A stretch of DNA of 45,606 nucleotides, taken from a virus. The stretch is taken from positions 1 through 45,606 of IMG/VR virus record IMGVR_UViG_3300031586_000007; one strand, written 5' to 3'. The notes beneath the pieces are model-generated. The model searched no databases. It saw nothing but the letters and a program-made list of their open reading frames with translations, and had not been told where the DNA came from. The stretch's first letter is position 1, and every line of letters starts with the position of its first letter. Position numbers and translations under genes: made by a program. Below are positions 1-45,606 of the stretch, piece by piece.

Positions 1-1462
1 TTTCGTCAACAGCAGCACCAGATTTTATTGCACCTAACCCTGTTTTCACCCAATTTTCACCACTGATTGCCTCGTCTAATACCTGGTTAGCACCACTTCC
101 ATATTTCATTCCAAGAACATTTCCAGACTTAAACATACTTGCTACTGTTGCGGCAGATAAAGCGTCCATCATAGCAGCACATCCTGTTGCTCCCCAATGG
201 TCAGTTGCTGCAGCGTTTCCAGAAGTAAAATTTTTCATTGCGGTTGCAGATTTTGCCACATAAAAAGTTCCATAAGTTATTGTCCCGGCTGAACCATAGT
301 CTGTATATCCACCTGAATTTATATCGTCAAGGGAAAATGTTGTCCCATCGATGACAGTAATCTTATATAATTTATAGTTTAATTGTGTCATTCCGACTAC
401 AGCAGTTATCATTATCATATCGCCTGTAGTAAGTGCAGCTGTATTAGCTACCGTGATAACACAAGGGTCAGCTTTGGAAGCTCCTGTTATTGCCATTGTT
501 GCTGCTATACAGGTTGCTCCAATAGAAATTTCATACATTAAACCATTTAGGTCTGCTACTCCGCAATTCTGTCCGTTATGAGTAGTTTTGGCAAAAGGAG
601 TCCCTGAACCAGTCTTACCACAATTGCTATAACCATCAGTTATGTAGGTCACTTCATTATCATCAACATCTTTTAGAACATTATTATTACAACCTTTCGG
701 ATAATTATAAGTAGCGTTATACCAAGCACAATAAGTAGTAGCACTCGAAGCCTGAGCGTGAGCAAGCGCCAACACAGCCAGCGCCGCATAAATAAATCTT
801 GAACAACAAAAGAAGATTGAATTTGCGTTTTCAGCTCCATCCACACCGTCTCGAGCATGGGCAGCCTTTATCATTTCGTAATAGTAATTTCCTGCACAAG
901 CGGTTAAATCTGCTATAGGATTATGAGCTGAGGCAGTTGATATAGGTAGTCCATTTTTGAGAGAACTTCCAATATATCCTGATCCCCAAGCATTTTTAGA
1001 AATCATATATTTATCTACAAAAAATCCGTCTTTTTCTACTCCACCATCTATAAAGACACGATGTAAAGCATACCCATCTGCGTTAGCAAGTGTGGTAGTC
1101 GAATAAGTATCTATTCCTTTTATAGTTATTGTATTAGTAGAAATTTTGTAATAGAATTTAGGTATCCACACCATTACGCTACCATCACGATATTGATAAT
1201 TCCCGTAATTATCGTCAAGAGGGTCTTGATAACCCGCTAATGGTATCATGCCTACAGGTACGTTCCCTGCTGGAGCAATTCCTACTCCAAATCCAGCAGC
1301 ACCAGCAACGCCAATTAAATTTACAGCACTACCACCAATTAAATGATTTATACTCCCATCGCCAATATAAAATTTATGTTTATCAGTAAGCCAGCCACCT
1401 TCACCGCTATCTAACACTGGTAGATTAATTTCAAGCCCTTGTTTAAATATTATTTTACCCAT
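1..1462 (-). CDS. Receptor-binding tail fibre with Mtd-like N-terminus and C-type-lectin-like domain (partial)
   Basis: The reading frame is open from its ATG at 1462 down to base 1, so the C-terminus lies outside the window. Residues 1-42 are an Mtd_N-like virion-attachment module (FKQGLEINLPVLDSGE, then FYIGDG), shared with the next two fibre genes. Residues ~95-290 resemble a C-type-lectin/FGE-sulfatase-like fold: MVWIPKFYYKI, GFFVDKYMISKNAWG, paired Cys, and HNGQNCGVADLNGLMYEI. Such folds make the variable receptor-contact face in many phage fibres (family knowledge). The start overlaps the upstream stop by one base (TAATG), implying translational coupling. It is probably the host-recognition protein at the tail tip. 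A diversity-generating-retroelement target cannot be excluded because the C-terminus is missing, but no reverse transcriptase is visible. Confidence 0.75.
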   Translation of the reverse strand, partial: MGKIIFKQGLEINLPVLDSGEGGWLTDKHKFYIGDGSINHLIGGSAVNLIGVAGAAGFGVGIAPAGNVPVGMIPLAGYQDPLDDNYGNYQYRDGSVMVWIPKFYYKISTNTITIKGIDTYSTTTLANADGYALHRVFIDGGVEKDGFFVDKYMISKNAWGSGYIGSSLKNGLPISTASAHNPIADLTACAGNYYYEMIKAAHARDGVDGAENANSIFFCCSRFIYAALAVLALAHAQASSATTYCAWYNATYNYPKGCNNNVLKDVDDNEVTYITDGYSNCGKTGSGTPFAKTTHNGQNCGVADLNGLMYEISIGATCIAATMAITGASKADPCVITVANTAALTTGDMIMITAVVGMTQLNYKLYKITVIDGTTFSLDDINSGGYTDYGSAGTITYGTFYVAKSATAMKNFTSGNAAATDHWGATGCAAMMDALSAATVASMFKSGNVLGMKYGSGANQVLDEAISGENWVKTGLGAIKSGAAVDE

Positions 1463-2037
1463 TAAAAAGTACCTCCTTTCACAGTTGATTCTCCAATGAT
1501 TAGCCAATTAGCATTATCTGAAACAATAATTACATACGCATACTGATAGTTAATATCTGTATATGTTAAAGCTCCATCTATAGTTTCTGTTCCATCACCG
1601 TCTATAGTGATAAGATTGGCATTATCATCAGTTTTCTTTATAGTAAAAACAATTCCAGAATTGCCTACAGCGGTCGGTAAAAGTATAGTATAGCCACTTG
1701 CAGCAATTACGGTAATAAGCCCCGACTCCGCTATATTTAAAGTTGCAGTCGTTGTTTTTGCTGTAACTTTATGGTTAATGACTGGAGTGGTTATAGTCGG
1801 ACTTGTCCCAAACACCAATAACCCGCTTCCTGTTTCGTCACTTATAACTCCTGCAAGTTCGGCAGAAGTGGTTGCGGCAAAGACAGATAATTTATCTGCC
1901 ACCATAGCGAGTTGATAATTCGCTGCTCCGTCCCCTATAAATACTTTATGAGTATCGGTTGTGAAGGCTGGCTCACCTTGGTTTAATACCGGGATATCCG
2001 CTTCCGCTCCTCTTAAAAATTTTATTATATTGGACAT
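1462..2037 (-). CDS. Tail fibre/appendage protein with Mtd-like N-terminus
   Basis: 191 aa, led by GGAGG six bases before the ATG. Residues 1-45 are the Mtd_N-like module (IKFLRGAEADIPVLNQGEPA then TDTHKVFIGDG). The C-terminal ~95 residues form a beta-rich module (LNIAESGLITVIAASGYTIL, TIDGALTYTDINYQY, ANWLIIG) that is clearly paralogous to the C-terminal half of the 4120-4575 protein. The two modules have therefore been combined differently in adjacent genes. It likely encodes a small virion-bound fibre or fibre adaptor. It sits in the fibre operon between the coiled-coil protein and the receptor-binding protein. Exact function is unknown. Confidence 0.65.
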   Translation of the reverse strand: MSNIIKFLRGAEADIPVLNQGEPAFTTDTHKVFIGDGAANYQLAMVADKLSVFAATTSAELAGVISDETGSGLLVFGTSPTITTPVINHKVTAKTTTATLNIAESGLITVIAASGYTILLPTAVGNSGIVFTIKKTDDNANLITIDGDGTETIDGALTYTDINYQYAYVIIVSDNANWLIIGESTVKGGTF

Positions 2038-2051
2038 TTAAAACCTCCAAT

Positions 2052-2621
2052 CTATGACTTTACTTTTTTAGCTTTTTTTCTTTTGGCTGATAACTTTTCT
2101 TTTAGTATATCCTGTTCTCTTTCAAACTCTTTTATAACCCCTATTAATTTATTATTATCCTTTGTCAAATTTAAAATAATTTTTTTTCTATTTTCCTCTT
2201 GCCCTACAAGTAAATCATATTTTCTCTCTAATTCTGAATAGGATTTTTCACAAAGATAAAGTTTGTTATCCTTCTCTTTTGACTGTAAATTTAATTCTGT
2301 TATTCTTTTATCCAGATTTTGGTTAGTCAAAACATACTTCGAATTAGAATCCTTTAAGCCCTGGTTCTCTTTATTTAACGAAGCTGTTTGTAGTTCCCTT
2401 TGGGTTATGCCTTTATTCAAAGCGGTAAAATTCTTATTCCAGGCCAAAGCTATTTTTGACCAATTCTTTGCTTTTACCATTTGCTCCCCCAATAAAGCGA
2501 AAACTTCATCAGTCGTTATCATGCTCGGTTCACCGGTGATAAATTTATTCTCCTCTACTTTTTGGTTTACTGTATTTTCTTTTTTGGCTGTAAAAGAGCC
2601 ACCATCAAGTTCTTTTTCCAT
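2052..2621 (-). CDS. Coiled-coil protein in tail-fibre operon
   Basis: 189 aa from the ATG at 2621. This start has a GGATGGGA SD about seven bases upstream, whereas an ATG 12 bases earlier sits directly on the SD. Residues ~60-185 are long, charged and Leu/Lys/Glu/Asn-rich with heptad spacing, predicting an extended coiled coil, and the C-terminus is very basic (AKRKKAKKVKS). No enzyme motif is visible. Position between two Mtd-type fibre genes suggests a fibre stalk, a fibre-assembly chaperone or a length determinant; this is inference from context only. The gene ends 15 bp before the next start. Confidence 0.5.
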   Translation of the reverse strand: MEKELDGGSFTAKKENTVNQKVEENKFITGEPSMITTDEVFALLGEQMVKAKNWSKIALAWNKNFTALNKGITQRELQTASLNKENQGLKDSNSKYVLTNQNLDKRITELNLQSKEKDNKLYLCEKSYSELERKYDLLVGQEENRKKIILNLTKDNNKLIGVIKEFEREQDILKEKLSAKRKKAKKVKS

Positions 2622-2680
2622 TTTATTTCCCATCCTTTTTAAAAATATTAGGGGAAGTTTTCACTCCCCCTTTTTAAATG

Positions 2681-4093
2681 TTATGCAAAAGCTCCCCCAT
2701 CAATGGTTGAAGCTGAATGTAACAAAGTATTTGCTCCAGCTCCATGTACTCCGGTTGTCGCTACATCATGATCATAAGCCCATTCAGAAGTCGGTGCTTT
2801 GGTTGCCAGGTCTTGTGTTGGTGCTCCTTCTAAATAGGTAGCTGCAAATTCCACAAACTCAACGGCATCTTCTCCTACATTTACTCGAAGTATTTTCCCT
2901 CCATCATCTGTATAATTAGCCGGAAAATCTGTTAATTCTAAAAGAGTATCAATAACACTCCCAGCTTGTGTTACCTCTGTCCATACTGCATTATCTTCTG
3001 TATCATCAAGACAAATATATGCTTTATCAGCTGTAACATCTATCCAATGCGAATTTACACTATATCCTTCAGTAGTATCATTTGTTCCTACTGGTGCTAC
3101 GGTTGCATCAAGTTTATTTTTTGTATTTACTATATTATCTAATCCCAGGGATGCTAGAACTGTTGCTCCGCTTTCATAAGCAAATGCTCCCGCTCCGGTG
3201 GCTACAATAAATTGTCCATCGGATTCAGCTGCTCCTAAAGTGATTAAATCCTCAAGTACGGTTACAACGCTCAAAACATTTCCAGTTTTAGTCAGTCCTG
3301 TACCTGCATCAATATACCCTGCATCAGAAAACTGACTAAAAGTAATATTATCCGTATCTACTACAACAGATTCCGGCTCATTAGTACAGACCCAACCGGT
3401 ATTAGAGTTGACTGTTCCACTTGTAACAAAGACAAAAGATCCCGCCACTTCCGCGGCTGCATCCATATCTTCTGCCCTGGACCATGCTCCCACTTGCGAT
3501 ACATAAATTCCATTTTTCTTAGGATCGGTCTGATCTTTTACCAGAATCCTATCTGCCGAAGATAATACCCCATCGATAGTTTGCTCATCTTCTAATGTTA
3601 TATCCTCTGTTGTCGCTATAACACAGGCTGTATGAACATTTAGCCCCTGGGCCACGCTGTCAACATATGCTTTTGTTGCTCCATCTTGCGCTGCTGCAGG
3701 ATCTGCCATCCCTGTTATTTTTTGAGAATTAATTGCTACATCTCCGGTTGCTGCTGCCAGAGCTGCTGCCACATTTGTCCAGTCCGTTACATCTGCTCCG
3801 GATTCCACACTTATTATAGTCAAAATCTCCGCTGCGGTTAATGCTGCGATATTCCCTCCGGTTTTTCTTCCTAATATTCTTTGTTCTGCTACATCTACCT
3901 TAGCCGGGGTATCATCAGAAACTGCTGCAATAATAGAATGTGCTCCTAATAAAGAATCCATGATCACTCCCAGGGGATTTGAACCATCACTAATATAAAG
4001 TTTTTTTGTATCGGTTGCAAATAAAGGTTCTCCCGCTACTCCGTTAGGAATACTTGCTACTGCTCCTCTCTTAAATTGAATTACATTTGACAT
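2681..4093 (-). CDS. Large modular tail fibre protein
   Basis: 470 aa with the strong SD AAAGGAGATGAATTAA before the ATG. Modules in order: Mtd_N-like attachment domain (~1-45, QFKRGAVASIPNGVAGEPLF, TDTKKLYISDG); an Ala-rich linker; a typical phage-fibre segment (~120-260: ATKAYVDSVAQGLNVHTACV, ADRILVKDQTD, NGIYVSQVGAWSRAEDMDAA); a GYS..S.WID..ADKAYICLD..W.EVT module (~345-375) shared with the 8165-8524 protein; and a C-terminal region ending in GVHGAGANTLLHSASTIDGG. These modules recur in tail fibres of unrelated phages (family knowledge). It is probably a structural side or tip fibre. No depolymerase active site was recognised. Confidence 0.7.
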   Translation of the reverse strand: MSNVIQFKRGAVASIPNGVAGEPLFATDTKKLYISDGSNPLGVIMDSLLGAHSIIAAVSDDTPAKVDVAEQRILGRKTGGNIAALTAAEILTIISVESGADVTDWTNVAAALAAATGDVAINSQKITGMADPAAAQDGATKAYVDSVAQGLNVHTACVIATTEDITLEDEQTIDGVLSSADRILVKDQTDPKKNGIYVSQVGAWSRAEDMDAAAEVAGSFVFVTSGTVNSNTGWVCTNEPESVVVDTDNITFSQFSDAGYIDAGTGLTKTGNVLSVVTVLEDLITLGAAESDGQFIVATGAGAFAYESGATVLASLGLDNIVNTKNKLDATVAPVGTNDTTEGYSVNSHWIDVTADKAYICLDDTEDNAVWTEVTQAGSVIDTLLELTDFPANYTDDGGKILRVNVGEDAVEFVEFAATYLEGAPTQDLATKAPTSEWAYDHDVATTGVHGAGANTLLHSASTIDGGAFA

Positions 4094-4119
4094 TTAATTC
4101 ATCTCCTTTCTTTTTTTTA

Positions 4120-4575
4120 TTAACTTTCCCATTCTCCCATATCTAAAGATTTTGATTTAAAAATTATATTCCAACCTCCAACATCGGATTTTAAATAAAC
4201 CCAACTATTTTTATAATTTAATTCTGTATACGATGCTTCCCCTGCTATGGTTTGGCCTGCTGCTGGAACGATTGTTATCCTATGATTATTATCATCTGCT
4301 TTATAAATCAAAAAAGGCAATCCTTTTGTTATCCCGGTTGTATCTGGCAAGGTAAGAGTCCAATCTTCGGAAGCTGTTAATTTTATTACTCCGGATTCGC
4401 TTATCGTCAAAACACATGCTCCGGATTTTTCAGTTATCCTCCGGAGCTCGGCTTCTATTTTAGATATAGCATTTTCTATTACATCATAACTATCGGAAGT
4501 TACTATTTGTTCCGGTTGTCTGTCTACGGTTAATTCATCAAGTGTACCTGGGAAATTCGCTTGTTTTTTTGCCAT
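4120..4575 (-). CDS. Small fibre-associated beta-rich protein
   Basis: 151 aa; the ATG is preceded by GAGAGGAGATGACAT. Residues 1-50 are helical and charged (ENAISKIEAELRRITE). Residues ~50-150 are a beta module (LTISESGVIKLTASEDWTLT, ITIVPAAGQTIAGEASYTEL, SDVGGWNII) paralogous to the C-terminal half of the 1462-2037 protein. Here the N-terminal attachment module is absent. It is probably a virion appendage or fibre-tip component, or a trimerisation domain. Function is inferred only from location and the shared module. Confidence 0.55.
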   Translation of the reverse strand: MAKKQANFPGTLDELTVDRQPEQIVTSDSYDVIENAISKIEAELRRITEKSGACVLTISESGVIKLTASEDWTLTLPDTTGITKGLPFLIYKADDNNHRITIVPAAGQTIAGEASYTELNYKNSWVYLKSDVGGWNIIFKSKSLDMGEWES

Positions 4576-4592
4576 ATGTCATCTCCTCTCTT

Positions 4593-5405
4593 TTAGAATT
4601 CGAATTCCACTCCGGCTTTTATATAATATTTATCAAAGCTAAATTCGTAATCTTCCAATGTGAATATCCTTGCTCCTATTCCTACTACGATATTCTTATT
4701 AATATTATAACATAAATCCATGCCTGCCTTGATGTCCTCAAAATCGTACCCTGTAATATTTAAACTTAAATCTTTCCAATCCCATAATTGATAACTTAAC
4801 CCCGGGGAATAGTATTTATCTTCCAGGTCATAAACCATACTAAATGCCATAGCATATTTCTTGTCCACTTCCTTCTGTATCGGTGCTCCGGCCTTTAATT
4901 CGTTTATTACTTCTTTCGCTTTGCGGTGTCTGGTTATGGTTACTCCGCTCTCGAGTGATACCAGGTTCCCCTGATCATCTTCATATATGACGATCTTATC
5001 TTCCCCGGTGTTAATAAGTATCTTGTCCGGGCTGGCCTGGAATTCATTTATCCGCTCTTCAAATTCTGCTCTGGCCACTTCTATCTTTTCAGCATTGACT
5101 TCCGGTTCTTTTTCCAATTCAATTAATTCTTCCTTTTTGGCTTCGTATGTTGGAGCTTCTTCTTTGACTACGGTTGTTTCCTTCAGGGTATTTACTACTA
5201 CCTTCTTCTCTATTTCCGCTATCTCGGTTCGTAAGGTCAAGATTGTACCTTGCTGCTTCTGTAATAATTCAATGATCTCCAATTCTTTGCTTTTATCAAT
5301 CCTCTGGCCTTTCCACTTCTGGTATAATAAATACCCCTCGTATCCGGCAAAGATTAATATCCCTATTAAAATAATTATTGCAATTACTTTTAAAGCTGTT
5401 TTCAT
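4593..5405 (-). CDS. Membrane-anchored coiled-coil protein with C-terminal beta domain
   Basis: 270 aa. Residues ~5-27 are one hydrophobic segment (ALKVIAIIILIGILIFAGYE) following a short basic N-terminus. Residues ~35-120 are a Glu/Lys-rich coiled coil. Residues ~185-270 alternate polar and aromatic residues (SLNITGYDFEDIKAGMDL, NIVVGIGARIFTLEDYEF) and end in Phe (VEFEF), as amphipathic beta hairpins of small outer-membrane barrels do. The start overlaps the stop of the upstream 44-aa gene by four bases (ATGA). The anchor-coil-barrel layout could bridge envelope layers like a spanin, but no spanin family was recognised. If the barrel is real it argues for a diderm host; this is inference. 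Confidence 0.5.
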   Translation of the reverse strand: MKTALKVIAIIILIGILIFAGYEGYLLYQKWKGQRIDKSKELEIIELLQKQQGTILTLRTEIAEIEKKVVVNTLKETTVVKEEAPTYEAKKEELIELEKEPEVNAEKIEVARAEFEERINEFQASPDKILINTGEDKIVIYEDDQGNLVSLESGVTITRHRKAKEVINELKAGAPIQKEVDKKYAMAFSMVYDLEDKYYSPGLSYQLWDWKDLSLNITGYDFEDIKAGMDLCYNINKNIVVGIGARIFTLEDYEFSFDKYYIKAGVEFEF

Positions 5406-5536
5406 TCCTTATCATCCTCTCTAATCACAATAACATCGTTTGTATAGGAATATTTCTTGCATTCTTCATAACCTAAATAATACTTATCGCCATCTGTAGT
5501 TGATATCTCTGCATATATTATAATATTTCCATCCAT
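5402..5536 (-). CDS. Small hypothetical protein (44 aa)
   Basis: Begins at an ATG nine bases after GGAG and ends in an ATGA overlap with the 270-aa gene downstream. The product (MDGNIIIYAEISTTDGDKYY...) is acidic and Tyr-rich with no membrane segment. Good SD spacing and coupling at both ends support translation. No family was recognised. Confidence 0.5.
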   Translation of the reverse strand: MDGNIIIYAEISTTDGDKYYLGYEECKKYSYTNDVIVIREDDKE

Positions 5537-5542
5537 CCTTTT

Positions 5543-5722
5543 TCACTCCTTTTTAAATATGCCTATTATTTTCTTCCACAGCCAGACGATAATTTTCCAG
5601 ATTCCTTTTGCTAATAAAATAATCCATCGATACCAGCTTTTTAAAAAGTCCAGAATATTGAAAATAACATAAATCGCTGCCATTACCAATAGAATCATGA
5701 ATATTAATTCTAATAATTTCAT
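5543..5722 (-). CDS. Small hydrophobic membrane protein (59 aa), holin-like candidate
   Basis: The ATG at 5722 is preceded by GGAGG with eight-base spacing. The protein has a hydrophobic stretch at residues ~3-28 (LLELIFMILLVMAAIYVIFN) and a second Trp-rich amphipathic or membrane stretch (WYRWIILLAKGIWKIIVWLW), then a basic tail. It sits between two anchored proteins close to the lysis genes. Size and topology would fit a holin or antiholin-type protein, but no family signature is visible and the 7376-7696 gene is a better holin candidate. Confidence 0.5.
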   Translation of the reverse strand: MKLLELIFMILLVMAAIYVIFNILDFLKSWYRWIILLAKGIWKIIVWLWKKIIGIFKKE

Positions 5723-5737
5723 CTTCCATTCCTCCTT

Positions 5738-6160
5738 TTATTTAAATTGTATTTTCCACGAAAATGTTCTATTTCCGTATTTTACCCAGACATTTCTCTT
5801 GAGCTTTCCTTTTATCGAACAATTCACTGTATTTACTATCCCGGTATTGTTTCCAAATTTAACACATTGACAGCTATGGTTCCAGGTTATTTTGTTCGGG
5901 TTTAAATATACTTCTTTGCCTTTGATATCAAATCCCTTTACGGTTAACGTTAGCTCCTCTGCTGTCACTATGGTTTCGCCCGCTGTTATTTTTATTCCAC
6001 CATTATAGTAAACTTGCAATTTGTTCAAATCCGTATCGCTCCCGAGAGATTCACTATTTTTAAGCTCGATATCCTCTTTGTTTTTTTTGTCCTTTTGCTT
6101 TTTTGTTATGCCTATTGTTAAAAATAAGGCTACTAATATAATAATTATTACGGCTGTCAT
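5738..6160 (-). CDS. Membrane-anchored Ig-like protein
   Basis: 140 aa from the ATG at 6160, which lies eight bases after GGAGG; an in-frame GTG nine bases upstream overlaps the SD. Residues 1-22 form one membrane anchor (MTAVIIIILVALFLTIGITK). The rest looks like an extracytoplasmic beta-sandwich: ITAGETIVTAEELTLTVKGF, NKITWNHSC, then VNTVNCSIKG, with two Cys that could pair. The pattern (TVKG..., ItW..., late aromatic strand) matches the 6284-6688 protein, so the two are diverged paralogues. Role unknown; a surface protein or a lysis/exclusion accessory are possibilities. Confidence 0.5.
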   Translation of the reverse strand: MTAVIIIILVALFLTIGITKKQKDKKNKEDIELKNSESLGSDTDLNKLQVYYNGGIKITAGETIVTAEELTLTVKGFDIKGKEVYLNPNKITWNHSCQCVKFGNNTGIVNTVNCSIKGKLKRNVWVKYGNRTFSWKIQFK

Positions 6161-6283
6161 ATTTTTCACCTCCTTTCGTTTTATTTACCCATCATTTTCT
6201 CTTTGTGACCCATCTACGCTTTTCCCCTTTGGCTTGCTGGTATCTTTTTACCTTATTCCCCGGAGACCCCTCTTAAAATCAAT

Positions 6284-6688
6284 TTAAATCGATATTCTCA
6301 TCCAGGATGTATCTTTTAATTTATGATAATAAACTGATACGTAAGATATTTTGCCCTGCTTCTCTTTTGCTATTGGTAATCTGTAGGTTATTGAATTCGG
6401 TTCTTTTAGGATAATGTTTCCAACATAATTCTGGTATTTCCAGGTAATATCTTTTTCTATTAATGGTATCTCTTCTATCTGTTTTTCATCTGTATATCCC
6501 TTTACTGTAAATTTTATAATTTCCCCTGGAATCGCATTGTATGGATTTTCTCTGGAATAATCCGGGAATATATGTACAAAATTTGGTTCGATGCTGGTTT
6601 CTTTTTGTTTCCCCCGGTTGATAAAATATAATGTTATAAGTGGAATAATGATTGCCATTAATAATAAATATATCCATGTGGTATCCAT
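6284..6688 (-). CDS. Membrane-anchored Ig-like protein, paralogue of neighbour
   Basis: 134 aa with SD GGAGG before the ATG. Residues ~4-24 are a membrane anchor (TWIYLLLMAIIIPLITLYFI), followed by a beta-rich domain with FTVKGYTDEKQ, EKDITWKYQ and KISYVSVYYHKL, the same strand order as the next protein on the operon (TVKG / ITW / aromatic C-terminal strand). No Cys pair is present here, unlike the paralogue. Function unknown; tandem duplication of a surface-exposed anchored protein next to lysis genes is the visible fact. Confidence 0.5.
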   Translation of the reverse strand: MDTTWIYLLLMAIIIPLITLYFINRGKQKETSIEPNFVHIFPDYSRENPYNAIPGEIIKFTVKGYTDEKQIEEIPLIEKDITWKYQNYVGNIILKEPNSITYRLPIAKEKQGKISYVSVYYHKLKDTSWMRISI

Positions 6689-6788
6689 ATCTGTCCTCCT
6701 TTCTTTTAGGCCTCCCCTCCGTTTAGGCCTTTAGGCATAAAGTCCGCAAATAACTTTATTTTAACCATGCGGAGGTTCGGCCTTTTTA

Positions 6789-6920
6789 TTAACAGTTTCC
6801 TTTTTTCCCGCCTGTTCTTGAACCTGATCCTCTTCCTGGAGCTCTTCCGCTTCCTCCACCTCGGCCATTCCGCGGTCCTTGACTTCCTTTTGGTGGTCCA
6901 GTGCCATCTTTTTTAGGCAT
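6789..6920 (-). CDS. Gly/Arg-rich mini-protein, DUF5320-like (43 aa)
   Basis: The ATG at 6920 overlaps the end of the endolysin gene by eight bases. The protein starts MPKKDGTGPPKGSQGPRNGR and continues Gly/Arg/Ser-rich to a C-terminal Cys. The MP..DGTGP opening is the hallmark of a widespread family of tiny Gly-rich proteins (DUF5320-type), recalled from family knowledge. Role unknown. Composition (basic, disordered) differs sharply from its neighbours. Translation probably depends on coupling to the lysin gene. Confidence 0.55.
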   Translation of the reverse strand: MPKKDGTGPPKGSQGPRNGRGGGSGRAPGRGSGSRTGGKKGNC

Positions 6921-7386
6921 TCTTATCATCTCCTTTCTTTATATATTTAATTGCTTCTTCTAATGTCTTAAAATAATGGTAAACCCAATCTTTAGATTTT
7001 AACCCAGTTCTTACCCACGCTTCAGAAGGATATGGGATAACCGTATCAACATGTATAAAATTATTATAGGGATATAGGCCAATTCTGTTAAACCCTATTT
7101 TTTTAGCTGTTTTAGCAAGGGTAATTATATCCATACCACTTACATATATATCTGCTGCCTTCCCTTTTAGATGAGGGCTATCGATGAATCCATTTATTTC
7201 TTTATTATATTTTTTACATCTTACCCCTTCTAAAACATGAATAGGTTTATTAAGTTTGTTTCTTAAGCTCTGCAATAAACGTATAAGCTCCGGGTCTATC
7301 GGTCCTTTTTTCCCACAACCGCATTTGCAGGCAAATTCTTTTTCCATAAAATTTTGGCTCAAATATTTATATATATTATTCTCCAT
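6913..7386 (-). CDS. Peptidase M15-type endolysin
   Basis: 157 aa. It matches the peptidase M15A / D-Ala-D-Ala carboxypeptidase-like fold used by phage endolysins: EFACKCGCG near the N-terminus, an Arg-containing VLEGVRCKKYN segment, the zinc ligand pair in SPHLKGKAADI (His then Asp) and the third ligand region FIHVD. It would cleave peptide cross-links or stems in peptidoglycan at the end of infection. It overlaps the preceding two-TM holin-like gene by 11 bases, forming a holin-lysin pair. There is no signal peptide, consistent with holin-dependent release. A role as a virion-associated lysin is less likely from its position. Confidence 0.8.
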   Translation of the reverse strand: MENNIYKYLSQNFMEKEFACKCGCGKKGPIDPELIRLLQSLRNKLNKPIHVLEGVRCKKYNKEINGFIDSPHLKGKAADIYVSGMDIITLAKTAKKIGFNRIGLYPYNNFIHVDTVIPYPSEAWVRTGLKSKDWVYHYFKTLEEAIKYIKKGDDKNA

Positions 7387-7696
7387 GCCCTTGCTCCTCT
7401 TCTCCCTGGACAGTTTTATTAATACTTTTTTGAAAATCTCTTTTATCGTCTTTCCCTCGGTTATTAAAATAAAAGGCTACCATCGTTCCCCAGGCTGTAA
7501 ATTCCAAACCCATGACTCCCAAAGTATTGGTTTCGATTTCCCTTCCTATTATTAAAATTATTATAAAAATAATTACCTGCACAAATATCAATATCGAGAA
7601 TATGTTAATAATAGACCTTCGTAAGGTTAATTTATCCCAAGTGTCCATGATCCGGTCAAGTGATTTAATTAATTTTATTATTTTCTCTTCTATCAT
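7376..7696 (-). CDS. Putative holin (two transmembrane segments)
   Basis: 106 aa from the ATG at 7696, which makes an ATGA overlap with the previous gene; the longer open frame upstream overlaps that gene by more than 100 bases and is unlikely to be used. Residues ~28-50 (INIFSILIFVQVIIFIIILI) and ~58-77 (LGVMGLEFTAWGTMVAFYF) are hydrophobic. The N-terminus is helical and charged, and the tail is acidic and hydrophilic. Location just before the M15 lysin gives the classic holin-endolysin order. No named holin family was recognised. Confidence 0.6.
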   Translation of the reverse strand: MIEEKIIKLIKSLDRIMDTWDKLTLRRSIINIFSILIFVQVIIFIIILIIGREIETNTLGVMGLEFTAWGTMVAFYFNNRGKDDKRDFQKSINKTVQGEEEQGHGE

Positions 7697-8145
7697 GCTG
7701 TTTCGCTTTCGCTTTTCCCTTCTCTCCTTCTGGTTACTTCTTTCCACATATAAACAAACATACCTAAAAGTAAAGTAGCAAATAATCCTAATAAGATATT
7801 CCACCTTTCCACTAATGTATCTACTTTATCCATAAATACAGCAATATCTTTTTCGTTTTTCTGTGTTCTTATTTCAAGTTTATTAGCCTTATCTGTATTA
7901 ATAACATCCCTTCTTACCAAACCATCTATTTGCCCTTCTATGCCGACTATCCTATTTTCTAAAATATTAACTTTGTCTGTTATAAAATCAGTTTTAGTTT
8001 CTATCCTATTTACTATAGCCATTATATTTGCCATTCTTTCACATAACTGAACGAGCCGTTCCCTGTCGGTTAAGGGATTATCTTGTGCATACCCTATTCC
8101 GCTAAATATCAATACTGCTAAAATTATTAAAATTAATTTCTTCAT
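7693..8145 (-). CDS. Signal-peptide and C-terminal-TM coiled-coil protein of the lysis cassette
   Basis: 150 aa with strong SD AAAGGAGATGAATTAAAAT. Residues 1-20 are a signal peptide (MKKLILIILAVLIFSGIGYA, likely cut after YA). A long amphipathic helix follows (~25-110; repeated KTDFITDKVNILENRI-type heptads), then a C-terminal membrane segment (NILLGLFATLLLGMFVYMW) and a basic tail. The layout recalls XhlA-like hemolysin/lysis accessory proteins, except that XhlA lacks a signal peptide. It is coupled by ATGA to the holin-like gene. A lysis or envelope-bridging role is inferred. Confidence 0.5.
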   Translation of the reverse strand: MKKLILIILAVLIFSGIGYAQDNPLTDRERLVQLCERMANIMAIVNRIETKTDFITDKVNILENRIVGIEGQIDGLVRRDVINTDKANKLEIRTQKNEKDIAVFMDKVDTLVERWNILLGLFATLLLGMFVYMWKEVTRRREGKSESETA

Positions 8146-8164
8146 ATTTTAATTCATCTCCTTT

Positions 8165-8524
8165 CTATGATATTGGTTCTTCGTTTGTTATTTCCCTCCA
8201 TATTGCGAATCCTTCTGTCGCATCCGTACATATCCAGGCATCCACATCATAAATCCAAAGGCTTCCCTTGCTGTATCCTTCTGTTTCGTCATCGGTTACC
8301 AATGGATATGTTTCCGCTGCAAAATTGTTTTTAACTACATTTGTGGCCAATATTCCTATGCTTCCGTTGGCTGGGTATAAATTATCCCCTAATTTTACCT
8401 GGCCTACAATCGTGGCAAGGTCTTCTACGATTTGCCTTAATTCGTTTATAATATTTAGTTCATCCATGTAATCTGCTGTGGTTACCCTACCGGAAGTTCC
8501 TTGTGTAAATTTATGATTTGCCAT
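8165..8524 (-). CDS. Small tail appendage protein
   Basis: 119 aa, GGAGG before the ATG, one base after the upstream stop. Residues ~15-45 are helical (MDELNIINELRQIVEDLATI). Residues ~78-115 carry the module GYSKGSLWIYDVDAWICTDA followed by IWREIT, the same as in the large fibre protein at 2681-4093. This module is common in virion fibre and baseplate proteins. It probably encodes a tail-tip or fibre-attachment component. It lies between the baseplate genes and the lysis cassette. Confidence 0.55.
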   Translation of the reverse strand: MANHKFTQGTSGRVTTADYMDELNIINELRQIVEDLATIVGQVKLGDNLYPANGSIGILATNVVKNNFAAETYPLVTDDETEGYSKGSLWIYDVDAWICTDATEGFAIWREITNEEPIS

Positions 8525-8525
8525 A

Positions 8526-10778
8526 TTATACCTCCAATTCTAAATTAAATATTGATTCTGATCCTGATATAAAATTACTATCTATTTTCCTTATCTTTGC
8601 CAATATAGTAGTGGCCATTGGGCTCTCTCCTTCTCCATCCTCTTTGAACAATATTTCGCCTTCTCCATTCGCTTTAAAGGATGTTACCCCATCATCTATT
8701 AATATGCTGTCCTGTCTTTCGAATGGTATCGGGATATCATATTCTATTTCTACCTTTAATTTTATCGTTTGGAACTTATTTAAATAATCTACAATTACCG
8801 TTTGGCATGTTGCTCTGTCCTGTATGAGATGATTTGTTATCGTCCCGCTCCTTCTCCTTCCAGCTTTATCAATAAAACTCTGGTCTGATATCTTTTCGCA
8901 ACCAATCTCTCTGATGATCGTTTTGTAATTATACTCTTCATAGGTCGGTATTATATCGTCCAGGTCTTCATCTTCTAATTCTTCCATTTCAAATTCTTCT
9001 TCCTCATCATCAATAATTTCTTCTTCCCATTCTACCTCTTCTTCTGTTTCCGGGTCGATATCAGTATGCTTTAATACCATATATGGCTCTTCATAATATT
9101 TCTTCCCGGGAACTAAATCCTTAATAAAAAAGGTTACCTTTTCTTCGTTTCCCCATTCTCCATCCATGAAAACATCTATCTCATTACATCCTGTAGTTCT
9201 TCCTAATCTTATTCCTACCCTGGTCGCTACCGATCCTTCTGGAATATCTCTTATAGTAACTGTCTTTTCTACTGATGTTGGAGAGATAACCGGTTCATCT
9301 TCCTCAAAGAGAAAATTCTGACTTGTGTTTACGGTTACGATATCATCATCTGCTCCGTATCCTATCCCTAAATCGTTTTTAGCTATTGCCTGAATTTTTA
9401 AGGTATCATTCGGTTTCAGATAAATCCCCAATTCTTCTCCTAACAATCCGCCTCCTAAAACATACGAATAAATTCCTAATTCAAAATCTCCTGGTGTTTG
9501 TGATTTTGGGAAAAATGCATCCCTGTAAAATATCCCGGCCCAATAATATCCGGTTATATAAATCCCTTCTGTATCATAAAGTGTATGTTCTTCAAGTTCT
9601 TCCGCTACCTTAAAACCGCTTAATATATTACAATAAAATTGAGCTCCCATTAAATCTCCGCTGTATTCTTTTATAATTCTAAATCCTAACCTCTCTACGA
9701 TATTCGCTCCCTTGTCGGTTAACTCTCCATTCCCTTTGGCTTGCTGTGCTCCTACTTCGGTGCATTCACTCGTTGTAACTGTCGGTACGTTTTTCATCCA
9801 TGAATCTGCTGTATATTTATCCTCTCCAATTTTAAAATATGCTCTAAACCACCAGATTGTAGTATGCTCATATTCTTCATCTCTTGAAAGACGATATAAC
9901 CTATCTCCAAAAGCTACTTCATTCCCTTCGTATTCGTAGGCCCAATATTCACCTATATCCCAATATTCCTGATAAGCAGGTTTTGTCTTTATGACTTCTA
10001 TTCCGGTGTCCTCTGGTGATGGCTCTTCATCTTGAATTATATATTCGAATCCTTTTTCAGTTATATTGCCTCCTTCTGTTATTTCTCCATATAATTTTAT
10101 TGCTCCCTGTGTTGAGTCTGGCTCTGCTTTGATATTCTCTATTCCCATCATTGTATAAGTAACTATCAATTCAGGTCGGTATCCTTCTTCTGCTTCTTGA
10201 GTGAATATACTTATATAATCGGATGAAGGATTTGCAGTGGGTGCAGTAGAACTTATATCTTTGCTGCTTCTAAGGCTTAAACTTGTTATTTCTCCTTTAA
10301 GTATCATGTTTAAACCGTCTTCATTTAACTCTATTTCATTCCAATAATCTGACACCCAAGATGATGTATTAAGTGAACCACCGTCTCCTTCATAATTTTC
10401 TTCTCCCCAGTCATCAATAGAAAATCCAGTCCAATCAGGAAACTTTTGAATAACTAAGTCAAAGTTGACAGTTGGAGGATTACTAATATATCCACTATCA
10501 TGCAATCTAAGAGTTGCACTTACAATTACAGCATTCGTAGGAATTTCGGATGTATCAAAAAATAAAAAACCTCTCCATATAAAATAAGAATGGTATGGTG
10601 GGTTTGGAGGAAAGGGGGTTCCATATACATGGCTCTGACCCACCGTCATATTATCATCTTCTGCTTCTCTCTCAATATCATTTCCAGCACGTGCCACTGA
10701 ATATGTGCCATTGCTACTTTTTAATTCTCCATCCCAATTATTATATCCGTAAAAAGTTACTTCTATCGGTTCGGCCAT
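8526..10778 (-). CDS. Baseplate/tail-tip protein with DNRLRE-like domain
   Basis: 750 aa; its ATG abuts the stop of the upstream baseplate gene. Residues ~1-210 form a DNRLRE/CBM96-like beta-sandwich: FLFFDTSEIPTNAVIVSATL, WNEIELNEDGLNMI, SLSLRSSKDIS, YRPELIVTYTM. Residues ~215-500 contain FN3-like segments (GFEYIIQDEEP, YAWGF-type strands). A strongly acidic stretch follows (~590-625, runs of Glu/Asp), then a C-terminal ~130-residue domain that repeats the style of tail-hub C-termini. It is likely a tip or adhesin protein contacting surface polysaccharide. The carbohydrate-binding role is inferred from the domain family; no catalytic residues were found. Confidence 0.6.
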   Translation of the reverse strand: MAEPIEVTFYGYNNWDGELKSSNGTYSVARAGNDIEREAEDDNMTVGQSHVYGTPFPPNPPYHSYFIWRGFLFFDTSEIPTNAVIVSATLRLHDSGYISNPPTVNFDLVIQKFPDWTGFSIDDWGEENYEGDGGSLNTSSWVSDYWNEIELNEDGLNMILKGEITSLSLRSSKDISSTAPTANPSSDYISIFTQEAEEGYRPELIVTYTMMGIENIKAEPDSTQGAIKLYGEITEGGNITEKGFEYIIQDEEPSPEDTGIEVIKTKPAYQEYWDIGEYWAYEYEGNEVAFGDRLYRLSRDEEYEHTTIWWFRAYFKIGEDKYTADSWMKNVPTVTTSECTEVGAQQAKGNGELTDKGANIVERLGFRIIKEYSGDLMGAQFYCNILSGFKVAEELEEHTLYDTEGIYITGYYWAGIFYRDAFFPKSQTPGDFELGIYSYVLGGGLLGEELGIYLKPNDTLKIQAIAKNDLGIGYGADDDIVTVNTSQNFLFEEDEPVISPTSVEKTVTIRDIPEGSVATRVGIRLGRTTGCNEIDVFMDGEWGNEEKVTFFIKDLVPGKKYYEEPYMVLKHTDIDPETEEEVEWEEEIIDDEEEEFEMEELEDEDLDDIIPTYEEYNYKTIIREIGCEKISDQSFIDKAGRRRSGTITNHLIQDRATCQTVIVDYLNKFQTIKLKVEIEYDIPIPFERQDSILIDDGVTSFKANGEGEILFKEDGEGESPMATTILAKIRKIDSNFISGSESIFNLELEV

Positions 10779-12764
10779 TTATGATATCTCCTCTTCTGTC
10801 CTAAAATAATACCATGCAGAATATCTTTTATTCCCTTTGTTATCTTCCGCATAGGCCTGGAATTTATAATCAGTTCCTGGTGTAAGTCCGGTTATAATAT
10901 GTTCATAATATCCGATACCCAGATCCCCGCCTGATTCATACCATGCGATATCTGCTTCTCCTTCTATCTTCCAAATAAATCCTCTCTTAATTATTAGGTT
11001 CCCGCCATCATCAGTTGTCGCTCCTTTTAGTTTCCCGCTGGTGCTGTCCAGCCCGCTGACAGAAGAATAGGCCATAACTGATAACCAATTTCTTTTCATT
11101 TCCCGGGTCTCTCCTTTTATTATGATCTGGTTATATAATTCATCCAGCCTCTCTTCTGTCTTTTTGATAATATACTCATGATCATTAATCCTCTTAACAG
11201 TTTCGCTTAATTCTGGTATTGGCTTAAAGCATGCTTCATGGTTTCCGTTAATATAAAATCGATATATAACCACCTCTGTCAGCATATTTATTGCTCTGAT
11301 ATAAGCCGTTCCGCTATCAAACCATACCCTGTCTATCTGTTTCCCGGTTGGAGTACATAATAATGGATTATTCAACCACAAAAATTTCTCTGATAAAGTT
11401 AATATCCCGGATTCTACTAAAAGGTCGGCCACCACATTTTCTACCGCTTGAGGAGTGAAATAATATAACAATAAACAGCCTACTCCGCTCTCTCTCGGTA
11501 CGCTTGGTTTCAAGAATACAAATTCGTTAATATCCCAATCATAAGTCCACTCACTGTTGAGCCAGATCTCCTCAAATCCTGTACCATCTCCTGTCCTGTC
11601 CAGGAATGCTCGATATATTCCTTTGCAGTCTTCTTCCATTGTATAATGTTCCTGGTCTGCTACTATGTCATATTTCTTATTCTTTCCCCACCATAAATTC
11701 TTTAGGTAGATTTCTGAAAGGTATGCAATATAATCCCTTCCGGTTATATTACAGGTTTCCCCTGCTTCATCATATTGTGTTGTCGGCTTATCTACTATCC
11801 CATACAACCAGCTCCAATAATAATCTTCTGGTTCTATTTCGGTTTCTACTTCTTCTTTTACTTCCCATTCTATATATAATTTTGGCTGCTTATCAGCCTG
11901 CTCCGATGTGTATATAGATAGCATATCTATCCCAGTTGGAGCTACTCCATCAATATCTTTACTACTTCTTAATCCCAATTTTGTTTCTCCACCTTTATTA
12001 ATTGCACTAACATCTAATTCAATATCGTTATAAACGCCTTCCGAAATATCGTCTGTACTGATACTTCCTAAATTACCGCTATATTTCGTCTTGTCATAAT
12101 CTCCAGCGAATATCGGTTTTTCAAAACTGATAGTTTGAACAATAATATTAAAAGCTGTTTCAATATATGTATAGGGTGCTCCTGTGTCATGTATCTTTAA
12201 TGTCGCTTTGGTTATTATAGCTCCTTCTGGGATATCCGAAGTATCGAAAAATAAGGCACTCCTATAAATGGCATAATCAGGCTCTCCGGGGTCTGGTATA
12301 TAAAACTGTCCTATTGTGATAAAAGTGTCCAAATCCACTACTGCCAGCCCATTTGGGTTATCCCTTGCTGTGTCATAGACATCATTACCCTGGAATATAC
12401 AACCATCTACGCTATCTCCATTAAAGTTTTCATCGAATTCTTCTATTTCTTCTTCTGTTGTGGTTACACCTGTTCTGATTCCCAGATATAATCTTATCTT
12501 CCTTCCCTCTTTAATATGACCATAACAGCTTGCTCCGGTGTCATGAAATGAATATCTGTCTTTGGTATTTAGGAGATTTATATTAAAAGATAAGGCACAA
12601 GTATTCTGGAATAGGTTGGTTATATTTGATTGTATAGAGAAATCCTTGACATCTTGTAATTCTACCCAGCTCCCCAGACCATCTTTGTCTACCTCAACCT
12701 TGCCCAATATTATATTCGCTTTATTTTCAAAATCACTAACAATTAAACCTTGCAGATCCTGCAT
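10779..12764 (-). CDS. Baseplate hub-like protein with inserted DNRLRE-like and FN3-like domains
   Basis: 661 aa. Residues ~1-105 and ~315-520 resemble phage baseplate hub (gp27/late-control-D-like) architecture: NTCALSFNINLLNTKDRY, KIRLYLGIRTG, then LYGIVDKPTTQYDEAGETCN and YIAYLSEIYLKNLWWG. Between them (~115-310) sits a DNRLRE-like beta-sandwich (ALFFDTSDIPEGAIITKATL, LGLRSSKDIDG, PKLYIEWEV), paralogous to the N-terminus of the next gene. The C-terminal ~95 residues are FN3-like (ITGLTPGTDYKFQAYAEDNK, YFRTEE). The hub assignment is from overall pattern; the insertion is visible by comparing the two neighbours. It starts one base after the stop of the 115-aa tail gene. Confidence 0.6.
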   Translation of the reverse strand: MQDLQGLIVSDFENKANIILGKVEVDKDGLGSWVELQDVKDFSIQSNITNLFQNTCALSFNINLLNTKDRYSFHDTGASCYGHIKEGRKIRLYLGIRTGVTTTEEEIEEFDENFNGDSVDGCIFQGNDVYDTARDNPNGLAVVDLDTFITIGQFYIPDPGEPDYAIYRSALFFDTSDIPEGAIITKATLKIHDTGAPYTYIETAFNIIVQTISFEKPIFAGDYDKTKYSGNLGSISTDDISEGVYNDIELDVSAINKGGETKLGLRSSKDIDGVAPTGIDMLSIYTSEQADKQPKLYIEWEVKEEVETEIEPEDYYWSWLYGIVDKPTTQYDEAGETCNITGRDYIAYLSEIYLKNLWWGKNKKYDIVADQEHYTMEEDCKGIYRAFLDRTGDGTGFEEIWLNSEWTYDWDINEFVFLKPSVPRESGVGCLLLYYFTPQAVENVVADLLVESGILTLSEKFLWLNNPLLCTPTGKQIDRVWFDSGTAYIRAINMLTEVVIYRFYINGNHEACFKPIPELSETVKRINDHEYIIKKTEERLDELYNQIIIKGETREMKRNWLSVMAYSSVSGLDSTSGKLKGATTDDGGNLIIKRGFIWKIEGEADIAWYESGGDLGIGYYEHIITGLTPGTDYKFQAYAEDNKGNKRYSAWYYFRTEEEIS

Positions 12765-12765
12765 G

Positions 12766-13113
12766 TTATACCTCTATTAAATTAAATTTTATATCATACG
12801 CCTGGGCTGTGCCTAATATTGGATTCTTTGGAATGGTTTCCGGTACGATCCTGACCGTATAATTATCCGTTCCTATGATTAAATTCAAATCATTTTCTTT
12901 GCTGTTCTCCACTTCGGCCATTAAATCAACCCAGATATCATTGGTTACAAAAGTTAATGAAACGGTAAAAATATATTTATCCTCTTTGGCATATTGTATT
13001 CTTTTCGCTCCGCTTGGTGTGGTATGTACCGTTCCATGCATCTGGTATCCGTAATCTACTTTTGCATATTCGAACGTGGTTTCGCTATCTGTTATTCCTA
13101 ATTTTATATCCAT
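12766..13113 (-). CDS. Small tail protein between tape measure and hub
   Basis: 115 aa, beta-rich (MDIKLGITDSETTFEYAKVD, YIFTVSLTFVTNDIWVDL, YDIKFNLIEV). It lies exactly between the tape-measure and hub genes, where distal-tail or baseplate-adaptor proteins usually sit. It starts two bases after the tape-measure stop and ends one base before the hub ATG. No specific family was recognised; a distal-tail or tail-tip joint is inferred from position and size. Confidence 0.5.
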   Translation of the reverse strand: MDIKLGITDSETTFEYAKVDYGYQMHGTVHTTPSGAKRIQYAKEDKYIFTVSLTFVTNDIWVDLMAEVENSKENDLNLIIGTDNYTVRIVPETIPKNPILGTAQAYDIKFNLIEV

Positions 13114-13115
13114 AT

Positions 13116-15371
13116 TTATCCCCTCTGCAGAACGATATTATTTGCTCGGCATTGACTGTAAAATTCATCAAATAACCATTTCCCGGCTTTCTTTATAGCA
13201 TTCTCATCCAGTTTATTTGTGGTTATATTAAATGCTCCCTCATTTATATTTAGGTTAATCTGATTATTCCCTGGTGCTTCCCCTGGTTTCGATACCACTT
13301 CTCTATCTTTTAATAAGGCCAGGCCTTCTCCTCCGGGGATAACTGTCCTTACCATACCTCCGGAATGCATCGCTACTAATTTGATTCCTTCCTTTTTCTC
13401 CGCTGCACTCAATTGGTTCTGGCTTCTTAATGCAATAGTATTCCCTTCGGAATCTACAACCTTATATATTGTCGCTGCTGCTTTTGTGGCTGCTTTCGCT
13501 TTTACAGATGCCAATGCTCCCAATGTATTTATCTGTGCATTATAAGCTGCGGTCACGCTTGCTATTTCTGCTTTTTCTTCTGATGCACTTTTCCCTGCTT
13601 GTTTTGCTGATTCTATTAAAGCATCTCTCTTTTCTTTTAATTTTTTCACAATCTCATCTATTTCGAGATTGTACCATTCAGCTATTTCTTCCATAGCTTT
13701 TTTTTCTTCTTCTGCTGATAGCCCTGCTGCCTTAACATTCTCTTCAAGCTCTTTTCTTTTCTCTTTTAAAGCATCAACTATATTTATGGTTTTTAAGGCA
13801 TATTCCCCTTCTGATAATGTTAGTTCATCTATTCTGTCTTTTACTGGCCCCATTGCATTGGAATAATCTTCAAATGCTTTCGCTGATTTCTCGGCCATTA
13901 CCTTACTTTCTTCCCCTAATCTAATAACCCATTCCTCAAAAGTCTCAATAACTTGACCCCATTCATTCAACTTTCCTTTGGCTTCCTCTGCTCCTGTCGC
14001 TACTCCATCCAGGGATGTTGTCAGCCCATCTGTTTCTGTTGCCAGGTTTTTTGTCGTTGTGGTAGCTCCTTCTTCTGTTGTGGCCAGGTCATCTATTGCC
14101 CCCCCGGTTTTATCTGTTGAGTCTTTTAAATCATCAGTAGAATCAATTATCTCCTCTGTCTTCTCTTTGTATAAATGCAGCTTTTCCGCTACCCATTTTA
14201 CCTTATCTCCTAACCAGGCAAACTTATCTACTATCCAATCAATTTTTCTGCTTATCCATTCGGTTATTTGTGACCAATTTTTCCAGAGCAATACAATCGC
14301 TGCGATAACTGCTGTTATACCTATAACCCACCAGGTCAGAGGATTTGCTAATATAGAGGCTGTAAAAGCCCAGACCTTTGTTGTTGCTGCTATAATTTGT
14401 GGTAAGAAATTTGATTTCATTATAGTTCCAATGATGGTCATGGCTGATCCCATCCCGGTTAGTAATGGTGCATAATTCGCTGCTCCGGCTATAAAGTCTC
14501 CCATTTTATATTTTAATTCATCGATAGCATGCTGTATTTTTTGCATCGGTGTATAAAGCTCATTATTTCTTTTGGCATTCTCTGCTATAATATCCGAGCT
14601 TTCCGCCACCTTCTGGCTGTAGGTATCCCACATTTCACTTGTTATCCCCAGGGTCTCTTTAAGTTTATTTATATCTCCATCTGCTGATGTTACTGCTGTC
14701 CTGAATTCCTGCATGGCTACTCTGGAAGTCATTCCAAATTCTTTTTGCATGATCCCTAATACTACCGCTGCTTCATTTACTCCCATCTTTAATTCTCTCA
14801 TCTCCGGTGCTAATCTACCTACTGAATTAATAAAATCTCCAACATCCATTGTAGTATTTCTCTGTATGAATCCAAAGGCTGCCAGGGCTTTCCCTTCTTC
14901 TCCTGCTGCTATTCCTAATGCTTTTAAGGATACCCCGGCCTCTGCTAATACTGGAGCACTTTCTCCGGTTGCATCTCCAACCATATCCCAGAATTGGGCA
15001 TATTTTTTAAGGCTATCTGCACTTTCTATCCCTAACCTCGTTCCTGTTTCCATAATAGCCAATACTTCTTTCAATGGGAATGTGACGTTTGAAGTGTCTA
15101 TAACTAATTGCCTCATAGCTTTGCTATCTATATCCAAATAATCGGCAAGTCTCCTGGTAGTTTCTGTAAGTGGTGCACTTGACCTGGCCAGCATCTCTAT
15201 CCCTGCTCCCAAAGCTACTGCTGCTACTCCGGCTACCTGCATGGTTTTTCCTGCACCTGCCCATTTCTCTTGTATGGTTTTCCCTGTGCTTTGAACCTTT
15301 GAATCTATTTTATCCATTACCGGGGATAGCTGGTCTACCCCTTTTACAACAACTTCCATTACGTTTGCCAT
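13116..15371 (-). CDS. Tail tape measure protein
   Basis: 751 aa. It begins with VVVKGVDQLSPVMDKIDSKV, the usual tape-measure opening, then a phage-TMP core (~60-270: SAPLTETTRRLADYLDID, FGFIQRNTTMDVGDFINSVG, FRTAVTSADGDINKLKETLG). A membrane-spanning hydrophobic segment follows at ~345-365 (WWVIGITAVIAAIVLLW), then a helical Lys/Glu region (~370-660) and a C-terminal segment with Gly-rich MVRTVIPGGEGLALLKDRE. It sets tail length and helps DNA entry. It directly follows the frameshifted chaperone pair, as in most siphoviruses. At 751 aa it is short, implying a tail of modest length. Confidence 0.88.
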   Translation of the reverse strand: MANVMEVVVKGVDQLSPVMDKIDSKVQSTGKTIQEKWAGAGKTMQVAGVAAVALGAGIEMLARSSAPLTETTRRLADYLDIDSKAMRQLVIDTSNVTFPLKEVLAIMETGTRLGIESADSLKKYAQFWDMVGDATGESAPVLAEAGVSLKALGIAAGEEGKALAAFGFIQRNTTMDVGDFINSVGRLAPEMRELKMGVNEAAVVLGIMQKEFGMTSRVAMQEFRTAVTSADGDINKLKETLGITSEMWDTYSQKVAESSDIIAENAKRNNELYTPMQKIQHAIDELKYKMGDFIAGAANYAPLLTGMGSAMTIIGTIMKSNFLPQIIAATTKVWAFTASILANPLTWWVIGITAVIAAIVLLWKNWSQITEWISRKIDWIVDKFAWLGDKVKWVAEKLHLYKEKTEEIIDSTDDLKDSTDKTGGAIDDLATTEEGATTTTKNLATETDGLTTSLDGVATGAEEAKGKLNEWGQVIETFEEWVIRLGEESKVMAEKSAKAFEDYSNAMGPVKDRIDELTLSEGEYALKTINIVDALKEKRKELEENVKAAGLSAEEEKKAMEEIAEWYNLEIDEIVKKLKEKRDALIESAKQAGKSASEEKAEIASVTAAYNAQINTLGALASVKAKAATKAAATIYKVVDSEGNTIALRSQNQLSAAEKKEGIKLVAMHSGGMVRTVIPGGEGLALLKDREVVSKPGEAPGNNQINLNINEGAFNITTNKLDENAIKKAGKWLFDEFYSQCRANNIVLQRG

Positions 15372-15587
15372 TTATTTCTTCACCTTCTCTCTGGCTTGTT
15401 TCCGAGCCTCGGCATATTTATCGTTTCCGTAGTTTTCGCTGCTCCCCTGCTGTCGTCTATGGTATTCTTCATATCCCAATTCTATAAAGATTTTCTGGGT
15501 ATTAGTCATATCCTGGTATCTATCTATAAAACGTATCCCTGCAATATGGTATGCTATAATGTTCTGTCCTTCTCCACTGTTAACGAA
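15372..15587 (-). CDS. Tail assembly chaperone, GT-type extension reached by frameshift
   Basis: This 71-codon frame lies between the chaperone stop and the tape-measure ATG (TAA directly followed by ATG). It has no credible own start: the only ATG is inside the domain (RYQDMTNTQ) with poor SD spacing. It is open back through the T6 run at 15586-15591 of the upstream gene. A +1 slip on CAG TTT TTT CGT TAA, or an equivalent -2 slip, bypasses the stop and continues as VNSGEGQNIIAYHIAGIRF. This gene order and a short second frame ahead of the tape measure are the hallmark of G/GT-type tail chaperones. Fusion length would be about 212 aa. Confidence 0.6.
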   Translation of the reverse strand, partial: FVNSGEGQNIIAYHIAGIRFIDRYQDMTNTQKIFIELGYEEYHRRQQGSSENYGNDKYAEARKQAREKVKK

Positions 15588-16011
15588 AAAACTGCAATGC
15601 CTTCAGCTCCTCCTCTTGTATCCCGCTTATTTTATATATTTCATCTGCTATTTTCTTAATGATCCCTGGAGGAGATAATTGCCTTAATTCCTCTTCTGTT
15701 AGTCCTTCTTCTACTATCCCATATTTACAGGCCAGAATATTCTTTTCAAAGTCTCCTTTTTGAAGTGTTTCTATATCAAAATTAAACTTAATAGATTGCT
15801 TTGTTTTATCTTTGTCTACTTCGCCTGCTTTATCAAATATAGGAGTGAATTCTGTTTTGGCTGATTTCACTGCCATCGCGCTTATTTCTGTCCACTCCCC
15901 TTCGGTTAAAGGCCTAATCTGGATTTCCCCTCCAAGCTCCTTTATATTAATTTTCTTAATAAAATCTTTTCCCTTAAGTATCCGGTCTTTTATTGAGATT
16001 ATATTTTCCAT
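15580..16011 (-). CDS. Tail assembly chaperone (G-like)
   Basis: 143 aa, SD AAAGGAGAAGGATC before the ATG. The sequence has the usual features of siphovirus tail-assembly chaperones: an early EIQIRPLTEGEWTEI strand-helix, a middle charged region, then FEKNILACKYGIVEEGLTEE and IIKKIADEIYKISG helices, ending ALQFFR just before TAA. It binds the tape measure during tail assembly (family role). It lies between the tail-tube and tape-measure genes. The last codons form the slippery site for the extension described separately. Confidence 0.65.
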   Translation of the reverse strand: MENIISIKDRILKGKDFIKKINIKELGGEIQIRPLTEGEWTEISAMAVKSAKTEFTPIFDKAGEVDKDKTKQSIKFNFDIETLQKGDFEKNILACKYGIVEEGLTEEELRQLSPPGIIKKIADEIYKISGIQEEELKALQFFR

Positions 16012-16031
16012 GATCCTTCTCCTTTTATTCT

Positions 16032-17042
16032 TTAAGACATAATATCATCATCCATGTCGTCATTGTTATTTAATAATGTAGCCAATACTTCAGCTTCTAT
16101 TTCGGTTACTGCATCGGCCAAGGTTATAGTATCTATTAATGCTATTCCACTGAAGGCTTGAACGATTTCTCCTCTTCCGGAAGGTGGAGTTTTTAAGTCG
16201 GTATAAGCTAATTTCGGGAAGTTAAATTCCAGGCTGCCATCCGTTCCCGCATCGATGGTTAGGATCATGGCTTCGGTTGTTACTCCATTTACACTAACGC
16301 CTCCGGCTGCTCCCCAGAATTTTGTATATTCAGTCCAATCTTCAAAAAATAAATTTCCCTTTATATCAACATTTCTTGCTCCTACCGGGATTCTGCATGG
16401 ATGTCTTTGTCCGAATCCTTTCCCTAGTCCAGCATCTGCTCCGTTGGTTATGCTTATAGTTAGATTCTTTATCTTGCAGTTATAATCTATAGCATCACCT
16501 AAAGCAAGGGAAGCATCTATAAAGGATAAATTGTTCTCATTAAATAAAGTTAAACCCGAAATCTCTTTTAAGGTTACTCTGGTGTCCTTTGCTCCGATGT
16601 TATCCAGGGTAGCAAATATAAAGGAATCTTCTATGGCTATCTCCAGGCCATTCATCACACATCCTCTGAATACATGCTCAAATATATCCTTTCCCAGCCT
16701 TACGGTATACGAAGGTAGTACGGTATTTTCTTTAGGATAGATTTCGTGGGTATTGGTTCCCGCTCCTCCATCGGTATAAACATAATTTCCTAATGCCCAC
16801 TTTAAAAAGTATCCTATTGAACGAATGTCAATAGCGTATACCACGTTCCCTGCCGGCACATAATACCCCGGTCTTATTATTTTCCTACCTCTGCTTAATC
16901 CTCCTTCAAAATGTAAGTTAGGATCGGATGGTGCATCCAGGGTGGCTGATGCTATATCAATATGGAATACTGCTTCCGGTGCAACCGCTGGATTAAAATT
17001 CTCTTCTTCACAAAAACCGCAATAACGGCGCGGTTCTGTCAT
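16032..17042 (-). CDS. Tail tube protein
   Basis: 336 aa from the ATG at 17042, nine bases downstream of GGAG; an in-frame ATG at 17051 is fused to the SD itself and is unlikely to be used. The N-terminus (RRYCGFCEEENFNPA) has a CxxC. The body is beta-rich with tail-tube-like features (YVPAGNVVYAIDIRSIGYFL, NTVLPSYTVRLGKD, CKIKNLTISITNGA, LTIDAGTDGSLEF). Position between tail terminator and tail chaperones supports a major tail tube subunit. Abundance is suggested by the strong RBS. No sheath-like gene is adjacent, so a non-contractile tail is inferred. Confidence 0.6.
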   Translation of the reverse strand: MTEPRRYCGFCEEENFNPAVAPEAVFHIDIASATLDAPSDPNLHFEGGLSRGRKIIRPGYYVPAGNVVYAIDIRSIGYFLKWALGNYVYTDGGAGTNTHEIYPKENTVLPSYTVRLGKDIFEHVFRGCVMNGLEIAIEDSFIFATLDNIGAKDTRVTLKEISGLTLFNENNLSFIDASLALGDAIDYNCKIKNLTISITNGADAGLGKGFGQRHPCRIPVGARNVDIKGNLFFEDWTEYTKFWGAAGGVSVNGVTTEAMILTIDAGTDGSLEFNFPKLAYTDLKTPPSGRGEIVQAFSGIALIDTITLADAVTEIEAEVLATLLNNNDDMDDDIMS

Positions 17043-17047
17043 TATAA

Positions 17048-17749
17048 TCATCTCCTTTCATTTAATATTAATATTTTATTACCCTTTTTTGCGTTACAAA
17101 TCCTACATGCTGGAATAACATTCTCTTTCGTATTATCCCCTCCTTTGCTTATTGGTATTGTATGGTCTCTTGTAGGTAAATTGTCCTCATCAAAATCAAT
17201 CCCGCAATAAGCACACTTATAATTATACTCTTTTAAAATATTTAACCACTCTTGATAGGTTAAAGTATTTATTATATTATTTTCCATTGCACGCCTTCTT
17301 GAATGCATTCTTTGATTTTTTGCTTTACCATTTTCTGTTTTAGCCCATTCTCTCCTATATAATATTTCTTTTTCTTTATTGTCTTTATGATATTTTTTAC
17401 TATATTCCTTAATTTGTTCTACATTTTTATCCCGCCATCTTTTATTACGTCTTTGGCTTCCTATTTTCCCTTTTTCTGTTTTTTGATATTTCTTGTTATA
17501 TTCATTTTCATTTTCCCTATTTTCTTCATGATATTTTTTCTTACCAGCTAATATTTTCTCTCTATTATTCTTTTGATATTCTTTAACTTTTTCTATTTCT
17601 TCTATTCTATTGTTTTCATAATATTCTTTTCTATATCTTGATATTTTATCTTTATTATTTTTTCTCCATTGTTTCATATATTCTTTGATGTGCTCTTTAT
17701 TGTCTAACCGCCATTTTCTCATATATAGTTTATGATATAATCTTTCCAT
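17048..17749 (-). CDS. Free-standing HNH homing endonuclease with repeat N-terminus
   Basis: 233 aa. Residues ~1-150 are tandem Tyr/Lys/Asn-rich repeats (variants of KEYYENNREKI...KYH.EN) often found in front of phage HNH domains. Residues ~178-225 are an HNH zinc finger: CAYCGIDF, then RDHTIPISKGGDN, then NVIPACRICN. It sits between tail-terminator and tail-tube genes with no structural role expected, so it is probably a homing or moron insertion. Its last codons (NERR-stop) are made of the SD AAAGGAGATGA that serves the tail-tube gene, so it fits neatly without removing that RBS. It is very AT-rich and Lys/Asn-rich relative to neighbours. Confidence 0.8.
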   Translation of the reverse strand: MERLYHKLYMRKWRLDNKEHIKEYMKQWRKNNKDKISRYRKEYYENNRIEEIEKVKEYQKNNREKILAGKKKYHEENRENENEYNKKYQKTEKGKIGSQRRNKRWRDKNVEQIKEYSKKYHKDNKEKEILYRREWAKTENGKAKNQRMHSRRRAMENNIINTLTYQEWLNILKEYNYKCAYCGIDFDEDNLPTRDHTIPISKGGDNTKENVIPACRICNAKKGNKILILNERR

Positions 17750-17753
17750 ACTA

Positions 17754-18224
17754 TCACTCGCGAACCGTAAAAGTAACGGTCAAAGTATAAACCGCACTAT
17801 AATAATTTCCGTTTTGGAAGTATGGATTATTTCCATCAAATCTTTTGCTCTTTATATCTTGAAAAAATGTACCATGCCCGAATCCCAGGGTCCTATCAGC
17901 CAGCAATATATTTTTTGCCCTGGCTGTCAAATTATTTGCTTCTTTGTATCCGGCTTTCCCTTCTATTGCATTATAGACTACTCCAATGATAACGATATCC
18001 ATATCCCAACTTTCCCATATGGTAGTTTTGGTAGTCGGGTTTATTATGGTTTCCCCTTCCATTACCCATATAGCTGGTGCTTCGGGTTTCTGGCTGGTTT
18101 TCATTCCAATGACTAATGCTTTAACATCATCCAATTTCCCTCCATCCTGTATGGCTCCGGATAATTTCTCTTCTATTTTATCCATGATATCGTCTATCGC
18201 ATCTTCCAATGTTTTTAATTCCAT
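17754..18224 (-). CDS. Tail terminator/completion protein
   Basis: 156 aa. It opens with a long helix (LEDAIDDIMDKIEEKLSGAI) followed by alternating strands (APAIWVMEGETIINPTTKTT, WDMDIVIIGVVYNA) and a C-terminal strand pair (SAVYTLTVTFTVRE), the arrangement of gpU/tail-terminator proteins. It lies directly after the HK97-gp10-like gene (one base between stop and ATG), the normal order for connector genes. It would cap the tail tube and join it to the head. Assignment is from pattern and position. Confidence 0.55.
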   Translation of the reverse strand: MELKTLEDAIDDIMDKIEEKLSGAIQDGGKLDDVKALVIGMKTSQKPEAPAIWVMEGETIINPTTKTTIWESWDMDIVIIGVVYNAIEGKAGYKEANNLTARAKNILLADRTLGFGHGTFFQDIKSKRFDGNNPYFQNGNYYSAVYTLTVTFTVRE

Positions 18225-18225
18225 T

Positions 18226-18660
18226 TTACCCTCCTGTTTCTCTTAAGGCTGTCCTTATAAATTCATCTATCCTATTTTCCCCTCTTTTCATTGCTCTTTC
18301 ATGAAATGGGTTTGGCTTCTGGCCTTTTACGCTCTTGACAAATATCTCCATTCCTTTCCACATGAAATGAAGGCATCGCTTAGTAGTCGGTGTTATCTTT
18401 ATCCCTCTCGGCCCATATATCCCGGTTCCGTAGGCTACGTGTGGAGCATATTCTACCCCGCTGACAAGTTTATACCAAAAATTGCTTAATTTTTCCATTT
18501 GCCAGCTTCCTCTTAACCTTCCATGGTCTATCGGTGGCTCTTCTCTTAAACCTGCCCACACTTCTGTTACCAGGTAAAAGAAGGCCTGCTTACTGGCTGC
18601 CTTTGGTATCTCCATTATCTTTTTTACTTGCTCCGGGTCGATATATATTTTAAGGCTCAT
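18226..18660 (-). CDS. HK97 gp10-like tail completion protein
   Basis: 144 aa. It matches the HK97-gp10 family: KAASKQAFFYLVTEVWAGLR helix, DHGRLRGSWQME, then GVEYAPHVAYGTGIYGPRG, LHFMWKGMEIFVKSVKGQKP and the terminal helix RAMKRGENRIDEFIRTAL. It acts at the head-tail neck. Its ATG overlaps the connector gene's stop by one base (TAATG), so it is translationally coupled. Confidence 0.8.
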   Translation of the reverse strand: MSLKIYIDPEQVKKIMEIPKAASKQAFFYLVTEVWAGLREEPPIDHGRLRGSWQMEKLSNFWYKLVSGVEYAPHVAYGTGIYGPRGIKITPTTKRCLHFMWKGMEIFVKSVKGQKPNPFHERAMKRGENRIDEFIRTALRETGG

Positions 18661-19556
18661 TAATCTATCTCACTTATTGGGATATCTCTCTGGTCGTCTA
18701 CCATGCCAACCACTCTATTAAATGAAAACTCCGGCTTTTTGTAATATAAACTTAATTCTTTTTTTAACGAATCGGTTAAAATTTTATCTTCTACCATTTT
18801 TGTATTCCAGTCGTCTATCCTTATCACCGGGGATTCCCTATTCATGTATGCTAATTTTACCATATTTGTACAGGCTCTCATAGCTATATTATGTATTCCT
18901 TCCGGGATCACTAATTTCTCTATATCCGCTACCCAGAAATACCCTCCTACTTCATCTACTAATTTCAGGCCTATACTTTTAATGCTCGCGTAGGCTGCTT
19001 TGCTCCCCAGGTAAAATTTACATAGTTTCCATTCGTTATCATACATCTCCGGGAAGTCTATTGTCTTCACGATCGTACCACAATTGATTGCACTCGATAA
19101 TAAAAGCTGGATTGCTCCTTTTTCGCAGTCTACATAAGGCTTTACTTTTATCATTATTATTTTTGCATCGCTCAAGTCCTGGTAATCTGTTTCAATTGCC
19201 TTGCTGGCTATTACTGTATTCGCTCCTACGGTTGACGATATCTCTATCCGGTTAACCGCTATCCGTTCTTCCCCTTTTGGTAATTCATAGGGATCGGTTT
19301 CCAATGCTATGGTCACTCCGGCTACTGTCTGCTCATTCCATTCCTCTACTCCCTGGTCCACTATTCTCTTTTCTCCAAAGGTCAAATCGTTTAGAAGATT
19401 CCTTCCCCTATCCCTATTAATTAGGCTTGCTACTTGTTTCAGCCAGTCTTCTATCATGGTATCCATTTCGGTTTCCCCAGACAATCCTAATTTAGCATAA
19501 GTGATTCCGCTATATCTTTTAACATCTGCTACGGTAGAATAATATTGGTTTGCCAT
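18660..19556 (-). CDS. Head-tail connector with inserted beta-sandwich domain
   Basis: 298 aa, SD AAGGAGATGATACG. The first ~70 residues (YYSTVADVKRYSGI, MIEDWLKQVASLINRDRGRN) and the last ~80 (IHNIAMRACTNMVKLAYMNR, KKELSLYYKKP) look like a gp6-type head-tail connector, which normally totals only ~100-150 aa. Between them (~75-215) lies an extra beta-rich region (IAVNRIEISSTVGA, QLLLSSAINCGTIVKTIDFP, SIKSIGLKLVDEVGGYFWVA) resembling a jelly-roll/lectin-like domain. The insertion could decorate the neck and bind carbohydrate. Connector identity is supported by position before the gp10-like gene. Confidence 0.6.
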   Translation of the reverse strand: MANQYYSTVADVKRYSGITYAKLGLSGETEMDTMIEDWLKQVASLINRDRGRNLLNDLTFGEKRIVDQGVEEWNEQTVAGVTIALETDPYELPKGEERIAVNRIEISSTVGANTVIASKAIETDYQDLSDAKIIMIKVKPYVDCEKGAIQLLLSSAINCGTIVKTIDFPEMYDNEWKLCKFYLGSKAAYASIKSIGLKLVDEVGGYFWVADIEKLVIPEGIHNIAMRACTNMVKLAYMNRESPVIRIDDWNTKMVEDKILTDSLKKELSLYYKKPEFSFNRVVGMVDDQRDIPISEID

Positions 19557-19568
19557 CGTATCATCTCC

Positions 19569-19841
19569 TTATTTTTTCCCTTTTAATTTATATTTCTCTT
19601 CCGGATGTGCCATAGTAATATGTGTTATAAGACCATGCCTTTTATCAAATTCCCTATCACATATCGGGCATATATAACGGCATTCGGTTATCTCCAGATC
19701 CTTGCAGGCTTTTATTTCTTTAAATGTTCTATCTCTTATATTGTATTCTCTTCCTTCTTCCGGTGGGAACACACATTTATTCCGGTTGATTCTTTCCCCT
19801 TTATGATTAAAAACCTTTATTCTATATTTTAAATTTAACAT
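19569..19841 (-). CDS. Small protein with virion-type module and C2H2 zinc finger
   Basis: 90 aa, SD GGAGGATAAG before the ATG. Residues 1-53 are a short beta/helix module (RIKVFNHKGERI, FPPEEGREYNIRDRTFKEIK). Residues ~56-80 are a classic C2H2 finger, CPICDREFDKRHGLITHI..H, with spacing C-x2-C-x12-H-x4-H. The N-terminal module is visibly shared with the C-terminus of the glycosyltransferase immediately upstream (IKVRNKAAQQI...FPAGET...RTWREIKSHV). It lies between the sugar cassette and the connector genes. Role unknown; a structural module with an RNA-, DNA- or protein-binding finger is the visible content. Confidence 0.55.
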   Translation of the reverse strand: MLNLKYRIKVFNHKGERINRNKCVFPPEEGREYNIRDRTFKEIKACKDLEITECRYICPICDREFDKRHGLITHITMAHPEEKYKLKGKK

Positions 19842-19856
19842 CTTATCCTCCTGATC

Positions 19857-21110
19857 CTATTCTATCATCTCAATAACCAAGCTGACATGAGATTTTATTT
19901 CTCTCCAGGTTCGCATATTAACAGACAGCTCTCCTGACGTTTCCCCGGCTGGGAATATGTACCCGCCTCTGTATATTTGCTGTGCTGCCTTGTTTCGTAC
20001 TTTTATTTTATTGGGATATTTTGCATTGTCCTTTTTTATTTTTATTTCTTCAGTAATCTTGAATGGATTTTCTCCAACTTGATATATTTTTCTCTTTGGA
20101 TTTTCTGCTTCTTTTAGGGCTACACCAATTATGTATTCGAGCTTATCTCTTTCCTTCTCCAGAACATTATCATATCTCATTTTTTTAGTTATTTTTATTT
20201 TCTTTAATCTTTCTGGGATTGCCTTCAAAGTTTCTTGCTCTAAATCATCAATAACTATTCCCCATTTATCTCGATATATTTCTATTCCATTTCCACCTTG
20301 GTATCCTATGGTCGGTATCCCTGCTGCCAGATAATCATATATTTTATTTGCTCTGCATAATTGAGAATAATCAAAAGCTTTTTCTGGAGTTCCTATTTTA
20401 TTATATGAATGAAGTCCAGCAGTATATTGACTCATTTCCTGATAAATAACCCCTCCATTAATCCATTCGTGAACTACGCATCCAATATCCCTATATGCCC
20501 TAAAATTTTTGGGGTTAGATGTCTTGCAAGGGTAAATATGGACTTTCCATCCAGCTCCAATAAATTTCTTAAAAATATCATAATAAGCTCGGTAATAATA
20601 AACATTCCCCATTCTACCTTTGCTCGTTGGGGGAACTAATCCACCAGCATAAACTAAACTTAATCCTTCTGATTTCTCTCTGGGAATAAAACCAATATCT
20701 TTTTTTAAAGGTTTATTGGGAATAACAATATATTTTGGTATATGCCATTTATATTTCTTTTTTAAACCTTCATAATAATCAGCATGGTCTTGAGAAGTAA
20801 ATATTACCGCTACAGCATTTTCTATCAATTCTTTATCATGTTTATAAAACTTTTCATTAAGCCCAAAACGAAGGCTCACTACATCATGCTCTAATAATAA
20901 ATAAGGTATCCCTCTCTTCAGAAATTCTTTATACGAAGAGTAAAAATCTCCTTTACATATTCCTAAATCAATATCCCCTTCGATTTTACCTCTGGTAATA
21001 TTAATATTGAATTCTTTTTCTAAATAAGTAGGAAATTTGTAACTACTCCCATCAACCCAAATATTCAGAAGGAATACCATTCTTTTATCTTTAAATGGAT
21101 TCTTTTTCAT
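19857..21110 (-). CDS. Glycosyltransferase (GT-B-like) with C-terminal virion-type module
   Basis: 417 aa, overlapping the previous gene's end by 20 bases. Residues ~90-330 have GT-B glycosyltransferase features: FTSQDHADYYEGL and YIVIPNKP after the first Rossmann half, SLVYAGGLVPP at the domain junction, and the donor-binding segment NKIYDYLAAGIPTIGYQGG followed by WGIVIDD. Residues ~368-417 are an extra module (KIKVRNKAAQQIYRGGYIF, TWREIKSHVSLVIEMIE) matching the N-terminus of the next, 90-aa gene. It would transfer a sugar to an unknown acceptor. The fused module suggests targeting to the virion or assembly site, which is inference. Confidence 0.7.
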   Translation of the reverse strand: MKKNPFKDKRMVFLLNIWVDGSSYKFPTYLEKEFNINITRGKIEGDIDLGICKGDFYSSYKEFLKRGIPYLLLEHDVVSLRFGLNEKFYKHDKELIENAVAVIFTSQDHADYYEGLKKKYKWHIPKYIVIPNKPLKKDIGFIPREKSEGLSLVYAGGLVPPTSKGRMGNVYYYRAYYDIFKKFIGAGWKVHIYPCKTSNPKNFRAYRDIGCVVHEWINGGVIYQEMSQYTAGLHSYNKIGTPEKAFDYSQLCRANKIYDYLAAGIPTIGYQGGNGIEIYRDKWGIVIDDLEQETLKAIPERLKKIKITKKMRYDNVLEKERDKLEYIIGVALKEAENPKRKIYQVGENPFKITEEIKIKKDNAKYPNKIKVRNKAAQQIYRGGYIFPAGETSGELSVNMRTWREIKSHVSLVIEMIE

Positions 21111-21861
21111 AAGCTAACTCCTTTTCTGCTTTATCCCATAATTCTCCTAAATAGTTATCCCAAAATTCATTGTATATAACATCAATGCCAGGATGCGGAG
21201 TTATTTCTCCTAAATATACGCCATCTGGGGTATCGTATAAATCAATTCTTACAAAGGGAAAGTTAATAGCTTTTGATATTTTTCTGGCAATTTCCAGAAG
21301 TTCTGTCCCATGTATTGGATTAGGTAATTTATTGTTTATTAAGTAAATAATTATTTTATCGCAAATAAGGTCTATGGTTTCAAAATGGTTAGTCCAATAT
21401 TTTGTATGTTTTACTTTGTTCTCTCTTTCGTATTGCCTTATTACTCCAATCTCGCCATTGAATGTAAATATTTTCCAATCGTAGGGTAAAGGATTACTCA
21501 ATAATTTCTCTATCCATAAACTCTCGCTATGCTTTTGATTTCCTTTAAAAAATAATATTATTTCTTCTTTAGTTATATAAGCATTTCGAAGAATATCCTT
21601 ATATCCTTTCCCATCAAAAATTAAAGGTAATACTCCATTACAAGAGCAACCTTGTTGTGGTTTAATTACAAATTCATTCGGTAATGTTTCCCAAATTACA
21701 TCTTCTATTTTATTAAAAATACCAATAATTTCAGGATGCTTTACCCCAAGCTTATCAGCTAATTTATATCCCTTTAATTTATATCCAATTAGGTCTACTG
21801 GATGCCCACTCTCTCTATATTTTTCTATAGATTCTTTTATTCTTTCGTTATATCCAATCAT
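21091..21861 (-). CDS. TupA-like ATP-grasp protein
   Basis: 256 aa from the ATG at 21861, two bases after the methyltransferase stop; an in-frame GTG 51 bases upstream would overlap that gene. ATP-grasp signs: LPNEFVIKPQQGCSCNGV (nucleotide-binding lysine and Gly-rich loop), SLWIEKLLSN, YDWKIFTFNGEIGVI, and the C-terminal FVRIDLYDTPDGVYLGEITP metal-binding segment. This pattern matches ATP-grasp proteins of the TupA/polysaccharide type, which join an acid to an amine during surface-polymer synthesis. Substrate unknown. In context it would decorate the sugar made by the other cassette enzymes. Confidence 0.7.
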   Translation of the reverse strand: MIGYNERIKESIEKYRESGHPVDLIGYKLKGYKLADKLGVKHPEIIGIFNKIEDVIWETLPNEFVIKPQQGCSCNGVLPLIFDGKGYKDILRNAYITKEEIILFFKGNQKHSESLWIEKLLSNPLPYDWKIFTFNGEIGVIRQYERENKVKHTKYWTNHFETIDLICDKIIIYLINNKLPNPIHGTELLEIARKISKAINFPFVRIDLYDTPDGVYLGEITPHPGIDVIYNEFWDNYLGELWDKAEKELAYEKESI

Positions 21862-21862
21862 C

Positions 21863-22705
21863 TTATCTTTCTCTTTTGCAAAGAAAATAAATTTGTCCTT
21901 TTGCTTTTTCACCCTTGAACTTTGGGAAGGGATATTCCTTTATTTCTAATTGTTCAAGTTCTGCTATTTCCAGTAATTTCTTTAAGCTATCTTGACTAAA
22001 ATAATTACAATGAGTTAAGGGCTCTCTCACATATTTCCATTCATGAGAGTGCCCGTTGGGAACTGCTATTAACATTACTCCTGTTTTTCTTTTTAGATAT
22101 TTTTTTAGAACTGTAATAAATTCTAATGGTTTATTCATGTGTTCTAAAACGTCTATTAAGAAAATAATATCATATTCCCTCCCTTCGCAAGATTCAAGAT
22201 TTTTACCTATATACTTTATTTTTTTATATAAGCAATAATCGGTTACCTCTACTATCTCACAATTATATTTATTCCTTAAATTGATACACATCCTCCCATC
22301 TGCACCACCAAAATCAAGTAATGTTTTAGCCTGGGTATCTACATATTTTCCAAGGTTTTCTCTTATTCTTTTTTCTTTCATTTCGTCAACCCAAGAAAGA
22401 GGGCTATCTGTCACATCAGTATGAGGTAAGTCTACTCCCATGCCCTCAGCAATCCAGTAATATTTAATTAATACTTCTTCGTTGGTAAATCTGGGATTAG
22501 AATAAATAAAACTACAATCATTACATCTGCATATGCTATATTTCAAGATTTTCTTCCTATCGCATTTTGCTATTTTGTCAAAAGCAATTCTTAATCTTTT
22601 ATCTATGTAAGGATTCCTTATTTTTTCAGGATATCGATATTCAATTTCTCTTATGATTGTTATATTCCTTGATTTGCATATTGGGCAATATTTTATATCA
22701 ATCAT
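21863..22705 (-). CDS. Class I SAM-dependent methyltransferase with N-terminal zinc ribbon
   Basis: 280 aa, ATGA overlap with the dehydrogenase gene. The N-terminus has a zinc-ribbon pattern, YCPICKS then ICRCNDCSFIYSNPRF. Residues ~120-230 are a Rossmann methyltransferase: motif I TLLDFGGADGRMC, acidic loop EVTDY, motif IV IIFLIDVLEHM, then MLIAVPNGHSHEW. The ribbon plus methyltransferase layout is typical of sugar C- or O-methyltransferases in nucleotide-sugar pathways. It probably methylates a sugar made in the cassette. Target uncertain. Confidence 0.75.
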   Translation of the reverse strand: MIDIKYCPICKSRNITIIREIEYRYPEKIRNPYIDKRLRIAFDKIAKCDRKKILKYSICRCNDCSFIYSNPRFTNEEVLIKYYWIAEGMGVDLPHTDVTDSPLSWVDEMKEKRIRENLGKYVDTQAKTLLDFGGADGRMCINLRNKYNCEIVEVTDYCLYKKIKYIGKNLESCEGREYDIIFLIDVLEHMNKPLEFITVLKKYLKRKTGVMLIAVPNGHSHEWKYVREPLTHCNYFSQDSLKKLLEIAELEQLEIKEYPFPKFKGEKAKGQIYFLCKRER

Positions 22706-23475
22706 TTTTCTACTACCTCTCTTATCTTTAGGAATAATTTATTTAATATCTCTGCTGTTTTTAATAATGCCATTTCGCTGTTTCCTTCCCGGCCTGTATA
22801 TATTAAAAATTCAGTATCTTTTGGTAGGCATTTACCGTCTGCTCCTCTGTATCCTTTGTCGTTTGCTTTTAGATGTCTTTGGTTTATGTTCTGATCTGCT
22901 TTAAATATTCTATATATATTCTCATAATCAGCACCTATATTTTTTGATAAATCGTATAACTCTTCTGCAAATACTACCTTTGTTAAGGCCAGGCTATTTA
23001 AGGCTACTTTTGCCAGCTCGGCTTCTATCGGCTTTACCTGGATATCGGTGGTAAATATTCGGTGGCTAAATAAACTTTTTAATAATTGATAGGTTTTTTC
23101 ACTTTCCGTTCCTATCACTATTTTGTCCGGAGATATTTTATCACTTTCTGTATCCCATTCTCTTAAAAATTCCGGCATGAATGTAAATTCTCTTTTATGT
23201 CTTTTTATCATCTGGTCTGTCGTTCCGGGGATCACTGTGGTTCTTATAACAAATAAACATTTTTTATTTTTTGCTACTAATTCATCGATTAAAATTGTTA
23301 GGTTATTCATGTTTTTGTTTTTTTCGTTAATGCAAATAAAGATTATATCGCTTTGGCTTATGTCCTCTTCGTAGCCTTTGTCCGGGTCAGATATCCTAAT
23401 AAAATGCTCTTCCTTTAATAATTTCCTTGTGGCCTGTCCTACTACTCCATATCCCACGATCCCTATATTTAGCAT
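22702..23475 (-). CDS. UDP-glucose/GDP-mannose dehydrogenase-like enzyme (short form)
   Basis: 257 aa. NAD-binding motif at the N-terminus (NIGIVGYGVVGQAT); RTTVIPGTT and FMPEFLREW are conserved blocks; the dimer-helix block is EAELAKVALNSLALTKVVFA; the catalytic Cys lies in GADGKCLPKDTEFL. It would oxidise a nucleotide sugar to its uronic acid. It ends soon after the catalytic Cys, lacking most of the usual third (UDP-binding) domain, since family members are ~390-440 aa. It opens the four-gene cassette behind the capsid gene, with SD GAGGAG four bases from the ATG. Confidence 0.8.
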   Translation of the reverse strand: MLNIGIVGYGVVGQATRKLLKEEHFIRISDPDKGYEEDISQSDIIFICINEKNKNMNNLTILIDELVAKNKKCLFVIRTTVIPGTTDQMIKRHKREFTFMPEFLREWDTESDKISPDKIVIGTESEKTYQLLKSLFSHRIFTTDIQVKPIEAELAKVALNSLALTKVVFAEELYDLSKNIGADYENIYRIFKADQNINQRHLKANDKGYRGADGKCLPKDTEFLIYTGREGNSEMALLKTAEILNKLFLKIREVVEK

Positions 23476-23481
23476 AGTGCT

Positions 23482-23513
23482 CCTCTCTTAAAGTTAGAGG
23501 CACTATATATTAC
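23482..23513 (-). other. Stem-loop between capsid gene and sugar cassette
   Basis: The intergenic DNA contains an inverted repeat, GAGGCA ... TGCCTC, separated by an AT-rich loop of about 18 bases, just upstream of the SD of the dehydrogenase gene. There is no T-tract after it on the minus strand, so it is not a canonical terminator. It could stabilise the capsid mRNA end or modulate cassette translation. Function not shown. Confidence 0.35.
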
Positions 23514-23562
23514 TACATAATGCCTCCGCTTTTATACTATTTTATTTATTTATTATTTATTT

Positions 23563-24573
23563 TTAGGATACCGGGTTGCTCTTGTCTATGTATGCTACAA
23601 TTACAGCATTCTCGTCTTCGTATCCCGCATCTACTTCCAGGGTCAAGATAAAGTCGGTTTGTCTTTTTTTTGCTTCTCTTTCTCTTTCGATGGTTACCTT
23701 GTGGAATACTCCCCAGACATGATTGTTCGGGTATCCGAGCATGGCCACGTCTCCACAGCCTCCTACTAATTCTGCTTTGGCTCGCTCTATCATCGGTACT
23801 CTCTCGATTGGAATCCCTTTGTAGGCCAGTTTCTGGTTTGTGGTATATACGCTATCTCCAAGAGAAGTTCCTCTGGCTTTTAATAAATCCCGATAGGCAT
23901 TCTCTACCTCCCAATTTACCCAATATCTCCATGCTCCTACATCGGTTAGGTATTCTTTAGGCATTCCACCTAACATCGCATTGAACATATTTTCCGGGTA
24001 GGTGGCTGCAGCAGGGTCGAAATCCTCTGTACTTCCTCCGTAGACTGCGTTCGCTGCTTGTTTTATCCATCCGTTGGATTTGCTTAAGACGTGATCCTGT
24101 GCGTAGCTAAAATCGGTATCTGCAAATAATGCAAATTCCTCCATATCTCTTCCTACTGCTTCTCCTAATAAATCTATTAAGGTTTCCTCGAAGTTTTCCT
24201 TTTCGATATTTCTCCTTAAGGCTTTATCCTGGATACTAACAATAGCCTGGAATTCATGAACGGTTAATTTATTTATTGCTGTGGTTGGTTTCGCGTAGTC
24301 GCTCTCTGCTAATGTTCTATGATCCCCTGATGCATCGTCTCCAGAATCCAATACCCTCCCGGTGAAGGATATTCTGTCTATGTGGGCTATTTGTGCATCC
24401 ATTGGCATATATCTGGCTTCCGGGAGTATAACGGTTTTCTCCTGCATTTTTCTGATAAATCTGGTTAGCTTGGTTGGTTGCAGTACCGCTTCCCCTAAAG
24501 CATCGATATCCACTATCCCGCCTTTTAAGGCTCTATCAATTAATTTCAGCATTTCTCCTTGGCTCAATGACAT
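23563..24573 (-). CDS. Major capsid protein
   Basis: 336 aa from the ATG at 24573, nine bases after GGAG in AAAGGAGATGATACAA; an ATG nine bases earlier is inside the SD. The sequence has HK97-fold capsid character: LDSGDDASGDHRTLAES, KLTVHEFQAIVSIQDKALRR and EAVGRDMEEFALFADTD (spine helix), then GAWRYWVNWEVENAYRDLL and IPIERVPMIERA, ending with a beta segment (DFILTLEVDAGYEDENAVIV). It follows the protease/scaffold gene as expected. The leader is nearly identical to that of the tail-tube gene, fitting high expression. No decoration gene is obvious next to it. Confidence 0.82.
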   Translation of the reverse strand: MSLSQGEMLKLIDRALKGGIVDIDALGEAVLQPTKLTRFIRKMQEKTVILPEARYMPMDAQIAHIDRISFTGRVLDSGDDASGDHRTLAESDYAKPTTAINKLTVHEFQAIVSIQDKALRRNIEKENFEETLIDLLGEAVGRDMEEFALFADTDFSYAQDHVLSKSNGWIKQAANAVYGGSTEDFDPAAATYPENMFNAMLGGMPKEYLTDVGAWRYWVNWEVENAYRDLLKARGTSLGDSVYTTNQKLAYKGIPIERVPMIERAKAELVGGCGDVAMLGYPNNHVWGVFHKVTIEREREAKKRQTDFILTLEVDAGYEDENAVIVAYIDKSNPVS

Positions 24574-24611
24574 TTGTATCATCTCCTTTCGTTTTTTTTG
24601 ATTTGTTTTTT

Positions 24612-26180
24612 TTATTCTTTCTTTTTAATTGCTCTTCCCATGCTGTCTCTGTCAAGTCCTTTCAGGTGATCCTTGACGGTATATTTTTTGGGAGGCTCTT
24701 CATCTTCTTGCCCTTTTTCCGCTTTGGATAGGCCTTTTCTGGCCTTCTGGAGTTTATCCAAAGTTTCTTTTAAGGTTAAATTTTCCGCTTTTAATGCATC
24801 CTTTTCCTCATCCTCTTCTTCTTCTGTTTCCTCTTCTTCTTTTTCCTCGGGTGTTTCCTCTTCTTTTTCCTCTTCTTCTTTTTTTGCTTTCCCGGCTTCT
24901 TTTTCTTCTTCCTTCTCTTCTTTAGGAAGCAATGCTTTCAGGCCTTCGTTTATTGGTTTTAATTTCTCATCCAGCCTCTCGTCCACTAATTTAATAACGT
25001 CTTTTTCTTCCATCTCCAATTCATCTCCTTTCATTTTTTTATCTTTCAAATAATCAGGCTTTCTCTCTTTGTCTGCTTTTTCGATTAATGCCTGTAATGC
25101 TGCTAATGCACTTTTTAATTTAGCGAATGTATCATCTGATATGCTCCTCCCGGCTTTACTTGCTTCCTTGGTTACCTTTGTGATGTTGTCTATCATCTGC
25201 TCCAGGTCATCTTTCTTAAAATGTTTCATAATTTTATCCCATATGCTCTCCTCTTGTTTCTCTTCCTGGTCTGCTTTTTTCTTTATGGCAAAGAATTTCG
25301 CTTTCGGTACGCATGGTTCATCTACCAAACTAACAAAAGGCACGAGCCAATCCTTCCCTAAATCCCGAATCAATACTCTTTTCATGGCTGCGTTAAGTGC
25401 CTTGTCTACTCTTTCCCCTTTGGATACGTCATTCATGATGGTTTTCAATACATTGCTCTGTATTCCCATTACGCTAAACCCGGTTAGTTCTCCACTCTCT
25501 ACCTTTTTCCAGGCTGTGTCGTTTACCACTTTCGCTGCTAATACCCACGTTCCCTTTGGCAGGAGCATTTTTTCTCCAAAGGCTTCCACTTCCCAGGCCA
25601 TCGGTAATATAAAAGTCTCTACTGGTTTCGCTACGTTATTCAGGCCATGCATATAATCTATATTCCCGTATTCCTCCATCCACTTGTGGGCTACCTTTTC
25701 TATCTCCTCCGCTGTTAGGATCTTCTCTCCTATATCTTCATCGAGGTCCGGTTCTCCTGGTACTAATACTGCAGCATAGACTATCCGTTGTTTTTCTACC
25801 TTTTTGAATATTGGTCCAGTTAGTTCCGTTCCCTGTTTCTTCTCTTCCCCTGGCCATTTCTTATTGACATTATAATATAAGTATACTTTTAAGGCTTCGT
25901 TCATACCCTTTTCGGTGATATTTGCTTTAGCTTCATCAAGCAGGCTTTTTAATATGTAGGCTACTTCCACTTCTTTCGGATCTCCGGATTTAATTTTACC
26001 ATCGATTATGGCATACTCAATTTCGTAGTTTTTACCGGTATTGTATTCTGTTAATATTACTGCATCTGGGAATGTATAAATTATATAGGATTCTTTAAAG
26101 TCTTTTTCGAAGTGTATTCTTAATTGCTCCCTTTTTTCTTCATATGATCCCTCTGCTCCTCTGGCCTTTTTCGCTGGCAT
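24612..26180 (-). CDS. XkdF-like prohead protease fused to scaffold
   Basis: 522 aa from the ATG at 26180 with SD AAAGGAGTTGAGAAT; an in-frame ATG 18 bases earlier overlaps the SD. Residues ~125-310 match the XkdF/S78-type prohead protease: RIVYAAVLVPGEPDLDEDIG, NIDYMHGLNN (catalytic His region), GTWVLAAKVVNDTAWKKV, SGELTGFSVMG (catalytic Ser region). Residues ~325-515 are a coiled coil with a long Glu/Lys run (~430-470), as in capsid scaffolds. It would scaffold the prohead and then cleave itself. It follows an intrinsic terminator and promoter unit. Confidence 0.8.
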   Translation of the reverse strand: MPAKKARGAEGSYEEKREQLRIHFEKDFKESYIIYTFPDAVILTEYNTGKNYEIEYAIIDGKIKSGDPKEVEVAYILKSLLDEAKANITEKGMNEALKVYLYYNVNKKWPGEEKKQGTELTGPIFKKVEKQRIVYAAVLVPGEPDLDEDIGEKILTAEEIEKVAHKWMEEYGNIDYMHGLNNVAKPVETFILPMAWEVEAFGEKMLLPKGTWVLAAKVVNDTAWKKVESGELTGFSVMGIQSNVLKTIMNDVSKGERVDKALNAAMKRVLIRDLGKDWLVPFVSLVDEPCVPKAKFFAIKKKADQEEKQEESIWDKIMKHFKKDDLEQMIDNITKVTKEASKAGRSISDDTFAKLKSALAALQALIEKADKERKPDYLKDKKMKGDELEMEEKDVIKLVDERLDEKLKPINEGLKALLPKEEKEEEKEAGKAKKEEEEKEEETPEEKEEEETEEEEDEEKDALKAENLTLKETLDKLQKARKGLSKAEKGQEDEEPPKKYTVKDHLKGLDRDSMGRAIKKKE

Positions 26181-26222
26181 ATTCTCAACTCCTTTCATTC
26201 TTTATTTTAACTATTCCCCAAC

Positions 26223-26273
26223 AAAAAAGCAGAGCATCTTTCCGAGTAATTCTGGCTCTCGAAGGTGCTCTGC
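26223..26273 (-). terminator. Strong intrinsic terminator before protease/scaffold gene
   Basis: On the minus strand GCAGAGCA pairs with TGCTCTGC (26229-26273). Further inner pairing (CTT/AAG and CGAG/CTCG) extends the stem, and a T6 tract follows (26223-26228). This is a textbook rho-independent terminator or attenuator. It lies inside the head gene cluster, between the Com-like gene and the protease gene, so it would separate packaging from capsid transcription or end a short RNA from the promoter at 26325-26353. Confidence 0.8.
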
Positions 26274-26311
26274 TGTCATCAGGAGTTATTAAGGAATGTT
26301 AATTGAATATT

Positions 26312-26485
26312 TTACTTTAATACTATTTTACCAATTTTATTATTATCTGTCAAGGGTCGTTCAGGCATTTCCCATAAAGTCTTGTGTTTCTTCCTTCCGC
26401 AAACTATCTCTATGTATTGCTCATCAATGACTTTAAACAATAAATCCCCGCATTCTTTGCATCTTATTTCTCTTACTTTTCTCAT
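26312..26485 (-). CDS. Com-like zinc-finger protein (57 aa)
   Basis: Starts at an ATG just after GGAGGGATC and 10 bases after the MuF stop. The sequence MRKVREIRCKECGDLLFKVI, then YIEIVCGRKKHKT, matches the Mu Com-type small zinc-finger family (IRC..CG.LLFK...IEI.C), often found beside phage head genes. Three Cys are present; the fourth is replaced (CGRK rather than CxxC), with His38 a possible substitute ligand. Mu Com is an mRNA-binding translational activator; that function here is only an analogy. A strong promoter lies within the last codons of this gene and a hairpin terminator follows it. Confidence 0.65.
   Translation of the reverse strand: MRKVREIRCKECGDLLFKVIDEQYIEIVCGRKKHKTLWEMPERPLTDNNKIGKIVLK
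26325..26353 (-). promoter_or_regulatory. Consensus sigma70-type promoter
   Basis: On the minus strand TTGACA (26353-26348) is followed by a 17-base spacer and TAAAAT (26330-26325). It lies in the 3' end of the Com-like gene. Transcription would start near 26318 and run into the terminator at 26273-26223 after about 50-95 bases, or read through into the protease, scaffold and capsid genes. It is one of the best promoter matches seen in the window. Confidence 0.6.
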
Positions 26486-26495
26486 GATCCCTCCT

Positions 26496-28424
26496 CTATG
26501 TTATTCTAATTAAATCACTTTCATAAAAATAATCCATTGCCGGAGCTATAAATCCTTCTGGCATAAGATAAGGGATTAGCGTACAACGACAGTTATGTGT
26601 TATAATGTTATTAGAAACATAAAAATTGTCTTTTGTTTGGAGGTTGTACACATGTCCATTAAAATTACTTCTTCTGGTATTAATAATATTATCCATCTTT
26701 ATAGGAACGGATATTCTATTAAGGCCATCGCTAAAAATTATGGTGTTACTCATAAGGTTATTAGAAAGAGACTTGTTGATAACAATATCTTTATTAATTC
26801 CAAATTTCTTAATATTGATTTGCCTTCTGATAAGATTACAAATCTTTACCAAGAAGGTGAATCTGTTAAGTCCCTTGCTTCCAAGTTTAATGTTTCCAGA
26901 AATGTTATTTACCGCTACCTTACTGAATCTAATATTTCGGGTAGGAGCAGGTCTCAAGCTATGTATATTAGAATGGCCAAGACCTCCAAAGCTGAACGGC
27001 AAAGACTTACTGCAAAAGCTCACGATGCTGTCAGAGGTCGCAAGATTGGCATGGATGAGAAAATTAAAATGGCTATTAAAAGAAAAAAGACCGGACAATA
27101 TATTGGAGCTGGAGAAAATAAACTTTTTAAAAAATTGACTAATAGAAATATTAAGGTTATCTCTCAACATAATATCTTTGGTTATAATATCGACCTCTTT
27201 ACTCCCCCTTCCATCTGTATGGAAATCGTCTTTAGTGTTAATAACCCTTTTTACAGGACTCAATTTAGAACTCGATGCATATATCTCCTCAATGCTGGTT
27301 TTAACATAATTATTATTTGGGGTTCTAATAGGAAATTCAACGTTTCCAAATGTGCTAATTACCTTATCCCCATTATTAATATTGCCAAGAGGAATCCAAC
27401 CTTTAGAAGTCAATATTGGGTGATTAGGAGTTCCGGACAATTCGTTGCCAGAGGAGGTTTTGATGGTAATAATTTTACCTTTATAGAACCTTCTGTAAAC
27501 CCTTTTTGTTTCAGTAGCGTCTATTAGGGTATCACCAATAAAACAATTTATCCATTCCGCTATTGGGCCTGTCCTATCACCTGGTCTGGTCAGGCCATTA
27601 CTAAACTTTCCTCCTACTCTGGATATCTGGCCATCCAAATAAACATGATCTGCTATGTCTTCCGGGTCTGTACCTCGTACTCTTTCATCTCCGGCTGTTC
27701 TCCACATATCGTATTGGATTCCAAGCTCGAGCATGGTAGCTTCCGCTCCTCTGTTTTGAGCTCCATTAATTTCTGTTCTGGCCACTCTCTCTAATTCGTA
27801 ACCTTGCATATTATCGAATACGCTATTTAATCCCCCGGCTGCTTTGTCTATTCCATAACCGGCCTCGTAACTCCCTTTTAGATTATCCATGACATTTCCA
27901 GTCATCCTGTCTATTGTCTGCTCCGAAGCTATGAAGGTTTGCTTCCTTAAAAGTTCGGATATTGCTTCACTAAATTCATCAAAGTCCAAACCTGTAGGTA
28001 TTGCAGGAATCGTTATTTTAGGCTTTTTTGGTTTCTTAACCTTTAAACTGCCATTCAAAATAAACTTCATATTATCCTGAATACTCTTGCCAAGCCCTTG
28101 TTTTTTAAGTTCATTAACAGTCCTGGTCATGCCTACTCTGATTGCTTCCTGGGTGTTTTCCATTACGATATTATTATATTCCTCTTTGGCTTCCGCTAAT
28201 GGTGCAAGTAAGGCTTTTAATTCTATGTCCGAGGATGGTATCCGGTCCAGCTTTTTTAATTTCTCCAGGATCTCTTTATTTTTTTGTCTTATTAGTGCTC
28301 TTAACTTCTGATATAGTTTATTTTCTTCCTTTATCAAGTTCCCTGGAATCTTTTTCCATGTCCGTAATTGCTTTTGTATACCTTCTATCTCTATCAGAAG
28401 TTTTATCGCTAGATTTATTGACAT
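26496..28424 (-). CDS. MuF-like head morphogenesis protein interrupted by an intein
   Basis: 642 aa, from the ATG at 28424 (a TTG six bases earlier is a weaker start), overlapping the portal gene by 107 bases. Extein: N-terminal coiled-coil region, then the SPP1 gp7/MuF domain (VARTEINGAQNRGAEATMLE, MWRTAGDERVRGTDPEDIAD, HVYLDGQ, GPIAEWIN) and, after the intein, CRCTLIPYLMPE. Joining the exteins restores the hallmark INCRC motif, so splicing should yield a normal ~324-aa minor head protein that acts during DNA packaging. The intein covers 26592-27545. The junctions are Cys1 at the N-side and His-Asn/Cys+1 at the C-side. Confidence 0.85.
   Translation of the reverse strand: MSINLAIKLLIEIEGIQKQLRTWKKIPGNLIKEENKLYQKLRALIRQKNKEILEKLKKLDRIPSSDIELKALLAPLAEAKEEYNNIVMENTQEAIRVGMTRTVNELKKQGLGKSIQDNMKFILNGSLKVKKPKKPKITIPAIPTGLDFDEFSEAISELLRKQTFIASEQTIDRMTGNVMDNLKGSYEAGYGIDKAAGGLNSVFDNMQGYELERVARTEINGAQNRGAEATMLELGIQYDMWRTAGDERVRGTDPEDIADHVYLDGQISRVGGKFSNGLTRPGDRTGPIAEWINCFIGDTLIDATETKRVYRRFYKGKIITIKTSSGNELSGTPNHPILTSKGWIPLGNINNGDKVISTFGNVEFPIRTPNNNYVKTSIEEIYASSSKLSPVKRVINTKDDFHTDGRGSKEVDIITKDIMLRDNLNISISQFFKKFIFSSSNILSGLFSFNSHFNFLIHANLATSDSIVSFCSKSLPFSFGGLGHSNIHSLRPAPTRNIRFSKVAVNNISGNIKLGSKGLNRFTFLVKICNLIRRQINIKKFGINKDIVINKSLSNNLMSNTIIFSDGLNRISVPIKMDNIINTRRSNFNGHVYNLQTKDNFYVSNNIITHNCRCTLIPYLMPEGFIAPAMDYFYESDLIRIT
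26598..26606 (+). promoter_or_regulatory. Candidate extended -10 promoter of the antisense endonuclease
   Basis: TGTTATAAT is a perfect extended -10 (TGn-TATAAT), about 45 bases upstream of the antisense ATG. It is the exact complement of the intein codons for Ile314, Ile315 and Thr316 in the conserved IITHN block. No good -35 lies 17 bases upstream. The match could partly reflect the AT-rich codons needed for that protein motif. Confidence 0.4.
26639..26643 (+). promoter_or_regulatory. Shine-Dalgarno site of the antisense gene
   Basis: GGAGG lies eight bases before the ATG at 26652, the same spacing used by the phage's minus-strand genes. It is the complement of CCTCC inside the codons Asn-Leu-Gln of intein block F. 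It decides the start of the antisense gene at 26652 rather than the in-frame ATG at 26595. Confidence 0.65.
26652..27527 (+). CDS. Antisense Vsr/EDxHD-like homing endonuclease encoded within the intein
   Basis: 291 aa on the plus strand, opposite the intein and in exact codon register with it. Residues ~9-45 (YSIKAIAKNYGVTHKVIRKR) and ~58-95 (ESVKSLASKFNVSRNVIYRY) are two helix-turn-helix units. Residues ~97-145 (SRSQAMYIRMAKTSKAERQR, AHDAVRGRKI) are a linker typical of phage Vsr-like enzymes. Residues ~152-240 resemble the EDxHD/Vsr nuclease core: GENKLFKKL (Glu), NIDLF (Asp), CMEIVFS (Glu), RTRCIYLLNAGFNIIIIWG. Residues ~255-278 (QYWVIRSSGQFVARGG) look like a family C-terminal motif. The usual His after MEI is not seen. 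Stop TAG is opposite the intein's Leu7 CTA codon. Probably drives intein homing. Confidence 0.8.
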   Translation: MSIKITSSGINNIIHLYRNGYSIKAIAKNYGVTHKVIRKRLVDNNIFINSKFLNIDLPSDKITNLYQEGESVKSLASKFNVSRNVIYRYLTESNISGRSRSQAMYIRMAKTSKAERQRLTAKAHDAVRGRKIGMDEKIKMAIKRKKTGQYIGAGENKLFKKLTNRNIKVISQHNIFGYNIDLFTPPSICMEIVFSVNNPFYRTQFRTRCIYLLNAGFNIIIIWGSNRKFNVSKCANYLIPIINIAKRNPTFRSQYWVIRSSGQFVARGGFDGNNFTFIEPSVNPFCFSSVY

Positions 28425-29916
28425 AATCAATTAACCCCTCTATTAATTTACTTTTTAGACCTTGTAATACATTAGTTATTTCGCTTTCCGGTATAAAGTT
28501 TCCGGCATCGATTGCCTGACCACTTATATAATGTAAGTCCATCGCTGGGTTGTCTTCACATTTCTCTACTCCGAAATGATCCCCTAAATATTCTATGGCT
28601 TCGTTTGGTGTCATAACTGCACAACCAATTAATTTTACTACCCTATCTATCTCTTTATCAATATCTTCCAGGTCAATGGAATTAAGCTCCCATTTCCAAT
28701 CGGTTATTCCTAAAGTCGGTAGGATCTCATGGTTCATGATATGGTTATAAACTTCCTGTCTTGGTTTTATTACGCTGGTGTAATATATAACGGTTGATTC
28801 TGCTCCCAGGTTGCCTGCTAACGTTCCGGTCTCATATATTCCCATTCTGTATGGTGGTATAGCATGTGCGGTTATAACTTCGTTTCGGTTGTCTACTCTG
28901 TAAAGTCTGAATGAGGCTTCTTTTATGTCGGTTGAAAGTGGCTCCACTTTTACCTCTATTTCTCCTCCCATTGATGATGCTGTTTTTGGTATAGTTAATA
29001 TCATAACTGATTGCGGATTCTTTATAACCTCTTTAAATTTATCCTCTATATTTTTGGTGAGTTCTGTTTTACCTGTTTCAGGGTCGATTTCTCCAGGGTC
29101 AAAGTCTCCACATATTGAAACCATATAAGCCGGTACTCCGTAATTATTAAAGAAGGCTATGTTATAATCCCTTCTTGATATATCTCCGGTTATTGCTCCA
29201 ATCGCTGGTGTGATATCCGGGATTCCGTAGAAGCAGCTTCTAGGAGTATAATTAACATTCCATATTATTTCATTCCCTCTGGTATTTCTATCCAGAGATT
29301 TCCCTTCTTCTTCTTTGCCATTATTCATTCTAATATCTTTTTTATAATCAAATAAACGAAACCACTTTGAAGAATTATCCCTATTCTGGCAGAATTTATT
29401 TCCCTCTTTGTGTATCCTTACAGTGTGTGCCGGAATATGTCTCATTTGATTAACTGGCCCATCAAAGGCATTCTCTTCTCTGGCTATTTCCATTGAAAAA
29501 TAACCTACAAGTTCTTTATCAAGTTGTGTCTTTTTTATGGTCTCCTCCAGTCCTTCTTCCTGGCCTTTGATAAATTCCTCTATCGCTTCTTTCTGCTCAT
29601 CGCTTGGTTTATCTACTAAAGGCACCAGCTTCCAACCGTTCCCGGCCACGTCCTCTGATTTTGTTCTACATGCCCTCATATGATAAGTATTGATTTCTAA
29701 TAATTTCGCCATTGTCAAAGGTGCGTATAATGGCTTTACTAATGATCCTTCTGTATAATCTGCATCTGCGAATACATCTTTTCCTAATTGCTTACTTTCC
29801 GCTGTCTGGTATCCTTCCAATACATCTGTTCTTATTACCTTTGCTTTATTGGTTACTACGCAATAAGGCACCCATTTGTTAGGGATTTTTTCTATTTTCT
29901 TTTTAGTCTTTGTCAT
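28318..29916 (-). CDS. Portal protein (PBSX/HK97-like)
   Basis: 532 aa. Portal-family features include NTYHMRACRTKSEDVAGNGW, the segment NEIIWNVNYTPRSCFYGIPD, then RRDYNIAFFNNYGVPAYMVS, VITAHAIPPYRMGIYETGTL and IKPRQEVYNHIMNHEILPTL. It forms the dodecameric ring at the packaging vertex. Its last 107 bases overlap the start of the MuF-like gene. It follows the DNA methyltransferase gene by about 20 bp. Confidence 0.85.
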   Translation of the reverse strand: MTKTKKKIEKIPNKWVPYCVVTNKAKVIRTDVLEGYQTAESKQLGKDVFADADYTEGSLVKPLYAPLTMAKLLEINTYHMRACRTKSEDVAGNGWKLVPLVDKPSDEQKEAIEEFIKGQEEGLEETIKKTQLDKELVGYFSMEIAREENAFDGPVNQMRHIPAHTVRIHKEGNKFCQNRDNSSKWFRLFDYKKDIRMNNGKEEEGKSLDRNTRGNEIIWNVNYTPRSCFYGIPDITPAIGAITGDISRRDYNIAFFNNYGVPAYMVSICGDFDPGEIDPETGKTELTKNIEDKFKEVIKNPQSVMILTIPKTASSMGGEIEVKVEPLSTDIKEASFRLYRVDNRNEVITAHAIPPYRMGIYETGTLAGNLGAESTVIYYTSVIKPRQEVYNHIMNHEILPTLGITDWKWELNSIDLEDIDKEIDRVVKLIGCAVMTPNEAIEYLGDHFGVEKCEDNPAMDLHYISGQAIDAGNFIPESEITNVLQGLKSKLIEGLIDYVNKSSDKTSDRDRRYTKAITDMEKDSRELDKGRK

Positions 29917-29935
29917 ATCTTACCTCCTCTCTTAT

Positions 29936-30661
29936 TTAGAATAATGTTTCCGGGATCTTGTTTATTCTCTTTTCTGCCATATCAATATATTCCTGCTTTA
30001 ACTCTATCCCTAAATATTTTCTTTTTAATTCCTTGCAAGCCGCTGCGGTTGTCCCTATCCCCATATATGGGTCTAAAACAATATCGTTCTCATCTGTTGT
30101 AGAAAGGATACAATTCTTTGGCAATTCTATCGGGAAGGGTGCAGGGTGGTCTTTGTTAGCCCTAACGGGTAAATCCCATATATCTTTAGTGTAATATAAG
30201 TTGTTCCTTTTAAACTTTGGCTGTATATTTGTTTTAGTTATCCAGAATATATATTCTGTAATAGGCAAAAATCTTATCGGTGCTAATTGTGGAGTAGATT
30301 TTCTATTCCATATTATTATCTGCCTTAAATTGAATTGGAATATATATGTAGGGAATATGGCTTTATGATTTGATACTTGTAATTTATGATTATAGAATAT
30401 ACTCCCATCTTTTTTAATAATCCTAACTAATTCTGTTAATACTTCTGTCTGTTGATTTATATATTCTTCTGGTTTTAAATTATCTTTAAAATCACCATAT
30501 TCTATATTTCTTTGTTGCCAACTATCTGATTTTGAAGGCGTATGCTTACCATAAAACCCCTTATTATAAGGTGGAGAAGTCACCACTAAATTAACTGACT
30601 CATCTGGTAAGGTCTTTAATATGGCTAAACTATCACCTTGAATTATTTGGTTATATTCCAT
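29936..30661 (-). CDS. DNA methyltransferase, SPPY (N4/N6) type
   Basis: 241 aa from the ATG at 30661 with GAGGGAAGGA upstream; a longer frame from 30700 would overlap the preceding gene. Motif IV is TSPPYNKGFYG near the N-terminus, and the AdoMet-binding motif IVLDPYMGIGTTAAACKELK is near the C-terminus, so this is a circularly ordered (beta-class) amino-methyltransferase. The SPPY motif suggests N4-cytosine methylation, but N6-adenine is possible. No cognate restriction enzyme is adjacent. It likely protects phage DNA from host restriction. It sits between the transglutaminase-like and portal genes. Confidence 0.85.
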   Translation of the reverse strand: MEYNQIIQGDSLAILKTLPDESVNLVVTSPPYNKGFYGKHTPSKSDSWQQRNIEYGDFKDNLKPEEYINQQTEVLTELVRIIKKDGSIFYNHKLQVSNHKAIFPTYIFQFNLRQIIIWNRKSTPQLAPIRFLPITEYIFWITKTNIQPKFKRNNLYYTKDIWDLPVRANKDHPAPFPIELPKNCILSTTDENDIVLDPYMGIGTTAAACKELKRKYLGIELKQEYIDMAEKRINKIPETLF

Positions 30662-30678
30662 TTCATTCCTTCCCTCTC

Positions 30679-31209
30679 TTATTTTATATATCCTATCCAT
30701 GCTCTCTTCTTATCTACGATCTTTCCCTCGGTGTTTCTTCTCTCGTAATACTTCAGTCCTTCCGGATAATGCTTATAACCATAAAGCATGATATTGTTAG
30801 TCATTGGATTGTATGCTTCCCGGTAGGTTTTATTGGTGAATTCATAATAATTCATTTGCATTGAATTTTCAAATATACATACCGCATGCTCGCTGTAGGT
30901 TCTCTTCCCGGCTTTCATGAAGTATCCTCCGTAAATAACAAACCAGGGATTTTCTATCCCCAACCATCGATGAAGTATTTCTTGAATCATAATTGCCATG
31001 TCTTCACAGTCGTAGGTTTTTAGGTGGTAGGTTTTATATGCTGGCTGCCAATTGTCTTTAATATCGCTTACGTATTTAAAAGGCTTTATAAATTCTATTA
31101 AGTCTCCTATGTTTTTAATCCCTGCTGTCGCTTTAATATATTCCTGTTCTTGTTTTTGCTCCTCTTCCGTTTTTACCTTTTTCGGCCATTTATCTTTAAA
31201 AAAACACAT
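30679..31209 (-). CDS. Transglutaminase-like (papain-fold) protein
   Basis: 176 aa. A candidate catalytic Cys lies in TYDCEDMAIMIQEIL, followed by SEHAVCIFEN (His) and MNYYEFTNK, an order like the Cys-His-Asp/Glu of transglutaminase-like proteins. Residues ~30-60 are helical (IKNIGDLIEFIKPFKYVSDI). It may be a virion or packaging-linked peptidase, or an inactive fold member; the substrate is unknown. It abuts the 70-aa gene upstream. Confidence 0.5.
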   Translation of the reverse strand: MCFFKDKWPKKVKTEEEQKQEQEYIKATAGIKNIGDLIEFIKPFKYVSDIKDNWQPAYKTYHLKTYDCEDMAIMIQEILHRWLGIENPWFVIYGGYFMKAGKRTYSEHAVCIFENSMQMNYYEFTNKTYREAYNPMTNNIMLYGYKHYPEGLKYYERRNTEGKIVDKKRAWIGYIK

Positions 31210-31422
31210 TTATCTCAACCCCTTTATATATATTATAATATCATTCATACATTCTGTATTAAATAAAGTTCCGTTCTCCGGGAAGAATGCATACTGTCGC
31301 CAACGTGGATACCATTTTATAATACCGAGACGATAAAATGCTGGATGTTCTTTAGACATTACTGCGATAACCTTTGTTTTTGGTTTTGGTGCTAATTCCT
31401 TGAATACTAAATACTTACTCAT
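31210..31422 (-). CDS. Small conserved phage protein (70 aa)
   Basis: The central LGIIKWYPRWRQYAFFPENG followed by a TxFxxxC-type segment (TLFNTECMNDIIIYI) is a pattern I recall from many phage small ORFs of unknown function. It has no membrane segment or zinc motif. Its stop abuts the next gene's ATG. Function unknown. Confidence 0.55.
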   Translation of the reverse strand: MSKYLVFKELAPKPKTKVIAVMSKEHPAFYRLGIIKWYPRWRQYAFFPENGTLFNTECMNDIIIYIKGLR

Positions 31423-31439
31423 CCTTTTACTCCTTCCCT

Positions 31440-31823
31440 TTATTTTAATCCTGACCCGCCTCTCGGTGGATTTGTTTCATCTAATTCCCCGGTCTCCGGT
31501 TGGTATCCTTTTAATACAATATTCCCTCCCCTTGGTTTCCCTATTGCTGCTCCTTTTTCTATGTGGTCCATCCGCTCCGGTTTTATGTATCTCTCTATTT
31601 CTATGTCGATATTTACAGGAATCCTTATATTGGATAATTTCGGGAATCCATTATCAACTTCTGTAAATACTTTTTGTTTCTCTTCTAATTCTTGTATCAT
31701 TCCCTCAAGCTGTTCTATATCCCTTTTCCTTCTCAAATATTCCTCGGTATCCCTTATCCATAATTGATTATGAAAAGAATATTTAAGATCTCTCAATATA
31801 CTTTTTAAAGTTTTTAATTCCAT
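31440..31823 (-). CDS. Hypothetical protein with N-terminal helix and disordered C-terminus
   Basis: 127 aa from the ATG at 31823, eight bases after GGAGG. Residues ~1-70 are charged and helical (LKSILRDLKYSFHNQL, YLRRKRDIEQLEGMIQELEE). The C-terminal ~40 residues are Gly/Pro-rich (GKPRGGNIVLKGYQPETG, NPPRGGSGLK). No family was recognised. It overlaps the upstream 57-aa gene by 10 bases, within the packaging region. Confidence 0.5.
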   Translation of the reverse strand: MELKTLKSILRDLKYSFHNQLWIRDTEEYLRRKRDIEQLEGMIQELEEKQKVFTEVDNGFPKLSNIRIPVNIDIEIERYIKPERMDHIEKGAAIGKPRGGNIVLKGYQPETGELDETNPPRGGSGLK

Positions 31824-31987
31824 CTTATTTCCCTCCACATTTGATTTATTATCTCTCTTCCGATCTTATCTGGTGATGGTCTCTTTTGTATCTGTCCGCT
31901 CGTATTCGCTGTCAATAAATTCTTCTCCTCTTCCCTCTGCTGTACCTTCTCTTTAGTAAATTCTTTGAATAATATATTCTCTAACAT
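31814..31987 (-). CDS. Small hypothetical protein (57 aa)
   Basis: The ATG at 31987 directly follows the stop of the 31-aa gene, with GGAAGGTG eight bases upstream. The product is charged and helical (MLENILFKEFTKEKVQQREE, PDKIGREIINQMWREIRWN). Coupled to both neighbours; function unknown. Confidence 0.45.
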   Translation of the reverse strand: MLENILFKEFTKEKVQQREEEKNLLTANTSGQIQKRPSPDKIGREIINQMWREIRWN

Positions 31988-32083
31988 TTATTTCACCTTC
32001 CTATATATTGTAGCTACAGCTTTTAATTCATCTTGTCTTATCTCTGGCCAGTCATCCGGGTATTTAGAATAATCGATAGGCAT
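31988..32083 (-). CDS. Mini-protein (31 aa) resembling the N-terminus of HNH proteins
   Basis: The ATG at 32083 has AAGGAG seven bases upstream, and TAA is directly followed by the next ATG. The sequence MPIDYSKYPDDWPEIRQDEL resembles the opening of one class of HNH nucleases (DYSKYP..W..IR) but stops before any HNH Cys or His. It may be a relic of a decayed homing endonuclease or a real mini-protein. Confidence 0.4.
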   Translation of the reverse strand: MPIDYSKYPDDWPEIRQDELKAVATIYRKVK

Positions 32084-32095
32084 GATTCATCTCCT

Positions 32096-32500
32096 TCATA
32101 TTAGTTTAGGATCTCTTAATTTTATTAATCTCATTAAATCGATATTCTCGTAGTCTATCTCAATAAAGCTCTCGAAATAAAACATTCCGCTAAATGGCCT
32201 TATGGTTACTATTCCGTAATCGATAGCTACTTTCGAGATGTATTGTGCCTGTATTCTTTCGTGTAGGGTCTTTATTAAATGCCTAAATTCTTTTAATGTC
32301 ATATCCCTTTTGTAATGGTTACATCGCCTGCATGATGGCATAAGGTTTATAAATTCACTGTTTCCTCCGTAAGTCTTCGGGTACATATGGTCTATTTGCA
32401 TATCTTTATATTCCAATTCCTTCCCGCAATAGGCACAATGTTTATTATATTTTAACCATACCTCGTGTCTTAATCTCTTCCTTTTATTCATTTTATTCAT
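32096..32500 (-). CDS. HNH endonuclease next to terminase
   Basis: 134 aa. HNH finger at residues ~20-65: HCAYCGKELEYKDMQIDHMY, then NLMPSCRRCNHYKRD. The C-terminal ~70 residues are an extra helical/beta region (HLIKTLHERIQAQYISKVAI). HNH proteins beside terminase genes are often needed with the packaging motor, so this may be a packaging nuclease rather than a selfish one. It overlaps the upstream 78-aa gene by eight bases. Confidence 0.8.
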   Translation of the reverse strand: MNKMNKRKRLRHEVWLKYNKHCAYCGKELEYKDMQIDHMYPKTYGGNSEFINLMPSCRRCNHYKRDMTLKEFRHLIKTLHERIQAQYISKVAIDYGIVTIRPFSGMFYFESFIEIDYENIDLMRLIKLRDPKLI

Positions 32501-32729
32501 TCCCCCTCCTCTTGAGATGTATCATTGTCTTTGTTGGTTTAAGCTTCTCCCCTTTTTTCCGGTTAATCCCCATTTCCTTACATATAGTATTATAACAGCA
32601 ATCATAAAAAAAAGATAATCCTTGAAGTGGTCCATAATCTCTGGTTATCTTTTCTATGATATCTTCTTTCCCATATCCTTCCACTATTAACTTTTTAATC
32701 TGCTCCTCTACTTTTCTCGATAAAAACAT
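32493..32729 (-). CDS. Hypothetical protein (78 aa) between terminase and HNH genes
   Basis: A helical N-terminus (SRKVEEQIKKLIVEGYGKED) followed by FFYDCCYNTICKEMGI with three Cys, and a basic C-terminus. It could be a small helix-turn-helix protein, but no motif is firm. It starts 10 bases after the terminase stop and overlaps the HNH gene. Confidence 0.45.
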   Translation of the reverse strand: MFLSRKVEEQIKKLIVEGYGKEDIIEKITRDYGPLQGLSFFYDCCYNTICKEMGINRKKGEKLKPTKTMIHLKRRGNE

Positions 32730-32739
32730 TTTATTCCTC

Positions 32740-34182
32740 CTATCGATTCACGTATATCTTTGTTTTTTGTGCTACGGTAATGTCCGGCATGCAGGTCACG
32801 CAGTCTACCATGTCGTCATGCTCCCCTTCGTTAAACATGGTTAGTTCATCTTCAAAGTCGCTTAATATCGGTATCCCTTGAAAATGGAATACTTTATAAT
32901 TCTCATATTTTGTCTGCATAGGTATGCTTCTGGTCACCTTATCCAGATGAGGGTATATTGCTCTGGCAAATACATTAGTCCTCTTGTCTACCTGCTGCTG
33001 TAGCATTACCTGGTATTGAGTGGATTCTATCCCGATCCTCAAGGCCTTCCATCTTAAGAAATTATTTATTAAGAATGCCTCTTGTTCTCCATATGATAGT
33101 CTGGCCCGGTATACATCAAATATATAAAAGTTCCCTTCCTTATCTATTCCAAAAGTTAATATCGCAAAGAAATCCGCTGTCTGTTTCTTACTTACTGCCA
33201 GGTCCGCTGTCTGGAACATCTGCAGGTCCGTTATATTAAATCTTCTTCCGGTACTGGTCACATAATCCCCTGTCGGTGTAAGCTGGAAGTATTGAAAATA
33301 TTCCCTTTTAAAGATTTTCCCTGCTGCCATAAGTTCTGTATCATTCTGGTATTGTGCATCGAATCTCATTGAGCCTACTTCTGGTTTTGACTTTATTGCT
33401 ATCAATTCATCAAAGGTTTTCATCTCCGGCCATAAGGTTGTTTTCTTATCATAGTCTATGATCGCTTTGTGGCTGTTCTCATTCGTCTTAAACCCTGCAT
33501 TTAATTGCTTACTATATAAATCCTGTGGATGATAACGAGTTCCGTTCCAGTGGATTTCTCCTCCCTTCTTTAACATAGGCCTTAAAACGTTTCCTATCCA
33601 ATCTAATAATTTTTCTCTCTGTAGGTGGGTTCTACTATTTTCTAAGTCTACTACATCATCTACAATAATCTTTTTAAAATGCAACCCAGTTAAACCGCCT
33701 CCGTAACTTAAGGCTGTTACGCTTGCTTCCATTCTGGCATATTCTGTCATGCCTATTATGGTCAGTTCCTTCTCTGTCCATTTCTTCTCTCCGGGAGTGA
33801 GATGCGGGAATAAGGTCCTCAATTCCATGTTATTTTCAAGGGTCGATTTAATGACGCTCATGAATTTTACGCATTGAAATCCGGTATCTGATGTTATTAA
33901 TATCGAGTCATTCGGATCTTTTATCAGGCTGGCTATGGTAAAAATAACCACTCTAACGGTTGACTTTGCATATCCCCTTGGCCCCAGGCATAAATCATCG
34001 TTATTCTCCTGTTCCATCCTGAACCAATCTTCATGAAACCATTTAAATTCATAGTTTGGGAATATTATCTTCCTTAATAGCCATGGGTCCTTTCTTATCG
34101 CTTCCCTTGCCTGCTCTAATGTTTCCATTACTTCCGCATCTGATAATTTCTCGGAGTTCACTGATAAAAGCTGCTCTTTCAT
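32740..34182 (-). CDS. terL: Terminase large subunit
   Basis: 480 aa. ATPase domain: adenine/Walker A region LCLGPRGYAKSTVRVVIFTI, Walker B KKIIVDDVVD, then SRTHLQREKLLDW. Nuclease domain: QTADLAVSKKQTADFFAILT (metal-binding Asp) and the late acidic site GEHDDMVDC. It cuts concatemers and pumps DNA into proheads through the portal. Its first 134 bases overlap the small-subunit gene in another frame. The ATG at 34182 follows AAAGGA by about 11 bases; a downstream in-frame ATG (METLEQ) is an alternative start. Confidence 0.92.
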   Translation of the reverse strand: MKEQLLSVNSEKLSDAEVMETLEQAREAIRKDPWLLRKIIFPNYEFKWFHEDWFRMEQENNDDLCLGPRGYAKSTVRVVIFTIASLIKDPNDSILITSDTGFQCVKFMSVIKSTLENNMELRTLFPHLTPGEKKWTEKELTIIGMTEYARMEASVTALSYGGGLTGLHFKKIIVDDVVDLENSRTHLQREKLLDWIGNVLRPMLKKGGEIHWNGTRYHPQDLYSKQLNAGFKTNENSHKAIIDYDKKTTLWPEMKTFDELIAIKSKPEVGSMRFDAQYQNDTELMAAGKIFKREYFQYFQLTPTGDYVTSTGRRFNITDLQMFQTADLAVSKKQTADFFAILTFGIDKEGNFYIFDVYRARLSYGEQEAFLINNFLRWKALRIGIESTQYQVMLQQQVDKRTNVFARAIYPHLDKVTRSIPMQTKYENYKVFHFQGIPILSDFEDELTMFNEGEHDDMVDCVTCMPDITVAQKTKIYVNR

Positions 34183-34627
34183 CTTTTGTCATTCCTTTAA
34201 TACGTTTATACTCTTCATAATCCAACCCTTTGTGTGTTACGTCTATTTCTGATTTATCAGCAGGGTAAATTCCCATTAGTTTAGCTTCTTCTTTGGTTAT
34301 CTCAAAGACTAAATTTAAATCAGCAATAGTTACAGTATCCTTATTGTCGCCCCTGCCCATGATAACTTTTCGGCTATATGCTTGGTCTTTTAAATCCCTT
34401 AATTGAGAGATGTAATAACCCATTCCCCATCTCTTAACATTAGTGAGATATTTTTTCCACTCATTCTTTGCTTCTTTAATATAGTTATAGGCTTGCGTTC
34501 TTTCCAGACCCCACTCACGTTTAATATAATCCACTATAAAAGGTATTGGTTTCCTTCTTAACATCAAGGCTACCTGATATACTCTTTTATCTTTTTCTAC
34601 ACTATCTACTTTATTATTTCCTGCCAT
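34049..34627 (-). CDS. terS: Terminase small subunit
   Basis: 192 aa. Residues ~10-60 form a DNA-binding helical region (VYQVALMLRRKPIPFIVDYI, REWGLERTQAYNYIKEAKNE), then a helical oligomerisation region (YYISQLRDLKDQAYSRKV) and a KGLDYEEYKRIKGMTKDE segment common in small terminases. It recognises the packaging site. The last ~44 codons are overlapped by terL in another frame; that tail is basic and probably disordered. Confidence 0.65.
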   Translation of the reverse strand: MAGNNKVDSVEKDKRVYQVALMLRRKPIPFIVDYIKREWGLERTQAYNYIKEAKNEWKKYLTNVKRWGMGYYISQLRDLKDQAYSRKVIMGRGDNKDTVTIADLNLVFEITKEEAKLMGIYPADKSEIDVTHKGLDYEEYKRIKGMTKDERAAFISELREIIRCGSNGNIRAGKGSDKKGPMAIKEDNIPKL

Positions 34628-35084
34628 TATCTTTCACTACCTTATCAATTAATTTTTTTCTTCCTTCATCTTTACCTCTTTCATTTATACCATCTTCTGA
34701 ATGCTTTATTTTTTTCAATGCTTCTATTGCTTTTTGCTCTTCTCTTTTTCCCCTCGCCTCTTCCATACTTTCCCCATTTCTTATCAATTCTCTTATCCGG
34801 TCCCTTATATCATTATAACATTCTTTGTATCCATCATAATATTTTGCATATAATGGGTATGCCTTCCCTATTTCTTCGCCATCCCTCATTTTATGGATAC
34901 GAACATCAAAATCTATAAATATTTTTTCTATCTCCGGATAATCCCCTATTCCCTGGAGCAATTCGATTATCTCATTCTTTTCCTTTTCTATTTTCATTCT
35001 TTCTTTATTATTGCAAGCTCTATCATTGGAATGGCAGTTATAAGTATCTTCTATATTTTTAATTGCTTTTTTAATTTTCATCAC
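34614..35084 (-). CDS. Charged hypothetical protein upstream of terS
   Basis: 156 aa, very rich in Lys/Glu/Asp (KIKKAIKNIEDTYNCHSNDR, DIRDRIRELIRNGESMEEAR), probably all-helical. It overlaps terS by 14 bases and the preceding gene by four, so it is translationally linked. No motif was recognised. Confidence 0.5.
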   Translation of the reverse strand: MMKIKKAIKNIEDTYNCHSNDRACNNKERMKIEKEKNEIIELLQGIGDYPEIEKIFIDFDVRIHKMRDGEEIGKAYPLYAKYYDGYKECYNDIRDRIRELIRNGESMEEARGKREEQKAIEALKKIKHSEDGINERGKDEGRKKLIDKVVKDNGRK

Positions 35085-35338
35085 TTCGCCTCCTTCGGGA
35101 AGTATTTACCTTCCAGTATTTCAATAAGATTAAAAAGTTTCACACCTAACCCGCATTCATTTTCTACAATACCGTTTCCGTAAAATTCTTTTAATTCTTT
35201 CACTAATTGCCGATACGCCTCGCCTTGTTCAAGGAGTTCGATAACTTCCCTTGACTTATTTCTATCTGCATTATTTTCTTGCCAATATTCCAGGTCATAT
35301 TTTGCTTTAACAAAAAATGTCGCTTCTGCAGTTTTCAC
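35081..35338 (-). CDS. Hypothetical protein (85 aa), GTG start
   Basis: The GTG at 35338 has AGGAGG with good spacing; an in-frame start further upstream lies inside the neighbouring gene. The sequence is helical (VKTAEATFFVKAKYDLEYWQ, REVIELLEQGEAYRQLVKEL). ATGA-type overlap with the next gene. Function unknown. Confidence 0.5.
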   Translation of the reverse strand: MKTAEATFFVKAKYDLEYWQENNADRNKSREVIELLEQGEAYRQLVKELKEFYGNGIVENECGLGVKLFNLIEILEGKYFPKEAK

Positions 35339-35355
35339 CTTATTCCTCCTTCCTT

Positions 35356-35634
35356 TTAGTCCTTTATACAAAGAGCTGATATAACCTCTTCTTTGGTAAT
35401 ATTATTTTCTTTAATATAATTCCTAATATCTTCTATCTGGCTCTTCTTTTGACTCTTATAATTACCCCTTGTATATCCGGATTTATATTCTATATATTTT
35501 CTCTTTTTCTTTATTCCGCTGTTATTGTAATATTTAAGAAGTGACTCATAAGAAGCGTCTTTTAAAACAACATCTTTTATTCTTGCCAATTTCTCTTGTA
35601 TTGGGCTTCTACGTTTATATATCCCTTTCGTCAT
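35356..35634 (-). CDS. Basic hypothetical protein (92 aa)
   Basis: Start at the ATG 35634 after AGAGGGAATA; an earlier in-frame ATG has no SD. It is Lys/Arg/Tyr-rich (MTKGIYKRRSPIQEKLARIK, GYTRGNYKSQKKSQ) with a C-terminal helix (IRNYIKENNITKEEVISALC). Possibly nucleic-acid binding by composition; no family recognised. Confidence 0.45.
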   Translation of the reverse strand: MTKGIYKRRSPIQEKLARIKDVVLKDASYESLLKYYNNSGIKKKRKYIEYKSGYTRGNYKSQKKSQIEDIRNYIKENNITKEEVISALCIKD

Positions 35635-35715
35635 TATTCCCTCTTTTTTTCGGGAGCTGCGGGAATTAGACAGAGCTACCAACTAATCCCCGCTATATGG
35701 TTTTGCTCCCTTATT

Positions 35716-35979
35716 TTATTTTGGATTATTAAATCCTTTTGGCCTTTCTATTGGCCCGCCAGTCGGTATAAATTCCTGTACCCCATTTCTCTCCCTTGCT
35801 ATCACTTCAAGCTGTCCTTCATCTATCCATTCGCTTTCAATAGTTTTTCCATCTTTTAGCCCTTTCGGTTTAACTTCACATCTGGAACAGCCATTCAAAT
35901 ATTGAGCCATTCCTATAACCGTTCCCTTGAATCCTGTTATTGTATCCTCTACTAAATCTTTCATTAATATTTTTGCCAT
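35716..35979 (-). CDS. Conserved small phage protein (87 aa)
   Basis: The sequence MKDLVEDTITGFKGTVIGMA, then YLNGCSRCEVKPKGL and EWIDEGQLEVI, matches a widespread small phage protein of unknown function (D.vTGF.G...yl.GC....v.P..l.....es.W.DE.rLe), recalled from many phage genomes. It appears as a compact SH3-like beta protein. A C-terminal Gly/Pro tail follows. No enzymatic residues. Confidence 0.6.
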   Translation of the reverse strand: MAKILMKDLVEDTITGFKGTVIGMAQYLNGCSRCEVKPKGLKDGKTIESEWIDEGQLEVIARERNGVQEFIPTGGPIERPKGFNNPK

Positions 35980-36057
35980 TATATTCCTCCTTTATTTTAT
36001 TTCCTGTACCTCTATACATGTTTTTGGTGATTTACCCAATTCCCCTTTGAATTCAAA

Positions 36058-36210
36058 TTAAAATAAATCCTCTTCTATTAATTCATAAGGTTTCTTCTTC
36101 TTTCCATCCTTTTTATTAATTTCGTTTTCCTTTTCTTTTTTAAACTCCTTTATTTTTAATTTTACCCTCTTATCAAATGTATCCCTTTTCCTTTTGTTCT
36201 TATTTTTCAT
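36058..36210 (-). CDS. Lysine-rich mini-protein (50 aa)
   Basis: The ATG at 36210 lies just after AGGAT. The product is extremely basic (MKNKNKRKRDTFDKRVKLKI) and ends acidic (PYELIEEDLF). The acidic C-terminus resembles a single-stranded-DNA-binding-protein-like protein-interaction tail, but the basic body is not an OB fold. Function unknown. Confidence 0.4.
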   Translation of the reverse strand: MKNKNKRKRDTFDKRVKLKIKEFKKEKENEINKKDGKKKKPYELIEEDLF

Positions 36211-36228
36211 ATCCTATATATCCCCCTT

Positions 36229-36684
36229 TTATTCCCAATTAGGAATTAATTTTGATAATTTATTTTTTATTTCTTTATAACTTTCAATATTATCCAATCC
36301 TATCCCAATTTCTTTCAGGTATCCCATCGCTTCTCCATCCCCTTTTGTACGCCCGAAAGGATCATAAATAACAATTATTAATTTTTTAAATTCATCTGGA
36401 TATTGCTTTTTAAATCTTTTGAGTGATGTTTTTGCCCTTTTTGTAAACCATCCTTTTATCTCAATCCATTTATCTTCTTCCGGCAAATATATGTCTGGTG
36501 TGTAGGATAACGTTCCCCTCTTCACTCCTTCAAAATAAAATATTTTAGGTTCATATTCCCATTTTATTTTTATAAAGTTTAAGTATCTTAAATAATTCGC
36601 TTCCATCCTGGACCGAACATATATCCCGATATCTTCTCTCTTCCCTCCTCTGGCATTACTATATGGATTATATCCGTCTTTCAT
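36229..36684 (-). CDS. PD-(D/E)XK nuclease (DUF1064-type)
   Basis: 151 aa. An N-terminal RSRMEANYLRYL helix carries the conserved Glu; the core is WEYEPKIFYFEG, then LSYTPDIYLPEEDKWIEIKG, the PD...ExK catalytic signature. Helix FTKRAKTSLKRFKKQYPDEF and strand KLIIVIYDPFG complete the fold. Such proteins act as phage endonucleases or resolvases in replication and recombination modules. It overlaps the helicase-loader-like gene by four bases. Confidence 0.75.
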   Translation of the reverse strand: MKDGYNPYSNARGGKREDIGIYVRSRMEANYLRYLNFIKIKWEYEPKIFYFEGVKRGTLSYTPDIYLPEEDKWIEIKGWFTKRAKTSLKRFKKQYPDEFKKLIIVIYDPFGRTKGDGEAMGYLKEIGIGLDNIESYKEIKNKLSKLIPNWE

Positions 36685-37016
36685 TTTGTATCTTCTTCCG
36701 GTATATCAAATTTACCTTTTAACTTATCCGCTATCGCTTTCGCCTCTGCTTTGTTTTTCTCAATCTCTTTTTTGGTTAATTTCTGCTCTTGCTTCATGGT
36801 ATACTTCTCCGGTATTTCACTTAACTGCTCAAACACATCGGCAGGCCTGGGGAAGTATTTACACTTACGCAGGCATGATTTTGTAATGGCTTGTACTTGA
36901 TCATCTGGTATCTCCTGGAATATATCAAAGTAAATTCCTATAACATAAGGATTTAGATTCTTCTCGAATACTTCAGAAAATGTCTTTATCATAAGAGAGA
37001 AATTTTTCTTATTCAT
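36681..37016 (-). CDS. Replicative helicase loader-like protein (G39P-type)
   Basis: 111 aa. The N-terminal ~65 residues (IKTFSEVFEKNLNPYVIGIY, DIFQEIPDDQVQAITKSCLR, KYFPRPADVFEQL) match the small helical domain of phage helicase loaders, where FPRPAD is characteristic. The rest is a charged flexible tail, as expected for G39P-like proteins. It would recruit the host helicase to the phage origin. It is next to the DnaD-like gene. Confidence 0.6.
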   Translation of the reverse strand: MNKKNFSLMIKTFSEVFEKNLNPYVIGIYFDIFQEIPDDQVQAITKSCLRKCKYFPRPADVFEQLSEIPEKYTMKQEQKLTKKEIEKNKAEAKAIADKLKGKFDIPEEDTK

Positions 37017-37034
37017 GGTCTTCTCCAGTTGTTT

Positions 37035-37188
37035 TTATTTAATAACCCCATTTTTAATTAACTCTTTATAATGTTTTTCTATTATCAATTTAGCCACTAT
37101 TTTCTCTAATCTTTTTATTCTCTGCTCAATTGACAATTTGGATGGTTTGTCATCTGTAATAGTATATAGTGTTATTTTTTTTATTCAT
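37035..37188 (-). pseudogene. Small gene with a one-base frame disruption in an A8 tract
   Basis: GGAGG and the ATG at 37188 are perfectly spaced, but the frame ends after 12 codons (MNKKNNTIYYYR). If one base of the A8 run (T8 on the plus strand, 37175-37182) is skipped, it continues as MNKKITLYTITDDKPSKLSI...EQRIKRLEKIVAKLIIEK to a stop at 37035, a 50-aa charged helical protein. It could be a homopolymer sequencing error, a decayed gene, or slippage-dependent expression. Confidence 0.45.
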
Positions 37189-37189
37189 C

Positions 37190-37882
37190 TTAAATTCCTC
37201 CTATCGCTTTTAATATCTCTTCTTCGGTATTACGTTTAATAGGTGTTGTGGTGGTTTTGTTTTTTATAGGGAATACTCCTTGCCAGCTATTCATAATGCT
37301 TTGGTTAAGGATTGAGATTTGCTCATCTTCATTATTACTCATTTTATTTAATTCATTAATAATCATTTCTCCTGCTCTTACTGTCATCGGTTTCCTAATT
37401 TTATTTCTCATTTCTATGAAATCTTTCCAGGTTTTTTTAAAATCATCACTCTTGCTATCTGCAATTAGATTTAAATTAATATTTAAATTAGTATTAGTAT
37501 TAGTATTAAGATGCGATAGTCTATCATAGTCTATATTTACCCATTCGATTAAATGTTCCGGCACTTCTTTCAGTAGTGATTCCATACCAGTATTAATTTT
37601 AGGATTATTTAATTGATGCTTTGTAAAATTCTTTATAGCTATCCAATTATTCTCATATTTTATTTTATCATCTGCTTCAAATCTTTCTAATATCTTTTTT
37701 ACCATTTCGCTGTCTAACCCGGTATCAAAAGCAATCCGTTTTAAAGATATTTCATAAATACCTATAATATTTGTAAGTGTATTTGTTAATAGATATATGA
37801 ATAGAAGTTTTTCTATCGTATCTTTATTTATTATATAATTGTCATCCCAAAATTTAGTATCTATGTATCGTTTTTTACTCAT
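37190..37882 (-). CDS. DnaD-like replication initiation protein
   Basis: 230 aa. The N-terminal winged-helix region (RYIDTKFWDDNYIINKDTIE, LLFIYLLTNTLTNIIGIYEI, IAFDTGLDSEMVKKILERFE) is typical of phage DnaD/replisome-organiser proteins. After a low-complexity linker (LNTNTNTNLNINLNLI), the C-terminal part (FKKTWKDFIEMRNKIRKPMT) resembles the DnaD-type ssDNA/helicase-recruiting domain. It likely opens or marks the origin and hands over to the helicase loader nearby. The repetitive AT-rich linker DNA could itself be origin sequence. Confidence 0.65.
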   Translation of the reverse strand: MSKKRYIDTKFWDDNYIINKDTIEKLLFIYLLTNTLTNIIGIYEISLKRIAFDTGLDSEMVKKILERFEADDKIKYENNWIAIKNFTKHQLNNPKINTGMESLLKEVPEHLIEWVNIDYDRLSHLNTNTNTNLNINLNLIADSKSDDFKKTWKDFIEMRNKIRKPMTVRAGEMIINELNKMSNNEDEQISILNQSIMNSWQGVFPIKNKTTTTPIKRNTEEEILKAIGGI

Positions 37883-37903
37883 GGCATTCCTTTATAATCC
37901 CTC

Positions 37904-38077
37904 TTATTCTATTTTAAATTCATTCCTTTGAGCCCATTTTAAAAGTACCTTTGTATATCCTACCAGCAGGCTTCTGGTTATATTGTAGGCATTCTCTCCT
38001 ATTTTTGGTTCCAGGATTCCCTTCACTCTTTTATCTATCCCTGCTGATATTATATCATCTTTTATAACCTTAATCAT
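37904..38077 (-). CDS. Small hypothetical protein (57 aa)
   Basis: GAGGAGG precedes the ATG at 38077. The protein is helical (MIKVIKDDIISAGIDKRVKG, NAYNITRSLLVGYTKVLLKW), perhaps a small DNA-binding protein, without a firm motif. It follows the leader hairpin and precedes the DnaD-like gene, so it is probably made early. Function unknown. Confidence 0.5.
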   Translation of the reverse strand: MIKVIKDDIISAGIDKRVKGILEPKIGENAYNITRSLLVGYTKVLLKWAQRNEFKIE

Positions 38078-38098
38078 CGCATCCCTCCTCTCTTAAAA

Positions 38099-38209
38099 CT
38101 AAGGGATTAAAAAAGCTGCCTTAACTGGTAGGAATGAGAAATGGAAGGAAACCAGCTTTGACAGCTCTTTTAATCCCGATATTTTTTTAATTTGATAAAT
38201 TGTCTTCAT
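38099..38209 (-). CDS. Putative leader peptide (36 aa) covering a large hairpin
   Basis: The ATG at 38209 follows GAAGGGGA by about eight bases and lies about 22 bases after the predicted transcription start. The ORF MKTIYQIKKISGLKELSKLV... spans the whole hairpin at 38103-38177 and stops two codons after it. The codon content does not look like a typical protein. It could be a regulatory leader peptide or chance. Confidence 0.35.
   Translation of the reverse strand: MKTIYQIKKISGLKELSKLVSFHFSFLPVKAAFLIP
38103..38177 (-). promoter_or_regulatory. Large two-stem hairpin in the replication-operon leader
   Basis: On the minus strand a 16-bp outer stem (GGGATTAAAAGAGCTG with CAGCTTTTTTAATCCC, one G-U pair) encloses a 7-bp stem (AGCTGGT/ACCAGTT). 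The loop of about 21 bases is pyrimidine-rich. Eight loop bases (TCATTCCT) are complementary to AGGAATGA at 38206-38213, which includes the leader ORF start codon. It lies between the promoter and the first replication gene. A regulatory RNA or an origin structure are both possible. Confidence 0.55.
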
Positions 38210-38237
38210 TCCTTTTTCCCCTTCCCTGATTGCTATC

Positions 38238-38266
38238 ATATTATCTTATTTATTTCTTTTTGTCAA
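38238..38266 (-). promoter_or_regulatory. Sigma70-type promoter of the replication operon
   Basis: TTGACA (38266-38261), 17-base spacer, TAATAT (38243-38238). It lies just after the MT-A70 gene stop in a rare noncoding gap and points toward the replication and packaging genes. Confidence 0.55.
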
Positions 38267-38272
38267 AAATTT

Positions 38273-38851
38273 TTAACATTCATTCCCCCACACATCCCAA
38301 CCCTTATAACTTTCATCTTCAAATAACCTGTCTTTAGGTGGTCGGGCAAAAAGTTCTATTCGTGGTAGGTCGCCACACAATTTAACAATATTATTTCTAA
38401 TAATTGATGGTTTTTTACTATGTTCCCCTCTTGGTGACATTATTATTTGGCTTATACTTTTACTTTTTCTATCTAACTTACCTCCTTTTTTTAATCCTGC
38501 TAATACTAATTCGCAATTACTTGCAGTCCAATGGCCTATACCAAAAAATGGAGTCCCGCTTTTAGGATTTGTTTTTACCCAACAAAAAACTATAGTTTTA
38601 TATTCAAAATCCCATGCTTCCATCACTTCTAATGCTTCTTGTAGGCAAGGTGGAGTAGCCCATAAGAATAATTTACAATTCTCACCTGTTATACTTTGTA
38701 TTGGTAGATTACATATATCTTCTAACTTCATTGTTTGGTAATGTGCTTTAGCTGTCCCTTGTGCTACCTTTTTATCTTCTGACCATACTTTATAACTCCA
38801 GGGACAGTCTGCATAGATTATCTGATATTTCTTATTCGGGAATGGTATCAT
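38273..38851 (-). CDS. MT-A70-type adenine methyltransferase
   Basis: 192 aa. The catalytic motif is IIYADCPWSYK (DPPW family, here DCPW), followed by KLFLWATPPCLQEALEVMEA, KTIVFCWVKTNP, the SNCELVLAGLKKG block, and PRIELFARPPKDR near the C-terminus, all typical of MT-A70/N6-adenine methyltransferases in phages. It would methylate adenine in phage DNA for protection or regulation. It is the second methyltransferase in the window, of a different family from the one at 29936-30661. Confidence 0.85.
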   Translation of the reverse strand: MIPFPNKKYQIIYADCPWSYKVWSEDKKVAQGTAKAHYQTMKLEDICNLPIQSITGENCKLFLWATPPCLQEALEVMEAWDFEYKTIVFCWVKTNPKSGTPFFGIGHWTASNCELVLAGLKKGGKLDRKSKSISQIIMSPRGEHSKKPSIIRNNIVKLCGDLPRIELFARPPKDRLFEDESYKGWDVWGNEC

Positions 38852-38854
38852 ATT

Positions 38855-39196
38855 TTAACTATCCTTCCCATCATCTATCATTTCCCAATATACTATCGGT
38901 ACAAATATCTGTATTCGGTGTGGATGGAACGTTTTGAAAATCTTATTCTTGTCGATTGTTTCCCTGCTACATTTATAAACTTTCCCTCTGCTGGTTTCGG
39001 TTAGTATAACGCTCTCAAGTTTGTATTTGTCTTTTAGCATTTCAAACGTCCAGTTATCCAATCCCCAACCCCGGAGCATTTTCATATAATGCTTTTTCTT
39101 ATTCCTCTCTACTATCCAGGCCTTTGCTTCGGTGTCATAAAATCCTGTCCTTATATGTTTTCCATCCCGGTTTCTTATTGTGGTTTCCATCATCAT
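38855..39196 (-). CDS. Hypothetical protein (113 aa)
   Basis: The start is chosen at the ATG cluster near 39196, after GGAGTGGAGC; a longer frame from 39250 is unlikely. The sequence is mixed alpha/beta (TIRNRDGKHIRTGFYDTEAK, IVERNKKKHYMKMLRGWGLD, VIYWEM-like end). No motif was recognised. It ends three bases before the MT-A70 gene's ATG. Confidence 0.45.
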   Translation of the reverse strand: MMMETTIRNRDGKHIRTGFYDTEAKAWIVERNKKKHYMKMLRGWGLDNWTFEMLKDKYKLESVILTETSRGKVYKCSRETIDKNKIFKTFHPHRIQIFVPIVYWEMIDDGKDS

Positions 39197-39315
39197 TTTT
39201 GCTCCACTCCTTTCCGATCCTTCTTTGCCTTCCTTTGTTTCTTTTCCCACTTCCGGTATTGTTTTCCGGTCTTTAGTTTTAATATTGCCTTGGTTGGTAT
39301 GCCATGGTTCTCCTC
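39197..39315 (-). other. Gap with a basic open frame lacking a start codon
   Basis: Between the 3D-domain gene and the 113-aa gene, GGAGGAGAACC precedes an ATG that opens an eight-codon ORF (MAYQPRQY). A different frame encodes a convincing basic peptide (KAILKLKTGKQYRKWEKKQR...) but has no ATG, GTG or TTG. This may be a decayed or frameshifted small gene. Confidence 0.3.
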
Positions 39316-39801
39316 CTAATTTAAAACATAAACCTTCTTGAGTTTCCTTCCGTATTCTAAAGCACTTTGATAATCATTTACATATATATCAAGAGTCCAT
39401 ATATCTTGCCTTTGGTCACATTCCGCGAATCTTCCGGTGTCTTCTACTGAATAATATCCCATTCCCTCAATGTATATTTTATCCCCTAATTTTAATGGGG
39501 ATTTTACCTTCCATTCTCCATTAATATAATCTACATTAATAGCAACAACCCCTTCTCTTATTGGTGTCATCATTGCAGTATAACCATCATTCCATTTGTT
39601 TGATATACATTTAGGATGTTTTGTATAGGCTGTTGTGGTCATTATAAAATAATCTTCTTCCGGAATTTCTCCCTTTGTTCCCTTTATTGTAATCTGCTGC
39701 TGTCCTTTTATCTCTTTTAATCCTTTGGCTTGCTCCCCTGGTGCTGCTGCGATTAATAATATAATGGTTATTATCTCGATCACAATAATAAGTTTCCTCA
39801 T
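39316..39801 (-). CDS. Exported 3D-domain protein
   Basis: 161 aa from the ATG at 39801 after GGAGGGATC. Residues 1-25 are a signal peptide or anchor (RKLIIVIEIITIILLIAAAP). Residues ~55-155 match the 3D domain (named for three conserved Asp): TTTAYTKHPKCIS, GVVAINVDYI, SPLKLGDKIYIEGMGYYSVE, DTGRF, LDIYVNDYQSALEYGRK. 3D domains resemble the catalytic fold of lytic transglycosylases. It is an exported peptidoglycan-active or binding protein, here placed among early genes rather than in the lysis cassette. Confidence 0.75.
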   Translation of the reverse strand: MRKLIIVIEIITIILLIAAAPGEQAKGLKEIKGQQQITIKGTKGEIPEEDYFIMTTTAYTKHPKCISNKWNDGYTAMMTPIREGVVAINVDYINGEWKVKSPLKLGDKIYIEGMGYYSVEDTGRFAECDQRQDIWTLDIYVNDYQSALEYGRKLKKVYVLN

Positions 39802-39839
39802 GATCCCTCCATAGTCTCTTTCGCTTTCCCATATTTCCA

Positions 39840-40076
39840 TCAGTCCTCATTCCCTCCTTCATATTCTTTTATCTTATAATATGCTTCGCTTAAATCTACC
39901 CTGGTGTCCTTCATGCAGTACCTGCATCTATATCCCCATCCGTAGCTTATCCTCCCGCAGTGAAAACATAAAGTCAATGTTCTCTCTTCCGGGATCGCGT
40001 ATGTTCTCCTGATGTCTTTTTGGTTCTTTTCTTTAAACTTTTTAAAATCTCTATCCTTTGTGGTTAATGGTATCAT
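39840..40076 (-). CDS. Zinc-ribbon protein (78 aa)
   Basis: Start at the ATG 40076 after GGAGGAAGGAAT; the longer frame overlaps RNase H. A basic N-terminus (KDRDFKKFKEKNQKDIRRTY) precedes a zinc ribbon LCFHCGRISYGWGYRCRYCM (CxxC...CxxC). The C-terminus is acidic. It may bind nucleic acid or a host polymerase. Function unknown. Confidence 0.55.
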   Translation of the reverse strand: MIPLTTKDRDFKKFKEKNQKDIRRTYAIPEERTLTLCFHCGRISYGWGYRCRYCMKDTRVDLSEAYYKIKEYEGGNED

Positions 40077-40087
40077 ATTCCTTCCTC

Positions 40088-40501
40088 CTATTTTCCTTTT
40101 TTTAATACGATCGCTTCCTTTGCCAGTCTGTCTGCTATACCATTCTCCTCCCGGCCATTCCATATTATTTCAATATCTTTTATTTCTTTTATTAGTTCCT
40201 TCGCTCTTTCGCAAAATAGTTTAAGCTCTTCTTTTTTTACCTTCCAATTTCCTTTGGCTTGCCTTAATATTAACAGGCTGTCTACGAATACCATCACTTT
40301 GTCTCCTGGTTTTTTTCTTTTCTTTATTTCCTCCAGGCCTCTTATCATAGCCTGGTATTCCGCTATATTGTTTGTACCTTCCCCTATGTATTCGCTGATG
40401 GTGTCCTTTACGTTCCCATCTTCATATATAACTATTCCGATCCCCATTTCCCCTGGATTCGGCATGCATGAACCGTCTGTCTGGATTGCTAATGTGGTCA
40501 T
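40088..40501 (-). CDS. RNase H (RNase HI-like)
   Basis: 137 aa. Active-site pattern: AIQTDGSCMPNPGEMGIGIV (first Asp), NNIAEYQAMIRGLEEI (Glu), VMVFVDSLLILRQAKG (Asp), and ENGIADRLAKEA (final Asp), in the usual order of RNase HI. It removes RNA primers or R-loops during phage replication. It lies among small early genes, ending 12 bases before the zinc-ribbon ORF's frame. Confidence 0.85.
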   Translation of the reverse strand: MTTLAIQTDGSCMPNPGEMGIGIVIYEDGNVKDTISEYIGEGTNNIAEYQAMIRGLEEIKKRKKPGDKVMVFVDSLLILRQAKGNWKVKKEELKLFCERAKELIKEIKDIEIIWNGREENGIADRLAKEAIVLKKGK

Positions 40502-40517
40502 CTCTCCTCCTCTTATT

Positions 40518-40745
40518 TTATTGTATTCTTACTCTTATGCTCGGCATTGTATGGCTTCCGTTTTCCACTACATCGAGCATTATATTTTTTAACCTACAAA
40601 GTTCCTCTGCTATAATTTCCATGGCTTTCATGTTTCTATAAGTAAAATTAAAATTGCTCAACATCTGGTCCAATTCAAAACCATTATTCTTAAACCATTC
40701 CTCATCTCTTCTCTTGTTTTTCTCTAAATATTCCAGGTTATCCAT
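40518..40745 (-). CDS. Hypothetical protein (75 aa)
   Basis: Start after GGAGGGAAGT. It is largely helical (YLEKNKRRDEEWFKNNGFEL, AMEIIAEELCRLKNIMLDVV) and ends SIRVRIQ. No motif was recognised. Confidence 0.5.
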   Translation of the reverse strand: MDNLEYLEKNKRRDEEWFKNNGFELDQMLSNFNFTYRNMKAMEIIAEELCRLKNIMLDVVENGSHTMPSIRVRIQ

Positions 40746-40754
40746 ACTTCCCTC

Positions 40755-40829
40755 CTATCTTGAAAATATTAAATAAAATATTACCATTCCTATACTTCCT
40801 AAAATGTATTGAATAAATGTTGCTGCCAT
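40755..40829 (-). CDS. Single-pass membrane peptide (24 aa)
   Basis: ATG one base after the upstream stop, with AAGG upstream. MAATFIQYILGSIGMVIFYL is one hydrophobic segment, ending in a positively charged Arg. Tight coupling to both neighbours supports translation. Possibly a small membrane regulator. Confidence 0.45.
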   Translation of the reverse strand: MAATFIQYILGSIGMVIFYLIFSR

Positions 40830-40830
40830 A

Positions 40831-41001
40831 TTAATTTACCTTCTTTTGGTATTCGTATCTGCCATTTTTGAGAGTCTTATTCCCTAATAATTTATAAGTT
40901 ATTTCAATGTTTTTTAATTTCCCTTCAAAACTCTTTACAACCTCCCCGAATACTACTTCCTTCTCTTTGTTGGTTATGGTATCGTATCTTTTAATTCTCA
41001 T
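40831..41001 (-). CDS. Hypothetical protein (56 aa)
   Basis: ATGA overlap with the 66-aa gene upstream and a near-zero gap to the membrane peptide. Basic beta-type sequence (MRIKRYDTITNKEKEVVFGE, NIEITYKLLGNKTL). Function unknown. Confidence 0.5.
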   Translation of the reverse strand: MRIKRYDTITNKEKEVVFGEVVKSFEGKLKNIEITYKLLGNKTLKNGRYEYQKKVN

Positions 41002-41198
41002 AATTTCTCCTCCATATAATATGTATTTATTCCAATTCTATTCTCATAATCTTCAAATTCCTTTTCTGTCATTCTGTTTACCTTATCAATCTCATCCATC
41101 AGTTCTTTTGCTTCTCTCAATCTATGATAAATATATAACTTTTTATGGTCTACTGCCTGCTGTATAATTACCTTCCCTTCTGTTTCTTTCTTTTCCAT
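40998..41198 (-). CDS. Hypothetical protein (66 aa)
   Basis: Helical, charged (DHKKLYIYHRLREAKELMDE, NRMTEKEFEDYENRIG). It is the first gene after the structured element and is coupled to the next by ATGA. No family was recognised. Confidence 0.5.
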   Translation of the reverse strand: MEKKETEGKVIIQQAVDHKKLYIYHRLREAKELMDEIDKVNRMTEKEFEDYENRIGINTYYMEEKL

Positions 41199-41225
41199 TT
41201 TCTTTTTTCTCCTTCCTTTTTTATT

Positions 41226-41381
41226 TTATGCCTGCCTGGCTGGTATACCCCACTCCAGCAACCCATCAGTACTCAACCGGGATTATCTTGATAACCGGTT
41301 GCCATGCTATTCTTAGCTGACTATCATCCTTTCGGCCTACGTAGGCCTGGCCTCCAAGAAAGGCGTGTCAGGCAGGCATAA
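41226..41381. other. GC-rich structured element bounded by a 13-bp inverted repeat
   Basis: TTATGCCTGCCTG (41226-41238) and CAGGCAGGCATAA (41369-41381) are perfect inverted repeats. Inside are hairpins GCTGG/CCAGC (41239-41259), AACCGG..TTATC/GATAA..CCGGTT (41275-41300), GCTA/TAGC (41306-41317) and CCTTTC/GAAAGG (41328-41363); the last encloses the palindrome GGCCTACGTAGGCC (41334-41347). It contains no ORF of note and is far more GC-rich than its surroundings. It may be a structured RNA, a MITE-like insertion or a protein-binding site. Confidence 0.65.
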
Positions 41382-41389
41382 TTTTATTT

Positions 41390-42301
41390 TTAATTTATAG
41401 TACTACCCTCTCCGGAATCCGAACCAGATTCTAATGGGTCATATTTTTCATTAACTGCTTCTTCTACTTTATTTAATTCTTCCTGGGTTACTTCCCTTGT
41501 CTTCTTGTTGACTGCCTCTTTAGGTTTTTCTTCTATTGGTGTAATATCAAATTCCTCTGCTGGTACTTCTGACATATCAGGAGCAATTTCCTTCTTGACC
41601 GTTTCATCCATGGATAGCTGCCTGGTTAGTTCTATGCTCTTTGGTGCATAATTTAAGGCTGCTTTCAATACGGTTTTCAATGACATAGGTATAGGTGATG
41701 TTTTCCAAGATGATGAATCGTAATCAGCCGATTTGCTGTATTTATCTCTATGGTTTTCTACCTTCTTTTTACTCCATACCGCAAAATCATATCCGCCATT
41801 TAGAAGGTGGTAAACTGCATAAAAATATATAGGTTCTCCTTCGGGTTCATCTGTGGGAACGTGAACTAAATCCTTATGTAATCCTAATTGGTAAAAGAAT
41901 TTATCATTCTTAAAAACCTCGTGGGCATAAATGCTCCTATATTGCCCGGTGTTCTGGCATAAAGTTATGATCCCTTTATAGCCTATTTGGAATTGTGCCA
42001 TCATTCCCTTTTTAGAATTGTAAGGTATTATATATGCTTCTCCTAATGGTGTATTCGGTTCCAGCCCTAATTGGGCAGACTGCATGACCGCTGCTATAAA
42101 ACTCATTTTATCACAACTACCCAATTTTGGATTTGTTCGGAGCGTGGTTATTACGATCCTTAATATCCTATCTGGTGATATATGCTTTGGCAATGCTTTC
42201 TCTAATTGTGGTCTCATTTTCTGTACCCATTCCATTAATGTTTCTTGTTTCTTTACTCCATTTAACTTTTCCAAAACTTGCGTTCCCTTTGTATTAGTCA
42301 T
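41390..42301 (-). CDS. recT: RecT-type single-strand annealing protein
   Basis: 303 aa from the ATG at 42301 after GGAGGAAATGGGA. RecT features: MEWVQKMRPQLEKALPKHIS, RILRIVITTLRTNPKLGSCD, FIAAVMQSAQLGLEPNTPLG, AYIIPYNSK and FQIGYKGIITLCQNTGQYRS. The C-terminal ~60 residues are acidic and flexible. It pairs with the YqaJ exonuclease for phage recombination. It overlaps that gene's end by eight bases. Confidence 0.92.
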   Translation of the reverse strand: MTNTKGTQVLEKLNGVKKQETLMEWVQKMRPQLEKALPKHISPDRILRIVITTLRTNPKLGSCDKMSFIAAVMQSAQLGLEPNTPLGEAYIIPYNSKKGMMAQFQIGYKGIITLCQNTGQYRSIYAHEVFKNDKFFYQLGLHKDLVHVPTDEPEGEPIYFYAVYHLLNGGYDFAVWSKKKVENHRDKYSKSADYDSSSWKTSPIPMSLKTVLKAALNYAPKSIELTRQLSMDETVKKEIAPDMSEVPAEEFDITPIEEKPKEAVNKKTREVTQEELNKVEEAVNEKYDPLESGSDSGEGSTIN

Positions 42302-43256
42302 TCCCATTTCCTCCTTTATAATTTGAAATTCTAAATACTCTTGATTTACTTGCCCTTACTATATACTCCTTTCTTTCCTGTTCTTTCCAGGTTATTTTTT
42401 TACTACCACATATCGCAATTTCAGCAGTTCCCATTTTTGCTTTAAATATTTGGTTGATTCTATCTATATTCAGTTCAGCTTCCTTTTTCTTTAGTTTTAA
42501 TTCTTCTAAATCATTTATAGCTTTAAGATATTCTTCTCCTTCTAATGTTATAATCTTACCTTCTTCTTCTTTCGGGTATAGCATTGATAATACTTCTCCA
42601 GATGATTCTGTTCCATCCGGTGCTGGTGGTATTTTAGGTATTACAAAATTATTCCAGAAGTAATTTGCCTTTTCTACTATCTGCTTTATAACCTCTTCGT
42701 TCCTTTGTATTATCTTTACATCAAATTTTCTATTCCCAATTAAAAATGGTAAATAACACAAATGCGCTCCGGTAACATATAAATAATGTTGAGCTTGTAA
42801 ATAGTAATAATCGGGTAGGTTGTCTTCTTGCCATTCTTTGTAATTTCGCTCTGAAGTAGTTTTGTATTCTATTACAATATTTACCTTTATTGTGGGATGG
42901 TTACTCCAGCCATCTATATTCGCAAGCATTATTGGGTTCTCTAAACTTTGCAATAGCCATGGCATAGATATTGCCTCTATAACTGTTCCTTCATTTTCAT
43001 TAAACCACTTTTCAAATTTTCTTTTCATAAATGGTTCAAGATAAGTTCCCAATTCCGCTGGAAGGTTTTCCTGGCCATCCTCTTTAATCTGCTGTGTTTT
43101 CTCGTAGTAAAGTGCCAGGGATGATTTCCATGGGTTGATTCCGCAGACGGAGGCTATATCTGATCCGCCTATCCCTTTTTGTCTCCAATTTAACCATTCA
43201 AGTTTAGATAGCCCTTCGGTATATACTAATTTTTTATAAGCTTCAGTTACTGCCAT
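42294..43256 (-). CDS. YqaJ-type viral recombinase exonuclease
   Basis: 320 aa. N-terminal YqaJ signature WLNWRQKGIGGSDIASVCGI then NPWKSSLALYYEKT; PAELGTYLEPFMKRKFEKWF; catalytic region LANIDGWSN and NIVIEYKTTSERNYKEW (ExK); DYYYLQAQHYLYVTGAH (QxQHYL helix). The C-terminal ~90 residues are coiled coil plus a DNA-contact tail. It resects dsDNA ends for RecT. It overlaps the RHH gene by 14 bases. Confidence 0.9.
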   Translation of the reverse strand: MAVTEAYKKLVYTEGLSKLEWLNWRQKGIGGSDIASVCGINPWKSSLALYYEKTQQIKEDGQENLPAELGTYLEPFMKRKFEKWFNENEGTVIEAISMPWLLQSLENPIMLANIDGWSNHPTIKVNIVIEYKTTSERNYKEWQEDNLPDYYYLQAQHYLYVTGAHLCYLPFLIGNRKFDVKIIQRNEEVIKQIVEKANYFWNNFVIPKIPPAPDGTESSGEVLSMLYPKEEEGKIITLEGEEYLKAINDLEELKLKKKEAELNIDRINQIFKAKMGTAEIAICGSKKITWKEQERKEYIVRASKSRVFRISNYKGGNGND

Positions 43257-43419
43257 CTTTCTTCTCTCCTTTTTCTTCCAATGATTTATTAATTAATTCT
43301 TCTATCAACGCTTCCATTTTCATGTTCTTCTGGGATGCCATTATTTTTAATTTTGTATGTAGTTTCTTCCCTATGCGTACCGTCTTTCTGTCTTTCCAGT
43401 AATCCTTTTTTTCTAACAT
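43243..43419 (-). CDS. Ribbon-helix-helix protein (58 aa)
   Basis: The ATG at 43419 follows GGAGGG by nine bases. KTVRIGKKLHTKLKIMASQK then EALIEELINKSLEE is a ribbon-helix-helix pattern (beta strand VRI, two helices), typical of small phage transcription regulators. It overlaps the upstream 72-aa gene by seven bases and the YqaJ gene by 14. It may autoregulate this operon. Confidence 0.65.
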   Translation of the reverse strand: MLEKKDYWKDRKTVRIGKKLHTKLKIMASQKNMKMEALIEELINKSLEEKGEKKDGSN

Positions 43420-43631
43420 TGTTTTTTCCCTCCTTTCTTGGTTATGACTAATACCTGGTATAACATTCCCCTTCCGTTACCCAGCTTTACTCCCTGGCTT
43501 AATTTCTGGTCTATGATTTTTCTGGAATATTTACTGAAGATTAATACTAATTCACTTAAGGCTTCTTTGTAGCTTATTCTTTCCTGGTGTGGGATATTAT
43601 GTGTGAACCATGTTTTCTTTACTGTTCTCAT
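43413..43631 (-). CDS. Hypothetical protein (72 aa), first gene of recombination operon
   Basis: Preceded by GGAGGAGGATAACGGA. Mixed alpha/beta (SYKEALSELVLIFSKYSRKI, GRGMLYQVLVITKKGG). It lies directly after the doubled-TTGACA promoter and overlaps the RHH gene. No family was recognised. Confidence 0.5.
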   Translation of the reverse strand: MRTVKKTWFTHNIPHQERISYKEALSELVLIFSKYSRKIIDQKLSQGVKLGNGRGMLYQVLVITKKGGKKQC

Positions 43632-43666
43632 TCCGTTATCCTCCTCCTTCCTATTCTATTAACAAT

Positions 43667-43693
43667 ACTATACCCTTTTTGTCAATTTGTCAA
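43667..43693 (-). promoter_or_regulatory. Promoter with duplicated TTGACA box
   Basis: On the minus strand TTGACA occurs twice, eight bases apart (43693-43688 and 43685-43680), followed by TATAGT (43672-43667). The upstream box gives a 15-base spacer. It lies in the gap upstream of the recombination operon. The direct repeats could also be an operator for the RHH protein. Confidence 0.5.
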
Positions 43694-43729
43694 ATGTATT
43701 TTCACCAGGCCAGGTTTCCCCGGCCTCTT

Positions 43730-45040
43730 TTAATCTCTCGGATATCCCTCTTGTTTGTGCTCCAATATTTCCTCTTTCACTTTCCCATCCTCAATAAGGA
43801 ATCCAAATTCCCCGGTGTCTACTGATTCAGCCCATACCTGGTATCCTTCCTTATCAGACATTTTCTTAACGGCCTCTTTGCTTTCGCTATCCAGGAGAGA
43901 ATAATCTGATATAAATATTACTCTCAATTTTGGATTCAAGGCCATGGCAATTCCTATCGCTACCTTTAGCTGTTCTGAATATGCTATCTGGGAGAATGGT
44001 ATACCTTCATAAGCTATCCCATCTTCTGTCAGGCTTAATTTCTGGTCCGGGATCTTGCTCCAGGATGCCAGCAATGCTGCTCCCATCTCAAGCACATTTT
44101 TATCTATCTCTTCGGTAAACTTATCATAGACTTCCTGTGATTCTTTCTGTTTCTGGTCCGCTGCTCTGTTTCTCTCCCTGGCTTTAATCTGGTCGTTAAT
44201 AGTATAAGCATTATTTATCTCTGTTTTTATACTTTCGGTATCGGTTGCTTTATTGCTTAATAACCATAATTCGCTTGTCTTAAGAGCTTCTTCTCTTTTT
44301 TTAATATCTTCCTCTAATCGCTTTATTTCTTCTTTTGCTTCATCTATAAATCTTTTTGAATCCTTTGCTTTTCCCTCTTCAATTGTAATCTGATTATTAA
44401 TGGTTATTGCCTGGTCGTATTTGTCAGATAATTTTGAAGTATCTATTAACTGCTCTGGCAGATCCGGGATGGTTATCTCTTCTCTGGCTCCGGATAATAA
44501 TTTCACTTCCTGGCCTTGTTTCCTTCTCTTTTCTCTTAAATCATTTATCTTATTCTCCATGCTGGTGTAGTCGTACCCGGTTATTTTAATGAGTAATTCC
44601 TTCTGTTCTTTCCCGCTCATCCTTAAGAATTCCCCAGGGTCAAAACTTAAGTATCCGATAAACTCATCCAGCAATTTTTGTGGTGGTAAAGGTGGTACAA
44701 AACCCTCCGCATTGGTAACCTTTAGATATGTATTATCGTTTGAGGTCCACTTCCTGTTCACGATAAATAATGGTTTTGGCTTTACCCCTTGCTTTATCTG
44801 CTCCTCCGTTAAATCCTCACATAATGTTAAAGTAACTTCGGCAAACTTTTCTCCTTTCCGTATCGGCATTGGCGTACCTTTTGACCCTGCTTTCCAACAT
44901 AAGGTATACCATATGCTGTCCATGGCTGACGTTTTTCCTGCTCCGTTCTTCCCGGAGATAACTACTGTATTACTCTTGGGGGTAATATCTATCGCTACGA
45001 TTCCTTTGAAGTTCTGTGATTTTAAATTAATAATTTTCAT
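43730..45040 (-). CDS. SMC/RecF-like ATPase
   Basis: 436 aa. The N-terminus has the AAA_23/RecF pattern: IINLKSQNFKGIVAIDI, Walker A VVISGKNGAGKTSAMDSIWY. A central coiled coil (~175-330) follows (KRFIDEAKEEIKRLEEDIKK). The C-terminus has an ABC-signature-like AYSEQLKVAIGIAMALNPKL then Walker B RVIFISDYSLLDSES. It is probably a DNA-end or repair ATPase working with the downstream YqaJ/RecT pair, like phage SbcC/RecF-type proteins. No nuclease partner was identified. Confidence 0.8.
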   Translation of the reverse strand: MKIINLKSQNFKGIVAIDITPKSNTVVISGKNGAGKTSAMDSIWYTLCWKAGSKGTPMPIRKGEKFAEVTLTLCEDLTEEQIKQGVKPKPLFIVNRKWTSNDNTYLKVTNAEGFVPPLPPQKLLDEFIGYLSFDPGEFLRMSGKEQKELLIKITGYDYTSMENKINDLREKRRKQGQEVKLLSGAREEITIPDLPEQLIDTSKLSDKYDQAITINNQITIEEGKAKDSKRFIDEAKEEIKRLEEDIKKREEALKTSELWLLSNKATDTESIKTEINNAYTINDQIKARERNRAADQKQKESQEVYDKFTEEIDKNVLEMGAALLASWSKIPDQKLSLTEDGIAYEGIPFSQIAYSEQLKVAIGIAMALNPKLRVIFISDYSLLDSESKEAVKKMSDKEGYQVWAESVDTGEFGFLIEDGKVKEEILEHKQEGYPRD

Positions 45041-45075
45041 TCTATTTACTCCTTTATTTTATATTTTGTTTTATC

Positions 45076-45336
45076 CTAATACGGATAATCATCCGGGTCC
45101 ATGTTCTTCTCTGGATTCCGGTCCAGATATATTTCAAGTTTCTGCTCCCATGATAATCCGTTATACATTTCATCTATATCATCTATGCCGATTCTGTCCG
45201 GGTAGTAATCTTCCAGGATCTCTTCTTTGTTATCGCATTCCAGCCAATCCTTTTCTACCTCGTCCTGTAGTTTTACCTGGTCTTCTTTTTCCTGATTAAA
45301 TTCCGGTACATCGTATCCTTCCTTCCCTATTCTCAT
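45076..45336 (-). CDS. Acidic hypothetical protein (86 aa)
   Basis: GGAGG precedes the ATG. Very acidic (DEVEKDWLECDNKEEILEDY, IDDIDEMYNGLSWEQKLEIY), ending DPDDYPY. Acidic mini-proteins of this kind can mimic DNA, but no specific family was recognised. It precedes the SMC-like gene. Confidence 0.5.
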   Translation of the reverse strand: MRIGKEGYDVPEFNQEKEDQVKLQDEVEKDWLECDNKEEILEDYYPDRIGIDDIDEMYNGLSWEQKLEIYLDRNPEKNMDPDDYPY

Positions 45337-45354
45337 ATTTTCCTCCTTCCTTTT

Positions 45355-45549
45355 TTATATAAGAGGGTTTCCCTGCCTGTTTCTTAATTTCTTATAAATC
45401 TTCTGGTATTCATAGCTGGTCGGCCGTCTCATGATCGCTCCTTCTACTACTCTGTAATCCGTATGTGATGCAAATCCTCCGGTAAACATAACCACTTCCT
45501 TTTCATGTTTTGATATTTTAATTTTAAATGTGGATATTTTTAGTTCCAT
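45355..45549 (-). CDS. Hypothetical protein (64 aa)
   Basis: AAGGAGGAGCCC precedes the ATG. Beta then helix content (MELKISTFKIKISKHEKEVV, SYEYQKIYKKLRNRQG). No motif was recognised. The in-frame sequence upstream stays open to the window edge, but the SD favours this start. Confidence 0.5.
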   Translation of the reverse strand: MELKISTFKIKISKHEKEVVMFTGGFASHTDYRVVEGAIMRRPTSYEYQKIYKKLRNRQGNPLI

Positions 45550-45572
45550 GGGCTCCTCCTTCCTTCTTTGAT

Positions 45573-45606
45573 TTATTTCCCTTTGGCTTCCTGTCCTTCT
45601 GTCTGT
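45573..45606 (-). CDS. C-terminal fragment of a gene running into the window
   Basis: The first bases on the minus strand read QTEGQEAKGK and a stop at 45575-45573, consistent with the end of a gene starting outside the window. Too short to identify. Confidence 0.3.
   Translation of the reverse strand, partial: QTEGQEAKGK

Follow-up and report, generated by a model that had tools for sequence, protein, structure and literature searches.

Our analysis indicates that a phage head gene is interrupted by a homing intein whose mobility enzyme is very probably encoded by the same stretch of DNA read from the other strand, a reading to which we assign a probability of roughly 0.88. The computed evidence consists of two open frames in a fixed register, selection on both of them, translation signals on the antisense strand, a nuclease fold, occupied and empty alleles of the insertion site, and horizontal spread. 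The preliminary description of this DNA had proposed the same arrangement, in which one segment specifies both the splicing element and its mobility enzyme. Three contrary outcomes were looked for (an antisense protein matching no nuclease fold, an antisense frame conserved only as far as the intein frame forces it to be, and intein homologs lacking the antisense frame); none was obtained, and the proposal is supported.

The DNA analyzed, here called the window, spans the 45,606 bases of a virus record. The host gene (26496 to 28430, minus strand) encodes a MuF-type minor head protein, as judged from matches to PHROG 15127 (1.5e-61) and PHROG 2468 (2.3e-19) and a weak match to Pfam Phage_Mu_F; a further minus-strand match to the PHROG 15127 head protein stood at 4.9e-44. 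A portal gene (28318 to 29916, PF04860) lies directly upstream, and an N6/N4 DNA methylase gene of the late cluster (29936 to 30700, minus strand, PF01555, 2.3e-44) adjoins the portal gene. Elsewhere, near the contig end, a 236-amino-acid ORF (44589 to 45299, plus strand) without a Pfam match overlaps an AAA/SMC-like gene (43730 to 45040, minus strand).

The intein (26592 to 27545, minus strand) splits the head protein between ...EWIN and CRCTLIPY, and its 318 codons run from Cys1 to the terminal HN, with Cys at +1, without a stop inside the ORF at 26496 to 28430. All splice motifs are present in the host frame: Cys1, the TxxH of block B (TPNHPILT, 27408 to 27431), block F (GHVYNLQT, 26634 to 26657), and the terminal His-Asn (26592 to 26597) followed by Cys +1. 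The intein-bearing ORF matched Pfam Intein_splicing (E = 1.8e-11), and TIGR01445 (intein_Nterm) scored above its cut-off on the minus strand. AlphaFold predicted a confident Hint domain from residues 1 to 70 and 280 to 318, mostly with a pLDDT of 81 to 97, and the best Foldseek matches of this model were inteins (Mtu RecA and Pho RadA, probability 1.00). Motifs, Pfam, TIGR01445, PHROG, and the structure searches thus agree with the earlier claim of a complete 318-residue Hint intein in a MuF head protein. Residues 125 to 253 (26787 to 27173), which are the complement of part of the antisense gene, form a predicted disordered linker with a pLDDT below 50, and Pfam and TIGR profiles detected no in-frame endonuclease domain in the middle of the intein. 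Among 154 distinct inteins with assigned ends, 151 end in Asn|Cys and 3 in Asn|Ser, a count to be read with the fact that the end assignment itself searched for Asn|Cys/Ser-type ends. Outside the classical splicing blocks, the family columns F108, H109, G110, D111, and G112 (FHGDG; FHTDG at 27210 to 27224 in the window) are nearly invariant. This stretch is the complement of the antisense stretch ending in an invariant glutamate, and FHGDG may have a role of its own in the intein because both frames look constrained there.

The antisense gene (26652 to 27527, plus strand) extends from an ATG to a stop codon over 292 codons, stop included, and lies wholly inside the intein in exact complementary codon register. 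Its 291-amino-acid product and its register, both described previously, are directly seen in the sequence, and the frame is open in relatives. A longer in-frame start at 26595 (310 amino acids) is also present; the start at 26652 is preferred because it is kept across phages and preceded by a Shine-Dalgarno sequence. The predicted protein contains a first helix-turn-helix (HTH) unit at residues 7 to 43 (26670 to 26780; profile match and AlphaFold model), a second, resolvase-type unit at residues 59 to 92 (26826 to 26927; PF02796, 1.1e-13, and AlphaFold model), and a putative nuclease core of the PD-(D/E)XK/EDxHD type at residues 153 to 247 (27108 to 27392; profile and fold) with E155, D181, and E191.

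Searched alone, the window's antisense protein gave only the two HTH units (PF02796) and no Pfam nuclease match. A profile of 32 relatives matched the Vsr-like protein 3hrl (4.2e-7) and I-Bth0305I (3r3p, 1.6e-6) and, weakly, Vsr itself (0.065); 26 of the 32 members matched the Pfam restriction-endonuclease family MTES_1575. With the alignment of these relatives, AlphaFold gave a mean pLDDT of 88.3 and a PD-(D/E)XK order of helices and strands after the HTH part. Foldseek ranked I-Bth0305I (3r3p) first with a probability of 1.00 and a modest E value of 3.1e-3, in agreement with the profile search, and placed 3hrl at a target TM score of 0.76. Profiles and models therefore bear out the earlier suggestion of two HTH units joined to a Vsr/EDxHD-like nuclease core, and the closest relatives of the predicted nuclease domain include I-Bth0305I, a homing endonuclease of the EDxHD type. 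The family consensus reads E ... YNxDxA ... VAVEIxGGxWH, in which D181 and E191 are invariant and E155 is nearly so among the 32 members. The E and D of the EDxHD motif are kept and the WH is present in the consensus, but the window carries VFSVNNPF in place of GGxWH, and the Klebsiella/Edwardsiella copies likewise lack it. The activity of the window's own enzyme is uncertain because this part of the motif is lost.

Translation signals for the antisense gene are buried opposite intein block F. The Shine-Dalgarno sequence GGAGGT (26639 to 26644, plus strand) lies within intein-coding DNA 7 bp upstream of the ATG and opposite the N-L-Q of block F, and the block F His codon (26652 to 26654) is the complement of the start codon; similar Shine-Dalgarno sequences occur in 110 of 154 loci. 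In 75% of the 154 distinct inteins, the opposite strand has a start codon exactly 60 bp from the intein end, while nearly all neighboring codons serve as possible starts in 0 to 10% and the codon at +45 does so in 29%. At +60, ATG was chosen over GTG in 80 of 94 cases, against 38.3 (standard deviation, 4.3) expected from the His codon use of the same genes, and the block F Leu codon that faces the Shine-Dalgarno core was CTC or CTT in 116 of 129 cases, against 47.6 expected. On these counts, the codon choices at the putative start and Shine-Dalgarno sequence are selected. The element thus contains three double-coded pairs of motifs: block F with the Shine-Dalgarno sequence and start, FHGDG with VAVE, and TPNHPIL with the C-terminal QYWVIR hairpin of the endonuclease. 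A scan for plus-strand promoters found sites no more often than in shuffled sequences, and for this reason we claim no promoter.

The arrangement is widespread. A tblastn search with the antisense protein matched 124 named phage records at an E value of 1e-3 and 134 at an E value of 1, mostly under genes for MuF or head proteins. In the first seven records, the endonuclease frame was antisense to an intein-bearing head gene in the same register; the alignment of these seven members was too diverged for a pattern search. The endonuclease itself is unannotated in every phage record fetched. Only one match, in Salmonella phage vB_StyS-sam, coincides with an annotated gene on the endonuclease strand (2694 to 3095, plus strand), and this gene is a short ORF in another frame. 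Two different alignments recovered 168 and 422 relatives from IMG/VR, and a profile scan with an improved alignment recovered 24 from GTDB genomes, where an earlier contig scan with a poorer alignment had found none. Judged by their titles, the GTDB records include Actinomycetota, Pseudomonadota, Chloroflexota, Acidobacteriota, Bacteroidota, Cyanobacteria, candidate phyla, and others. Among plasmids there were three matches, and the one examined, from Halosimplex, had no profile match.

Both intein ends lie opposite the endonuclease, in one ORF and at register 0, in 200 of 205 endonuclease loci, a set that includes duplicates and represents the 154 distinct inteins. Two of the five exceptions are at a contig end (L117 and L164), and in one (L203) the intein is intact but went undetected by the profile. 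The remaining two (L073 and L140) are one contig, on which an intact endonuclease frame (2911 to 3789, plus strand) stands beside an uninterrupted MuF gene (HPRCRCSL); the opposite frame has no Hint motifs and a repeated CRCSLGL end. There, to judge from the sequence, the endonuclease was apparently kept and the intein lost. Another reduced relative occurs in Rhodococcus phage REQ3 (655 to 2433, plus strand), where the shortened intein seems to begin with Ala rather than Cys (HPN|AVLEG); opposite it, the endonuclease retains YNLDF and VAVEV but no longer has an HTH part.

Because the endonuclease had been the bait in these searches, we added a search driven by the intein. In each of the 80 loci kept from it, the antisense endonuclease is present at register 0 and its frame is not broken by any internal stop; the seeming stops in 21 frames all lie at the natural C terminus or upstream of the start. 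This search therefore yielded no homolog with the intein but without the antisense ORF. We do not count the fixed register as independent evidence from each locus, since common descent explains its being shared.

Insertion is usually at the MuF motif HPxC/C(R,D,K)C, and both occupied and empty sites are found. Among 407 records of Jerseyvirus and relatives with matching DNA in the MuF region, 58 cover at least 80% of the intein-bearing query, and many others match in two pieces with the intein absent. Precise absence of the intein from related host genes was seen in Jerseyvirus, in which MA12 has an empty site (HPN|CRSTT) exactly where VSe101 has the intein. In some pairs the endonucleases are up to 78% identical and the exteins 32%. 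The intein-less alleles and this incongruence between endonuclease and extein speak for homing at the level of sequence comparison.

The element is also found at other sites. In Virus Rctr197k (KX853510.1; 619 to 1968, minus strand, with the endonuclease at 841 to 1581, plus strand), the same dual-coded element occupies a dCMP deaminase gene (PF00383, 5.1e-11), which the record labels a head morphogenesis protein. The insertion point there is the zinc-binding motif (PCVAC|intein|CAKRL). A related dual-coded intein in Escherichia phage BEU35 (Kagunavirus) lies at a second site in MuF, some 22 residues upstream of the one normally used, and in Mycobacterium phage Sejanus the element is likewise at another position in MuF. 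Escherichia phage vB-Eco-KMB36 (Kagunavirus), whose annotation reads "minor head protein with inserted intein", likewise gives a match to the profile of the antisense endonuclease.

An antisense ORF might be a by-product of unusual codon use in the intein, with its conservation imposed by the intein frame. In exact complementary register, one frame strongly constrains the other, and such frames are often open by chance in GC-rich genomes. The window, however, is AT-rich (GC of about 0.33), and none of the 20 Leu and 36 Ser codons in its overlap gives an antisense stop, which has a probability of about 1.3e-13 under the phage's own codon use (0.62 for TTA or CTA given Leu and 0.25 for TCA given Ser). 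In 40 loci, the Leu and Ser codons that are complements of stops numbered 0 of 1,960 in the overlap and 212 of 1,355 in the exteins. In this register, codon position 3 of the endonuclease pairs with position 1 of the intein. Across endonuclease residues 30 to 232 in 40 distinct loci, the endonuclease frame is the better conserved, its third position being the most variable; variation among codon positions is nearly level in the block of residues 204 to 232, and at the ends, which face the splicing blocks, constraint shifts to the intein frame. These results were unchanged whether the endonuclease or the intein frame was aligned. With substitutions classed by their effect on each of the two frames, omega was 0.24 for the endonuclease and 0.37 for the intein in five close pairs, and 0.27 to 0.39 and 0.46 to 0.67, respectively, in 14 pairs at kappa 1 to 4, two of these pairs being near-duplicates. 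The control, the antisense of the flanking exteins, gave 1.02 in the first set and 0.74 in the 14 pairs, and MuF itself gave 0.18 to 0.19. Both frames are, by these sequence measures, under purifying selection, and the plus frame is constrained beyond what the intein forces, its omega of about 0.3 standing against 0.7 to 1.0 in the control. The endonuclease frame is also predicted to be well folded (pLDDT 88) where the intein frame is predicted to be disordered, and the fold matches a nuclease. Stop depletion, codon positions, and omega with its extein controls rule out a chance ORF, and the same tests rule out conservation forced solely by the intein. The selected codon choices at the start and Shine-Dalgarno sequence also argue against a by-product, and that explanation, refuted unless all of these tests are artefacts of a single alignment bias, retains almost no credence.

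A real antisense gene could still serve something other than mobility, for example, as a DNA-binding regulator or as a nuclease for phage exclusion or late-gene control. The two HTH units resemble those of resolvase and of Cbp1-type DNA binders, and the catalytic histidine is changed in some clades, the window included. A nuclease domain would be superfluous in a regulator, however, and the best fold match is a homing endonuclease, with the acidic residues E155, D181, and E191 retained in nearly all 32 members. The gene also lies within a splicing element that is present in some alleles, absent from others, and has moved horizontally, and we regard a role unconnected with mobility as improbable. 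It is somewhat less far-fetched, but still unlikely, that the element was once mobile and that homing is now dead in many phages, the window's included, with the frame kept for another need or the decay being recent. The missing GGxWH of the window and of the Klebsiella/Edwardsiella clade is in keeping with this, as are REQ3, with neither the HTH part nor the intein's Cys1, and the contig of L140, which retains the endonuclease without an intact intein. Against it, there were 0 broken endonuclease frames in the 80 intein-driven loci, and omega for the endonuclease was low in every pair tested singly.

If the element is a homing intein with its enzyme in antisense, its cycle can be sketched from what is known of inteins and homing endonucleases; splicing, cleavage, antisense expression, and homing are all taken from that analogy. 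Read as part of the head gene, the Hint domain would excise itself and restore the head protein, the long middle of the intein being a mere flexible linker. Read from the other strand, the Shine-Dalgarno sequence and start buried opposite block F would yield a free-standing nuclease with two HTH units, similar to I-Bth0305I and Vsr. This enzyme would cut intein-less head genes at the conserved site coding for HPxC/CRC, and repair would copy the whole dual-coded element into the cut.

Should this be correct, double coding would be an answer to the packing problem that homing elements face: recombination could not part the splicing element from the enzyme spreading it, and the nuclease would be a protein in its own right with translation signals of its own. 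The family would also be a natural, widely replicated system for following how a pair of unrelated folded proteins evolve when one DNA segment encodes both, one on each strand in a shared register. It accounts for the open, unannotated strand of many public phage MuF genes, among them those of Jerseyvirus and of Gordonia, Pseudomonas, Klebsiella, and Vibrio phages. It raises the question of how an antisense gene within a late structural gene is expressed.

A search of the open-access literature, preprints excluded, returned no account of an intein with its endonuclease in antisense, and we therefore call this a homing intein with an architecture lacking precedent found in that literature. It probably represents a large, undescribed class of dual-strand mobile element, with a splicing module and a homing endonuclease opposite each other in exact register, regulatory or catalytic parts of one lying hidden across from motifs of the other, present in phages of many bacterial phyla and in several host genes. 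Dassa et al. reportedly described, in 2009, fractured loci in which split inteins occur with free-standing genes of the EDxHD type. Such loci likewise pair an intein with a nuclease of this type encoded apart from it, but there the nuclease lies between the two split halves, whereas here an unbroken intein shares its DNA with the nuclease gene.

Canonical homing inteins of the PI-SceI type, with in-frame LAGLIDADG or HNH domains, also have a Hint domain, a site in a conserved host motif, and the endonuclease inside the element. According to a review (PMC3943268), the endonuclease of an intein is made fused to it in translation; here the intein frame has no endonuclease domain, and the endonuclease is a separate protein from the opposite strand that shares most of the intein-coding DNA. 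EDxHD enzymes are one family of phage homing endonucleases, exemplified by I-Bth0305I (PMC3943268), in which, as here, a Vsr-like nuclease domain is tethered to DNA-binding modules. That enzyme is of the intron type, whereas the present gene is antisense inside an intein; here the VAVE glutamate is invariant, the WH is absent in some clades, and the final D of the motif was not located.

In the phage element ShiLan (PMC11855218), an insertion is open in the host frame and hides an endonuclease in another frame, which is similar to the situation here. The two ShiLan frames are on the same strand, however, and the enzyme is of the HNH rather than the EDxHD type, in an insertion that is not an intein and in which no splicing domain was found. 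The nuclear group I introns of Didymium (PMC9548176) are, like the present element, self-splicing and carry an antisense homing endonuclease gene. That gene is inserted in the peripheral RNA segment P9.2 without dual coding of protein, whereas here both strands are protein coding in one codon register.
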